Shown here: positions 1 through 64,000 of the stretch, piece after piece | How positions within the stretch are numbered: the stretch's first letter is position 1 | Layout of the letters: every line of letters begins with the position of its first letter | NCBI GenBank assembly: GCA_023053545.1 | Contig: JAKZAN010000004.1 | Coordinates: 4,836,001 to 4,900,000, forward strand | Source: Lepidurus packardi | Taxonomy: Eukaryota > Arthropoda > Branchiopoda > Notostraca > Triopsidae | DNA length: 64,000 nt | Direction of reading: 5' to 3' | Notes under the pieces: generated by a model | What the model saw: only the letters and a program-made list of their open reading frames with translations | The model's database searches: none | What the model was told of the DNA's origin: nothing | Made by a program: the position numbers and the translations under genes

Positions 1-65
1 TTTTAGTTTTAATTTTTGTAGATTTATTTTCAGTAAGATATTTGACCGTGGACTTTGTTTCTTAG

Positions 66-1915
66 GTGTTCTAGCGCTTTGGCGTGCATAGGACAGAAAT
101 GTAAGGATCCTTGCCCCGGTGTTTGTGGATCGGATGCGCAATGTGAGGTAAGACAACACCACCCGGTCTGTTCTTGCCCTAGGGATATGACGGGCGACCC
201 GTTTAGCCGCTGTACACCCAAAGAACCTGTTGTTGCCCAAACCGAACGACCCACTCCTGTTAACCCCTGTTTCCCCGACTCACCCTGCGGTCCCAACTCC
301 CAATGTCAAGTGGTGAACAACCAAGCCAGGTGTACCTGCCAACAAGGAATGACTGGTAACGCACCATTCTGTCGTCCAGAATGTCTTATCCACTCGGTAA
401 GTTTTGTTAATAATTTTGTGTTATAACAAGTGTTATTGATGTAACTTTTTTATATTAGGATTGCTCATCGGCCTTAGCCTGCATCAATCAGAAATGCGTC
501 AATCCTTGCGACGGATCTTGCGGTCTAAACAGCGATTGCCGGGTTATTAACCATAACCCCGTTTGCTATTGCAAAGCTGGTTTTACAGGCGACCCATTCC
601 AAGGTTGTAGACAACCGGTAGAGGAAGCTACCCGCCCTCCTATTCCCTCAGATCCTTGCCGTCCTTCGCCTTGCGGCCCCAACACACTCTGCGAAAACCG
701 TAATGGCTACGCCGTTTGCCAATGTGCGCCAGGCTATTTCGGCAACGCTAATCAAGGCTGCAAACCGGAATGCGTCATGAGCAGTGACTGTAGTTCGGTA
801 CAGATCTGTCGCAACCAAAAATGCATAGATCCTTGCCCTGGTCTGTGCGGCAGAAATGCTGTCTGTCAGGTTAGCAACCATGTGGCCTCCTGTGTCTGCC
901 AACCTGGGATGACCGGAAACCCGATGGATAACTGCAGTCCCATAAGACTCCCCGATCCGTCTACACCTGGACCTCTTTTACCCCCCACTGGCGGAGCACA
1001 GGTGTGTCGACCATGCAATCCTTCACCCTGTGGACCAAACAGCGAGTGCCGCGAACGGGATTGTAATGCAGCGTGTTCCTGTAGAAGTGGATATCGCGGT
1101 GTACCTCCGGTAAGGCTTTTGCTTCTCCTTACTAAAATACTTAACGGATTTACGCCTCAATGCATTTCACATGAATCAATTTTCCAAAATAATTCACTTA
1201 AATTGAAACCAATTTTAATGTGTTTTTAATTTTATTGCAGTTTTGCCGACCTGAATGTACCACAAGCTCGGAATGCCCCTTACAGCTAGCTTGTATTAAC
1301 CAACAGTGCAAAAATCCTTGTACTACGGGAGTCTGTGGACAAGGCGCCATCTGTACCGTTGTTAGCCACAATCCGATTTGCAGTTGTCCTGAACATTTCT
1401 CAGGAGATCCTTTAGACGGATGTGTCCGGCGAGGTAAGTCCAAAAATGCTGTTACCGATTAAAATTCTAGATTTAAATAAAACAAAAAACTGTTTGATGT
1501 CTTGGATCGTACAGAGGACGTGAAAGTGGAACCAACCGAAGAACCACAAGATCCTTGTGTTCCTAGCCCGTGTGGTCCCAACTCTATCTGTCAAGTACGG
1601 AACGGAATTCCAAGGTGCGATTGTGTTGACGGAATGGTATCTAGGCCTCCTAATTGCCGCCCTGAATGTATCACCCACCAAGGTACGTAATTATTTTTAC
1701 GCAACTATATAAATCATTAAGTAGTTTTTCTCTGCCCTTCACAGAATGTCCTTCGAATCAGGCATGCGTAAACCAGCGCTGTAAAGATCCCTGCGCAGGA
1801 GCGTGTGGTACAAATGCACTTTGCCGAGTTATTAACCATAACGCCGTCTGTTCGTGTATCGATGGTTACCAGGGCAATGCGTTTATTGGGTGCGATAGGA
1901 TTTCCGTAACCACTG
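66..1915 (+). other. dpy: dpy exons proximal to the cassette array (EGF/DPY modules)
   Basis: Five exons: 66-396, 459-1109, 1241-1433, 1515-1682 and 1745-1915. They encode cysteine-rich modules such as ALACINQKCVNPC and CGLNSDCRVINHNPVC. Unlike the array downstream, exon sizes and phases are irregular here: the introns after 396 and 1109 are phase 0 and the later ones phase 1. The modules are also more diverged from one another. This looks like the older, non-homogenised part of the EGF region. Confidence 0.85.
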
Positions 1916-4900
1916 GTAAGTTTCCGTTTTGTTTTGTTTTTTAGGAGGGGGTCGAATTGAGCACATGTTCACGATTTTTTGTTTGCATTGGCACAGAACC
2001 GGTTGTGTATGAGAAACCACCTCCATGCAACCCATCACCTTGCGGAACGAACGCGATCTGTAGGGAACAAAATTCTGCAGCTACGTGCTCATGTCCGGAG
2101 AATTATATCGGAGACCCTTACTCGAGCTGCCGACCAGAATGTACCGTTAATAGCGACTGTACACGTGACCGCAGTTGCGTGAGAAACAGGTGTGTGAACC
2201 CTTGTCCAGCCTCGTGCAGTCAAAACGCTGATTGTCGAGTTTCTTCACATCTACCCATCTGCACCTGCAGAACTGGATACACCGGGGATCCTTATGGTGA
2301 TACATGTCGACCGATCGTTGTATCCACAAGTAAATACTCATTTTAAATTTTATCCGAAAAGCTTCTTTAAATTCCCAGAGTACTTTCCCTCTTTCTTAAG
2401 TGTATCAAACTGGCTGTTAATTTAAAATTTTTATCATTTTTAGCTCAACGACCCGAAGATCTAAATCCTTGCAGTCCAAGCCCGTGCGGTCCCAACAGTG
2501 TCTGTCGACAGGTAGGAGAACGTGCGGCTTGTAGCTGTCGACCAGGGTATCTGGGAAGCGCTCCTAACTGTAGACCAGAGTGTATTTCCAACAACGAATG
2601 CGATCTTACGAAGTCCTGCAAATTGGACATTCAGAAGTGCGTCAATCCATGTGAAGGACTTTGCGGTACTGGCGCTGAATGTATTGTTCGCAATCATTTG
2701 CCCATTTGCCGCTGTCCACAGGGTTACCAAGGCGATCCTCTTGATAGATGCAGAGGTAAACTAGCCTTGACGAAGGGTGTCTCAGAAAAAAAGTTTAATG
2801 CTTCCTGTCTTTTAATCTTTTCACTCAAACAGATGTACTTGGGATTTCGACAGAGAGACCTCCAACACATTTGAACACATGCATCCCAAGTCCGTGTGGG
2901 CCCAACTCGGTATGCCAAGTTTCGGACACAAGGGCAGTTTGCTCTTGCCAGCCAGGAATGCTTGGAGTCGCTCCTGAATGCAGACCAGAATGCCTTACCA
3001 ACGACGATTGCATACCATCCCAAGCTTGCGTTAACCAGAAGTGTAAAGATCCCTGCGCAGGAGTATGTGGCGCCAACGCTGATTGCCGGGTAGTTAATCA
3101 CAATCCAGTTTGCCACTGCAAAGCTGGATATGATGGAAACGCGTTCGAAGGATGCCAAGAAATCCAGCATGTTACTAGTAAGAATATACCTTTTAAAGTA
3201 CTTTTTATTTTCTTACTGTTATGTTCAAACAACGTTCACCTTACAGGTCCCTCAGTCTATCAACCTTCTCCATGTGATCCGTCACCGTGTGGAACAAACG
3301 CTCTCTGCAGAGAACAAAACAACGCTGCAGCTTGCTATTGTCCTGAAAATTACATCGGCGATCCTTACTCAAGTTGCAGACCGGAGTGTTCAGTTAACAG
3401 CGATTGTAATCGTGACCGTAGCTGCGTCAAGAATCGTTGTGTGAATCCTTGTCCCGAATCCTGTGCCGAGAACGCTGAATGTCGAGTTTCGTCTCATTTG
3501 CCTATCTGTACCTGCAGATCGGGTTACAGCGGAGATCCTTACGGAACTTCGTGCCGCGTTGTTGCAGAAACGAGTAAAATTCATCATATCCTTGTCCGTA
3601 AAACGATTGTATCATGGCATTATTTCTTGAATTGTAGGTACAAGACCACAAACGCCAGAAAATCCTTGCAATCCTTCTCCGTGTGGCCCCAACAGCGTTT
3701 GCCGACCAGTTGGAGATCGAGCAGCTTGCAGCTGTCAACCTGGATACCTGGGCAATGCTCCTAATTGCAGACCGGAATGCATTTCAAACAACGAATGCGA
3801 CTCTACGAAATCTTGCAAGCTTGACGTACAAAAATGCGTTAATCCGTGCGAAGGACTTTGTGGTCCAGGGGCTGAATGCATTGTTCGCAATCACTTGGCT
3901 ATTTGCCGCTGTCCAGAGAGATATGAAGGCGATCCTTTTGAAAGATGCACGCGTAAGTGCTTGGAAAGTAAATATTCCAAGCTGGTTTGTAATCCCTTTA
4001 AACTTCTTACAGAAGCAGTACTCGTGGACGATTCCACTCCTAGACCTAATATTGAAAACCCTTGCGTCCAAAGCCCTTGCGGTCCCAATTCAGTCTGTCA
4101 AGTATCAGGCACTAGGGCAGTATGCACTTGCCAAGCAGGAATGCTAGGAGTAGCTCCAGAGTGCAGACCAGAATGTCTTACCAACGATGACTGTAGACCA
4201 TCAGAAGCTTGCATTAATCGAAAATGTAAAGATCCATGCGCAGGGGTATGCGGTGCCAACACTAACTGCCGCGTAATTAATCACAACCCTATATGCCAAT
4301 GCAAAGCTGGGTATGAGGGGAATGCGTTTCAAGGATGCCAGCCGTTCCAAATCACTACCGGTAAATACACAACGATTCCGTCACGCCACTTTGATTTTAT
4401 AATTAACATTTTTAAAAACTTTTTGTCTTATTACAGAACCTGTATTGGTTCAACCGCCTCCTCCATGTGATCCGTCACCGTGTGGAACAAACGCTCTCTG
4501 CAGAGAACAAAACAACGCTGCAGCTTGCTATTGTCCTGAAAATTACATCGGCGATCCTTACTCAAGTTGCAGACCAGAGTGTTCAGTTAACAGCGACTGT
4601 AATCGCGACCGAAGCTGCGTCAAGAATCGTTGTGTGAATCCTTGCCCTGAATCGTGTGCCGAGAACGCTGAATGTCGAGTTTCGGCTCATTTGCCCATCT
4701 GTACCTGCAGATCGGGTTACAGCGGAGATCCTTACGGAACTTCGTGCCGCGTTGTTGCAGAAACAAGTAAAATTCATCATATCCTTGTTCATAAAACGAT
4801 TGTATCATGGCATTATTTCTTGAATTGTAGGTACAAGACCAGAAACGCCAGAAAATCCTTGCAATCCTTCTCCGTGTGGCCCCAACAGCGTTTGCCGACC

Positions 4901-7900
4901 AGTTGGAGATCGAGCAGCTTGCAGCTGTCAACCTGGATACCTGGGTGATGCTCCTAATTGCAGACCGGAATGCATTTCAAACAACGAATGCGACTCTACG
5001 AAATCTTGCAAGCTTGACGTACAAAAATGCGTTAATCCGTGCGAAGGACTTTGCGGTCCAGAGGCTGAATGCATTGTTCGCAATCACTTGGCCATTTGCC
5101 GCTGTCCAGAGAGATATGAAGGCGATCCTTATGAAAGATGCACGCGTAAGTGCTTGAAAGTAAATATTCTAAGCTGGTTTGTAATCCCTTTAAACTTCTT
5201 ACAGAAGCAGTACTCGTGGACGATTCCACTCCTAGACCTAACATTGAAAACCCATGCGTCCAAAGCCCTTGCGGTCCCAATTCAGTCTGTCAAGTATCAG
5301 GCAATAGGGCAGTATGCACTTGCCAAGCAGAAATGCTGGGAGTAGCTCCTGAATGCCGCCCGGAGTGTCTTACGAATGATGATTGCCGACCGGCTGAAGC
5401 TTGTATCAACCGCAAATGTAAAGACCCTTGTGCGTCGGTGTGCGGCGTCAACGCGGATTGCCGTGTGGTCAATCACAACCCTGTTTGCCACTGCAAAGCT
5501 GGGTATGAAGGAAACGCGTTTGAAGGATGCCAGCCGTTCCAAATTACAACCGGTAAATACACACGTTTTTAGTCACGTCAGTTTGATTTCATAATTAACA
5601 TTTTCGAATACTTTTTGTCGCATTACAGAACCTGTATTGGTTCAACCACCTCCTCCATGTGATCCGTCACCATGTGGTACGAATGCCGTCTGCAAAGAAC
5701 AAAACAATGCTGCAGCTTGCTATTGTCCTGAAAATTACATCGGCAATCCTTACTCAAGTTGCAGACCGGAGTGTTCAGTTAACAGCGACTGTCCTCGTGA
5801 CCGTAGCTGCGTCAAGAATCGTTGTGTGAATCCTTGCCCTGAATCGTGTGCCGAAAACGCTGAATGTCGAGTTTCGGCTCATTTGCCCATCTGTACCTGC
5901 ATATCGGGTTACAGCGGAGATCCTTACGGATCTTCGTGTCGCCTTGTTGCCGAAACAAGTAAATTCATCATATGCATGTCCATAAAACGATTGTATCATG
6001 GTGTTTTTCTTCAATTGTAGGTACAAGACCACAAACGCCGGAAAATCCTTGCAATCCTTCTCCGTGTGGTCCCAACAGCGTTTGTCGACCTGTCGGAGAC
6101 CGCGCCGCTTGCAGCTGCCAAACTGGATATCTTGGAAATGCTCCTAATTGTCGACCAGAATGTATTTCCAACAACGAATGCGATGCCACAAAGTCCTGCA
6201 AGCTCGATATTCAAAAATGCGTCAGTCCGTGCGAAGGACTTTGTGGTCCGGGTGCTGAATGCATTGTTCGCAATCATTTTGCCATTTGTCGCTGTCCACA
6301 GGGTTACGAAGGCGATCCTTTTGAAAGATGCACACGTGAGTGATTCTGTGTAAATATCTTAAGCAAATTTATAAAATCTCCAACTTCCTGTAACAGAAGC
6401 AGTAAAAGAGGAAAGCACCCCGAAACCTGAAAATTTAAACCCTTGCCTGCCAAGTCCTTGTGGCCCCGATTCTTCCTGTCAAGTTTCCGGAACTCGTGCA
6501 GTTTGTTCTTGTCAAGACGGAATGCGAGGAGTTGCTCCCGAATGCCGACCAGAGTGTATTACGAATGATGATTGCCGACCGGCCGAGGCGTGTATCAACC
6601 GCAAATGTAAAGACCCATGCGCATCTGTGTGTGGCGTCAACGCGGATTGCCGTGTGATCAATCACAACCCTGTTTGCCACTGCAAAGCTGGGTATGAAGG
6701 AAACGCGTTTGAAGGATGCCAGCCGCTCCAAATCGATCCCGGTAAATACACAACTTTTTACGTCACGTCAGTTTAATTTTATAATGAAAATTTTGTCATA
6801 CTGTTTGTCTTATTACAGAACCTGTATTGGTTCAACCACCTCCTCCCTGCGATCCGTCACCATGTGGTACGAATGCCATCTGCAGAGAACAAAACAACGC
6901 TGCAGCTTGCTATTGTCCTGAAAATTACATCGGCAATCCTCACTCAAGTTGCAGACCAGAGTGTTCAGTTAACAGCGACTGTCCTCGTGACCGTAGCTGC
7001 GTCAAGAATCGTTGTGTGAATCCTTGCCCTGAATCGTGTGCCGAGAACGCTGAATGTCGAGTTTCGGCTCATTTGCCCATCTGTACCTGCAGATCGGGTT
7101 ACAGCGGAGATCCTTACGGATCTTCGTGTCGCCTTGTTGCCGAAACAAGTAAATTCATCATATGCATGTCCATAAAACGATTGTATCACGGTGTTTTTCT
7201 TCAATTGTAGGTACAAGACCACAAACGCCGGAAAATCCTTGCAATCCTTCTCCGTGTGGTCCCAACAGCGTTTGTCGACCTGTCGGAGACCGCGCCGCTT
7301 GCAGCTGCCAACCAGGGTACCTGGGCAATGCTCCTAATTGTAGACCCGAATGTATTTCCAACAACGAATGCGATCCATCGAGGAACTGCAAGCTTGACGT
7401 CCAAAAATGCGTCAATCCGTGTGAAGGACTCTGCGGTCCAGGCGCTGAATGTTCAGTTAGGAACCATTTAGCCAGTTGTCGTTGTCCAGAGGGTTACGAG
7501 GGCGATCCGTTCGATAAATGCACGCGTAAGAAACCTATCTTTTCTCTTAAAATAACAATAATTGAATGAAATGCATTAAAGCAGTATATGTATCGGTGTT
7601 TTCTTGGCTGTTTTTCTACTTAAAATTTACCAACGTTTTGTCCAAATTTTGTGTAGAAGCTGTTGTAGTTCCCATCTCATCCACATCACCAACTACCCCT
7701 TCAAACCCTTGCGTACCAAGTCTTTGTGGACCCAATTCCATTTGCATAGCATCGGGTAATCGTCCGGTTTGCACGTGCATGGCTAACATGATTGGTGTAT
7801 CACCCGAGTGTCGTCCGGAATGTCTTAACCATGACGATTGTTTGCCGTCTGAAGCATGCGTCAACCAAAAATGCAAAGACCCTTGCGCAGGAAGCTGCGG

Positions 7901-10900
7901 ATCTAACGCAGATTGTCGAGTAGTTAACCATAATCCTGTCTGCCAGTGCCGCGACGGGTTCAACGGTAACGCTTTCGTTGGATGTCAAGTAATTTCGGTC
8001 ACTACTGGTAAGTAAGATTCAGTGATAATAAATCTTGTTACGCGTTCGCTATTCTTGCTATGTGATCTTACAAATCTTACAAATTGGATCATTCTACAGA
8101 AGCAATCAAGGTGGAAAATCCGCCTCCTTGTGATCCGTCACCTTGTGGCACCAACGCACTTTGCACGGAACGAAACACCGCAGCCACGTGCTCTTGCCCC
8201 GAGAACTATATCGGCAACCCCTACTCGAGCTGTAGACCGGAATGTATCACCAACGGTGATTGTCCCCGCGATCGCAGTTGCGTCAAGAACAAGTGTCTGG
8301 ACCCGTGTCCTGTTTCTTGTGGCGAGAACACTGAATGCCGTGTTTCTGCTCATTTACCCATCTGTACTTGCAAACCGAACTTCAGTGGAGATCCTTACGG
8401 AGACTCGTGCCGTCCAATCGATGTTGGCACAAGTACGTTTTATACTCTTGTTTTTGTTACCTTCTTACCTTTTTTTTTTTTTAATTTTCTTTAAATTATC
8501 GAAGCAGGAGATTAGACATTTGTAACCTCGAGTCTTTTACGATTCAATTTCAGGTCCAACATCGGAAACACCAACAACGCCTTGTGATCCTTCTCCTTGT
8601 GGCCCCAACAGCGTTTGTCGACCTGTCGGAGATCGCGCCGCTTGTAGCTGTCAACCTGGATACCTTGGCAACGCTCCTAATTGCAGACCCGAATGTATCT
8701 CTAACAACGAATGTGACCTGACCAAGTCCTGCAAACTTGACATCCAAAAATGCGTCAACCCTTGCGAGGGTGCCTGCGGTCCAGGCGCGGAATGCGTGGT
8801 GCGCAACCATTTAGCGATGTGCAAGTGCGTGGAGGGCTACGAAGGAGATCCTTTTGACAAATGCACACGTAAGTCTTTTTCCCTCTTCCTTTCCTCTGTG
8901 TATTTCAACTTTGTATTTCTTCTAAATTTACAAACATGTCTAAATGTCGATTACAGAGGCTGTACTTACGGAGCAATCAACATCCAAACCTTCAGTTACC
9001 CTTTGCGACCCGAACCCTTGTGGACCAAATTCGGTATGTAAAGTTTCGGGCAACAATGTTGCTTGTACCTGTCTACCGGGCATGATTGGCGTGACCCCAG
9101 AATGTCGACCGGAATGCATCACTCACGACGACTGTCAACCCTCTCAAGGCTGCATCAACCAAAAGTGTAAAGATCCTTGCGAAGGAATCTGCGGGATCAA
9201 CGCCAATTGCCGCGTCGTAAACCATAACCCTATTTGCCATTGCAAAGAAGGTTATGACGGAAACGCTTTTGAGTCTTGTGAACCCATAGCAACCGTAACA
9301 GGTAAATAGTTTCGGCACATGATCAATTTTTGGGGCTAGAACATTTTTTCTCTCCTGTAGCGCCCGTTGTTGAGGAAAAACCTAATCGTCCTTGCGACAA
9401 TTCGCCGTGTGGAACTAACGCGATCTGCAAGGAGCAAAATTCCGCGGGCGCATGCTATTGTCCTGAAAAGTATATTGGCGATCCTTACATAAGCTGCCGA
9501 CCAGAATGCGTGGTTAACAACGACTGTCCTCGCGACCGTAGCTGCGTCAAAAACGTATGCGTCAGCCCGTGTCCAGAATCTTGCAGCGAAAACGCAGAAT
9601 GTCGCGTTTCTGCTCACTTACCAATCTGTACCTGTAAGGCTGGATTCAGTGGAGAGCCTTACGGCTCAGTTTGCCGACCAATACCAACAGCACCCGTAAC
9701 AAGTAAGAATTCAGTCCTTTGAAGTTGAAGATCAGTCTTTCAAACTTGAAGACCATTTTCTTTCCAAGATTTTTTTAAGATGATTTGGTTCCACCGTTAA
9801 CCAATTAAATTAATATTTTTAAACTGATTAAACATATTTTTTTCTGCAACAACCTCTCTTGTCTGATAGGTCCATCAGTCGAAGAGCCATTGAAGCTCTG
9901 CGATCCAAGCCCATGCGGTCCGTACAGTGATTGCAGGCCTGTTGGTGACCGCGCGGCTTGTACTTGTCAACCCGGATATCTTGGAAACCCTCCTTCATGT
10001 CGCCCAGAGTGCGTGTCCAACAATGAATGTGACCCAACCAAAGCTTGCGATAGACAAATCAAAAAATGCGTTGATCCTTGCAAAGGCGCCTGCGGTCCTG
10101 GCGCTGAATGTACCGTCCGTAACCACCAAGCAGTCTGTCGTTGTTCTGAAGGCTTAGAAGGAGATCCTTTCGAAAAGTGTGCACGTAAGTTGAAAGCGGT
10201 CCCTGCCTCTTACATATTGTAAAGTTTTCGTAACATATTTATTAACTATCGCAGAGGCCGTAGAAGCACCTTCAACAACCCCAAAACCAACTCCCAACCT
10301 ATGCATTCCTAGCCCATGCGGACCCAATTCAGTTTGCCAAGTTTCTGGCACGCGACACGTCTGCACTTGTCAGCAAGGCATGATTGGGACCGCTCCAGAT
10401 TGCCGTCCGGAATGCCTCCGACACGAAGATTGCCCTTCCTCAGAAGCTTGCGTTAACCAGCTCTGCAAGGATCCTTGTGCGGGAGTGTGCGGATCCAACG
10501 CGGATTGCCGTGTCGTTAACCACAACCCAGTATGCCAGTGTCGAGAAGGATATGATGGAAACGCATTTGTTGGGTGCACAGCAATTCCGGTTGTTCCTAC
10601 GGGTAAGTTAGTGCTCGTTTGTCCCTTTTTCTAGCATGATCTTTGATTTCAAACTTGTGTACAGGTCAACCAACTCCTGTTGTGCTCCCCCCTTGCGACC
10701 CCTCACCTTGTGGCACCAACGCAGTTTGCAAGGAAAAGAACAATGCAGCCGCTTGCTTTTGCCCAGAGAATTATATCGGCGATCCTCATACCAGCTGTCG
10801 CCCGGAATGTATCGTGAACAACGACTGCCCACGTGATCGAAGTTGTGTAAAGAACGTCTGCATTAATCCCTGTCCCTTGTCCTGCGGAGAGAATGCGGAC

Positions 10901-13900
10901 TGCAGTGTTTCCTCTCACTTGCCAATCTGCACCTGCAAAGCTGGTTTTGGTGGAGATCCTTACGGCTCTGCCTGTCGCCCAATGGCTCCGATCCAAGGTA
11001 AGGTTTCTTCTATATTATAGTTCTATATTGTACACATCCTACATGGACGTTACTATTTTACTTTGAGTGCAGAATCTTGTTTCTCTCCAAAGAAGTTGAA
11101 GGTATTGGTTGCTAATTCACCCTTGTTAATCCGGAAATAGGTCCAGAACCCAATGTTTCAGAAAATCCTTGCGATCCAAGCCCGTGTGGCCCCTACAGCA
11201 ACTGCAGAGAAGTAGGCGAGCGAGCAGCATGCACGTGTCTACCCGGATACCTTGGCAACGCCCCTACTTGTAGACCAGAGTGCATTTCCAACAACGAATG
11301 CGACCAAACCAAAGCCTGCAAAATGGATGTGCAGAAATGCGTTAATCCGTGTACAGATCTTTGTGGTCCTAGTGCCGAATGTATCGTCCGGAACCATTTG
11401 GGTATTTGCAAGTGCCCTGCAGGATTTGTAGGAGATCCCTTCAACGGGTGTACTCGTAAGTCTAAGCAAATTTCAGATGATTTCTTAGCTTTAACGCATT
11501 TTTTTCATGTCCCTCAGAACCAGTAGTCGCCATCACAACACCACCTGTCGATACAAAGCCTCCAAGCACATGCAATCCCAGTCCATGTGGTCCCAACTCG
11601 GTTTGCCAAGAATCTGGTAGTCAGCCAGTCTGCTCATGTCAACCAGGCATGATTGGTGTTTCGCCAGAATGCCGTCCAGAATGTATAAGTCACGAGGATT
11701 GCTCTTCTGCGTCAGCTTGCATCAATCAATTCTGCAAAGATCCTTGCGAAGGAACATGTGGACCGAACGCCAACTGCAGAGTTTTGGGACATCGTGCGGT
11801 GTGTTCTTGTCGCGATGGTTACAATGGTGATGCCTTCACCGAATGTCGTCCAATGGCTGTTGGTAAGTTTATTCCTCCGTTTTTTGGCTTTACTTTCTAT
11901 GGTTTTATTTAAAAGCGCCAAATTGTATTCAATGTTTATTCTTTCGCTTTGTCATTTCAGTCTCAGAAGTGAACCCTTCCTCAACAGAAAGACCCACACC
12001 TTGTCAACTTATTACGTGCGGTACAAATGCTCAGTGTCTGGAAAGAAATGGTGCTGCGTTCTGTCGCTGTCCCGAAACTTATTTAGGCGATCCTATGACC
12101 AATTGTCGCCCAGAATGTACGGTTAATAGCGATTGCCCTCGCGATCGCAGCTCCTGCGTTAACAACGTCTGCACAGATCCATGTGGGCTCCAAGTCTGTG
12201 GAGAAAACACCCGTTGCCGCGTTTCTGGCCACTCCCCCGTTTGCTCTTGTATCGAGGGCCATACTGGAGATCCATACTCGGTCTGTAGACCTTTGCCCGT
12301 AATCCAACTTCCCACCGAGCCGGCCATAGTGGAAGACCCTTGCGTTCCCTCACCTTGTGGTCCCAATTCCGTCTGTAGGGATGTGGGAGGCCGTCCAGCT
12401 TGTACTTGCCTACAAAATTATATTGGTTCCGTGCCTGATTGTCGTCCGGAATGCGTCTTGAACAACCAGTGTCCTTCTACGCAAGCTTGCGTCAACCAAC
12501 GCTGTAAAAATCCTTGCGCGGATTCCTGTGGTATTGACGCCGAGTGCCTCGTCGTCAACCACCGACCACGTTGCAGTTGCCGAGACGGATTCCAAGGCGA
12601 TGCTACCGTTCGCTGTATACCAGGTAAACTTTTCGTTTGCTTAATTTAAAGGGGCTTATTATTGCCTTATAAGAAGGTAGAATTGCGCTTATCACTCCTT
12701 CGCAACCGAATTGCTAGCAGTTTTTATTCGAAAGTTTTCGCCTTAAATATCGAAAAACCTTTCAAATAATTCTGTAAAGAACTAATCTTAAACAGCAAGC
12801 AATTCGGTCGGAAAGCTAAATGGCTTTTATGTTGGACGGGCTAGTCCTTTACTAACAAACGTAGTTTAGCGGATAAGTTGCACCAAAAACGTAGTAATTT
12901 GTAGCACAAAAACTAACTGAGGGGTTGTATGTTGCGTAGTAACAGTAGTCACGGAAGTAGTACCCCGTCCTACCCCGGCCCCGGTGTGCACGCCATCCAT
13001 ATGTGGTCAGTTCGCTTCATGTAGCGAGGTTGGAGAACGACCCAAATGCACATGCCTTCCCAACATGATGGGCTCACCCCCTGAATGCAGACCCCAATGC
13101 ATAGTAGCGTCGGATTGCGCGTCGTCCTTGACTTGTACGGCCAATCGCTGCGTCAATCCTTGCGCTGGAACGTGCGGCGAGAACAGTCAATGTCGAGTCG
13201 TGGGTCATACCCCGGTCTGTAGCTGCGAACGTGGTTTTACCGGTGATCCCTACAGAGCATGTACTCCCTTTTCAAGTACGTGTAGTTTCCTCGTAGTTGG
13301 GTGGTAGTCGGTGAAAAGTTTGGGATTTAAATGGGATTTTTACGGGTGTCTGTTGTGTTATTTCGATTTGGCTTTAAGCTAGAGACAGGGTAGTCTTCAA
13401 AATCTAATATTACTATTTTCAAATGGTCCAGTCCAACAAGTTATTGCCGAAAAAGAAGATTCTCCCGTTTGTGACCCGAATCCCTGCGGACAAGGCGCCA
13501 TTTGCCGCGAACGGAATGACAACGAATTCATATGTGAATGTCCTCCTGATTACATCGGCGATCCTTACAGATCCTGTCGCCCAGAATGTGTCATTAATTC
13601 AGAGGTAGAGAAGATTTGTTATTTCTCAAGGTTCAAAAATTATTCGTGGGTTTTTTTATTATTATTTTTTTTTTTACTGCGTAGTGTGGACCCAATCAAG
13701 CTTGCCTTAACCGTCGCTGCGCCGATCCTTGTACTGAGGCCTGCGGCGAAGGCAGCCAATGTCGCGTTGTAAACCATATAGCTGTTTGCTCCTGCAAACC
13801 CGGACATACGGGCAATGCATTTACGGGTTGTAACGCCATAGTCATCGAGACACCTACCATCGAGGAACTGTTCAACCCTTGCAGGGCAGTTCTTTGTGGT

Positions 13901-16900
13901 TTAAACGCTGATTGCATTGCTGATGGAAACAGGGCCAAGTGCGTCTGCATGGCTGGACTCTTTGGCGATCCGTAAGTTTTTTTCAGTGTTTTCCGGTTCG
14001 AAAACTTTGCATTGATGCAATATGAGATTCTTCAAGTGCAATATCGTTTCCAGTGCTCTAACCAAATATGTGTCTGGTTTATTGATAGGTACTCGCAATG
14101 CCGACCGGAATGTACAACATCTGGAGAGTGTGCCAACACCCTCGCGTGTATTGGTAACCCCGGCAAATGCCTTGATCCTTGTCCGGGTTCCTGTGGAATT
14201 AATGCTGAATGTCGAGTTATTAACCACATTCCGTCTTGCAAGTGTCGCGATGGATACCGAGGAGATCCTTTTACGAACTGTACAGTTGAGCCAGTCGGTA
14301 AGTTTTCCAATTGTCTTTTTCTTCTAAAAAGCAATCCAGTCGTTCTGAAGTTAACTCGAACTACTGCTTTATTTTTTATCTATCTTATTGGTTTTGCTAG
14401 ACTAATTGTTTAACAGAAACGAAACTAGTCTGGTATTTCTTATACGCTAGTCTATTACTCAGAAGTAGGTCACGATTACGGTACTTAATACTTCTTATTT
14501 TTTTTACCAGTCGTGCAAGTAGAATGTATCCGAGATGACCAATGTGCCGCAAACAAGGCTTGTCTGAACCAGAAATGTAAAGACCCATGCATGGACGATG
14601 TTTGCTCACGTAACGCGTTGTGTCGAGTGATTCAACATCGACCTGTATGCACGTGTCCTGCGGGCATGACCGGAGATCCACTCGTCGACTGTTTCTTGGG
14701 TAAAGATTGCCTTAATTTTAACCACTCTCGCTTTAACCATCTTTTATTTTATTATTATTATTATTTTCTTTAGCTGGCTGTCGCGGCAATAGGGATTGTA
14801 ATACAACACATGCTTGCGTCAATCAAGAGTGCCAAGATCCTTGCAAATTCGAGGCCTGCGGCGTCAACGCCCAATGTAACGTTATGAACCATATCCCTAG
14901 GTGCTATTGTCCGGTAGGCATGAAGGGTGATCCGTACACTATTGGCTGCTCTGAACCAGGTAAAGGTCTTACATACCCTTCCCTTTTAGAACATACTAAT
15001 AACCAAAAAATTGTACATTATAGAACCGAACATTGCTGGCTGTAGTGCGGATACTGGTAAGCTTATCGATGTACTTTCCCTACAGCTTTAACCTAAAATA
15101 CTTTCTTTTACAAACAGAATGCCCGCCAGAGGAAGGTTGTAGAAACAGCGTCTGCACCAAAGAAATCTGCAACTGTGGTGATAACGCTGATTGTCAAGTT
15201 ATCGATCACATCCCGGTCTGCGTCTGCAAGCCTAACTATCGCGGTGATCCAACAGATTTCTGCTTTGCCGGCTGCCGATCCGATTTGGGTAAGTCAACAC
15301 GAGTTTTTGTATAAATTAGAACAGGTTGTTTAAAATGCGCGATGCAATGTAGAATGTCCTGAAACTCGGGCTTGTGTGAATGGCGACTGTAAGCCTGTCT
15401 GTGGCCTTGCAAATGAGCCCTGTATCAGCGGTGCTCTTTGCCATGGCGTCAACCACAAGGCGGTGTGTAGCTGTCCTGATAACTTCCAAGGCAACCCCAG
15501 CACCGGTTGTACTGCTGCAGGTTGCACGGCGAAGGATGACTGTCCGTCAGTTCAGGCCTGCATTAATGGAGTATGTGAAGATCCTTGCTCCGCTCCCAAC
15601 GTCTGCCCTCCTTCCCAGGAGTGCACAGTTTTCAACCATACTGTCGATTGCGGGTGTCCTCCTGGTTTTGAACCCAACAGGGACAACACCGATCAGCTTT
15701 GCACCAGATTGGATGTTGCTTGCGAAACAGACTCGGATTGTCCGAGCCAGTTAGCTTGTATCAATTTGGGTAGAACTAACCAATGCCTTAATCCTTGCGA
15801 GACATTAAGTCCTTGTGGAGCGCCGAATGCGATCTGCCAAGTCCGAGACACCGAACCGTACCGTACCATGATCTGTACTTGTCCTCCCGGCTACGCCGGT
15901 TACGCCATGAAGGAGTGTGTCGTTGTGGCGGAAGAATGCCCAATTGAACAAGGCTACGTACTTGATCCCTTCGGTAACTGCACTTGCCCTGAAGACCAAG
16001 GTAAAGTGCGAAACGCGCAGGGCGACTGCCTCTGTGACATCCAAAGGAACATGGTTCCGGGCCCAAGCGGTACTTGCGTTTGCGATGTCGTCAAGGGCTT
16101 CGTCATGAAGGACGAACGAGAATGCGTATGTGATGCTACCAAGGACTATGTTATGGTCCAAGGCCGCTGCGTCTGTGACCCTGCCAAGAACCTTACTAGG
16201 ATGGAGGATGGAACTTGTATTTGCGATCCGGTTCTTGGTATGAAGCCGGGTCCGAACGGCGTCTGTCAACGTAAGATGATTTTGGCTTTATTTATATAAT
16301 ACGATCGTATTTATAATGTGTGTCTTCAAAATGTAGCTCCTCAACCTACGATAGTCCCCGACTGTGAAAGGAACGAAGACTGCCCGGACGACAAGTTCTG
16401 TTTACAGACCCAACAGAAATGCCTCGACCCTTGCGCGTATGAAGAATGTGGTGCGAACGCACTTTGCGTTCGTAATAACCATCAGGCCGTGTGTCAGTGT
16501 CCCCCAGGATACTCCGGCGACCCCCAAAAAGGCTGCAGTAAGTACCCGTCTTCTAAAATAACTCCCTGAAAGTTTAAATTCTTTTTCTAAAAAAATGTTT
16601 GTTCTTTCAGTTGATCGTACACAGCGTACAGACTTCCCACGCCCGGATATGGTCGTCAACTGTCTAGCCGATGGTGTTCAAGTGGATATTCACGTTGGCA
16701 ATCTGGCTTTCGACGGCGTTATTTACGTCAAGGGCCATTCTAAGGACGAAGCCTGCCGTAAAGTCATTTCAGCCGACAGAGACCAAGGATCCATCGACTT
16801 TAAGGTCAAGTTCGGATCCTGCGATCTGATGCTGATTGAGGGCGAATCGGCGTTTATCTTGGTGATCCAGAAACATCCTAAACTCGTGACATACAAGGCG

Positions 16901-17897
16901 CAAGCCTACCACATCAAATGCGTGTATGACACGGCCGAGAAATCCGTCCAGGTTGGCTTCAACGTTTCCATGGTCACCACCGCTGGGACTATTTCCAACA
17001 CTGGCCCTCCTCCTACTTGCGCCCTCCGAATTGTGGCTCCCGGCGGCCAAGAAATTAATCAAGCTACCATCGGTGACTTGCTCGTGCTCCAAATGGATGT
17101 TCAACCCACAAGTAAACTAAAGAACGCTTTTAGAAAAGAATTTTTGTTTACGCAGAAAACTTGTTATGCAGGTATCTATGGTGGATTTGCCCGTAGCTGT
17201 TACGCTGTAACTGAAGGTGCTGAGTATTTGGTAACGGACGAGCATGGCTGTGCTACCGACACGACCATTTTTGGCCAGTGGACTCAAGATCCTGATAGCC
17301 AAATTCTGAGCGCCTCTTTCAGCGCTTTTAAATTCCCTTCAGCAGATAACATTCGATTCCAATGTAACATCCGGGTCTGCTTCGGACGCTGTCAACCGGT
17401 CAATTGCGACGGCTCCGACGCTTTTGGACGTAAACGTCGCCAAGTGTCCGGTACGATTCCTGGCGTCAATTTGACAGCGGCAGTTATCCGAGAATCTGCC
17501 GTTGATGGACAGTTACGTGAAGAGGTCGTGGTGCAATCTAATGTCATCTACACTTCCGACCGCGGACCGGAAGAGCGTTTCACCGCTCCAACAGAAGGTA
17601 AATAATCTTTATATAACATGCTCTAGTATTCGGTAATGAAAATCTCCCCTGTTTTTTATAGCCCCGGATGTATTTAAAGAAACGTTCTGCATCTCGTATT
17701 GGAATTTCATTGTGGCCCTTATCATAACGGCGTTACTGGCTTTGGTGGCGGTAGCGTTGGCGGTCTGCTGCTGGTTAACAGCGTATCGTCGACGACCCAA
17801 GTTTGAAGGACCACTGCCTCATCCAGCCGAGTTCCCCAATCCGCTGTTTACCACACCAGAACCCGTAACTGAACCCTCGCCTGATTATCTTCATTAG
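66..17897 (+). CDS. dpy: Dumpy, 3' portion (partial at 5' end)
   Basis: Giant modular membrane-anchored matrix protein that ties epidermis to cuticle. The part visible here is a long run of cysteine-rich EGF-like modules alternating with DPY-type modules (recurring NPC..PCGPNS.C and RPEC...DC signatures), then a ZP domain, a furin-type site, one membrane helix and a ~35-residue tail ending DYLH and a TAG stop at 17895-17897. The order EGF/DPY array-ZP-TM is diagnostic for Dumpy. I resolve 43 exons split by short GT-AG introns, nearly all phase 1, and all frames join without a break. The first visible exon starts after an AG at 64-65, so the N-terminal part lies outside the window. Oddities: the cassette array at 1997-11862, a 33-nt exon at 15024-15056, and a 322-nt intron at 12624-12945. 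Exon ends are by eye; identity is secure. Confidence 0.93.
1997..11862 (+). repeat. dpy: Tandem array of eight three-exon EGF/DPY cassettes inside dpy
   Basis: Eight head-to-tail units of ~1.19-1.30 kb, each with exons a, b and c of about 330, 315 and 345 nt. Every exon length is divisible by three and flanked by phase-1 introns, so any unit can be added or lost in frame (~330 residues each). Exons a/b/c: 1997-2329/2444-2755/2833-3177; 3247-3573/3638-3952/4013-4360; 4437-4766/4831-5145/5205-5552; 5629-5958/6021-6335/6397-6741; 6819-7148/7211-7525/7657-8007; 8100-8432/8554-8868/8957-9301; 9361-9702/9870-10184/10255-10602; 10665-10997/11141-11455/11518-11862. Units 2-5 are nearly identical even in their introns (5959-6020 and 7149-7210 differ at about one base), showing recent duplication or gene conversion. 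Outer units are more diverged. Confidence 0.93.
11961..16537 (+). other. dpy: dpy exons distal to the array, irregular EGF region
   Basis: Exons: 11961-12623, 12946-13275, 13432-13604, 13685-13971, 14089-14297, 14511-14699, 14774-14959, 15024-15056, 15118-15288, 15353-16270 and 16337-16537. The first is an a-type module fused to a further module with no intron between, so the cassette rhythm ends here. The 918-nt exon 15353-16270 has a different cysteine pattern, with several short C.CDP.KG-type repeats (for example CVCDVVKGFVMKDERECVCD), a low-complexity cysteine stalk before the last EGF module at 16337-16537. The acceptor at 12945 is chosen because it joins phase 1 into VVTEVVPRPTP; using the AG three bases later would remove one residue. 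Exon frames are consistent throughout. Confidence 0.82.
16611..17597 (+). other. dpy: ZP (zona pellucida) domain of Dumpy with furin-type site
   Basis: Exons 16611-17111 and 17172-17597 encode a ZP module beginning around PDMVVNCLADGVQVDIHV and containing IYGGFARSCYA and CNIRVCFGRCQPVNC, the cysteine-spaced ZP-N and ZP-C halves. ZP domains polymerise extracellular filaments. The dibasic run RKRR at 17429-17440 fits the cleavage site that usually follows a ZP domain and releases the ectodomain. The 60-nt segment 17112-17171 is treated as an intron because it has GTAAAC and GCAG ends and splicing restores TSIYGGFARSC. It is also open in frame (20 codons), so retention would not cause a stop. 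Confidence 0.88.
17662..17897 (+). other. dpy: Membrane anchor and cytoplasmic tail of Dumpy
   Basis: The last exon begins after the AG at 17660-17661 in phase 1. It encodes a hydrophobic stretch (FIVALIITALLALVAVALAV) followed by CCW and the basic stop-transfer RRR, then a short proline-rich tail rich in PEP/FPNP motifs, ending at TAG 17895-17897. This gives a type I membrane topology with the ZP and EGF arrays outside the cell. Confidence 0.9.
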
Positions 17898-19400
17898 TAA
17901 TGCCAAACGTAGATGTTAGGAAGTGTCGCCAAGGTTAACGTCACTGGAAACCTTAGCTTTTTATGTTAGTTTTTTTAACCCGTCCTCTCATCTCCCATCT
18001 ATTTCCCCATATGAAACGTAACCAATAATTGGTCATTCGGTTTGGTTTATGTGCTTCATTTTTCTTTTTTTAAAAACTATGAAACGCGATTCAGATGAAA
18101 CGCACTGCAGATGCAATTGCTTTAATTTGTGATTTAATGAGAGAAGAGAGAGGGGAGGGACCTAGATTTCTGCGCTGAAGGACTCTGGGAATCGGCACTG
18201 ATCGATGTACAGTTTTGCGAAGCTGAATTCTCACAGTTCGCAGGGCAGATCCAGTGACGTCATGGTAACTCTCCTGCTGCCTTCAGCTTGAAAGATGTAG
18301 GGCCCATTTCTCTTGTATTCAGTCAGTAGTGACTTGATCCAGCTAGGAAAAGTGAAATGTAGTTTAGCGTTGAATTTCCCAGGATCTTGGGGTTGATGCG
18401 CTTTTTAATTGTTAACCGCAGTAAATTCATGGTCTTCCGATTCATGGTCTTCTGCTGTCTTGTTTTGGTAAAAATTTTTAAGACTAAGCAAAACTCATAA
18501 GAAAAAACACATTACATTTACTGTTAACCCCTGGTGCTCTAATCTCTTTATACTTGTAACTGGCAGCCCAGTGCTTGTAGACGTTTTTTAAGTATACTAA
18601 AAGATAACGCCCGTTTCTTGGCGGAACCCTGTATAGCCTTCTATGAAAAATACATATTTGCAATAATCGTGGTTCATTTGATACAAAATTTAGAAGTAAT
18701 GGCAATTATTTGAAAAAAAATTGATGAAAAAATACTAATGGTTTTTGTAGTAATTTTCGGTGACATTGTTTTGACTTTTTCTTATCACCATGTTTTCGTT
18801 CTTACACCACCCGTGTGGTGGCATCAGAAGTCCATGCGGGGGTGCTCTCTACCTAAGTTTGTCCTTCCCAAGTATTTGCGGACCGTAAGTCCAGAAAAGA
18901 AAATGTTTGTTTAAAGAGGCCTAGGATGGGCAGGTTCGGCGTGCTCCGGTGTTTGCAAACGTTGACCCTAGGCCAGAGAACTTGTTGCCCCCCTCCCCTA
19001 CGTCTTACCCCTTGCAAAATTCCCTATAAAAGCTTATGTAAATATAAATATGCATTAGATGCATATAATGTATATACAAATATTATATGCGAATGTGCAT
19101 TATATGCATTATGCTTGTATAAATCCCTATAGCTTACTCTCTTTTTCGGGAGTCGTTTGTCAGAAGTCGAAGTGAGCCGAAGCCTAGCTAGTTGTTTTAA
19201 GTCAAACGAAGTCAAGCCAGGTGTTTGTTGTATTGAGCATCAATATGTTCAAGTTTATCCCGCAACAAGCGCGTTACCTTCAAGTCAAAGTTGTTTTAAC
19301 TCAAGATTTCATTCCCGATCCACCCCAGTCAGACACGTGGCATTTTATGGACTTGGGACATTGGGATCAACAAGTTTGTTGCCGCTGAACTGTTGTGCAC
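17898..19400. other. dpy 3' UTR and intergenic sequence
   Basis: No coding potential on either strand beyond short open frames. I found no canonical AATAAA within the first ~2 kb after the dpy stop, so the 3' end cannot be placed. At 19030-19125 there is AT-rich sequence with repeated TATGCAT-type words, probably simple repeat. Confidence 0.5.
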
Positions 19401-19423
19401 CCAGAAGCACCCCTATAAAAACG

Positions 19424-19458
19424 TCAGTTGCTCTCTAGCAAGCAGTCTTTGCGGACGT
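19424..19458 (+). promoter_or_regulatory. Consensus Inr + DPE core promoter
   Basis: TCAGTT at 19424-19429 matches the arthropod initiator TCAKTY, with A+1 at 19426. GGACGT at 19453-19458 matches the DPE consensus RGWYVT and lies exactly at +28 to +33. A TATA-like CTATAAAA at 19413-19420 is too close (about -12) to be the TATA of this start. A good 5' splice site (GAG|GTAAGA) follows at 19614/19615. The transcript would run into the inverted-repeat locus. Non-LTR and some LTR retroelements also use Inr+DPE promoters, so a mobile-element origin is possible. Confidence 0.55.
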
Positions 19459-19936
19459 GCTTTTCTTGAGCGATGTTCTTGAGCGATTTTTTTTAGTGAT
19501 TCCTTGAGTTAAACATTACCAATCGGATTAAGTGTTACCTACGAAAACTTCGAAACAATTCCTTATCGACGCGTAAGTCAACTTTTAGAAGCCTAGAGGG
19601 TTGGCGAAATCGAGGTAAGAGAACCTTTTTATTTACCAAAGTCGTTGTTTAAAACATAAAAGTTTAATTTTGAGGAAATTTTCCTTCCTTCTATTTTTTT
19701 TTATTTTTTCATGAAGATTGCAGAAAATTCAAACTACTCATTCTTATATTATTTTTTGTTGAATTTTTATGCTAAGATGAAGAAGTTTAGAGGAGTTTAG
19801 AGAGATTCAACAAATATTTTTGGTTGCAAAGAAAACGTCTGAAACGTGTAGTACTTATGTTTTTTTGTCACTGGATGTCTACAACGCGAATCTGGACAAG
19901 TTTTATCCTTCTCCAAAGTGAAGTGGTTTTCGTAGG

Positions 19937-20101
19937 GTACGAGAAGATTCACCACAGCCAAAACCTTTTTTACTAATCCTGTAAACTCACCACAACTGCC
20001 CTCTAGTGACAATTCCCCACAGTAAAATTCCCCACAGTTGGCTCCACAGCCAAAACCTGTTTTTACTAATCCTGTAAACTCACCACAACTGTTCTCTAGA
20101 A
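19937..20101 (+). repeat. Left flanking inverted repeat (with internal duplication)
   Basis: Contains the block GTACGAGAAGATTCACCACA, followed by CCAAAACC and TAAACTCACCACAACTG. The reverse complement of the same block occurs at 23590-23674. The left copy is internally duplicated: the CACAGCCAAAACC...CACCACAACTG part recurs at about 20045-20092. It abuts the left gene-derived arm directly, so it may be a terminal inverted repeat of a mobile element that enclosed gene fragments. Confidence 0.65.
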
Positions 20102-21093
20102 GAAAAGGCACTTATTAATACAGGGTCCTTAGGTGATTTACTTCCACCATTAAACGCTGCAATGTTTCCGCGAGGTTAAATCCATCTTCCAACCGCTCCG
20201 TAATGCCATTAAAATCTCGCTAAAAAAGTAAAAAATAAATAAAAAATGAGTATCTCAGAGGTGTCAAATAAAATATCTATTTACCTCAGCTATAATGCGG
20301 ACCATTGAGACGTCGAAAGTCACCCTGTGAAGTAGATCCCGAATGTCGCTTCTGGTCAGCCTCAAAGTTTCGCGGACTTCTTCATGCCTCTCTCGCATTT
20401 CTTGCTTGAACTCCTGGAATTCCTTGTAAAACGCCGCAAACTCTTGACCGGAACGCTGCTCTCGACTTCCAGCAGCTCCTGGCTCAGAACTTCCAGCTTC
20501 AGGGGTACGGCTCGTGTAATCCGACTCGTTACGTTCTGACGGTACATTGGCGTGCAGGGAAGGCGAAGTTTCCTCACTGGATCGGTTCACGTTTTGCAGT
20601 TGCATCAAATGGGGCATGAAGGATTGGAATCCCGCTATTGGAAGAACGACGACGTGTACCAGCGTTCAGGGATGAACGTCTTACCGGCGAAAAGGGTCCT
20701 AATGAAAAATTGAGACAATCCTCCACAAATAAGCTCGAATCTCTAGGTCGTGAGCCCAAACTGTCCCGAACGGGGGAGCATAACGAGTCAATCGGAGCTA
20801 TTAGGGAGGACGTCCGACGTGAGTTTCCAAGTACCAGGCGCTGGCGAATACTGAACGGGACTGAAAATACTCTCTGAAGCCTCGAAGCCATTCGAGTTTT
20901 CGGAAACTTTTGGAAAAGTGGTATCAGTCTTGGCGGGGGGCGCGGCTTGGGGTAGATTGCAGCTGAGCCACGAGATCTATTGAAACCGAAGTGAAGCGTG
21001 GCATTGGAGGTGGAAGGTACAATAGCAAAGGCGCTGGAATTAGAAGAGTTTAAGTTAGTGGCAGCATTCGGTTTGTTCCGTTCCAACCGATCG
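20102..21093 (-). repeat. Left arm of a ~1-kb inverted repeat (C-terminal half of a NEDD1-like gene)
   Basis: This segment is the near-identical reverse complement of 22266-23250. On the minus strand it encodes the C-terminal half of a protein with S-P motifs (FSPVRRSSLNAG) and a helical C-terminus (EFAAFYKEFQEFKQEMRER...; then RDFNGITERLEDGF) ending at a TAA at 20115-20117. The last intron (20220-20284, 65 nt) keeps a canonical GT donor, unlike the other arm. The minus-strand reading frame continues beyond the arm to about 21200 (KAPWVVKSIPAPSARPS), so the left copy retains more upstream coding sequence than the right. A frame change near 20620-20640 is shared with the right arm. Confidence 0.85.
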
Positions 21094-21225
21094 GGTGAAC
21101 CAGAACGTGAAATGCCTTTGGACTGACTGGCATTGAAGCTGTTCTTCAAGGAAGGTCGCGCTGAAGGAGCTGGAATGGATTTCACTACCCAAGGAGCCTT
21201 CCATAGAAGGCTACTTGGGTAGTGA
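20115..21225 (-). pseudogene. NEDD1-like C-terminal half, minus-strand copy
   Basis: Two exons, 20285 to about 21200 and 20115-20219. The reading frame running to about 20574 (through DATAKREPIQ) and the frame that starts with MPHLMQLQNVNRSS at 20617 overlap. No convincing intron joins them, so one frame change is needed. The protein has low-complexity Ser/Pro/Arg sequence followed by an amphipathic helical C-terminus, resembling the layout of NEDD1 (WD40 head, S-P rich middle, gamma-tubulin-binding helical tail). No WD40 exons lie upstream of it on this strand; it stops at the hairpin 21183-21224. It is therefore a 5'-truncated copy. NEDD1 homology of this half is tentative. Confidence 0.5.
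21183..21224. repeat. 42-bp near-perfect hairpin at the rearrangement junction
   Basis: A 19-bp stem (CACTACCCAAGGAGCCTTC against GAAGGCTACTTGGGTAGTG, one mismatch) with a 4-nt loop CATA. It sits where the minus-strand coding sequence of the left copy ends, and fits a fold-back or template-switch breakpoint. Confidence 0.8.
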
Positions 21226-21503
21226 GTCGTTTTGCCCCGGGTCGTTTTGAGCATGCGTCAAAATTTGAACCTCACGAGAAACGAAAAAAGTTTCGTTTAC
21301 GGTTTATTGTTTTATGTAAGAAAACTTCTTTCTTTCCTGGTTTGTGCAAAACTTTTCCTAGTTTGTGCAAAACTTTTTTTATAGTGTTCAAACTCGATTC
21401 AGGAGCTTTTCTTTTATCTATATACAACAGTGTCCAGTTTGAGTTTCATTGTTGGGAAAGAAGAAATCGTTCTCTCTATACGTATACATGCCCAAAAGAG
21501 ACC

Positions 21504-22207
21504 ATGGCAAGTTCAAACATCTTTGTTGCCTGCACTGGAAAGAATGTTTCAATATGGGACCGCAAAAACAACATCTTGAAGAATTTCGTTTAAATGGTAA
21601 GTTATTGCCCTTACTTTTCCAATCATATAGTTATTCACGTGTTGCATTGCATCCTTAGACGTTACAGTTCATACTAATACCATTTCTTCTCTTTTGTACA
21701 ATAGGTTCAATCACAGACGTGTCATGTAGTTCCAATGGAAAGCTCATAGCAGCCACGCTTGAGAACGAGTCGCATCTGCAGTTAATCGACGTCGAGAACT
21801 TAACTGTTCGTCCAGCCAGCATTCTTCCAGTACGTGCCGTATCAAATTAAAATTTATATCTGTTTGCATTTAACAAGGTTTTCTTTTAGACTCCTGTGAC
21901 TTGCGTCTCCTTTGTGCCCAAACAGACAGATCGAGTTGTCCTTGGTCAGGCGAACGGAAGCGTTTACGTCTGGGATTGCGCGAAGAGCAAAATCCAACAA
22001 AACTTCGCCGTTGTAAGTTTAAACCATTGTTATCTTCCGTCCAAACTCTCACGTTATTCTTACCAGACTCGCCGAGAAGGTGTGAGGAAAGTCCACTCCA
22101 ACGGTACATCGGTAGCAAGTGGACAGACGAATGGCATGATCTCCATCTTTGGACACCAAACCGGCCAACAGTTAACCCAATTACCTTGCCCGGCTGGCAG
22201 TTCTGCT
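21504..22207 (+). pseudogene. WD40 N-terminal exons of a NEDD1/Grip71-like gene, frameshifted
   Basis: Four exons, 21504-21596, 21705-21829, 21890-22012 and 22067-22207, with 54-108-nt introns. They encode FVACTGKNVSIWD, SITDVSCSSNGKLIAATLE, TPVTCVSFVPKQTDRVVLGQ with GSVYVWD, and SVASGQTNGMISIFGH, i.e. about the first three WD40 blades. Order and content resemble NEDD1 (compare its KIWD, VNIWD and YIASGSLSGEI segments). ATG 21504 has a good context (GACCATGG). Exon 1 is one base short: it runs into TAA at 21591-21593, whereas one extra T before 21591 would give VLNG and join exon 2 in phase 1. After exon 4 the donor GTAAGC at 22208 leads within 60 bp into the right arm, so the remaining blades are missing. 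I read this as a truncated, broken copy; an assembly error is the alternative. Confidence 0.6.
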
Positions 22208-22265
22208 GTAAGCAACCATTCCTTCCATTAGTGTAGTATTTACTCAATAAAACTTCGGTTCGGTT

Positions 22266-23250
22266 CGATCGGTTGGAACAGAACAAACCGAATGCTGCCA
22301 CTAACTTAAACTCTTCTAATTCCAGCGCCTTTGCAATTGTACCTTCCACCTCCAATGCCACGCTTCACTTCGGTTTCAATAGATCTCGTGGCTCAGCTGC
22401 AATCTACCCCAAGCCGCGCCCCCCGCCAAGACTGATACCACTTTTCCAAAAGTTTCCGAAAACTCGAATGGCTTCGAGGCTTCAGAGAGTATTTTCAGTC
22501 CCGTTCAGTATTCGCCAGCGCCTGGTACTTGGAAACTCACGTCGGACGTCCTCCCTAATAGCTCCGATTGACTCGTTATGCTCCCCCGTTCGGGACAGTT
22601 TGGGCTCACGACCTAGAGATTCGAGCTTATTTGTGGAGGATTGTCTCAATTTTTCATTAGGACCCTTTTCGCCGGTAAGACGTTCATCCCTGAACGCTGG
22701 TACACGTCGTCGTTCTTCCAATAGCGGGATTCCAATCCTTCATGCCCCATTTGATGCAACTGCAAGACGTGAACCGATCCAGTGAGGAAACTTCGCCTTC
22801 CCTGCACGCCAATGTACCGTCAGAACGTAACGAGTCGGATTACACGAGCCGTACCCCTGAAGCTGGAAGTTCTGAGCCAGGAGCTGCTGGAAGTCGAGAG
22901 CAGCGTTCCGGTCAAGAGTTTGCGGCGTTTTACAAGGAATTCCAGGAGTTCAAGCAAGAAATGCGAGAGAGGCATGAAGAAGTCCGCGAAACTTTGAGGC
23001 TGACCAGAAGCGACATTCGGGATCTACTTCACAGGGTGACTTTCGACGTCTCAATGGTCCGCATTATAGCTGAGGCAAATAGATATTTTATTTGACACTT
23101 CTGAGATATTCATTTTTTATTTATTTTTTTAGCGAGATTTTAATGGCATTACCGAGCGGTTGGAAGATGGATTTAACCTCGTGGAAACATTGCAGCGTTT
23201 AATGGTGGAAGTAAATCACGTAAGGACCCTGTATTAATAAGTGCCTTTTC
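22266..23250 (+). repeat. Right arm of the inverted repeat (C-terminal half of a NEDD1-like gene)
   Basis: Near-identical reverse complement of 20102-21093. Only scattered substitutions are visible, a few of which change residues (K/R, N/D, V/A, R/Q). On the plus strand it encodes the same Ser/Pro-rich then helical C-terminus, with exons ending at 23074 and resuming at 23133-23237 (TAA 23235-23237). The donor at 23075-23076 is GC where the other arm has GT. Homology to the left arm stops abruptly at 22266 (CGATCGG), about 60 bp after the last WD40 exon, which does not splice in frame to it in any obvious way. Confidence 0.85.
22273..23237 (+). pseudogene. NEDD1-like C-terminal half, plus-strand copy
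   Basis: Same coding content as the minus-strand copy and carried on the same strand as the WD40 exons at 21504-22207, so it looks like the rear half of that broken gene. The first open frame (to 22785) and the frame from ATG 22742 overlap. Translation through the helical tail needs the second frame. The final intron 23075-23132 has a GC donor and TTTTAG acceptor; if spliced, AE|RDFNGITERLEDGF is restored. An AATAAA at 23780-23785 could serve a plus-strand transcript. Loss of most WD40 blades and the frame changes argue against a functional NEDD1. Confidence 0.5.
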
Positions 23251-23589
23251 TCGTCATTTCGTGTCCTTTTGTGTAAATTACGTGCCTTCATTACAAGAGA
23301 ACTTTAATGAGATTTTAAGATTTTTGGAAATTTAGTTTAGTTGTAAGTTAGTACTAAATTTATAAGTATTGTATTTCAAGTATTTAACTGGAATGGGTTT
23401 TGTTAAGTAAGTTAAGATTCTAGTAATAAGTTGGTTAAAATGGATCTCAGTGGATTAGGAAGTTAATTCAAGGAGAGATTACAAACTACAACTCGTTTTG
23501 TGTTACAAACTAGGGGAGTGGAGGAAGGCTTTAAGGTGGGTTTCCCCACTATGTCAGTATTCAATGATCACACTGTGGTGAATTTTTGT

Positions 23590-23674
23590 GTGGGGAATTG
23601 TCACTAGAGAACAGTTGTGGTGAGTTTACAGGATTAGTAAAAACAGGTTTTGGCTGTGGTGAATCTTCTCGTAC
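23590..23674 (-). repeat. Right flanking inverted repeat
   Basis: Reverse complement of the block at 19937-20101 (GTTGTGGTGAGTTTACAG, AAACAGGTTTTGGCTGTGG, CTTCTCGTAC). It lies ~340 bp outside the right arm, whereas the left copy abuts its arm. Together the pair bounds about 3.7 kb. Confidence 0.65.
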
Positions 23675-25996
23675 CCGTTTTCGTACGTCTTCTGCTTTCA
23701 CACTCGTTTTGGGGTGCTTTCTTCTGCGGATGTGTTTGTGGGGCCTTTACGCTTATTTCTAAGTTTTGCACGCTTTGTTAATAAAATGATTTCATGCGTA
23801 CTGATTTATTTCTCTCTAATAGTTTTCCGTGGCGAAATGAAGGTGAAGAGGAACACCCAACCCTGCGCCAAGAGGTAAACATCTACTTCCGACCCTGACG
23901 TCAGTTTAAAGGTCATGAGGAGCTTCGGAGTGATGGTAGTAACACTTTGTAGAGTTACGTATAAAAGTTAGAAAAGATTGTTTAAAATTTATCTAATAGT
24001 TGAATAGTATAGATGCGTACTAATTAAAGGAATATAACAGATCCCTTCAACTCGATATGCCATTGGCTCCTGAGAGGGTTGGAAACATGTCATTCTTCTG
24101 TCAAAGACTCCGTGTGTCTACTGCCAAGGTCATACCGCGGCCAAGATTATATTTATTGGATTCTGCAGTTTTAACGCTGGAAGAATTGTGTGCCAAATGT
24201 GTGACTGCGCCGATCTCTTGCTAGTGTATTCTGCCACGTCTTTAAAGGAATTGCAGACCTAATTATTTTCCATAGGCGTTATTTAACGTTCGTGGCTTTC
24301 TGATTGGGAATACAGAAAGAGAAAACTACTGAACCCCCCTAATATGATACCTTGCTGCTTTCACGTACCAGTGGATCTTCTGGCCATGAATCTGATGGTT
24401 TCTGATGCAGTTCTAGTCAAATCAGGCTTCAAGCTTATCTTTCATCAATTATTTAAGGTTGTTGTAAAGGTTATTTATTTAAAACGTGTTTCCATTTCAA
24501 GTTTTAACCCTTCCAACTGAACTGTTGTACTTCAAGGCAAGGTTGGGGAATTTGAAGGGTCCTGATGTTCAGCACATCTGCTTTATAGTTCGACTTCGTG
24601 TATTATTTTAAAAGTTTTGAGAACAGAATAGAATTGTAACGCTTGTTTTTCCAGTTTTTGTGCTTTTTAAAATGTGTTCCTCCCAAACATGCACTAGCAC
24701 TCAGTTGTCCAAACTGTGGGATTTTTTGCTACCTTTTGTTAGCTCCAAAAATTAGATTGTAAAATTATGCAAATGAGACCTTTTCCTTCCCCGCGGAAGC
24801 TTATTTGCTTATTTGTTGTACCCAAACGTTCCCATAAAACTTGTTTTTTATTGTACGATTTGTATTTCTTGAAATAAAAGCCAAAATTTTGAAAATTTGT
24901 GCGTGATTTTTGAAAAATCCGCGAAAAGGGGTGTGACCTCAATAAAATGGAGGAATGTTATTGGTGGATCGGACCAAAAAGGGGGCGTGGTTTCTTTTCG
25001 ATCTAGAAAAGCGTTTTCTGGGCTTTTTTCCATAAGGATCCCTGCACGATCAAGAGGGTCCCCTTCAAAAATCGTCAAAAATTGAGAGCCTCGCCCCTTT
25101 CTCTGTTCCCAACTCCCCTGCTCGGTTTCCCATCCCCGATATTCGAGCTCGTGATGCCGAGGCTTCACGAATTCAAATATGGGTGTTGGGAACCTTGAAC
25201 GGAAAAGCATAAGGTACAGAGAAAGGAAGCCATTCAATATTTCGTTTTTTCAACGAAATAAAGTGCCTCAACCAAGTTTCGAACCGAGAACCTCTCGTTC
25301 CAAACGCTTACGCCTTATCCACTTGGTCATAAGCTTATATGTAATGATGCCCTGAACTTATATAAATATAACGTCTGAACAAAGCAGTGTAACGGTGTAC
25401 CACTCGGTGTGAGTAGCATTCATATTGTCTTCGATTTATAAAAATATGATGGTTCGCGTACAACCATCATGTCTATAACAATACCTTGTACTCCAGAAGT
25501 TTGCATTATTATATTGTACTCTTCTGTATGTATTTTAAAATGTAATAAAAAATCCTTATTTATTTATTGTTTAAGAGTCAAAATCATTCACAATAAATTG
25601 CAGAGCAACGTGCTTGCTTTGAATTATTTTTGTTATAAGCTCACAAATGCAATACAATTTTTCAATGACAACCTATGGCTACTATGGACCGTAAACTTAA
25701 CTGTCACGTCCAGTAGGCTTGAACACACTATAAACAATGTGGAGGGCGCCAAATCCAAACAGCTAAGACATTTATCATAGGTTTTACGCACATCAGGCTT
25801 CAAACAAACTTCTGATCAATTACGGGTAAGTCCAGCCCTAATTTTCCCTAAGTAAATTAGAACAAAAGAAACCAAGGTTGTATTAATACTTATCGAAATA
25901 CTTTGCGTACAGTCATGTTATACATACAGCAATCATTATTCAGTAATAGTGTAATATTTCTAATATTACATGACTTCTATGTGTTTTATCTAGATT
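23675..25996. other. Intergenic, repeat-like
   Basis: No supported gene. AT-rich sequence with an AATAAA at 23780-23785. The block 24850-25240 has an open minus frame of 129 codons with low-complexity composition and looks like repeat-derived sequence rather than a gene. The tRNA-like element at 25264-25336 follows it. Confidence 0.45.
25264..25336 (-). repeat. tRNA-related sequence (SINE head or degenerate tRNA)
   Basis: On the minus strand, TGACCAAGTGGATAAGGC fits a pol III A box (class II tRNA type) and CGGTTCGAAACT a B box, spaced about as in a tRNA with a short variable arm. The T stem and acceptor stem pair poorly and I cannot fold a convincing cloverleaf, so a tRNA-derived SINE or decayed tRNA is more likely than a working tRNA. 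Confidence 0.45.
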
Positions 25997-26002
25997 TTTA
26001 TT
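25997..26002 (-). terminator. Polyadenylation signal of CC2D2A
   Basis: AATAAA on the minus strand (TTTATT on plus), 53 bp beyond the CC2D2A stop codon. Further copies lie at 25559-25568. Confidence 0.6.
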
Positions 26003-26054
26003 TCTTGGCTAGTGCTTTGGCGACTTTTAGGAGCGCTTTGGTAGGAAGGAAGTC

Positions 26055-27204
26055 TTATAAAGACTCCTTTTTGAGAAGCGCAGCAACATACAGCCACACA
26101 TAAACGGCTAGGCTAGGATATGGATGCACATAAACCGCAAGAGCAAACTCCACACTTGGATCACTATGCCGATGTAGCCCTGTCGAATACAACATGTCTC
26201 CAATAACTTCCACATCGGTAACTCCCGTTTCCATAGGAAATCCCCACATCTAAAATTATAACTTTCGTTATTTACGTAAACAAATTATCCATAACAGTTT
26301 ACACCTTGTACGGACTTAGAAGAGCTCGTAACTCTTGCACGGAATCATTGTCAATGGCAGTTCCTTCAGATCGAGACAACTCTAAGCGCGGAAGAAACTT
26401 CCTCAATAACGTGCCACAATGCCGATTCCATCTTGTCCTGTGCGGCGAAATTCAAAAACAAATTAAATCTGTTCTTGTATTATCCATAGCTAAACATACC
26501 TTCGATTCTTCCTCCAGCCCATGAAAGCTTCTTTCATTTTACGTTCCAATCGTTCTTGTAGCTCTTGGACCCACTTAGTGTGTGGTACGCTGAAAGTTAA
26601 CTCCGTCGCCGCCTGTATACCGACAGAGGGCTTAATCAACTGGCGCCCGAAAAGTGGTCTCCAATCCGTAACTCGGCTAACATCATACCTCAAGAGGCCA
26701 GGATGTACTTGAACCTGAACATTCAGCCAAAACTTCACCCAGAAGACGTTACTAAGGATCTTAGCAAAACTTTACTGAAAAACTTACGTTGTCTGCACTA
26801 ACTAGAGCAAAGACTTTCTGTAGTGGACAGAGGCTATCATTTATTGGCAGCCGTTGACCAGTTACGGCATTGAAAAGCCACCACTCATTACGGACTTGCA
26901 GATGAACCAGCACATAAGCTGTGCTGCCTTCGGGTAATCCCAAGCCCAGTACCAAGTAGCATTTCCACTTCATCGCTAGGAAGAAATTAGCGAGCAAAAT
27001 AGCATGCTCCTCTTCATCGCCACATAGCATTTCTAAAAATTGCTAGCGATACAGAAATCATTAACGGAATTCTGGAAAGAGCCTTAACTACCTCCGAGTG
27101 TGCCCAAATATCTAGAGGTCCCATAAATATCCTGCTATCAGAAATGCAGGGTATAGCAGAAACAAATCGTGCCAGTTTTCCCATTGCAATACTAGGATTG
27201 TCAT
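26055..27204 (-). other. Cc2d2a: CC2D2A C-terminal transglutaminase-like domain
   Basis: Five exons encode [59 protein letters not shown] and [13 protein letters not shown]. These correspond to the C-terminal domain of CC2D2A, which published structural work describes as a transglutaminase-peptidase-like fold that is probably inactive; I cannot judge activity here. The acceptor at 27043 is preferred over one at 27033 because only it joins in frame (HSE|QFLEML). The acceptor at 26733 gives DN|FWLNVQ, equal in length to the human segment. Confidence 0.85.
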
Positions 27205-30200
27205 CTGAAATTACACAGAAGTTATAACACAATTGACTTCCGAGTCATTAAAGGCCACGGTTTAGTTCAAGTAGTTGATATTTTTGTCGAAACATGGCAC
27301 TGATGCCATAACCCTACATCATGAGAATTATGCAACTTGAAAAAAAACTTGAAACAAATTTAAAAGAAACTTAATGACATAATTGAAAAATTCTTTTTGT
27401 AGAAAATTTCTTTATAAAAAATATTTTAAAACACCGCGTCAAAAGAATATATGATCGTTAAAATTTCCATAACTTGAATAAGTTTAAATAAATCATATAT
27501 GTATGTAAATCGTTGACGCAGCATTTTAAGATATTTTTGTTAAGATATTTAAAAAAAGAATTGTTCAATTATATCATTACATTTCTTTTAAATTTGCGTT
27601 CCAAGTTGCATAAGTCTCATATCAACACGTTCTCCGGATTTAGTGACAAATGTATGTACTGTATCCAGCTGTCAAAACTGACACTGATGTCTCAATTTCG
27701 AACAATTAATTCTTCTTTTTTCAGCTAATAGAGTGAGAAGTGCAGGTTTTAACCTAATCTAACCTAAATTAAGCCAACCTAACCTAAGTTAACCTAATGC
27801 ATTTTCAATCGAACTACAATTTTCAACTGGAACGACACCCGTTTGTCGTAGTTTTCCAGGAGAACGTTTTGCAACAATATGACACTTAGTGTCAGTTTGA
27901 TCTCCGGGTTCTGAAACTGGAGAGCCTGTTGCAACTAGGGGGTATGACATCAGTGCCATCTTTTGAGAAAAAGATCAAGTACTTGGACTACACCGTTGCC
28001 TTGGGTGCGTTTTATTGTGAACTGATCCGTTCAACAGTTCTTCCGTTGGACAGCTCTGAACAACAAAACGGACGTTCTGCAGTTCGCCGTTCAACTGGCC
28101 GAGTTGAACTGACCGAGTTGAACGAGCGTTGACAGTAAAACGTCCGTCAAGCTTTGGGGCGGAGTTAGGGATCGTCCAGAGTTCTACTATGCACCAGGGA
28201 CGCAGTTGAACTGAAAGCGGTTTTCGAGTTACGCGCCAAGCCATCCCGTTGAGCTGTTCTCGCTAAAACGCCCGCCCAGCTGATCCCCGTCGACGCGAAA
28301 GTGCCCGTTAAGCCAACTGGCCAACGCAGTTACCGTTCACAATAAAATGCACCCCTTAAAAGGTCTACCAAGTAATTGTTCCGGTGGATTAATGGGCTTC
28401 AGATACCGTCCGATATAGGTCGTTTTTCCATCCAAACCCACTACCAACGGATTAACCACTCGCCCAGGAAAATCGCGCGTAGCGTTGGATACAAACTGTT
28501 GTACGCTATTCACCACAAATTCTTCCTCTATGCTTTCCAAGTGAGGCTATAAGAAAACAGTAAGGTAATGCGTAACGCAAAAAAGTACCTTATTATACAC
28601 GTATCCCCTTACTTTGCTTGGCTCTGGAGGGTTTAAAGGTGGCTGTAGCGTGATAAACAGAGTTAGATATGGTCCCAATGGAGTTACGAGTCCTTCTGTG
28701 GCCGAACTGAAGAAACGATTTGGCGAATCTGGGCCTGAGTTGCTCTCATAGCCAAACAGTATAGGCGCCGTCTTGAGCCGAAAGGTTCCATCAATCTAAA
28801 AAGCAAATAAGCAAGTACTTATTTCTATCTCCAAAAAATTATATATTTTTTCCTCACCCTGTCCTGCTGGTAAATAGTAGAGAAAGGAATTTGAATGCCT
28901 CCAAGCCAATGACGGTCGAAACGTTGGTGCACATGGGTTTCACGATCTCTTTGGTCTTCCAAGACGTCAACGATAACTTCGTCAAATAACTGGATATACA
29001 AAACGTCAGGGACGACGCTTAATCCAGACGGAGTCAAATCGCCATGGGGAGGACTAGAATTAATGGTCTTAATTTTCCTTTTCATAAAAAAGCGAAAACT
29101 TTTACATGAAAGGAAGCTTTAATTCTTGATTCCAAGTCGGACTAGGTCCAACGGCTGTGTTCGTTCGTGCGACACAACGCTGGAATGTGATTTCCACAAA
29201 AGGCCTCACACTTATTTCCTGAAAATCTTCATTTTTACCTATAAATACCAATATGCTATTAAATACCGACTAAATAAATATTTTTAAATATTCAAATAAT
29301 ACAATATTTATATTAATAATAAAATATACATATTTTTTATATAAATATTACTATAAATATCTGATATTTTTTTCCAAATGTGTAACTTTACTTGTCTTTC
29401 GTAAGGGATCCGTTTCTTTCCTAATGGGCACGTGGAAAGCTTGCACGACATGAACTAGTATGTGTACAGATTGACCGCCTAATCCAAGACTAAGGCCACC
29501 TTGAATACCCTTCCTCTCTTGTCTTTCAGGTCGTAAAGGTCGCTTTGGGCTGAATAAAGACATTAACGTCAAACCTAGCGTTCTGCATACAAAAGGACAC
29601 ATTAACTTTCTTTGTTTCTTAGTGCTATAAGGTAAGTACCCTATGTCCGGAACTTGCTCTTCAATGACAATGTCAGATAAGACCCTCTTATGGCAGGCTT
29701 CTTGGTGCAAGGCTGAAATCTTTAGCCGAATCAAGGCCAGTTTCTTCTTGCCCTCAGCCCGGCGTCCATCAATGGGGTTTTTCACGTTGTAATGCTCGGT
29801 AGACGCAGTTAGTTTCGACTCTCTTTCTTGCTTACGCTTCTCACAAACCTAAAATACTGTACACTGAAACGTTTTCATCGCTCTGAAACCTATTAAAGTG
29901 GCCAATACCTTAAGAATATCTCGAGATATATCTTGAGATCTGATTGGAACCATAGTCATGTCTCGGAATTCTGTATCGCCCAAGAATCTCTTCTTCAAAA
30001 TCTGCAGTCTGAGGTCAGAATCAATCTCGTCTTGGCTGCAAAAGTCAAACGGCTCTGTCAGGGCATTCAAAAGGAAATCGTCAGCGGTTTCTGCACCATT
30101 TTCAGCCTCCTAAATGAATGAAGGCGTTTTCTGCGTATCAATTCGTAAAGAATGCGTCATTCTAAAAGTTACCTGCAAAGCCTCTAGCAGGTGTACATTC

Positions 30201-33200
30201 GCGGGATCATTCAAGTCTAGCTGTGTTTCATCCATACACGATTTCAGCTGGCCTGGGTTATGTCTGTTTTTCTGTGATAACAACATGTCTGTTTTGCCGC
30301 TCCATACAGATTCAGGTGGGCATTTGGCTACACCTTGTGAATCATAACCCCAGCCGATTCTGCATTTCACCACACCTCCGGTGAATAACGGCGAAGACAC
30401 TTGATTTCCACCAGCATACGTCATTCCGCTACCCATTCCGCCTCTTGAGGGAGGAACAACCAGTGTTGTAGTAAAAGAGTAGCTGTGAACTGTAGCATGT
30501 TTCAGTGTGGTTTTACTATGGAAAAAAATCATGCAGTAATAATTTAAAAATAATTTAAAGAAAATTTTAGAATAACAGAAATTACAAAATACCTATCTGG
30601 TATTGGCAATGGAATTTTAGCCAACAGTTTACATCCGGACCAAGAGCTGCCTTCCTTTTCCCAAACTTGCAAAGATAAGGAATGTGGCGGTTGCCGTACC
30701 CATAAACTAAAGGCTTGTTGGATACAGCTGCGAAATGTTTCCGATAATGGGTACAAACTAGTACAGGTAGCTTCTTTGCCATTATACAGTACGCTAATGG
30801 AGTATTGCAATTTAGAAATTGCTAATCTACGCTGGTTATCACTGCGAAAGCCAAAACATTACCATATTATGAGAAAAGAAAAAGTGGCTTATCTTGTTTA
30901 TATTTACAATCACAGGTGCAGATTTTACCTAGCAGGGAAGGAGGAGTCACCACTGTTCGTGCTTCTGTACTTGAGCTCCAGGACGATTTTAGGCTCCCCT
31001 GGTGGCCGGCGACATCGTAAAGCATTTTCCACGATCGTCTCCCGCATTTCCTCTTCATTAAACTGCCATTCTGGTGGTTCGGGTTTTTCCGCTATCTCGT
31101 CTAGGGAATCGTCTTCCAACTGGGATGCTCTGCGCTCCTTTTTCTTCAATTTGCGCTCGGTTCTCTATAGATCAAACCTCAGTGAAATGCACGCCGGTCA
31201 GATAAAAAACCGCAAAAAAAACTACTAAGTTCTTTGAGAGAAAATACAATACTTTTTCCTGAACTTTAGCTTTCCAGTCTTCGAGTCCCTTTTCGTATTC
31301 TTTTTGCTCCATTCCTAAATGCCTTTCATAGTCCCGTTGCTTTTCTTTAAGCTCACGCTCAATTTCTTCTTCCCATTCAGCCATATCTTGCTCATAATCT
31401 GCCTCTTCTTTATGGATAACCAGCTGAACATCCGTGTTCGCTAACCCGGTGTTTTTACGCGCATCTTTCAATGACTTCCAGACGCTGAGAATGGTGCGCA
31501 GCAAAACTCGGTCCTTTTCCCATTCTGCGTCACGCTGCTGTCTCAACGATGCGATATTGTTCTTATTCTTCTCTACTCTTTGCACCGTCAGCTCATCGCA
31601 ACGACCTTCCATGGCGTTTTCGAGCGTTTCCGTGGCTTCGTGCAATGCACGTAATTTTTGGGTCCATCGATTGGTGACATCACGTTGTATTCGCTGGCCG
31701 TAGGTTTCGTATAATTGCATTAGTTGCTGGGCGAGCACGTGTTCTTCGGCAAACAAGGCATGATGATGAAAGACGAGCTCAGTAATATCCAATTCCAAAG
31801 GATACGCTGCGTCCATCAAAACCGGCTCCGTGCTGCCAATGGTACTCATCCGGGCCTGTGCCACGCCAGCGAAAAACAAACGACGCCAAAACGTACAAGA
31901 TTACCATGAGTGACATACAATCTTCGCAAGCGTATCAAATGTGTGTAAAAAATCTTTACGTGTTTAAACTCGCTTTGTAAAGCTGGAGGTAATTCAGTTT
32001 CAAAGAGCACCGGACGTAACGGCTGACTCCGCAAAGGATTCGGTAGCGACAACACTTGCCCATCTTCCCCAAACCAATTCCTACACATATGAATTACATA
32101 CAATTCCTACAAATATGAATTACATACAATTCCTACACACTTTAGAAAAAGAATAGACAATTTTTAAAAGAGTAAACTGATATCATTAACGGGAACTCAA
32201 AGTTCACTGGATTCCTTGCATAACATCCGACTGATGAAATCAAGTACCAAATTATTTTGCCTCATATTAGCAAACCGATACTTACTACACTCAAAACGTA
32301 TCTCAATCTCAATCTAGGCTACATAATTGTTTGGGTTTATTCATAAAAACACATTTATTTTAGTTTATTATCTAAATATAGATCATAATCAAACACATTC
32401 AGTGTTAATTTCTTATTTTTTCTTAAAAAATAGAATACAGCGTAATGAGCAAAGGTCGTTTTTTAATTTTAGCTTAATATAGCGTAATTACACAAATGTA
32501 GGTAGAATAAGGCTAATTAACGTACGTGCTGCCTTCAGCCAAAAGACGCTGTTCCAGACGATTAATATTGCGAGGTGCAACCCAAGGTTTAGATCCCACG
32601 TAAAGTCCTTCATCCTCCGGATACCAAGGCGTTAAGTCTTCAGGTAATTTGCTGCTTAATGGAGCTGTAACACACCAACACCAACACAGAGAAGATAGAA
32701 AGTAAAGAAAAAACAGATGACAAGCGGCCAGGATCGTAGTAAGAGTGATGTATGGGTTCATTCCGTCTGGAAAAGCCACGTAGGAGCAGAAGGCTGGCCT
32801 GAGTGAGAAAAATGTTATCAAACTCTTTCATATACCTGGAGCCAAACTTGGCACATAGAGTAACTTGGCTTCCGCTTCCAACCGCCGCTCGTGCCCAACG
32901 TAGGTGGCCCACTGTTTTTCCACTAATTGCCAATGATCCATTTCCTCCGGTTCGAAGTCGCACAGCAACAATCGACTATCTGCTCCTGATGACTTTTTAT
33001 CATCTCCTTCCTCTGCTTCTTCTTTTTCTACCTCTACAATCTCGTCTACGGTTTCTGGGGACAGTTCATCATTTTCTACAACCTTACCGTCTAGCGAATC
33101 TATAGAAAAAGAACACCAAAACCAGAATAAACTTGTCCAGTTTGTGATTGCTTAAACTTCTCATAAAGTCTATAATTAACCTTACTTTTGATTTCCTCAG

Positions 33201-36200
33201 GTAAAGAAGGCATCTTGTCGGGCCAAAAGACTGTCGTAAAAAACTCGAAAGCTTCATCTCGACTAGGATGTCCGGACACTTGACAATCGTGCTCCCTCTA
33301 GAAACATGAAACCACAAAAAAAAACTTGTTAGTCATGCCAATTAGCCAAACCTTTCTATTTATAGAGTTTTCATCCCCGTTTGCAGCTAGTATAAAAAAG
33401 AAGGTAACCTGCTCCTTTATAACACGGTCTCTATTTAGCAAAATGTTGACTGTCATTGCAGCGTCAGGTTTTATTATTGAAGTGTAGTAGAGCGTGATTC
33501 CCTTTGTTTAACGTAGAGTTTACCGGAGACAGCGAGCTGAACTTGGTCCAGACTTTTAACAAGATATATACAGGACGCCAGATTCTTCAGACAAAAAAAG
33601 AAGACAGGCTAAAGGCCAGCTTTGTTTGTGAAATAAAGAAAGGGAATCAAGAGATTGTGGCAACTCGTTAGTCGCAAAGTTGGTGGGCGCTGTATGAAGA
33701 CAGTAAGGCGGTTTGTTGGTCTCATCCCGTCAGTCAATCAAAGGATGTCCGGTCGCACCGTCCAAAACTTTTAAAAAAAATAAAAAATCCCCACCTTCAT
33801 TGTTTTAACCGTAATCTCAAACTCTCCCCACCTCCACTTTGCCCTATCTGTTAAAAGACCTTTATGGTCGTGCTGTCAGCGGAAACTCTGACAAGTCATC
33901 CAACGTTAAGAAAAATCCATCAACCGTAAATTCTCCCAGTATCGCATAGTATAGCTCAGGAAATGAGTTGACATGTCTCCACGCAGTCCCAAGTCCGTGC
34001 TCCTCGTTTTCTTTCGGGAGGAGGAGTCGTGATTGGACGCTTATCTTTTTTTAATGAGTTATTCCAATGCCACACGCCAAATCCCGAAAAGCACAACTTA
34101 AATATTGGAGTAGTCTAATCTCCTCTGAGTGCTACCCAACAAGTTTCTGAATCACGCAAACAACCCAAATCGAGAGAGAATCCCATTTCGGGTCCTTCTC
34201 CTAATGGTAACTACATTGCTGGTCAGCGCCCACAGAAGTCGTTTCGGGTTTGTACCGCATTGCGCTCGCCAAGCCCTACCGAAAAGCTGCTGAATATTGA
34301 ATGGAGTCTGCGGACCCGAGGAGAGAGGTGAAGGGCCAGAGCTAATGTGATTACAACATACGTATCCCCTCAAAAACTTTAGTCCTCTATGAACCTATTC
34401 GATCTAACGCTAGCAGATGCCAAGCGAACCGAAATTATCCAAAACTTCCTTGTTTTTCCCTATAAATCCTAGGTCTTCTATATCGACCCCACTTGATACA
34501 CATCTTCAAGCTTTCTTGCCACTATTTAATTTCGCACAGACAATTGCTCCCCCTTCCTTTATAGACTATACTTCTTCATTTGACACCTGGTGTGCTCCAG
34601 TCCGTTGGTTGCTGTTGTGGTCAAAGGTATAGAACTGATGTATACATACTGGTTAAACTTATAAGGAAGTTGGGAAGCGACAAAACGCCCAAGCTATCCG
34701 GATGTTCCATATTTTCCCCTCACAGAACCTCCCAATTCTAATTTACTACAAGTGTCTTTTCTTCTGTAATAAAGTAATTGACACGGGTTTAATACAACTT
34801 GAAGGAAGGTGTTTCCTCAGATACCGTGTGCCGATAGTAAATATATAAATAAAGAATAGAGGGGGGGGGGGGGGGGCGGCTATTAGATAGTCCAACTGTA
34901 ACGGAACTTTAATGGAGCAGAGGCCGCGGTTGGGTATCCAGGAGGGAACTTTTCTTCGTCTTTAACCCACACCGGTTTTCACTTAATAAATCAGGAGCTC
35001 TGCAGCGCACATGAGTGGTCGGCTTCCTTTAATTAACAATAAATTGAACATTTGGGTCTCAAACGGTTTGGAACATTAAGGGAAAGGTACTCAAAGAACG
35101 GAACAAGATTCAAGAGGTAGATTGACACCTGGCAGCCCTCCCAAAAAATATATATAAAAAGGAGAAAAAAGGGAAGTGTTATGCACTATAGGAACACTAC
35201 GTGGGAACATGGCAAGACGTAAAGAAAAATAGGAAGTGCCTTACCATCTTTACGGGTTGCATTCTCAAAGAAACTCGATCAAACTCCCCCATGATCTTTC
35301 CCCAAATGCTATTCACCTTATTTCACAGAATTCTGTGAAAAACTTCTTTTTTAGCCCCATTGTGGGGAAGATAAGCTCAACTGCGTCTATACACACAGCC
35401 CACAAAACCCTTCCCCGCTCGTTTTCAAATAGCAAAAAAATGAAAGAAAATTCATTCCTGGGAAGAAAAAAATGAGAAATGAGGGTACATACTTACATTT
35501 ACCAATACTTCTTCCAATGAAAAGAGTAAAAATACTTTCGACGGTAGTTCTAAAAGGGTACTTAGAATATAGCTTCCATAGAAATGCCCTTTGAATTCCT
35601 CATACACCTTTTTTTGGAAAAAAATAAAAAGACTAGGATAAAGTGATACATGAAAGGCGTAAATCACAGCTGTTTATTAGCTTTAGCTTTGGCCTTTGCA
35701 GAAACCTTTCATATTGTCCGTCTGAAATCTCCCACATTCTTCTTTTAGCTTTTCGGAGAAGCGCCTAAAAAAAGGCGCATAATACAATGTACCGAGATGA
35801 AAGAAGGGTTAAGGGGAGTATATGTGACTTCCCGTCAAGGCACACTATCGGAAGAATAGAAAGGTATACATCCCGGAACCCGATTTTTTCCAAATAATTG
35901 CCTTCTGGCCTTTTTTTACGAAATTAGAGGATGGCACACACACGGGTGTATTGTGTCCGTTGTTTTTAGAATGTCACAGGTGCCATTTTTCCATGGTTTC
36001 TTGATTCCTGCGGCTGTGTGCCATCGCCACTGAGCGAGTGCGGGACGGACCATTTCACTCAGTATAGCTTTTTAACGTACATCTAAGTACAAGGGCTCTC
36101 TTTTACTCATCAAGCCCTTGTGCCTATGCATTCACACAGAAAAGACGTCCAGGTGTGTGTCAAGGAAGCCGCGTCAAGGTGTGCACAAGGAGCCCACTGC

Positions 36201-38439
36201 TGCAGCAAACCAGGACCTTTGCTTCAATGAATGCATGCAATGTCTGCAGCTGCTCACAGGGAACTCTTGGGAGACGTTTTCATGTTCGGCTGTATGCATA
36301 CGCACGTTTGCATGCGTTATTGTGAAGAGGACGGATGCTGAATACGGATGTTTTCTCCGTCTGCACTCAAGGAAGTCAAAATAATAGCTAATTGGAGAAA
36401 GGGGATTGCTGAAAAGACGTTGATGTACTGTACGTTCTATGCCTGTGCAAGTGTTTTTTTCTTTTGTGGCCGCGGAGGTCTATATAAATAAGTAATAATA
36501 ACAAAGATGGAGCCCTCTTTCCCCTCGGTATATAGATTGTCTTTTATATAGCTTTCTTATTCGCTGCTCTTGCAAGCCAGAAGACAGGTGTTGGCCAAGT
36601 TCGGCTCGGGAAGTCAGGGGTAACCGCCCATTGAGTTCTTGTACGGCCGTTTGCTTCTCATTTCATCGCAGGTATGAGTCGACATTAATATACAAAAGTT
36701 GGCAGGAGTGCTTTTGAATTACTGGTTTAATCGTCATGGTAACCAAGTTCTAGGGGCGAGGGGGTTCCAAAAGTGTTGGGCTAGAAGTGAGGAAGCCTTT
36801 TGCCGTTGTTACGAATGAAGGCTCGTAATGAATCGTTACCTCTTCTTGGAGACGTGCATTGTTGATCCCTATTAGTAAACAGGACTGCTGCCTTAATACA
36901 CACAGGTGTGTCTGCAGGGCAGGTGCAGCTGGGAGCGTTTCGGAGGGAAGCTTTAAGCTATTGAGCTTTACAGGCCCGTGACCAAAAACCACAACCCAAG
37001 AAGCTTATAACCATGTGCGTAACACTTGAAATGGTCCTGACTTTAGGGCCGCATGCCTGTTATGTTCCTTTTTCACCTTGTCTTGACATATAAGCTAATT
37101 GTTGGGATTCATTACTTCGAGTTATGGACCGGTGCGGTACATCTGCAGGTTGTCCAGCCGGAAGGAACTTGTGTAAGACGCAGCAGAGCTGCGGTAAATG
37201 GCAGGTAAAGAAGCCGGAAGCAATGGAAAAAGAAACAAAGCACATTTTTTTTCTCAAAGTCTTTCGGAAAATTTGAAGTTAAAAAAAATGGCAACGTGAT
37301 GAAAAAGTTTGCAAAATCTCAACAATGGGACGCTGGATGACGAAAAAGCTTTCGGTAAAACGTTTACCCAAGAAGGTGTAGGAAGCTTTATCTTCATGAT
37401 CATGTGCGACTGACTGGACAAGTATACGAGTATTCCAGCAGATGTTGATGACGTAAGTCGACAAATAAATCAGAGTTGCAAGCTTATAGCGCTGTCGTTA
37501 ACATTTAAATTTCCCCCGGTGTGCATGTTTTATAAGAAGACATATGGCTATATGTGGAGGGTGTAGTCTTTAATTCGAGGGGGCTTGATGAACTTTTAAA
37601 TGCAAAAGAAGGGACTTTGGCTTAAGCTTGTTATGTTGTCAGTCATGAGCCGTTTCGGGTCTTTAGCGTCTCACAATTCGGGTGTGGCGAATACCTGTCA
37701 TGACACACACCTTATTTAACAGAGAGGATTCCGTAGTGGAGACCCTGTTATCGAACGCGAGCAACTTCTAGAGGGGGGGCTATAAAATGACCTGCCAAGG
37801 TGGTTCCCAAGCTAAGCAAACTGCCATCCTCATGTTGCGTCGAGTGATTAAACGAAATCACTTCTCGACATGGAAATTAATTCTTAGAAGTTTAGCTGTC
37901 TGGAGGTATTTTATAACTCTGGAGAACTTCATCGGAATTAGAATTAGAGTACAGGCCTTTTTATAGCAAGAGTTGAAAATAAAGTGCAAATAAAGCGATT
38001 TGTATACCTGTTTCGAGTGCCCGTTGAACTGACGCCGTGAGTGGCCATGTCGAGGTCGATCATAGTCTGAACTTTTCCCATCGGCATCATTGTATGTAAA
38101 AGATTTTGCAGGACTTGTCGTTTTGGAAGATGATAAGTTAGGCACTGGCAGCAAAGGCGATTCGTGGGTATGTCCACGTCGCCCGGCCTAAACAAACCAA
38201 GAAACCAAGGTGAATCAACAAAATCTCATTAATCTGTCTAACGATCGCTATGCATATACCGATGAAGACGAAAGCTTTTGGCTGGCTAATGGTGAAGACA
38301 AACTGTCAGGGGTTGAAGGCTCGTTCAAAGTCTCAATATCGTCAGCTCCTTCATCCGCAACTAAAGGTGTTTGACTAGCACTACGTTGGTGATGATGCTT
38401 TCTATTAAACGTTTGCAAAGGAATTCGTTCAACACTCAT
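26055..38439 (-). CDS. Cc2d2a: CC2D2A (coiled-coil and C2 domain containing 2A)
   Basis: Ciliary transition-zone (MKS module) protein that helps form the gate at the base of cilia. I resolve 21 exons whose phases all agree, giving about 1571 residues against ~1620 in human. Order: Ser/Arg-rich N-terminus; conserved RDEAFEFF and PEDEGLYVG segments; coiled coil; CC2D2AN-C2; second C2; transglutaminase-like C-terminus ending [16 protein letters not shown]. Exons: 38260-38439, 38008-38187, 33186-33297, 32836-33099, 32526-32664, 31960-32080, 31253-31855, 30929-31164, 30593-30841, 30173-30515, 29909-30109, 29392-29848, 29106-29226, 28858-29077, 28613-28795, 28369-28546, 27092-27204, 26788-27042, 26500-26732, 26305-26437, 26055-26249. 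The identity from 33297 down is certain by resemblance; the two 5' exons across a 4.7-kb intron are inferred from phase and the X-box. Confidence 0.9.
27623..27935. mobile_element. Dispersed repeat copy 1, inside a CC2D2A intron (MITE-like)
   Basis: Shares a collinear series of blocks with 57899-58126: CAACACGTTCTC.GGATTTA, CCTAACCTAATGCATTT, ATTTTCAACT.GAA.GACACC, CGTTTTGCAACA and GTTCTGAAAC. It has subterminal inverted words (AACACGTTCTCCGG against CCAGGAGAACGTTTT) and a central run of TAACC-type units. It accounts for part of the unusually long intron 27205-28368. No coding capacity, so probably a nonautonomous DNA element. Confidence 0.65.
28613..29848 (-). other. Cc2d2a: CC2D2A second C2 domain
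   Basis: Exons 29392-29848, 29106-29226, 28858-29077 and 28613-28795 encode [73 protein letters not shown] and [15 protein letters not shown], the beta-strand pattern of the central C2 domain in CC2D2A. Exon 29106-29226 begins at an AG at 29227-29228 that restores phase 1 ([11 protein letters not shown]). Confidence 0.88.
30173..30841 (-). other. Cc2d2a: CC2D2A first C2 domain (CC2D2AN-C2)
   Basis: Exons 30593-30841 and 30173-30515 encode [56 protein letters not shown] and [14 protein letters not shown]. This matches the C2 type that precedes the classical C2 in CC2D2A proteins. The split codon AG|T joins the two exons as PDS|KTT. Confidence 0.88.
30929..31855 (-). other. Cc2d2a: CC2D2A coiled-coil segment
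   Basis: Exons 31253-31855 and 30929-31164. [20 protein letters not shown] corresponds to the human FSREHVLAAKLAQLY segment. It is followed by about 130 residues of charged heptad-like sequence ([35 protein letters not shown]) and the basic [12 protein letters not shown], with an acidic stretch after it. Confidence 0.85.
32075..32139 (-). repeat. 26-bp tandem repeat duplicating a CC2D2A 3' splice site
   Basis: Units at 32075-32100 and 32101-32126 plus a partial one at 32127-32139. Each contains, on the minus strand, the same acceptor (TGTAG|GAATTG). The one at the 32080/32081 boundary is used in the model (NWFGEDG). The two upstream copies would add 26 or 52 nt and break the frame. Confidence 0.75.
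32526..33297 (-). other. Cc2d2a: CC2D2A conserved N-terminal motifs
   Basis: Exons 33186-33297, 32836-33099 and 32526-32664 encode [15 protein letters not shown] (human FPSAEEAYNFFTFNF), [14 protein letters not shown] (human RLQMEREMLFIPS) and [19 protein letters not shown] (human KLPENVQPRFLEDEGLYTG), then [12 protein letters not shown] joining [16 protein letters not shown] in the next exon. An acidic E/D/K-rich stretch separates the first two motifs. Confidence 0.9.
33298..38007 (-). other. Long CC2D2A intron (or intergenic), no supported gene
   Basis: About 4.7 kb with no convincing coding sequence. Contents: a run of 16 G at 34861-34876, TATA-like words, a GGGGGGCTATAAAA core at 37774-37787 on the plus strand, and an X-box-like ATCGTCATGGTAAC at 36730-36743 that recurs at 40412-40425. 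If the 5' exons at 38008-38439 belong to CC2D2A, this is by far its largest intron. Confidence 0.55.
34861..34876 (+). repeat. Poly-G tract (16 G)
   Basis: Sixteen consecutive G followed by CGGC. It could form a G-quadruplex or be length-variable in the assembly. Confidence 0.9.
38008..38439 (-). CDS. Cc2d2a: Probable 5' coding exons of CC2D2A
   Basis: Two exons, 38260-38439 and 38008-38187, both exactly 180 nt and phase 0, with GT-AG boundaries. They encode [20 protein letters not shown] and a disordered Ser/His/Arg-rich sequence ending NGHSKQ. The start ATG at 38437-38439 has a purine at -3. The next in-phase acceptor on this strand is that of the CC2D2A exon at 33297 (REHDCQ...), so the joined frame stays open. 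CC2D2A proteins have a long disordered, poorly conserved N-terminus, and an RFX X-box lies upstream. The alternative is the first two exons of an unrecognised gene; I see no other downstream exons. Confidence 0.62.
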
Positions 38440-38596
38440 CTTTCACTCGTCACTGCTAAAATTGTCTGTTGCTTCGTAAATATCCACAATGTTTTGCAAT
38501 TTTATCAACAAAGTTTAATGCTGACCAGCGCTCTTGGGATAAACATAATAAACAGAGAAGCATTGTGACAGTCACTTTTCCGAAACAAAACGAAAA

Positions 38597-38610
38597 GTCA
38601 CCATGGCAAC
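38597..38610 (-). promoter_or_regulatory. RFX-type X-box upstream of CC2D2A
   Basis: GTCACCATGGCAAC (plus strand) is a near-palindrome that fits RYYNYYWTRRNRAC on both strands. It lies about 158 bp upstream of the putative CC2D2A start codon. X-boxes bound by RFX/DAF-19 factors near the start are typical of ciliary genes. Confidence 0.7.
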
Positions 38611-39160
38611 GACTGAATGCAAGACAGACAGGTCAGAGCAGGCGCGGAACCTATTCGCTCTTCATTTGAATGGAACGTATATATCTGCAATGACTAAACT
38701 CGGGAAGTCCCTGCGAACTTGACTTTCAAACTTGAACTCTTAAATGGCAGGAATAAGCCGACTCATGAAAAGCAAAGTGCCAAGCAGCAACGGTTTTTCT
38801 ACATTGTACGATAACTTACAATGCGAATCTTAGAGCAGTGATTTGCGCTATCTGAGATTGATCATTAAACGCGTGATTTTTGAGCTACCCGAGTCTGTTC
38901 ACACGGATGACATGCGTTTCCTACAGCATATGGCATGTCTGCTCGCACCACCAGAGAAAACAGCGAACACTTGGGGGAGAGACAAGAATCCCTCAATGTT
39001 CCTCTCCCGGATCTGCGCTTCCGCTAAAAAGGGTGAACATTAAATGGCAGCGAACGGTCGCCCGCATAATTCACTACCCTGTTTCTTCCATAAAAACATT
39101 ACCTTCTATACGAGTTATGATCATCGAATGCCAGTCAGGGACAATGCCGCGTGTGTCAGT

Positions 39161-40192
39161 CACGTGCCACAAAAGTCTCCTGCGCCTTTTACACTTAATG
39201 AGACTGACTTCGCTCTCTTATTTTTTCCACCCCGACATCGACCCATCCAGGTTTGTATAACCTTACTGCCTTCGTTGCACATAGGGTTTCATCAGCTGCA
39301 AAAGAAAGCAATAAGGCTGAAACTACAAGGCTTTTATTACTACAAAGGCTGAAATTAAGAAATATATTAGGCAATTCTGCATATACTTACAAACCCTTGT
39401 AAGATTTCGTGCAAAAGTTCGGTGGGAAATGTTGTTCTCTTTCACGCATGGATAACATATCCTAGGGGTGTGTAGAGTCACGTGCGTATGTAATCAGCCC
39501 TTTTCGCATTGTTGCAGTCACGTGCCGGAAGTCGGTCCCGTCTATTGTTGAAGTCACGTGACGTGGGTGCTCCGACAACTCCCCAAGACACGAGCCTTAA
39601 TGAGCTGGAAGCCGTTCTGATACCCTCGCCGTACATCGCCCACGGAGGTTCTCTATCTAAAGCATTATTGCCGAACGGAGCACATCGGTCCAAGTTTATG
39701 CAGCCGTAGATAGCCGTACGACATGGAAAAGCTTCCCTCCTAAAAAAAAAGTGAGTGGGAGCGAATGAGCTCCACGCCGTACCCACGGCACGCGGACGGA
39801 AGCAGTCCGTGGATCAACTCGGTGGAAAGCTCGCGGAGTGTAATGAGAAATGACTCATTCCCCACGTGTTCCTTCCAAACCCTCAACTCTAAGTCCCATC
39901 CAAATACCAACTAATGAGTCCAGAGACCTCAGGTCTTAAAGTCTTATTACGTCTGCACACGCATTTGTTACAATTCCATGTAATTTGTCTTTTATTGTCA
40001 TTTACTTATTTTATCATCATTCGTTAATTTATCATTCATTTATTTCTATATTATCATCTGCATAGACGAAAGAAATAGAGAAAGAATTCCAAATATTTTT
40101 ACCCAAAATTTAATTTCAAGATAAAGATAAGAAAATAACATTGAAATTCATGAATTCAGTCACCGAAGTCAGTCACCGCTTTTCCCCACGTG
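39161..40192. promoter_or_regulatory. Cluster of six CACGTG E-boxes
   Basis: CACGTG at 39161, 39479, 39519, 39555, 39863 and 40187. The first four share AGTCACGTG, and 39553-39562 is the full palindrome GTCACGTGAC, the type bound by USF/TFE3/MITF-class bHLH-zip factors. A perfect AP-1 word TGACTCA lies at 39851-39857. Confidence 0.55.
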
Positions 40193-43100
40193 AGGGTAAG
40201 CTTTTCTTCTAATATGTGCTCGCATATTCCCCTCAGTGTAACTTTTGGATACGCTCCATATAAGGTCCCTATAAGCAAGAAAGCTTTTCGGTGTGCGAGG
40301 GGGTAAAAGCTTTAATGGACAAGTGCGGTCATCGTCTCCTTAGAGGGTTCACATGCTAAAAATCCACCCTGTCATTTTGATACGCATAATAGTGTAACAA
40401 CCTTCCATAAGATCGTCATGGTAACGGGCAAGACAGGGCTTAATCTCGTTTGGTGTGTGCGTGACTTTTCCCTTTTAAATCCCCTTCTCCCCTATATTTT
40501 CTTTGGCAGGTTCTATACACGATCTCCAAGATCAGGATTCATTGTTTAGTACATTGCTCTACAGCCCAGCCTTAGGGTCATATTCATAAAGTACGGTTCG
40601 AAGGCAGAGTATTTGACGTGCGTCTTTTGTAAATGTTTGGAATACAGAAACATCTATATCCCCCCTTAAGCAAACGCAAGTTCCATGCAAGTTTTGCCAA
40701 GCGAAAAGCAAGGTGTCTGTTTAAGCAGCAACCTTATATGAGCATCTATGAGGAGTCCATCGATAATGTATTCATCAACACGCCATGTGCGGTGCCGCAA
40801 AAGCGGCTCTTACACTTTGTTTCTGGGCTTCCAGCCCTTCAAAAGTACTCCCTCTTGGTGTATATGCAAATGCGACTGATTCCATGCGAGAGCATGACAA
40901 GTTATGAATGCTAATGCCGCTAGCCTATGTCATCGACATAACCTCCCCCCTCTCCCACTACAATCCCCAGTACAATCTCCCCTTTATGGTGATCTATATA
41001 ACTGCCTATAAGTTCGGTGATCTCTTCATCCTCTAGTGCAGACTTCAGAGTCATTGCTTTTTGGTTTGGCCTGTTCAAATCCATCCGTCACGGGCCTTCT
41101 AATATAATAACAACCTTCCAATTCTTCACCCAAGACGTCCCCGCAAATTTGATTTTTCGAAAGTAAGAACGCTCAAGTACAGAAAAAGAGCATTGAGGCC
41201 GTTCCAGGTCAATCATTTTCCTTGTCTAATTACACACACACAGGTCTTGTAAAGGTCCATCTTGTAGGCCTTGTGTATAAAAGTATATGTGTGGTGCTAT
41301 GTCAGCTGGCGGGGCTGTTTTCTACTGCTTCTGCATGCGGCTTATACGGATCACTTCCGGTGCCGGAAAGACGCTCTCGACGCTTGAGGTGCTGGGAGGT
41401 GCACTCGCACACATACACATATCCAGCCAGCAGCAGTAGCAGAAGCTGCAGCAGCAGCACCACACACACACACACATACATACACACAAAGTAGAGACGA
41501 TAGACAGCAGATGCCTTGCATTGACGGAAAAGATTCAGCCTGCTTGCCGTTTGCATACGCATTCCTGCTTCATCACATGCTTAAAAAACCTGGCGAGGCG
41601 TTATAACTAGCAGGTAATGTTATATCTGTTCTGCTTCCTGCTCACGCCACATGTACGAACAGCTAAAGATACTCAGCACACACACCTATATGTATATCGC
41701 TTTCTCAGCACGGCGAACATACCTATCATCAAGACAAATCTAAGCCATACATATATATATATATAACTCTCATCGCAAATTGTGTGGAACCGTGAGAGTT
41801 TTCAAGTCAGTTAACACAAATGGTGGGAAAAGATCGCATCGCACTCGAAACCTTAACATTAGCATCCCACAAAATAAATCTCGATGGGATGTTTCGCTTT
41901 CGTTTCTTTTATGACGTGGGTTACGAACGGAAGGGCGTGGTTACCAGGAAAGGCATTTTTTCTCGATCAAGCTTCGATATTGAACAGCTAGGGGAATCTA
42001 ATCAAGGTTTAACAATGTATACGTTTATTGTGCAGAAAGCCTGTATGGTATATCACACATTCTCTTTTACAATGGTGTACACAGGGGTCTTCATGTGGGA
42101 TTCACGGCAGTTATGTCGTAATGAAAAATTCCTACCATTCCCGAGAGCAGATTATTGATTTCCATTTTTTTAAGGAAGAATCCCTACACTAAGAGGACAA
42201 TCTCACAGCATCTGGCTTATTTGCCTGCATTTGCACCGAAAATTCATTAAGGGGATATACAGAGGATATCCCTATAAGAACTCTCACCCTCTCATCAGCT
42301 TCCATGAAAATCATATATATCAACACATGTGTGTCTTTGACGCACTGTGTGACAAACTCCCGGGGAATTCGTTTTAATCCGGACGCTCTATATAATAAAT
42401 ACTTGAGCATTCCACTTTGGAGGATGTAGTATGCACTTGATCCGCCCCTTCCCTTCTGTTCTTGCATTTTACATGGTCTGAAGACCCTGTGCAAGTCTGA
42501 CTTTCTGATCTCCCGTACTGTGACAATAGGTTTCGGGTGTCCAATTAAGCTACGCAAGTTAAAAGAGGAGCAGGCAGTGCAGTGCATGAATACAAAGTAT
42601 AGTACGGCTGGGGAGAGAAGGGAGGGAAAAAAGAGGAAGTCTCACAGCGACAAGGAATGAATGTTTTATATCCTTATAAGAAGAAAAGGCAAATCTGACT
42701 CCGCGTATGTATTCTCTGACTCGGCTGTCCGCAATAGGGCTAACCGGGAAAGCCATCGCGGACGTCTCGACGTCAAGCGGAAAGAGAGGTTTCTATGGCA
42801 ACAACGATCCGAAAGCTAGGCTATACGGTCTCTACTACCGTGAAAGGCTTCTTCAATGACTTCCCAAGCGTGCCCTGACAAGACTTGAAATATTGGAAAA
42901 CTTAAGCAAAGTAAAGTTACCAATGAAAAATTGAAAGACCTGCTTTGAATCATCGCAGATGGTTTTACCCGAGTCGCGAGGCAAAATCTGGGGAGATTCG
43001 GTTTCGGAACAGGTGCGATACAGATAATCGAGTTGGGAAGGGAGTTTGCTATTCCCTATGCCCATCTTCTGGCCAGAAAGGGTGCCAATGAGCATAGTGG

Positions 43101-46100
43101 ATAAACAGCTCTCTGTGGACCTGGCCTAAAATTGGTGGGGGAAGGAAAATACAAGTAACTCGTCATGATGACATGTGTCTTTCTAGTCGCTATGCTCTAT
43201 GCTCGCGGGTGTAATACCCAACGACTCCTACTAAAATTCATAAGCGTAAACACCAGGGAAATCGAACGGTTTTTCACGAACACATTATTTGCATTTTTTT
43301 TCTCTGTCTTAGCTTGCCAAAAGCAAAAGCACGCACAAAACGGTACACATAGGACAGCTTTGTTCGCGACTAAACCTGTACTAAGATGGGTCGAAAAACT
43401 GACCGGCTGCAGGCTCTAATCAGTGAGATGACAAGCGAAGAGGGGATATCGTTGGTACCATTTAATCTGGGTACTCCCCACGTACTTTTATTTTATAAAA
43501 GAATACTTCCCATATAATGCCGCGCACTGTTCTGTGTACCAAACAAAACGCACTTCCTATTGTGCTAAGAGGGGAAAAACGCACTGCATGTAACACGCTC
43601 CCTCCCAAGTCAAACCTTTTAGCCAAATGACCACGGCCTATTACGTGCTCAAAAGCACCTGTTTGCTAGAACAGTTGTATATAAATATATATATATTTAT
43701 ACTATACAGTACTGTAATACGTCACCATATTTGTGTTTACCTTTCTTTTGGTACAGACATCTGACCATCAGCAAAGCTTTCCATGTTATTGCCCTTTTAG
43801 GTTTTTATCTAGCTCTACAGAATAAAGTACATGGGCGCCGAATGTTTGCAATCAAGTTATCTCCCCCTTTTTGCTTTTCGCCCGGCATGATTCGATCTCG
43901 ACTCCTTCCACCTTCCCTACACCCCTTCATCGTGCGTTTAGCTCCGGATCGAGGCCATCCATCTTGCTAATGAAATGCATAGCAGTCGGATTGTGGGAGT
44001 AACTCTGCAATGACTTTGACATCGGAGGCTCGGATCAAAGCCATAAAGGGAGAACGTGGGGGTAAGGGTTGCCGAATAGGTCACCAGCTACTGCGCATTA
44101 CGATGCACTATGCAGGCTTGCCACTCCTTCCGAAGAAAACATGGCCGACATGCTAAATGGGACACGCCTATTGGGATTTGGTTTCTATAGTAACCTCACA
44201 CTGAACTTGATCGATACCTGGGCGGAACCTCTGCTACCAGCAATGCCCGGGCCAGTACCAGCAGCTCAAAATTCTAGCTTGGGCAACGAAAACTAAAAGT
44301 CCTGAGTAGAGAAAACAAGGGCACTTACAAGTTGCTTCGAGCAACCCCGATTGCGCTTATTTGGCTCGTTTTAATGAGCGGAAAGGAACGACAAGGAGGA
44401 GTTGCCCAGGTAACTTAAGATTGTGCTTTACGCTCGGGCAACTGACACTTCTTAAACGAAGAAAAGTTGTCGCGTTGGGTTTATGTCTTATGTGTTATGT
44501 ATAAGGAATGCGTTACCGACCGGAAAGAGGAAATGGGCAATGGCGGAAAAGTTGGCAGATATTACGCAGCATAATAGTGTGTGCTCCCTTTTTACTTTTG
44601 CTTTTACGTGGCAATTTTTCGACGCTCAGCTTTCATCCGTAATGCTTCCGTGGTCCACCCCTTTTCCCGGAGAAGTTGGGCCTTTTGCGAAAGTATGGAG
44701 CATACTTGTCATTCACTTGTCTCTTAGCTCGTGAACTAATGGTGACGAGGGCGGCTGTAAGGCAAAGAGCGCCGTATTTTTCAGCGCGTCAACCAGGCAA
44801 GAGCTTTGGTAGGGGTCCTTTATATGCCAACAGAAATGCTGCTCCGCTACGGCATTTCTGCATATGGTTCACACACACACAACAGAGCGTGTATATATAC
44901 CTTGGAGCGCAGTTTTGGTTTGGCTGTGAGGTTTAATACAAACCAGGTGCGCTCTTCTAAGGATGCTGTTGCACGTGTTGCAAAAAGGGAATGACAAGGT
45001 CTTCACTTGCCAAATGGCGCAGGCCTGCTGTTTTCTTTCTCAGGCGGCATGGAGCACACACACATACACACCTCTGAACATTCAGCTGCAGAAGTTAATT
45101 TTGGCTTCTGCTACTTCTACTGCGGGTGTAGCACAAAAAAGGAGCCTCTTCATACGAATCTCTGCCGAGCCCGTGTGTCATCGCTAGGGACATTGAGATG
45201 GAGCAGATACGGTATGGTTATATGCGGTACCGGCCCCGATATACATAAATGTCTTGCATTGTTGCTGCGACGTTTTTCGTGAGCCGCTGTTGCCAGTATA
45301 GTCCCCACTTGAAAATTATGTCGCCAGTCTCTCCAGATGGTCGAGATACACAGATATTAGCCGCGCCTTTAAAAAAAAGTTTGTTAAAATAGCCGCGGAA
45401 CGAATTGGTGAAAGACTGGACCTTGTTGGCTGAAACGTTCTTTTTGGCGCATTAAAAGGGGGAAGTTAGTAGTTGGGGGCTAAGGAGTATATCCAAATAG
45501 CGAAGGACGGGTAAACTAACAGAGTCGGCGATATGCAAAGTTCTGTTCTGATTACAAAGTTCTATATTCCTTGCTATGCATATGGACATGGGCGTGGTGA
45601 AGGGATGTCCCGATGTCCCAGCCCGTCTGTCACTTTTCTTGCTCCCCGTTCATGTCCCCTCTTTTACCCTGATTGTTCAACATCTGGATGCACGATGCAT
45701 CCATAACCACATATATAGACGCTCACAGACATTTACTCCTTCTCTCATCTCAAAGATGCTCGCCTTCTGCCATTATTAGAGCCTTTTTTAGGCCGTTTAA
45801 TTCAACAATTTCGTAACTTATCGGGAATCGAACTAATTACCTAGTCAGTGGCAAACAAGTTCACTTTCCTATTGAAGCATACCTGTATATGTCTTCCCAA
45901 ATTCTCCGAACAAAGCCGAATTTAAAAAAGCCAGACGGGATCTTTGATTTCACTCTTAATGAAAACTCAAGAACGTTCTTCGATTTCCCCAAATCAAGAA
46001 AGACGCAGGGGTATATTTGTGCCGCGACATGTCCCCAATTTTGCAGCGTGGAAGGAAGTTAAGATGTATAAAAGTGACAGAACTCATCAATTTGACACAA

Positions 46101-47173
46101 CGATAAATTATTTTGTTTTATTTCTTTTTAGGTAACGCTCGTTTTCAAAATAGCCATGAACCAAAACTTAATTGTCAGCTGTTCGCTGTGAGACACCCCC
46201 ATGGCCTGGATACATAACTGCAAATCCAATTTCATGCTATGCATCCTTGCCATGCTGGCAACATATATTCATCTATTAGCGCACCTAACCGTCATTTCTA
46301 CCTAACCCAGTAATCTATTAACCAGTTTCCTATGCGGGTACATATTTGTAAAGTCAACTCGCGCTCGACGGACGCTCACCATTTTCATTAAAGAAGTATT
46401 GTTTAATGTCAATTAGACATTTTAAGGCGCAAGTTTGCGACATTCAAGAAGGGAATTTCTGGACACGAATGTCTAGCAACAAATGCACACACTAAAGGGC
46501 AACCAAGCTTGGCATAAAAACTGCTAAATTAGAGGTATAGTTTCTGCGCGTCAGGAGGCCACCTCCCACGCATTGTTAGCCTGTTAAGAAAGTGAAACAC
46601 ATGCAGGAGGCATCTTATTCATGCCTATAATGGTGTTTAGTCTCATATATCTTCTCCTTGGTCTCGTGATCTTTTTGGTATACATTACAAACTTCGGAAA
46701 TAATCAACCGGAAAAGATACACAGCCTTTTACCTCTAAAACTTCAAACCTACGCAATGAAGGGCCGGTTATACGTCAACCAAGGACCTTAAGATCCTTGT
46801 CAGCTATGTAATTCTTCATGTGAAAGCCTAAGTATTTGTCCGGTTTCCGTCGGAATTTATACTGCGAACTTTGGAAACCTTTGAACCTTTTCACATTATT
46901 ATGAACGTGCTTACGTGAACGCACTGAGACTTTGAAACGGGGGTTAGGACGGAATACAGTACAGTTCAACTTATGTTGCTCAGGTTATTAACAGTTCTAT
47001 GAACGCACACTTTTAGTATGCTGGAACCCAAGAATGAGAACCATTGTTCACCTCAGTTAAACAAAGCTAGATAAGGACAGATTTTGCAACGGGATCGGAG
47101 CAGTTGTGAGTCAAATAAACCGGAACCTGGCATTAGATATCCTTCTAGAAGTACAACACCAAAGAACATAGAA

Positions 47174-47193
47174 AGAGAGAGAGAGAGAGAGAG
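47174..47193 (+). repeat. (GA)n microsatellite
   Basis: Ten GA units in a row within the gene-poor interval. It resembles GAGA-factor binding tracts but may be simple repeat. Confidence 0.85.
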
Positions 47194-50100
47194 GAGACCA
47201 ACCCAATTACATAGTATGGGACAACGAACCCGTTTGTTTGGAGCAAACAGGGCACGGTAGAACACCGAAGAGAAAGTCCTGCAATTCGAGGGCTTCACGA
47301 GCCGACCATGTCTTATTCAATCAAACCTAATTACATGGTTGATTGCATCCGGAGCTGAGGCATGACTCACGGCAAAGGTAGTCCGGATGCTTTGAGGCTT
47401 TTATTGGAGACACTATGTCATGCTATTCTGTGGAACAAACTTTAAAATCTATCAGATAAGGGCATAAGCAGCAGTTCAGGTTCCCTGTACTTATACTCTT
47501 CGCTCACACGACGTTAGTTGACAGTCCACCTTGCCTTTTCACTTGGAGTCTCACTTCCAAGTCGCATGGGCTGATATGAAACGAAAGTACACAGTATAAT
47601 GCATCCCTTTTCGAGAATCCCGAGCATGAGAATGTAAACAGTGGTAAGTTCTGCGGCCTCCCGGTCCATTTCACACGTCCAAATTTTATTATATCTTTAT
47701 TGCCTTCAATTTGCCCGCACTCAACCAAATCCGGTCCGTACACAATCGTCTCGAATGCATTTAGTTGTAAAGGAACGTGGGACTTTTCCTTATGGGCTCA
47801 TGCACGTACCGTGTATAGAGTTTGGGTCTTGTTTTTACCAAACAATTCGTTTCTATATATGGAGCTCGTCCAATTTGGCTGTGCTTGTCATATAAGTTGT
47901 ATGTCCGCGACGCGCATATTATATGCTTTGTCCAAAGTTTCTTATTTCAGTTCCCAGGGAAAGAACATAAATTTCCCACCATATCTTGTTGTCCAAACTT
48001 GCTCTTAAAAAGTTTGGAAAAGACTTACAGGAACAAGACAGAAAAAGAGAAAATTATGCCATTGAAAAACCTCCAGATTTTTTCCAAGATATTTCATTCT
48101 TTTTCCCCCGTTCCGACAATAGAGTAAACTTCGTGGACGATGACAAAACCGTTTCTTGCTTGCCTTTGCTTATGCAGGTGTGCTTGCTATGTACTGCTTG
48201 CCTATGTACCGAAAACATTAATAGGCCCAGGTGTGCTTGAGGAATTGCACAGGAATTAATTCTCAAGGGAAACAGACACACAATAACACACCTTGCATAA
48301 CTCAGCACAACAGCCTACCGTGCATGCATTAAGCATAACAGCAAAGCTCAGAATTTTAGAGTTCCGGTGCTAATTTTAAGGTCACGACATTAACTTGCTT
48401 GGTTGAATGCCAAAATCTGACACAAACCAAACCACAAACCTATATAGTGATGACGCTCTCTCTCTTTCTCTCTTATAGTGGAAAAGCTTTTTTTAATACA
48501 TATTCTTCGAGACATAAAAAGGAACTCCCTTTCATTTTTTCCATGCGTGACCAAGAAGTTAATAATCCTCACGTTCCTTCGGTAATAACCCGAGTGGTAA
48601 ATCTGCTAGCTAAACCGCAATCACTATCTTCAAGTTTTACAACGCAGTATATGCAGACTGAGCTATAGAACAATAAGTGTATCTGCCCTCAGGAAGTCAG
48701 TACTTTACACTGAAAATAAGCTTAAAAGAATATTAAAGGACACAACCCCCGCAGTCAATCTCAGCGAGTTTTGGGACCCGCAACGCTAATAATATGACCC
48801 CTGGCAAGGAACAAGATGGTTTAACGGGGGTGTAAATTGGTTGCACCTGCATGAATGGGCTCAATCATCTCGCTATTATTTCAAAATTTTCCTTCGTGAG
48901 CTTTGGTAATATAAAATTTCCGTCTTCCAAGGAGCAAACGGGAAAAAAAGTTTAAAGAAAACAGGCTAATATCCCATGAGGAACTTCCTTGTGAATGACC
49001 TCGCCAATTACTCTGTCCAGAAAATCCTGAATAAGACTTGGGAATGGGAAAGCTTGTAATCATTTAAACTCAATTTTCCTGCCAAGACTCTCTGAATAAA
49101 CACGTGGACAACTGAATTGCAACGTGTGTTGGCAACGGAAGACGAACACAGGCTAAGGAAGGGCAGAAAACCGTTAGCAAAAGCTGGCTGCTTAAAACTT
49201 ACAGACAGAAGCAGAAGCAAGCATGAACAATAATTCCGCAGCTGTCCCGCTCACGGACAGGACATGTGTGTGTTTCCCGGCCGCGGCGACGTCTGCTGTT
49301 ATATACCGCATATATCGCACCCCCAGCAGCAGTAGCACATACCACACGTGTGTTTAACCCCTATGCTGTATATATGTGTCTGTGTGTGTGTCCAAGGGAT
49401 GTTATATTATTAGATATAGGCCGCTCTTTTCGTATATATGTATATATGTCGTGTTAGATGCAGTACCATGTCTGCATGTCTGTTTCAATGACTTGCCCTT
49501 GGACTCCGTATGTCCCCCCGCATCGCCAAAAAGCCCATGTGCGATACGGGAGCCGCCTAATACAGAGCCTGTGTGCGAGTGTGTCGTATGGCCATGTGGA
49601 GGTGAGTATTGAAAAGCAATGCAGCTGGCTATATCTGTGTACACCGAGATACGCATATGGCCTCACGGTTCCCCAAAAACCTTACAACGACGACACTCTT
49701 TGAGCAATCCCCTCGATTACTAATTGAATTCATCCCAACGGTCGACAAAAGTCGCGCTATAGCACAATCCAGTATCATTATGTATTGGCCGTATGGTCCA
49801 GCTGCATTACTGTGGCTGGCAGTCTGAAGCAGCAATGCATGGCTAGTCATAAGAAATACAGAAACAACGAATTTTTCGCCTCCCAAGTGCTGGCTATGAT
49901 TGTGGGAGTTCAAATAGGCTTACAAGGCATTTGACAGAAAACGAAGTCTTACACAAAACCTGGGAAGATAACAACGTTTTTTCTAGAAAAGGCTTGTTTC
50001 TAGTTGATGGTATGACAGGCTCTAATAGACAAGACAAAATCAGAAAAGTCTGCCTGACAGGTCTTGTACACGTGCTTAACTTTCAAGGAATCAAACTTCG

Positions 50101-53100
50101 GAGTTTCTAGGCATTGCAGGTGCTGCAACAATTAATACCAGGATATCACAGGATTTGACGTTAGAGTAAGGTTATTATTTTTTAAATTTATTTATTTTCC
50201 CATGAGTTTCTCAGTTAGCATGTGATTTGCTATCTGATGGTTTATAGACATGGCGAATACACATAGTTTCACATCGTCTAAGCTTTCCGGTTGAGTAATA
50301 CGAGACAGATTCTAGCCCGCAAAGTGAGATATGGAGTTTCTCTGATAAAGATTTTTTCCCCTTTTTTTTATGGATCACTGGTGAGAACGCGCAAGAATAA
50401 TGAGGAATGTTGTTCCAATACCAACTATACTGATGATATCTTATGTACGCGACAGAAAGGTAAAAGCGGTTAAGATTTCGTTTGTATTGAGTAGCACTGG
50501 GGGCTTTTAAGACGTGATTGAGATGCAGGAGCACCGATAATACGGCTGAGTTCGCTCCCAAGCATAAAGGCTTTGACCATGTCGATGACAATTTATGCTT
50601 TCCTCTTCGTCTTGGGCTTGGCGGTCATCCCTTTTGCCGCAACAGTGGGCTAAGGCTTACCCATCCAGGGTTATGCTTAACAAAAGGGATATACTCTAAT
50701 AGACAAACCGCAGGTGCAGCTGGAATACCTTTTTTCTTGTTCTTCTTCGTCTTCTTCCCCCTTGAAACCTTCTCTTGCGCCGAAACACCAAAACACATCA
50801 AGCTTAACCTCTACAAGACGTATAGGGTACGCTGACAGCCGAATGTTACTTGAAGAAATTATACACAACCTATACAACATTAACGCTTCGCTGGACTTTT
50901 CTAAAAGCCACAATCCAGGACCCCCAAAAAGCCTCAGCGGATTCCATAACATGGCAAACGGATGTCCAAAGGTGAGAATGCATCAGTCCTAGGTGGAAGT
51001 TTTGTCTGCCTGCCCTTTTACTTTGGTGTTATATGTGTGTGGAGGTTTTCCCCAGCCACACATGAATGAATGTCTGAATGAAAATGTGTGAGGCCAAACG
51101 AGCGCGGGAGCCTCGAGCTAAAACTCACACTGGTAGCTAGCGCACTTATTACCACACGAAGCCGAGCCAAGAAGCCGACTTATTAAAAAGCGATGGATTA
51201 GAGAACCAGCTGGGTTAGAGAAGCTAGGAAATTTCTTCCCCAGTACAAAGCTCAATGCTTATATTTAAATTGACAATAACAACCCACTCAAAGACACAGG
51301 CTATCCCTTCGCACTTTTCGATCCAATTCAAAAGGATCGCCATGTGCAACACTATAGTGAAACACCTGGTTCTTAATAGGAGAGGTCGTCTTGGGAAGGG
51401 TGTTAAAAGAAAAAGAATTCCGAGACTTGTGATAAGTATTAAAAGTTAATAGGGTTGTACTACCTCGTATATTCGATCAGAAAGGCATCTGTCCCCCTCC
51501 CTCCCGCTTTTTGTCAGTCCTGTCTTGAATGGGGAATAATACTGGACCTCAATAGTGGCATGTGCACGATTATATTCCATCACGGGCGAACCAGGGAAGC
51601 ATCCCAAGTATAGCAACAAAGATCCCGGCACTGGCACATTTCCAGTACAGCTGGTACAGTAAAAAAGGAAAAAAAGCGAAGGAATCACCTTCTCTGAAAG
51701 CATAAGATTAAGTGGGGAGTAAATTGTAAATTATACATATAAATTGCAGCAACATTTTAAGACTCTCGTCTTTATCACAGAGAAAATGAAACCGAAATCG
51801 AAAGTTGCAGACGGCATTGGCACCGGTTCCTCTTTGCACGCTATTTTGTGAATAATAATAAGCTGGCGGCCAGTGAAATGGAAAGTAACGCAAGGTGTTT
51901 TCTTGAGTAAACACGACATTGAAACTTCTTAGTCGGCCAAAAAGGAATTGGCAGATGCTTTCGCGAAAAACATCTCCGAAAGCGGAACACTCATCGTGAA
52001 AGCGTTTCGGGACATCTGCAACAGCATATGTACCCTGATACGCACATGGCTAGTGGAACGCGTGATTGCATGGAGCCGGTATTTCGAAACGGAAGAAAAA
52101 GGTGGTACAAAAGGGGAAGCTTTTGCCAAAAACAAGAGCTTTTGAGGTGTATTGATCGCTGTTGCAATGCAGCATGCAGCAGGCCAGGGTGTGTGCTGTC
52201 TTTCTTGCAAGAAGCGATGAGAAGGGGCCCATCAAAGAACCACGTATCTATAACGACAAGGAGTGGTTACAGCAGTGGCTTCCCCAGCTGCATATATACC
52301 ATTGTTGGGCAGCTGCAACACTTCTACAAAGACATGCTGTTACCTTTTAAACTTAGCAAAAGTCCTGTGCTGATAGCTGCTTTTCTCAGGACCCAACCAC
52401 CATCCGCGCTAAAACCCAAAACTGTTGGGGAGGGTGATGATCATCACCTGGGCTTTTTTGGCCTTTCTAAATATATACTCTAACCAGGTGACAATATGCC
52501 AAAACATAGGTAAGCTACATCCTGACCTCCCTGTTCCCTCTCCCCAAAAAAAAGAACCCTCTAAAGGTCCTAAACACGAGAACTTACAATCGCAATGAAC
52601 GGGTAATAAACGTCTTGTTCGAAGTCAAATCGGAGAGTTTCCATGACCGTAAGGCTACAAAGAATTTGCTAGGTCTTTCAGACAGGCGAAAAAGATGCCA
52701 ATCAGATGGCAAAGAGATGGGCAAACATACAGAGCACAGAGGTGCAAAGCAACATAATAAAGGATCAAACGAGCGAAAAACACCTGGGTCTTATAAAGGT
52801 CTGATCGGCATTTTTCTGCATAAGTTGTCTAAGGTAAGATACCGCAATGGTTTTGCTACCCAGACTTTTCTCCAATAGACCATCATCCATCCATCATTGG
52901 GGTTGGAAAAGGTCCTGGCAGGTGGGAAATCTATGCTGGAGCATTTGGCAACATGGGACTAAGACCGGGACCGTCCATTACAGTGCGCGTTTGTCGCATT
53001 CTTGGGTTCAAGTATCCGCAAAATCGCGGATCCTATGACCAAATAAGCCTACTCCATTCTGGAATGGTTCTGTTCCGTCTTGACAAAGACCAGGATATTG

Positions 53101-54798
53101 CAAAAGATCGGAAGGAAAAAGAAACCTTGTGCGCTACGTTGGATTTCTTCGAAATCTTTCACCTTCTAACAGTGTCTATTGCGGCTTAATTCTATTGTAG
53201 GCTTTTCCTTCCAATTGTTTGCTTTTACGCTTTTACGCCACTTTACGGATACTTATCTACGTGACTCCCAAGGAGTTGCGCTATAGCAGAACGTCTCAAG
53301 TAGTAGAAGATATGAAAATATTCTTGACAAATTGTTAAAAAGACTCTGAAATTTATGTTATTTATACTCGCACAAAATAAACGCGTTTGAGAATGGAGTT
53401 TAGGGAATTTGTTTGTGTATTCTTATATACTTTCGTGCCAGTGCCATTGAAAAGTCTCTGTTCGTACTCAGTACAAGTTGTGAGACCATGACGCATTCAC
53501 TCCCAACTCTATACCGCTAGTCAAGAAATAAGAAGCTAATAAAAGGTGCCTTTTTGTACAAATAGCGATTGAACTCCTTCGGGAATTGCAACAAACGCTC
53601 ACAAACTAACGCCAGGGTTATCACAGACAAACGTAAAAACGCAAACATCCAGTACTCAACATGATTTTTGGATTGAAAAAGAGATGGGGAGAAGCTGATG
53701 TAGACTCTAGGAATTATACAGAGGGATAAGCTTTTTTTAAAACCACGATCAAAAACATCGGTAATCAAACGGGAGGAGAGGGTTTAAAGGAGATCTTGTG
53801 TGAGAGAAAGAAAAACTACAAAACGTTTAGAAGAATAAAAGAACAAAAATAAGGGGGTGGGGGGACTAGACACGGAATCAACCCGCGCTTAATGGAATTT
53901 TTCGTCTGCCTACGTGAACTATCCGCTTTCAGTGTCCTAGAATGGGGATATCTATCATCTTGTTTTCCATTGGTTTTGAATTGTGGTTAGTGGGAACCAG
54001 ACGGCTGTTTAGCAACTGTACGCTCGACGTAACTGCAGAGATGTAGTACAGAACAATATGACTGTATGGTTCATCAATGTGCTGGCAGCTTTCTAATAAT
54101 CCGTCAGGTGTTGACCATATGCATTGTAAATACACATGCACATGTGGTGTCTAAGTGGTCTTTTTTGCATTCATTGCTGTTGTAATAAGACAAGGGAACA
54201 GAAGTGTGGGAGGTAGGGGAAGGTGGGAGCAGGGTAGAACAGGGTCGGTTTTCCATAGTGATGCCAGTGCAGTATTATATGCAATCTGGTCGTCGTCCTA
54301 ACATGAGCGGGAGACCAGCAAAAGGAAGTTTCAATAATGAAACAGATCTGGGACCGCGTGAAAATTGTCCATTCCCAATCGTCGATGGCTATGTAGGGGC
54401 CCATTCGTGTGCCTGCTGCTACATAGGAACAGAACTTTGGAGAACACATGTGGATGACACCTGGACACATTTTACAGGTGTTGGGCATTTTCAAATGCCA
54501 CGACGAAGCTTCGCATTTCGTTTTAGAGACGTATGTCCCAGACGCTCTTTACGGGCTTCCCGAAATGCTCGTTTGTTATATACAGCATTCGTGAGCAAAG
54601 CGGCCAATCCTTCAGAATGCGACCTTCCACCTCCATCCCCCCAAAACAAATCCGCGACTTTTGAAAAATTAAGAACAAACGTTACGACGGAGAATTTTAA
54701 ACAAGCGGGCAAGAAAGGGGATGACTTTGGATGTTTTTAGTTTTGTTTTCGTGGGCGGGGTTCTATATAATTATGTATATACGGGCCATATGAAATGT

Positions 54799-55314
54799 TT
54801 ACGCTTTGGATTCCGACCGTGGCATGGGACTGCTCGAGACTGCGGTCAAGTTTTGGGTAGGGGGCAAAACTCCCAAAGGTGTACGGGTATGGGTATGGGG
54901 ATTAGAAGAACTGGAATTGGAAATAGACGTCTCGGAATGACTTTGTAGACAGACAGCAGTGGCAGCAGCAGCAGCGGCGAGTTGCTGTTGCAGTTGTCGT
55001 CCTTCGTTGTCGAGGTCTTCCGAATCGGCGGATTCCATCATGGGCAAGTGAACAGCTGAAGATGCTCCTCGCATGGCTGGATGACTTTCCAGGGCCCACT
55101 GCAAGTCGCAAATGTAGTCGATAACGTGTTGGATAACTTCCAACTTGGATACCTTCTTATTCTTGGGCACGTGAGGCACGAGTTCCTTTAACTTGGACAA
55201 GTACAGTTGCATCTCCGCGTATTCGGGGCCATGACTTTTGCGAATCTTGCCTGTAGTGCCGTTACTGGCCACATGACCGGCTGCCGGGGATGCGTTGCAA
55301 TTAGCTTTCACCAT
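54799..55314 (-). CDS. emc: Extramacrochaetae / Id-type HLH protein
   Basis: Inhibitory HLH protein that dimerises with proneural and daughterless-type bHLH factors in the nucleus and blocks their DNA binding. 171 residues, single open exon as seen. HLH: helix 1 about residues 31-46 ([17 protein letters not shown]), loop HVPKNKK, helix 2 about 55-75 ([20 protein letters not shown]), close to Emc/Id proteins. There is no basic region before helix 1, the defining Id feature. C-terminal: ESHPAM, an acidic [11 protein letters not shown] stretch, QQQ and six-Ala runs, Ser and His-Thr runs, and [13 protein letters not shown], which resembles the RTPLTTLN segment of vertebrate Id2. ATG 55312-55314 has AAA before it and follows a short leader from a TATA box. 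Introns in the C-terminal part cannot be excluded without cDNA. Confidence 0.93.
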
Positions 55315-55456
55315 TTTCTTTTCAATTCGGAAGATATATAACTTGGGGAAACTTGGTGTGTTTCAAACAAATTTGTTGGTCGCGAGTTACTTTGTCACTT
55401 GCGTTCGCCACGAAAGCTAGATCCTTTCTGCTACGCTTTCCAGCTTGGCTGGATAA

Positions 55457-55463
55457 TTTTATA
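55457..55463 (-). promoter_or_regulatory. emc: TATA box of emc
   Basis: TATAAAA on the minus strand, about 140 bp before the emc ATG. This predicts a start near 55430 and a 5' UTR of roughly 115-120 nt. No clear initiator at that position. Confidence 0.6.
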
Positions 55464-57898
55464 GATAGCTAACGCAGGGGCAAAGACAAGGAGTAGCCGC
55501 CTCCTTTTCCTAACGACGGGATCCTACTCGGTCCAATAAGAACACTGCTACTCTGCAGCGGTGCAGTACGCCGAAAGAACATACACTTTCCCATAGCTTA
55601 TTCCGCTGCGAAGCAGCACATCAACGACATCTATGAGTGCCTTTCTCGTCTGCCTTAACGTAATTTGGAGTCTCTCCCTCCTCTCTCCGAAAATTTCACA
55701 ATTTTTGGGAGCTTGACTGCGAATGCTAAACAAATAAAAAAAATCTGAATGTAGATGAGCAGAATGATCTCATCCCTTGACCATCGGGGAGGTTAGCTAC
55801 CGGATATCATATACACAACCTACTTGCCTGGGCCCCCCAACAGCCCAGACAGGCAGCCACGAGAAAACTCATCACGTATGCAAATCACGACTCCTTATAT
55901 ATTGCGAAGGTTCGACTGAAAAGGTGCTTATCAGAATCACGGCATCAACACGTCCAAGAACATCCCAAGACAGCTACCGTTTTCTTTAGCAAACCCGTGA
56001 GGCGACCACGACTCTTTTCAAGGAACTTTGCCTGTTTTGCGTCTTGTGCATGTATTATTAATCCCTTGCTGCCTAAAACAGTTCATTATTCATCGGTAAT
56101 AGTTTTTATTTTCCTTTTTTTGCATATGCTTAACGCACCAGCTTTCGTGAGGTGACGTCGCCATAGCTCATGCCGTTATACTTGTCAAAATCTAAGCAAA
56201 ACAACAGACAAGTAAGGTTAAAATGGTCGCGAAAAACTGATAACAAATTGAGAATACATACCAAACGAGCAAAAACAATTCAAAATAAATTAAGAAACAA
56301 GAAAAAGAGAAAAAAAAGACGAACAAAGCACGACAGATAGACCCACATTTGGAGAGACAGTTTCAGTATAAGGGGCCCTATTTTGTACTACCTTTCCGTT
56401 GCTGAGAACTTGAGAAAATTTCTTAGAGCAGCAAGAGAAGAGCTAAAGGCCAGAGAGACTTCTTTGTTGTCAACTTTACGGCCAATTTTGAGTAGTCCAA
56501 CGATAAGCATTCGCCTAACCTAGCCCTTTTGAAGGAAACATAAAAAAAAATTTAGCTTGTCTATAGCTATCACAGGTATATATCATACCATTTAAGCATG
56601 CGCCAGCATTACCGGCGAAAAATATTCAAGGATATAAGCCTCGAAAAAGGATTCAAAAAAGGGTTATGAGGACCCATTGCTCCCCCCTTATTACACTTAA
56701 TCATTTACAAAAAATGCGGTTGTAGATTAAAGTGTGTAGCTAGAAGAGAAATTGGTCTGCCACCTCTCCGGGTCTTCCCAAGTTGAATTCTTTAGTCCCG
56801 CATACAAATAGATGTCTTAATTTACGATTGCAGCACGAGAGAGGAAAGGAGGCTAAGAGGAGTACCACCACCACCACGGCTCAGCGCTTTTTTATGATAT
56901 TCTTTTTTAAGAGTGCGAGTGAGTGGGCTCCGTAATTATGAGTTTGTAGAGGTCAAAAAAGAGTAAAGGAAAAAAAGGGGGAGCGTGCGTGGAAAAGTAA
57001 TGGCTTTATCTTCAATTTTAAACAAAAATTGACGTTTCATTTCAAGGTTTATTTTTTCCCTTTTTTAGACTAACTCTCACACTGAACAATGGCAAAAAAT
57101 AATGATCCTGAAAGTTAATCCTTCGACAAGTCCTTCGATCGCCACGGTTCCAGGTTTTGATATATTGCAAGAATTTTGGGCAAGCGATGCAAAGAAAATC
57201 GCGATTCATTTTTAGTTGATGACTTCGTTACAGTTACTAAAGACTATGCGGAATTGGCATTATGCTGTGCCCTAATTTGGTGATTTCATGACTTTGGCGC
57301 CGACCGCAGCAACCATCAGGATGAGTAGTAAAGACCTCTCTCCTCCGGACGGTTCTGCGCTGTGTAGTTAGAGGGTGGAGTTCTAATACAACAATAAACC
57401 GTAAAAAAAGATTCTCTTTTGTCTCGCACATCCCCTAGTCAGGATGTGTTCCGCGTGTCAAAAGCTGTTTTCACGTCCAAACAATTACGGATTTGTGGGG
57501 CTCGGATTGCGAGAGGTGTCTTCCCCACCCTTCCGTTTCATAACCAGCCGAAAATTCCTTTCCATTTGTGTCTGTAGCCGCTTTTTCCCCCCTTCAAAAG
57601 CCAACACGTTGTCGTTTTTCGCACGCAAGATAGTAGGTAGGACTATAATGAGCGTACTGTTTAACGATGGCAGTTGTGTCCAAGTCAAAGTTTACATGAG
57701 AAGATACCCGTCCAATCAGAGTACGATTTCGCTTCATAGTCCGTTACTATTTCATTGTTGGCAACAATGAAATGTTTTTACTTTTTCTGGACTTACTGGT
57801 GAAAGTCGCACTCAAATTGTTAGGATGTCTTCCCATGTAAACGTTGACTTGGACACCACTGCAAAGCACACTGGCGTGGTAAGCTTACTTGCAAGCGC
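55464..57898. other. Upstream region of emc, no supported gene
   Basis: Short open frames only. AT-rich, with purine-rich runs near 56270-56340 and 56880-56990. Candidate cis-regulatory sequence for emc by position only. Confidence 0.4.
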
Positions 57899-58126
57899 CA
57901 ACACGTTCTCTGGATTTAATGACAGACGTATGAACTCAATCCCGCTGTCGAAAATGAGACTAACATGTTATCATTTTCGAACACTAACCTAACCTAATGC
58001 ATTTCCAATCCAACTACCAATTTTCAACTAGAATGACACCCGTTTGTCAATTTGTTCCGGAGATCGTTTTGCAACAGTAGGGTCATGTTTATATCCGCGT
58101 TCTGAAACCGTAGAACCTGTTGGCAA
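57899..58126. mobile_element. Dispersed repeat copy 2 (MITE-like)
   Basis: Collinear with the copy at 27623-27935: CAACACGTTCTC.GGATTTA, CTAACCTAACCTAATGCATT, ATTTTCAACTAGAATGACACC, CGTTTTGCAACA and GTTCTGAAACC. Shorter than copy 1 in the central part. Both copies lack coding capacity. Confidence 0.65.
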
Positions 58127-61100
58127 GCAGAGAGAGAAATGCAACCGCTATTATAAAAAAAGACAAGCTAAAGAGGTCGAAATACGGTAAAGGCCGGCAA
58201 AAGCATTCCTATACCTCTGAATTGTGCCCAAGGTATATCGGATCTCGATTTCCGTCCGTCGCAATGGGAACGTAATTTCAGAAGTCCCACGGCGGCCAAG
58301 TTGAATTGATTGTTACCAACATCCTGCAGATATAGAAAAGGGCAAACCAAGTGTAATGGATTTCCGGCCAACTTGTTGCACTTTTAAGGTCATGAGAAAT
58401 AAAATCAATCAGTTCCCGAACTCTTCCAACCAAAACTTTTGCATCCTCTAGTCATAACAAAGAAAAGCTTTCAATAACTGTGCTTTTTTCGGGTGGAGTT
58501 TCCTCTTTGGGGAAAGGAGAGCAAACGAAAACAAACCACTCCCTACAACCCCCCGTCTCTCTTTCTCTCTCTATGTCTCTTCCGTCTTTTCTCTTTTCTC
58601 ACTTAATATCTTTCTCGTTTCTATTCAATTAAGAATCAATGTCAGTTAACAATCGACGCGCCACGCTCATTTGTTAAAGTTACCAATCACGCCAGAGCCA
58701 GAACGTATCATATGAATGGCTCGGCGCCAAAAAAGAAAACGGCAAAAAAAAAAAGAAATGGACCAAGTGCGGGTGGTAAAAATAAAGCTGCTGGAGGAGC
58801 ATTGTTGCATTGTTGAAGGCGGCAGTCCCGACTTCTAGGTCGGACTCCTGCTGGGGTCTTGGCGCCACTCGGAACTTTTTTTTCCCCAAAGACGGGAAGG
58901 ATTTTTATATTCATGGAGGCTATGGGAGTCTTCCCAAAGTCGGTCAAAATGGCAAGCAAAATGGTCCCCGTCTACGATACCTTCTATTCATATCATTATC
59001 CAGATCGCAGATAGTACAGGTGTGGACAAGGGGGGCGACTTGGAGGGTGGAGAAAAGTATGCAGACACATATATATCGCGTATGCCTTTTACGGGAAACG
59101 TCTCCCCCAACCCCCTTTCTCTTGAATTGTCTAGTTGAAAACCCACAATACGCACAGCCTTTCTTGTAGTAAAGTTAGTATTTGAAAAGTCAAAGACTTT
59201 TTAACTCCCCTTAAAAGAGACACATCACCCCCTTCATTGTACGCTATAGAGATCAATGAATTGCCCTTGCCTACCTTGCCAAAGTACCAAATCCGCCCCC
59301 CTTTTGCCTTCTTTTCAAGAACTCCGCCTGCGGAGCTGCTTGTCACCGGATCATGGGTCAAGTTATATACATATATACCGTACAAGGGAAGAGTCCACGA
59401 GGACTAATAATACGGGTACAATTTCTAACAGCTTCCTTTTCCCCCTTGTTTTAAGTGTTTTTCGTCTGAAATTTCCAAACTGTTTCCGAATCCTTTATGA
59501 TAAAATCGCATATGGTCAGCTAACAAGTTTTCGCAAGCACAAAACTTGGGCTTGGCCGTCTTCGCGGAATTGATTTGCGACCATATGACCTCACTTCTAA
59601 AGGGCTGCAGCGCGACACTTTTACATCTCCAATTCAATGCTCTAACTCGCTAAGCATGTCGAACAAGCGAGAGACTTAAACTCAGGGCTAGGGCTGTTTC
59701 TAATGAGGTCTTAATTTGTTGCAGTGGGGCTGAAAAGTGAGACGGATTGTGGCCCACACATGGTTCGCACTCGTTTTCGGCAACCCAAGACGAAAAACCC
59801 CCGTACCGTACAGAAAAAAAGACTAGAACTAGTGTAGAGAGAGAGAGCGAAGAGTCATATACTGCTGGACTCTGCCGAATTGTCCCATATGGAGAACAGG
59901 CTGTGCCACCGACGCTTTTTACACATGCATGCCTCACACTCCCTCCCGACTTTGATCTCCTAACCCCCTTCACTCCTCTAGCTAATTGACCTCACACACC
60001 CTTGCTCAACCAACAAAGGAGCCCCCTTCTCTTTTTCTTCTGAAGCAACTCGTCCCATCTTGTCCCCGCAGAATCATTGGACACAGCGTTTCCAATAACG
60101 CGTTGCTCGAGCCCGAAGAAAACACGGCCACTTTCGCCCCACATGGCTTTTTAAGCGGACATCTAGTCAACATAAGTTAAAACATCTGTTTTTAGAACGC
60201 TTAATCTCCTTAGCCCAAAAAGCATATTGCCCCCTTAGCTAAAGTGCTAAAGCTTTTTGTTGGGCGCACAGGTGATGGCTCCTGAGTCTATTATACACAT
60301 CTTGCATTCTCTGCTCTCTCTCTCTCCCCCTAAACATATAAAGGGGAGAAGAGATATATAGTTAAACAATCGATGAGTTGCCAGCATCTGCCCAACACCA
60401 TCCCCAACCTTGTTTTGAGTCTTTCATTATGGTTTAACCCTCATGTTTAGGAGTTTGGTTTTGGCATATAAAACCGGGGCTGTTTATATACCACCCTCGT
60501 TCCCGTCATGCACCACCAACACATGGCCGCCAAGCGAAGGACGCTGTGAACGGCGTCAACTCGATGTTCCCACGTGGACATCACCGACTGTATGAGCCCA
60601 GCAGCAAAAGCTGCAGCAAAACCCCTGTTTTACCCCATCCTACTTTGCATACTGGCCGCACCACGTGTCCCAAGCCACTTTTTGCCTCCTGTCTTCGTTA
60701 AAGGGACCGTCTCCGCGCACCAAATGAAGTAAAACTTTCCTAAGACTTGAGAAATCGCGACTATAACGGAAGAACAACAGTGCAAAAAAGTGTCCATTAA
60801 AAACTACTTCTGTTGCAAAACCGGCTGCAATGACCGGAATAACTTTTTAATCAGTACTTGTTACCCGTTTGAAGTGTTGTTTGTCCCTATTTAGACGTTT
60901 CGCAAGGCTATCTGATTTGCGTACCAAACCAGTAGTTTAAATTAGCCCTACGAGTTATATAAACTAATACATAAAAGAACAAGAGATCTGGCTAAGTGAT
61001 AAGGAAGCAGTGTAGGTCACATTACATGCACGAGTGCTTCTACAGTCTTACATTTTTAAACACTCATGCTTTCCTAACTAGTAAGTGCGGAATAAAGAAA

Positions 61101-64000
61101 TTTTTTGGCAAGCGCGCTTATTGAAGACAAACGAATAATTAAGGCTCCGTGCAACTGTCAGGATTTATCTGGTGCAGGTGTTAGGTACTAGGAATTCATT
61201 TTGTTGAGAGAAGCGACATGTACGGACCAGTAAAACGCTCCAAGCTGAACACCGAGGGAATCGCAGACTCAATTCAAATCAAGTTTTGGATATCACGGTG
61301 CCATCGCCGCACCATATACATAAATAGCGTTAAGGTAATTGCCCTTATCACATACCTGTTTTGTTCCCACGCATATAGAGACGTTGGCTATCTCAAAAGT
61401 GATATAAATAGTCCAAAATAAGAAAAAGAAAAAATACAGAAAAGCAAAACCTGCAGTATAAAAGACTGACTTGTTATTAACCCATTAAGGGTTTGGGTGT
61501 GTAGAACAGCTGCCTGTTCTTCCTATACCAAATGTCAAGTCTTTCACGAAATTGGTAAATATCACTACAAATAGAAATGTCAGCTGTAACGGCGTACAAA
61601 AATGCAACCACCTTCACTCTCTTCCAAAAGCTGGGACAAAGGACAATTGCGGTATGCAAATCAACGTCGAAGCTCGGGAATGACCTTCGATCCTCGTTTT
61701 CCACAGGTGCACATGTAATCTGACGGCTTTTTTGGATTTTGGATGGCTCTACGAACTTACCTATATTGTTAAGCTCTGGAATCCGACAGTATAAACTTAG
61801 TAACCTCTCTCCAAACCTTTAAAAGGAATGCACCTGCCTCTGAGACCTAAAGAAGCTAGGCAATTTTCCATATCAATTGCATCTCAAATTAAGGAATGGA
61901 ACGGCGTGACGTTTACAACGATGGATGATTGCTTCATGGCGAGTCTCTGTATCATACACACATACACTTTATGGGTTGAGAGAGCGCAGCTAAACCAAAA
62001 GCCCCCCTCAAATTACAGTGCAGCGTGTAATCACGTACATTTTTGGGTTAAGAAGGACGAACTAGACAACAGACGGCATGACTTTCGAAAAAGTCAACAG
62101 GTGAGAAAACGAATAAATAATAATATAAAGACGACCGGATCTAGCATTGCTGTATGTTTTTTCTCCCTTTTTTGGTTTTAAACAAGAAAGAGAGTGCCTA
62201 TAACAATAGTGTAAGGTTTTTGGACTTTGCAGTTTGTTCGTGATTTTTCTCTAGGTCATTGGATCAGTCCGTCAGCAGGTAAGGTTTTCTTTTCTTTCGT
62301 ATGCCTTGGTTACTTATGAATCGCATTGTGGTTGCAGATGTTAGATGGACGCAGGAATGTTGCGCCCGTAGCTTCCACTCTATCCGTAAGCACAGATGGT
62401 TCCAAGGACGGAAATCCCTTCGCGGTGACACCTTCCCTAAGCCAATAAAAAATAATAAAGGAAAAAAAATACCAAGACGAAATTCCCTTACAATCCAGTG
62501 GAGAAGGAAAATGCTCATAATTAATGAGGAATTCAACAACAACAACAAAATCCGTGAGTATACAGCATCTGACAAGAGTTTCGAGAGCGGTGTGCTTACT
62601 TTCCAACACGGGGACCATAGCAAGTAACACTCTACCCACAAAAGGCAAAAGAGTTAAGGCCGCTTTTACTTTAATCGTTACTAACGAGACACTGATAAAC
62701 TGACAGATCATACGTTTTACCTTGACCAGAACGTAAACGCTGTGCGCTGACGCTTCTGCTCTGGGGTACAAGCGTTTACTCCCGATACCAGCGTTTACTC
62801 CAGATACCAGCGCGGCGTCGAGGTAGAAATTCCGACAAGCTCACCTGGAAAAAAAGGCCTAGCAATCTGTGCGCACATCCGACTTGTTTGATTTCCGATC
62901 TACAAGCTACTTCCTGTCCCCTTCCTGATAATCACAGCTGCTCTTCCGCGAAAAAACACAATCATCAAACCTTCGCACTTCCGAACTGTACTGACTTTAC
63001 CCATACTACCCATACGGTTCCGGCCTTATCGTTCTTTCTCCTTCGTCTTTTGGAAATTATTTGCTTTAGGTAAAAAAAAAAGCCGACTTTATTGTTTCCG
63101 AACAGAAGTTATGTCTATAACAACCTCTGTCGAACTGCCAACAACCACATAGTTGGCTACCGGAGTTTTGCTCGGTATTGTATCTCTTGGATCACAGCTG
63201 TCCTTGCTTCAGCAGTTCAGAAAGCTCTGTGTTACTGCTAAAAGTGTGCGAAAAGGGAAAGTAACACGGGGGCAAGCTATCAGCTAATTTGTAATATGCT
63301 TTTCAAGCACATTTTAAGTGAATATACCATCCCAACGCCTTCAGCACCCAAAATCAAATCCAAAACCAAAACCGCAGTCACACCTGGCTATAGATCCCAA
63401 GCAAATCAAAACCATCATACACTCGCTTTCCTTCACTTTTATGGTTAGAACTTTACTCGTGATGTGGGCCATTACTTGCAAAAAAACGTGCTTAACAATA
63501 ATCCAAGCATTTTAACAATGGACGCAGTCAACTGCTGTTGTGAGTTTCGTGTTTTTGCCAGCTTGGTCGAACCCACATACCCAAAACAACAACGATATAA
63601 CCCCTTCTGTCAAAAAGGCTTTGCAATGAGCTAAAACGCACTTTCCCCTGCACGAACGAGCACCATAACAATGACACACATACCTGGGACAGACAGCAAT
63701 CATTCATTGCCCTATTAAGGTTTTGTAAGTTTTCTATGAAATCGTTTACATACCCTTAAAACCCTAGCGAAAAATCTCCCTAAATCTCTTTTTCACTCCC
63801 CCCCCAAAAAAAAAAATTAACACAAGAGGGGTCTTCTTCAAAAACGCCCCTTTTGGCCCATTGAAAGCGGGTAGTACTGTTGGTCAATAGTTAAAAGCAT
63901 TGAAGACCCGGGTTACACCAAAACTATGGAACTATTATAAAAGGCTACGAAGAAAGAAAATAAAAAAAGACCTAAAGGAATGTCATCAAACCTCACCTGT
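58127..64000. other. Intergenic, no supported gene
   Basis: Contains CT/GA simple repeats (58558-58585, 59838-59851, 60310-60326), TATA-like words (for example 60463-60470) and two CACGTG sites near 60571 and 60665. The longest frames (up to 153 codons, minus strand near 62310-62771) overlap open frames on the other strand and have no recognisable domain. Confidence 0.4.

What the first reader, a model, noticed from the sequence alone, without database searches (positions are those of the whole stretch)
19424..23785. Candidate hairpin-RNA locus made from a broken NEDD1-like gene
A consensus Inr+DPE promoter reads into ~0.99-kb inverted arms separated by ~1.17 kb. Both arms carry the C-terminal half of a NEDD1-like gene, and an AATAAA follows at 23780. 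A read-through transcript would fold into a long dsRNA with gene-derived arms, the architecture of arthropod hpRNAs that feed the siRNA pathway and silence the parent gene. The near-identity of the arms fits either recency or selection for pairing.
Basis: partly seen in the sequence, partly recalled or inferred. Interest (0 to 1): 0.78.

Follow-up and report, generated by a model that had tools for sequence, protein, structure and literature searches.

The report
Transposon carrying mirrored NEDD1 gene pieces
A cut-and-paste transposon in an animal genome carries a broken cell-division gene with part of it present twice in mirror image, so any transcript through it would fold into a long hairpin; whether that ever silences the real gene is untested.

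Summary
In detail: two arms (20101-21093, 22266-23251; 976 of 986 aligned bases identical), 1172 bp apart, carry the C-terminal part of a NEDD1-like gene. It belongs to a multi-copy family in which two 4.2-kb members hold a MULE (Mutator-like) transposase domain. Four of four fetched relatives of the surrounding repeat lack it. So this is a non-autonomous Pack-MULE-like element. An intact 795-aa NEDD1 gene sits elsewhere, without this transposon. Two other loci share the same gene/transposon junction. Both arms share a 104-bp deletion and eight substitutions absent from the other copies that align there, so one arm was copied from, or homogenised with, the other after capture. The Inr+DPE match lies in the surrounding repeat and is not above chance; the AATAAA is in none of the four relatives. 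No compensatory change is seen. The predicted RNA folds into a stem of about 1 kb, and a quarter to a third of its 21-mers match NEDD1 mRNA exactly. hpRNA function is possible but unsupported. Most likely: a by-product of transposon repair, at most a mobile proto-hpRNA.

The parts
19935..23676 (.). Non-autonomous MULE (Pack-MULE-like) insertion, 3742 bp
   Evidence: TIR ends GGGTACGAGAAGATT..., exact 9-bp TSD; 50 matching termini in the genome, 0 in the reversed-pattern control; MULE transposase domain in two 4.2-kb family members
19926..19934 (+). Left target-site duplication GTTTTCGTA
   Evidence: one copy fits better in 3 of 4 relatives of the host repeat
23677..23685 (+). Right target-site duplication GTTTTCGTA
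19935..20099 (+). Left terminal inverted repeat with an internal near-duplicate unit (20044-20099)
   Evidence: 94% over 105 columns to the right end; multi-copy in the genome
23513..23676 (-). Right terminal inverted repeat and subterminal part
   Evidence: 90% to L042 element positions 4058-4218; multi-copy
20101..21185 (-). Left arm: inverted copy of NEDD1 C-terminal coding sequence, last intron and stop region, with a 104-bp exonic deletion
21182..21225 (.). Fold-back junction: 44-bp imperfect palindrome (91%) of NEDD1 upstream sequence at the inner end of the left arm
   Evidence: self-comparison; upstream sequence shared with L018
21204..22255 (+). 5' flank and exons 1-4 of NEDD1 in sense (exons about 21504-21600, 21705-21829, 21890-22012, 22067-22207); exon 1 frameshifted with an early stop
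   Evidence: 90.7-95.0% to L016, L018 and L015; gene model of L018; exon limits and frameshift read by eye
22256..22265 (+). Junction of an internal deletion of about 1 kb of the gene (rest of the WD40 region)
   Evidence: The stretch between L018 5419 and 6459 (L015 6426 and 5304) is missing here
22266..23251 (+). Right arm: NEDD1 C-terminal part in sense, same 104-bp deletion (join at 22716-22728)
23252..23479 (+). NEDD1 3' flank, not duplicated in the left arm; gene match to L018 and L016 ends at 23476 and 23480
23480..23512 (+). MULE subterminal sequence; junction with the gene shared by L015 and L017
   Evidence: 33 of 33 identical to L042 element 3855-3887
19370..19934 (+). Left half of the dispersed repeat that received the insertion, including the Inr/DPE-like match (A+1 = 19426)
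23677..25340 (+). Right half of the same dispersed repeat, including AATAAA at 23780

Best explanation
The locus is a non-autonomous Mutator-like DNA transposon (a Pack-MULE-like element). An ancestor joined a NEDD1-like gene, introns included, to MULE end sequence; three loci share that junction (shown for the 3' side of the gene; capture of the whole gene between two TIRs is inferred). The captured gene then decayed: 104-bp exonic deletion, about 1-kb internal deletion, frameshift in exon 1. Part of its 3' half was copied in inverted orientation next to the left TIR. This was probably template switching with a fold-back during gap repair after excision or replication (inferred from the palindromic junction and the shared deletion). 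The element inserted into an older dispersed repeat, making the 9-bp TSD (shown). Its default state is a neutral or mildly harmful transposon copy. If a promoter outside it reads through, the RNA would fold into a stem of about 1 kb that Dicer could cut (inferred), making it at most a mobile proto-hpRNA.
For: Exact 9-bp TSD and TIRs. 50 family termini against 0 in the control. PF10551 MULE domain inside TIR pairs C35:329702-333919 and C35:239668-243885 (E 1.5e-7 in L042:6244-6534). TSDs of 8-9 bp exact in 6 of 13 paired rows. Flanks continuous without the insertion in 4 of 4 fetched relatives of the host repeat; a single TSD copy fits better in 3 of 4. The intact 795-aa gene in L018 has no match to the MULE element. 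Same gene/MULE junction in window, L015 and L017. Both arms share a 104-bp deletion that L015, L017 and L018 lack, and 8 substitutions not in the copies aligned there. Palindromic breaks in window and L017.
Against: Seven of 13 paired rows show no exact TSD (several are nested or wrongly paired ends). One of 4 relatives, L048, fits two TSD copies slightly better than one (300 against 293). L015 shows no TIR match in the 10 kb fetched and L017 only one TIR, so their spread by transposition is not shown and segmental duplication remains possible. The transposase in L042 is in pieces and was not shown to be active. The repair mechanism is inferred only. Seven of the 10 arm differences lie in the outer 160 bp (131 of 20000 random draws reach this), so the inverted copy may be older with later gene conversion inside. 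A diverged second NEDD1 gene was not excluded, because that search did not complete.
Confidence: 0.85

Rival explanations
1. A working hpRNA gene: read-through from the surrounding repeat makes a long hairpin RNA, Dicer cuts it, and the siRNAs lower NEDD1 expression.
For: Predicted fold -2722 kcal/mol with 999 of 1085 left-arm bases paired within 22200-23300; 247 of 966 right-stem and 340 of 1065 left-arm 21-mers identical to the L018 mRNA model; Dicer-dimer domain at one locus and 16 Piwi-domain matches; [quoted passage not shown]
Against: No expression data; promoter motif not above chance and inside a dispersed repeat; AATAAA absent in 4 of 4 relatives; AATAAA motifs in the outer left arm could end the transcript early; no compensatory change among 10 arm differences, though power is low; silencing a mitotic gene would be expected to be costly (general knowledge).
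Confidence: 0.1
2. A Mu killer-like silencer: the hairpin's outer stem contains the TIRs, so its siRNAs would act against the MULE family rather than NEDD1.
For: 106 of 166 left-TIR bases pair with the right end in the predicted fold; Mu killer in maize is an inverted duplication of MuDR sequence with a hairpin proposed to come from read-through of a flanking gene (PMC3440606, abstract read).
Against: The arms carry NEDD1, not transposase sequence; only terminal and subterminal sequence is shared with the transposase-coding element, as in any TIR element.
Confidence: 0.03
3. The inverted arms are an assembly or chimeric-read artefact.
For: Long inverted repeats can come from fold-back reads (general knowledge); raw reads were not available.
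Against: Arms differ by 10 substitutions and a 7-bp indel, with changes on both sides; 1172-bp spacer; element ends, TSD and empty sites are coherent.
Confidence: 0.03

Closest known systems
Pack-MULEs (rice; Muta1 derivatives in Aedes aegypti; Ssk-FB4 in Drosophila)
   Same: MULE TIRs, 8-9 bp TSD, host-gene sequence between the TIRs, a transposase-coding partner with the same termini
   Different: Carries much of a gene including introns and the gene's own 5' flank, plus an inverted second copy of about 1 kb of it. PMC8277862 (abstract and passages) found no Pack-MULE in 100 animal reference genomes but calls Ssk-FB4 Pack-MULEs; PMC5225508 (passages) describes mosquito MULE derivatives with host-gene fragments
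Mu killer (maize)
   Same: Inverted duplication of MULE-related DNA with a hairpin proposed by read-through from outside (abstract of PMC3440606)
   Different: Mu killer's arms are transposase sequence and silence the transposon; here the arms are a captured host gene and no RNA evidence exists
Drosophila hpRNA loci (hp-Nmy, hp58, hp-tHMG and others)
   Same: Inverted arms derived from a protein-coding gene, young
   Different: hpRNAs are annotated from Dcr-2-dependent siRNAs and primary transcripts (PMC10317233, passages); none is shown here, and this one lies within a DNA transposon
[quoted passage not shown]
   Same: Inverted copy of a gene that could become the target (PMC10004981, passages)
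   Different: Plant pathway; no transposon vehicle needed; here no small RNA shown
Foldback (FB) elements
   Same: Likely MULE-related, long TIRs, 9-10 bp TSDs (as given for FB4 in PMC8277862)
   Different: The long inverted arms here are captured gene sequence lying inside the TIRs, not the TIRs themselves

Membership tests
MULE (Mutator-like) superfamily, non-autonomous | TIRs matching an element with a MULE transposase domain | tested here: met
   Termini shared with L042 element; PF10551 in it
MULE (Mutator-like) superfamily, non-autonomous | 8-10 bp target-site duplication | tested here: met
   Exact 9 bp at the window element; exact 8-9 bp in 6 of 13 paired rows; single copy fits 3 of 4 empty sites better
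Pack-MULE | Host-gene sequence between TIRs, with a parental-type copy elsewhere | tested here: met
   Intact NEDD1 at G000:C3:11532694-11535557 without a match to the MULE element
Pack-MULE | Inserted as a unit | tested here: met
   Empty site in 4 of 4 fetched host-repeat relatives
Pack-MULE | Further copies spread by transposition | tested here: inconclusive
   Junction shared with L015 and L017, but no TIR pair or TSD seen there
hpRNA locus | Long inverted repeat able to fold as RNA | tested here: met
hpRNA locus | Transcript across both arms | not testable with these tools
   No RNA data held; promoter motif not above chance
hpRNA locus | Dicer-dependent 21-22-nt siRNAs and target derepression | not testable with these tools
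   No small-RNA data; Dicer and Piwi domains exist in the genome
hpRNA locus | Selection to keep pairing (compensatory changes) | tested here: inconclusive
   10 arm differences, none compensatory; too few for power
Mu killer-like locus | Arms made of transposase sequence | tested here: not met
   Only terminal and subterminal sequence is shared with the transposase-coding element

The most novel reading that the evidence does not exclude
A MULE can build and move an hpRNA gene in an animal: it captures a host gene, duplicates part of it in inverted orientation during gap repair, and delivers the hairpin to a new site where an outside promoter expresses it, giving trans-silencing of an unlinked parent gene. 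This would be a DNA-transposon route for the birth of hpRNAs far from their targets.
Probability: 0.1. Interest if true: 0.8.

Novelty: new variant of a known kind. Interest (0 to 1): 0.48.

Why it matters
Pack-MULEs are well known in plants and less often reported in animals. One with this much of its record (an intact parental-type gene, transposase-coding partner, TSD, empty sites, other loci sharing the capture junction) and an inverted second copy of the cargo shows steps by which a transposon could make a gene-targeting hairpin. The hpRNA paper PMC10317233 (passages) calls the origin of hpRNAs an ongoing conundrum, above all for those distant from their targets, and names mobilisation of the locus as one option. 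This locus makes that option testable with small-RNA libraries.

Tried and rejected
Solo-LTR reading of the flanks: considered because the flanks hold promoter-like and poly(A)-like motifs; dropped because the two flanks are parts of one longer repeat and not direct repeats of each other. What the host repeat is remains unknown.

Merlin (IS1595) superfamily, which also makes 8-9 bp TSDs (recalled): the 3 PF12762 hits do not lie within the TIR places. P and hAT types were not tested.

THAP fragment in element L030 as a second captured host gene: rejected, because its interior is itself a many-copy repeat (56 matches).

The 104-bp gap as an intron: rejected, because it is in-frame coding sequence in L018 and aligns without break in L015.

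Compensatory change or selection for pairing: none seen.

A first Inr+DPE count used a spacing wrong by one base and is dropped; one search has the right one.

Search for a diverged second NEDD1 gene by protein: not completed, so open.

Literature (listings, capped): Pack-MULE with animal (20 of 115 listed), hairpin RNA with Mutator-like and others (15 of 98), hpRNA origin (15 of 20), Mutator-like with Daphnia, Mu killer (8 of 9), Pack-MULE with small RNA, NEDD1 with Daphnia, Pack-MULE with hpRNA (one plant review, passages read), captured gene with inverted duplication (10 of 33). In these listings I saw no animal MULE with an inverted captured gene; only open-access PMC papers were searched. 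Daphnia was my guess at the kind of animal; the species is not known.
Full report
OBSERVATION. The inverted arms are real: 20101-21093 against 22266-23251, with 1172 bp between. By MAFFT, 976 of 986 aligned bases are identical, with 10 substitutions and one 7-bp indel. The strict Inr+DPE pattern occurs twice on both strands of the 64 kb, against a mean of 3.15 in 20 Markov sequences of the same composition, so it carries little weight.

WHAT THE INSERTION IS. Searching the genome (108.6 Mb, 344 contigs; the window is G000:C3:4836001-4900000) showed that 19935-20099 and 23513-23676 are multi-copy terminal repeats. The ends read GGGTACGAGAAGATT... and ...AATCTTCTCGTACCC, flanked by an exact 9-bp duplication GTTTTCGTA at 19926-19934 and 23677-23685. 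A degenerate pattern of this terminus finds 50 places with up to two mismatches, and its reversed control none. Of 13 rows where I paired two ends, six have an exact TSD (9 bp in the window and L031; 8 bp in L030, L032, L036, L042). The other seven do not; several of these are nested or wrongly paired ends. Two TIR pairs on contig C35 (239668-243885 and 329702-333919, about 4.2 kb each) enclose matches to the Pfam MULE transposase domain PF10551, which has 63 matches in this genome in all. In L042 the frame 6244-6534 scores E 1.5e-7. So the window element, 3742 bp, is a non-autonomous Mutator-like element. The transposase frame is in pieces (introns or decay), and activity was not tested.

WHERE IT INSERTED. 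The flanks 19370-19934 and 23677-25340 are one older dispersed repeat. In all four relatives that I fetched (L048-L051) the two flanks are continuous, without the insertion; many more relatives were listed and not fetched. In three of the four (L049, L050, L051) flanks joined with one copy of the 9-bp duplication align better than with two (scores 236/227, 240/231, 209/204); in L048 two copies align slightly better (293/300). The Inr/DPE-like match therefore belongs to the repeat that was hit. Relative L049 has CCAGTT and AGACG at the corresponding places; L050 and L051 keep less. AATAAA is not kept at that place in any of the four (AATGAA, AATGAA, AATTAA, gap). What kind of repeat this is I could not tell.

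THE CARGO. DNA search found five NEDD1-like loci: the window, L015 (C4:957-961 kb), L016 (C4:1219-1223 kb), L017 (C1:3617-3618 kb) and L018 (C3:11532-11536 kb). L018 reads as seven exons and 795 aa without a stop, and its best solved-structure hits are NEDD1. L016 has a tandem partial duplication and a large deletion. L015 has ATA for the start codon and, if the frame is kept, TGA at codon 762. The window copy has a frameshift in exon 1 (read by eye), lacks about 1 kb of the middle of the gene, and lacks 104 bp of coding sequence in both arms. L018 and L016 have no match to the MULE element, whereas L015, L017 and the window change from gene to MULE subterminal sequence at the same place (window about 23476-23480). 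One joining of gene and MULE thus lies behind at least three loci. Against a simple transposition story for the other two: L015 shows no TIR match in the 10 kb fetched and L017 only one TIR, so those copies may be truncated or may have spread by segmental duplication. Arms differ from L017 by 1.8%, from L015 by 2.6-2.9%, and from L018 by 5.5-5.7%. Against L018 the right arm has 22 synonymous and 22 non-synonymous single-change codons, the left arm 23 and 21, which fits one constrained and one decaying branch but is not a formal test. Whether L018 itself or a lost relative was the donor is open.

HOW THE INVERTED ARMS AROSE. Both arms share the 104-bp deletion, which L015, L017 and L018 lack (L016 has lost that region altogether), and eight substitutions not seen in the two or three other copies aligned at each site. 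So one arm was copied from, or homogenised with, the other after capture. The left arm holds 92 bp more of the gene than the right. Its inner end meets a 44-bp imperfect palindrome of NEDD1 upstream sequence (21182-21225). L017 also ends in a 42-bp inverted self-match (95%) at its break. These fold-backs suggest template switching during repair (inference). Of the 10 arm differences six are changes of the right arm and four of the left (one of these four is shared with L016); none is compensatory. The 7-bp indel is ambiguous: the right arm and L015 lack the bases, the left arm, L017 and L018 have them. Seven differences lie in the outer 160 bp, a clustering reached in 131 of 20000 random draws. 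This fits gene conversion of the inner part, or an older copy event; it gives no sign of selection for pairing.

CAN IT WORK AS A HAIRPIN RNA. A transcript from 19426 to 23800 would fold at -2722 kcal/mol, with 999 of 1085 left-arm bases paired within 22200-23300 and 106 of 166 left-TIR bases paired within 23500-23680. Of 21-mers, 247 of 966 in the right stem and 340 of 1065 in the left arm are identical to the L018 mRNA model. The genome has a Dicer-dimer domain at one locus and 16 Piwi-domain matches, counted exon by exon. So the hpRNA reading is physically possible. Against it stand the promoter match that is not above chance, the non-conserved AATAAA, three AATAAA in the outer part of the left arm, and the cost expected from silencing a mitotic gene (general knowledge). 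Without RNA data I put active silencing at about 0.1.

COMPARISON. It meets the tests for a Pack-MULE. PMC8277862 (abstract and passages) found no Pack-MULE in 100 animal reference genomes but says that the fly Ssk-FB4s represent Pack-MULEs. PMC5225508 (passages) reports mosquito MULE families with 8-9 bp TSDs, TIRs over 100 bp in 12 of 14, and derivatives with host-gene fragments. Mu killer (PMC3440606, abstract) is the closest in architecture: an inverted duplication of MULE sequence with proposed read-through from outside; but its arms are transposase sequence. PMC10317233 (passages) states that where hpRNAs come from is an ongoing conundrum and names mobilisation of the locus as one possibility. 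My searches (listed, with their caps, in Tried and rejected) showed no animal MULE carrying an inverted host-gene copy.

On re-reading my calls I added, corrected the TSD and AATAAA statements, marked the missing TIRs of L015 and L017, and corrected two side notes.

Noticed in passing
L026:3306-4659 and 5446-6800 (C4:1211306-1214800): A second inverted duplication: 1358 bp at 98%, each arm holding most of a short MULE of this family, about 5 kb from the NEDD1 pseudo-copy L016.
   Followed up: partly
L034:3720-4546 and L035:4425-5253 (C4:989 kb and 997 kb): An inverted pair of 829 bp at 99.4% that includes one MULE end in each arm; a further 487-bp pair between the same two loci (98.8%) is in direct orientation.
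   Followed up: partly
G000:C4:6876392 (L038) and C4:6886754 (L039): Left and right MULE ends about 10.4 kb apart flanked by the same 8 bases (atttttgt): perhaps one long element with a nested copy (read by eye).
   Followed up: no
L030:3303-5171 (C5:11224303-11226171): A MULE of this family (8-bp TSD ATTTCAAT) whose interior codes a THAP domain (PF05485, E 1.7e-13) and is itself a many-copy repeat: a nested element.
   Followed up: partly
L017:6268-6309: 42-bp inverted self-match (95%) at the point where the captured NEDD1 piece ends, another fold-back break.
   Followed up: no
L016 (C4:1219-1223 kb): NEDD1 copy without a match to the MULE element, with a tandem partial duplication and a large deletion.
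   Followed up: no
window:26490-27042 (-): CEP76 peptidase-like domain (PF24656, E 2.8e-20 in 26761-27042): another centrosome or cilium gene close to the insertion (role recalled).
   Followed up: no
window:459-17605 (+): Frames of a long Dumpy-type EGF/DPY gene with a cuticlin/ZP end (PF21164, PF25057).
   Followed up: no
window:54799-55362 (-): Helix-loop-helix protein (PF00010, E 2.3e-9), possibly extramacrochaetae/Id-like (name recalled).
   Followed up: no
G000:C35:329702 and C35:476333: Two MULE ends on one contig with the same 15-base left flank, so the region may be segmentally duplicated.
   Followed up: no
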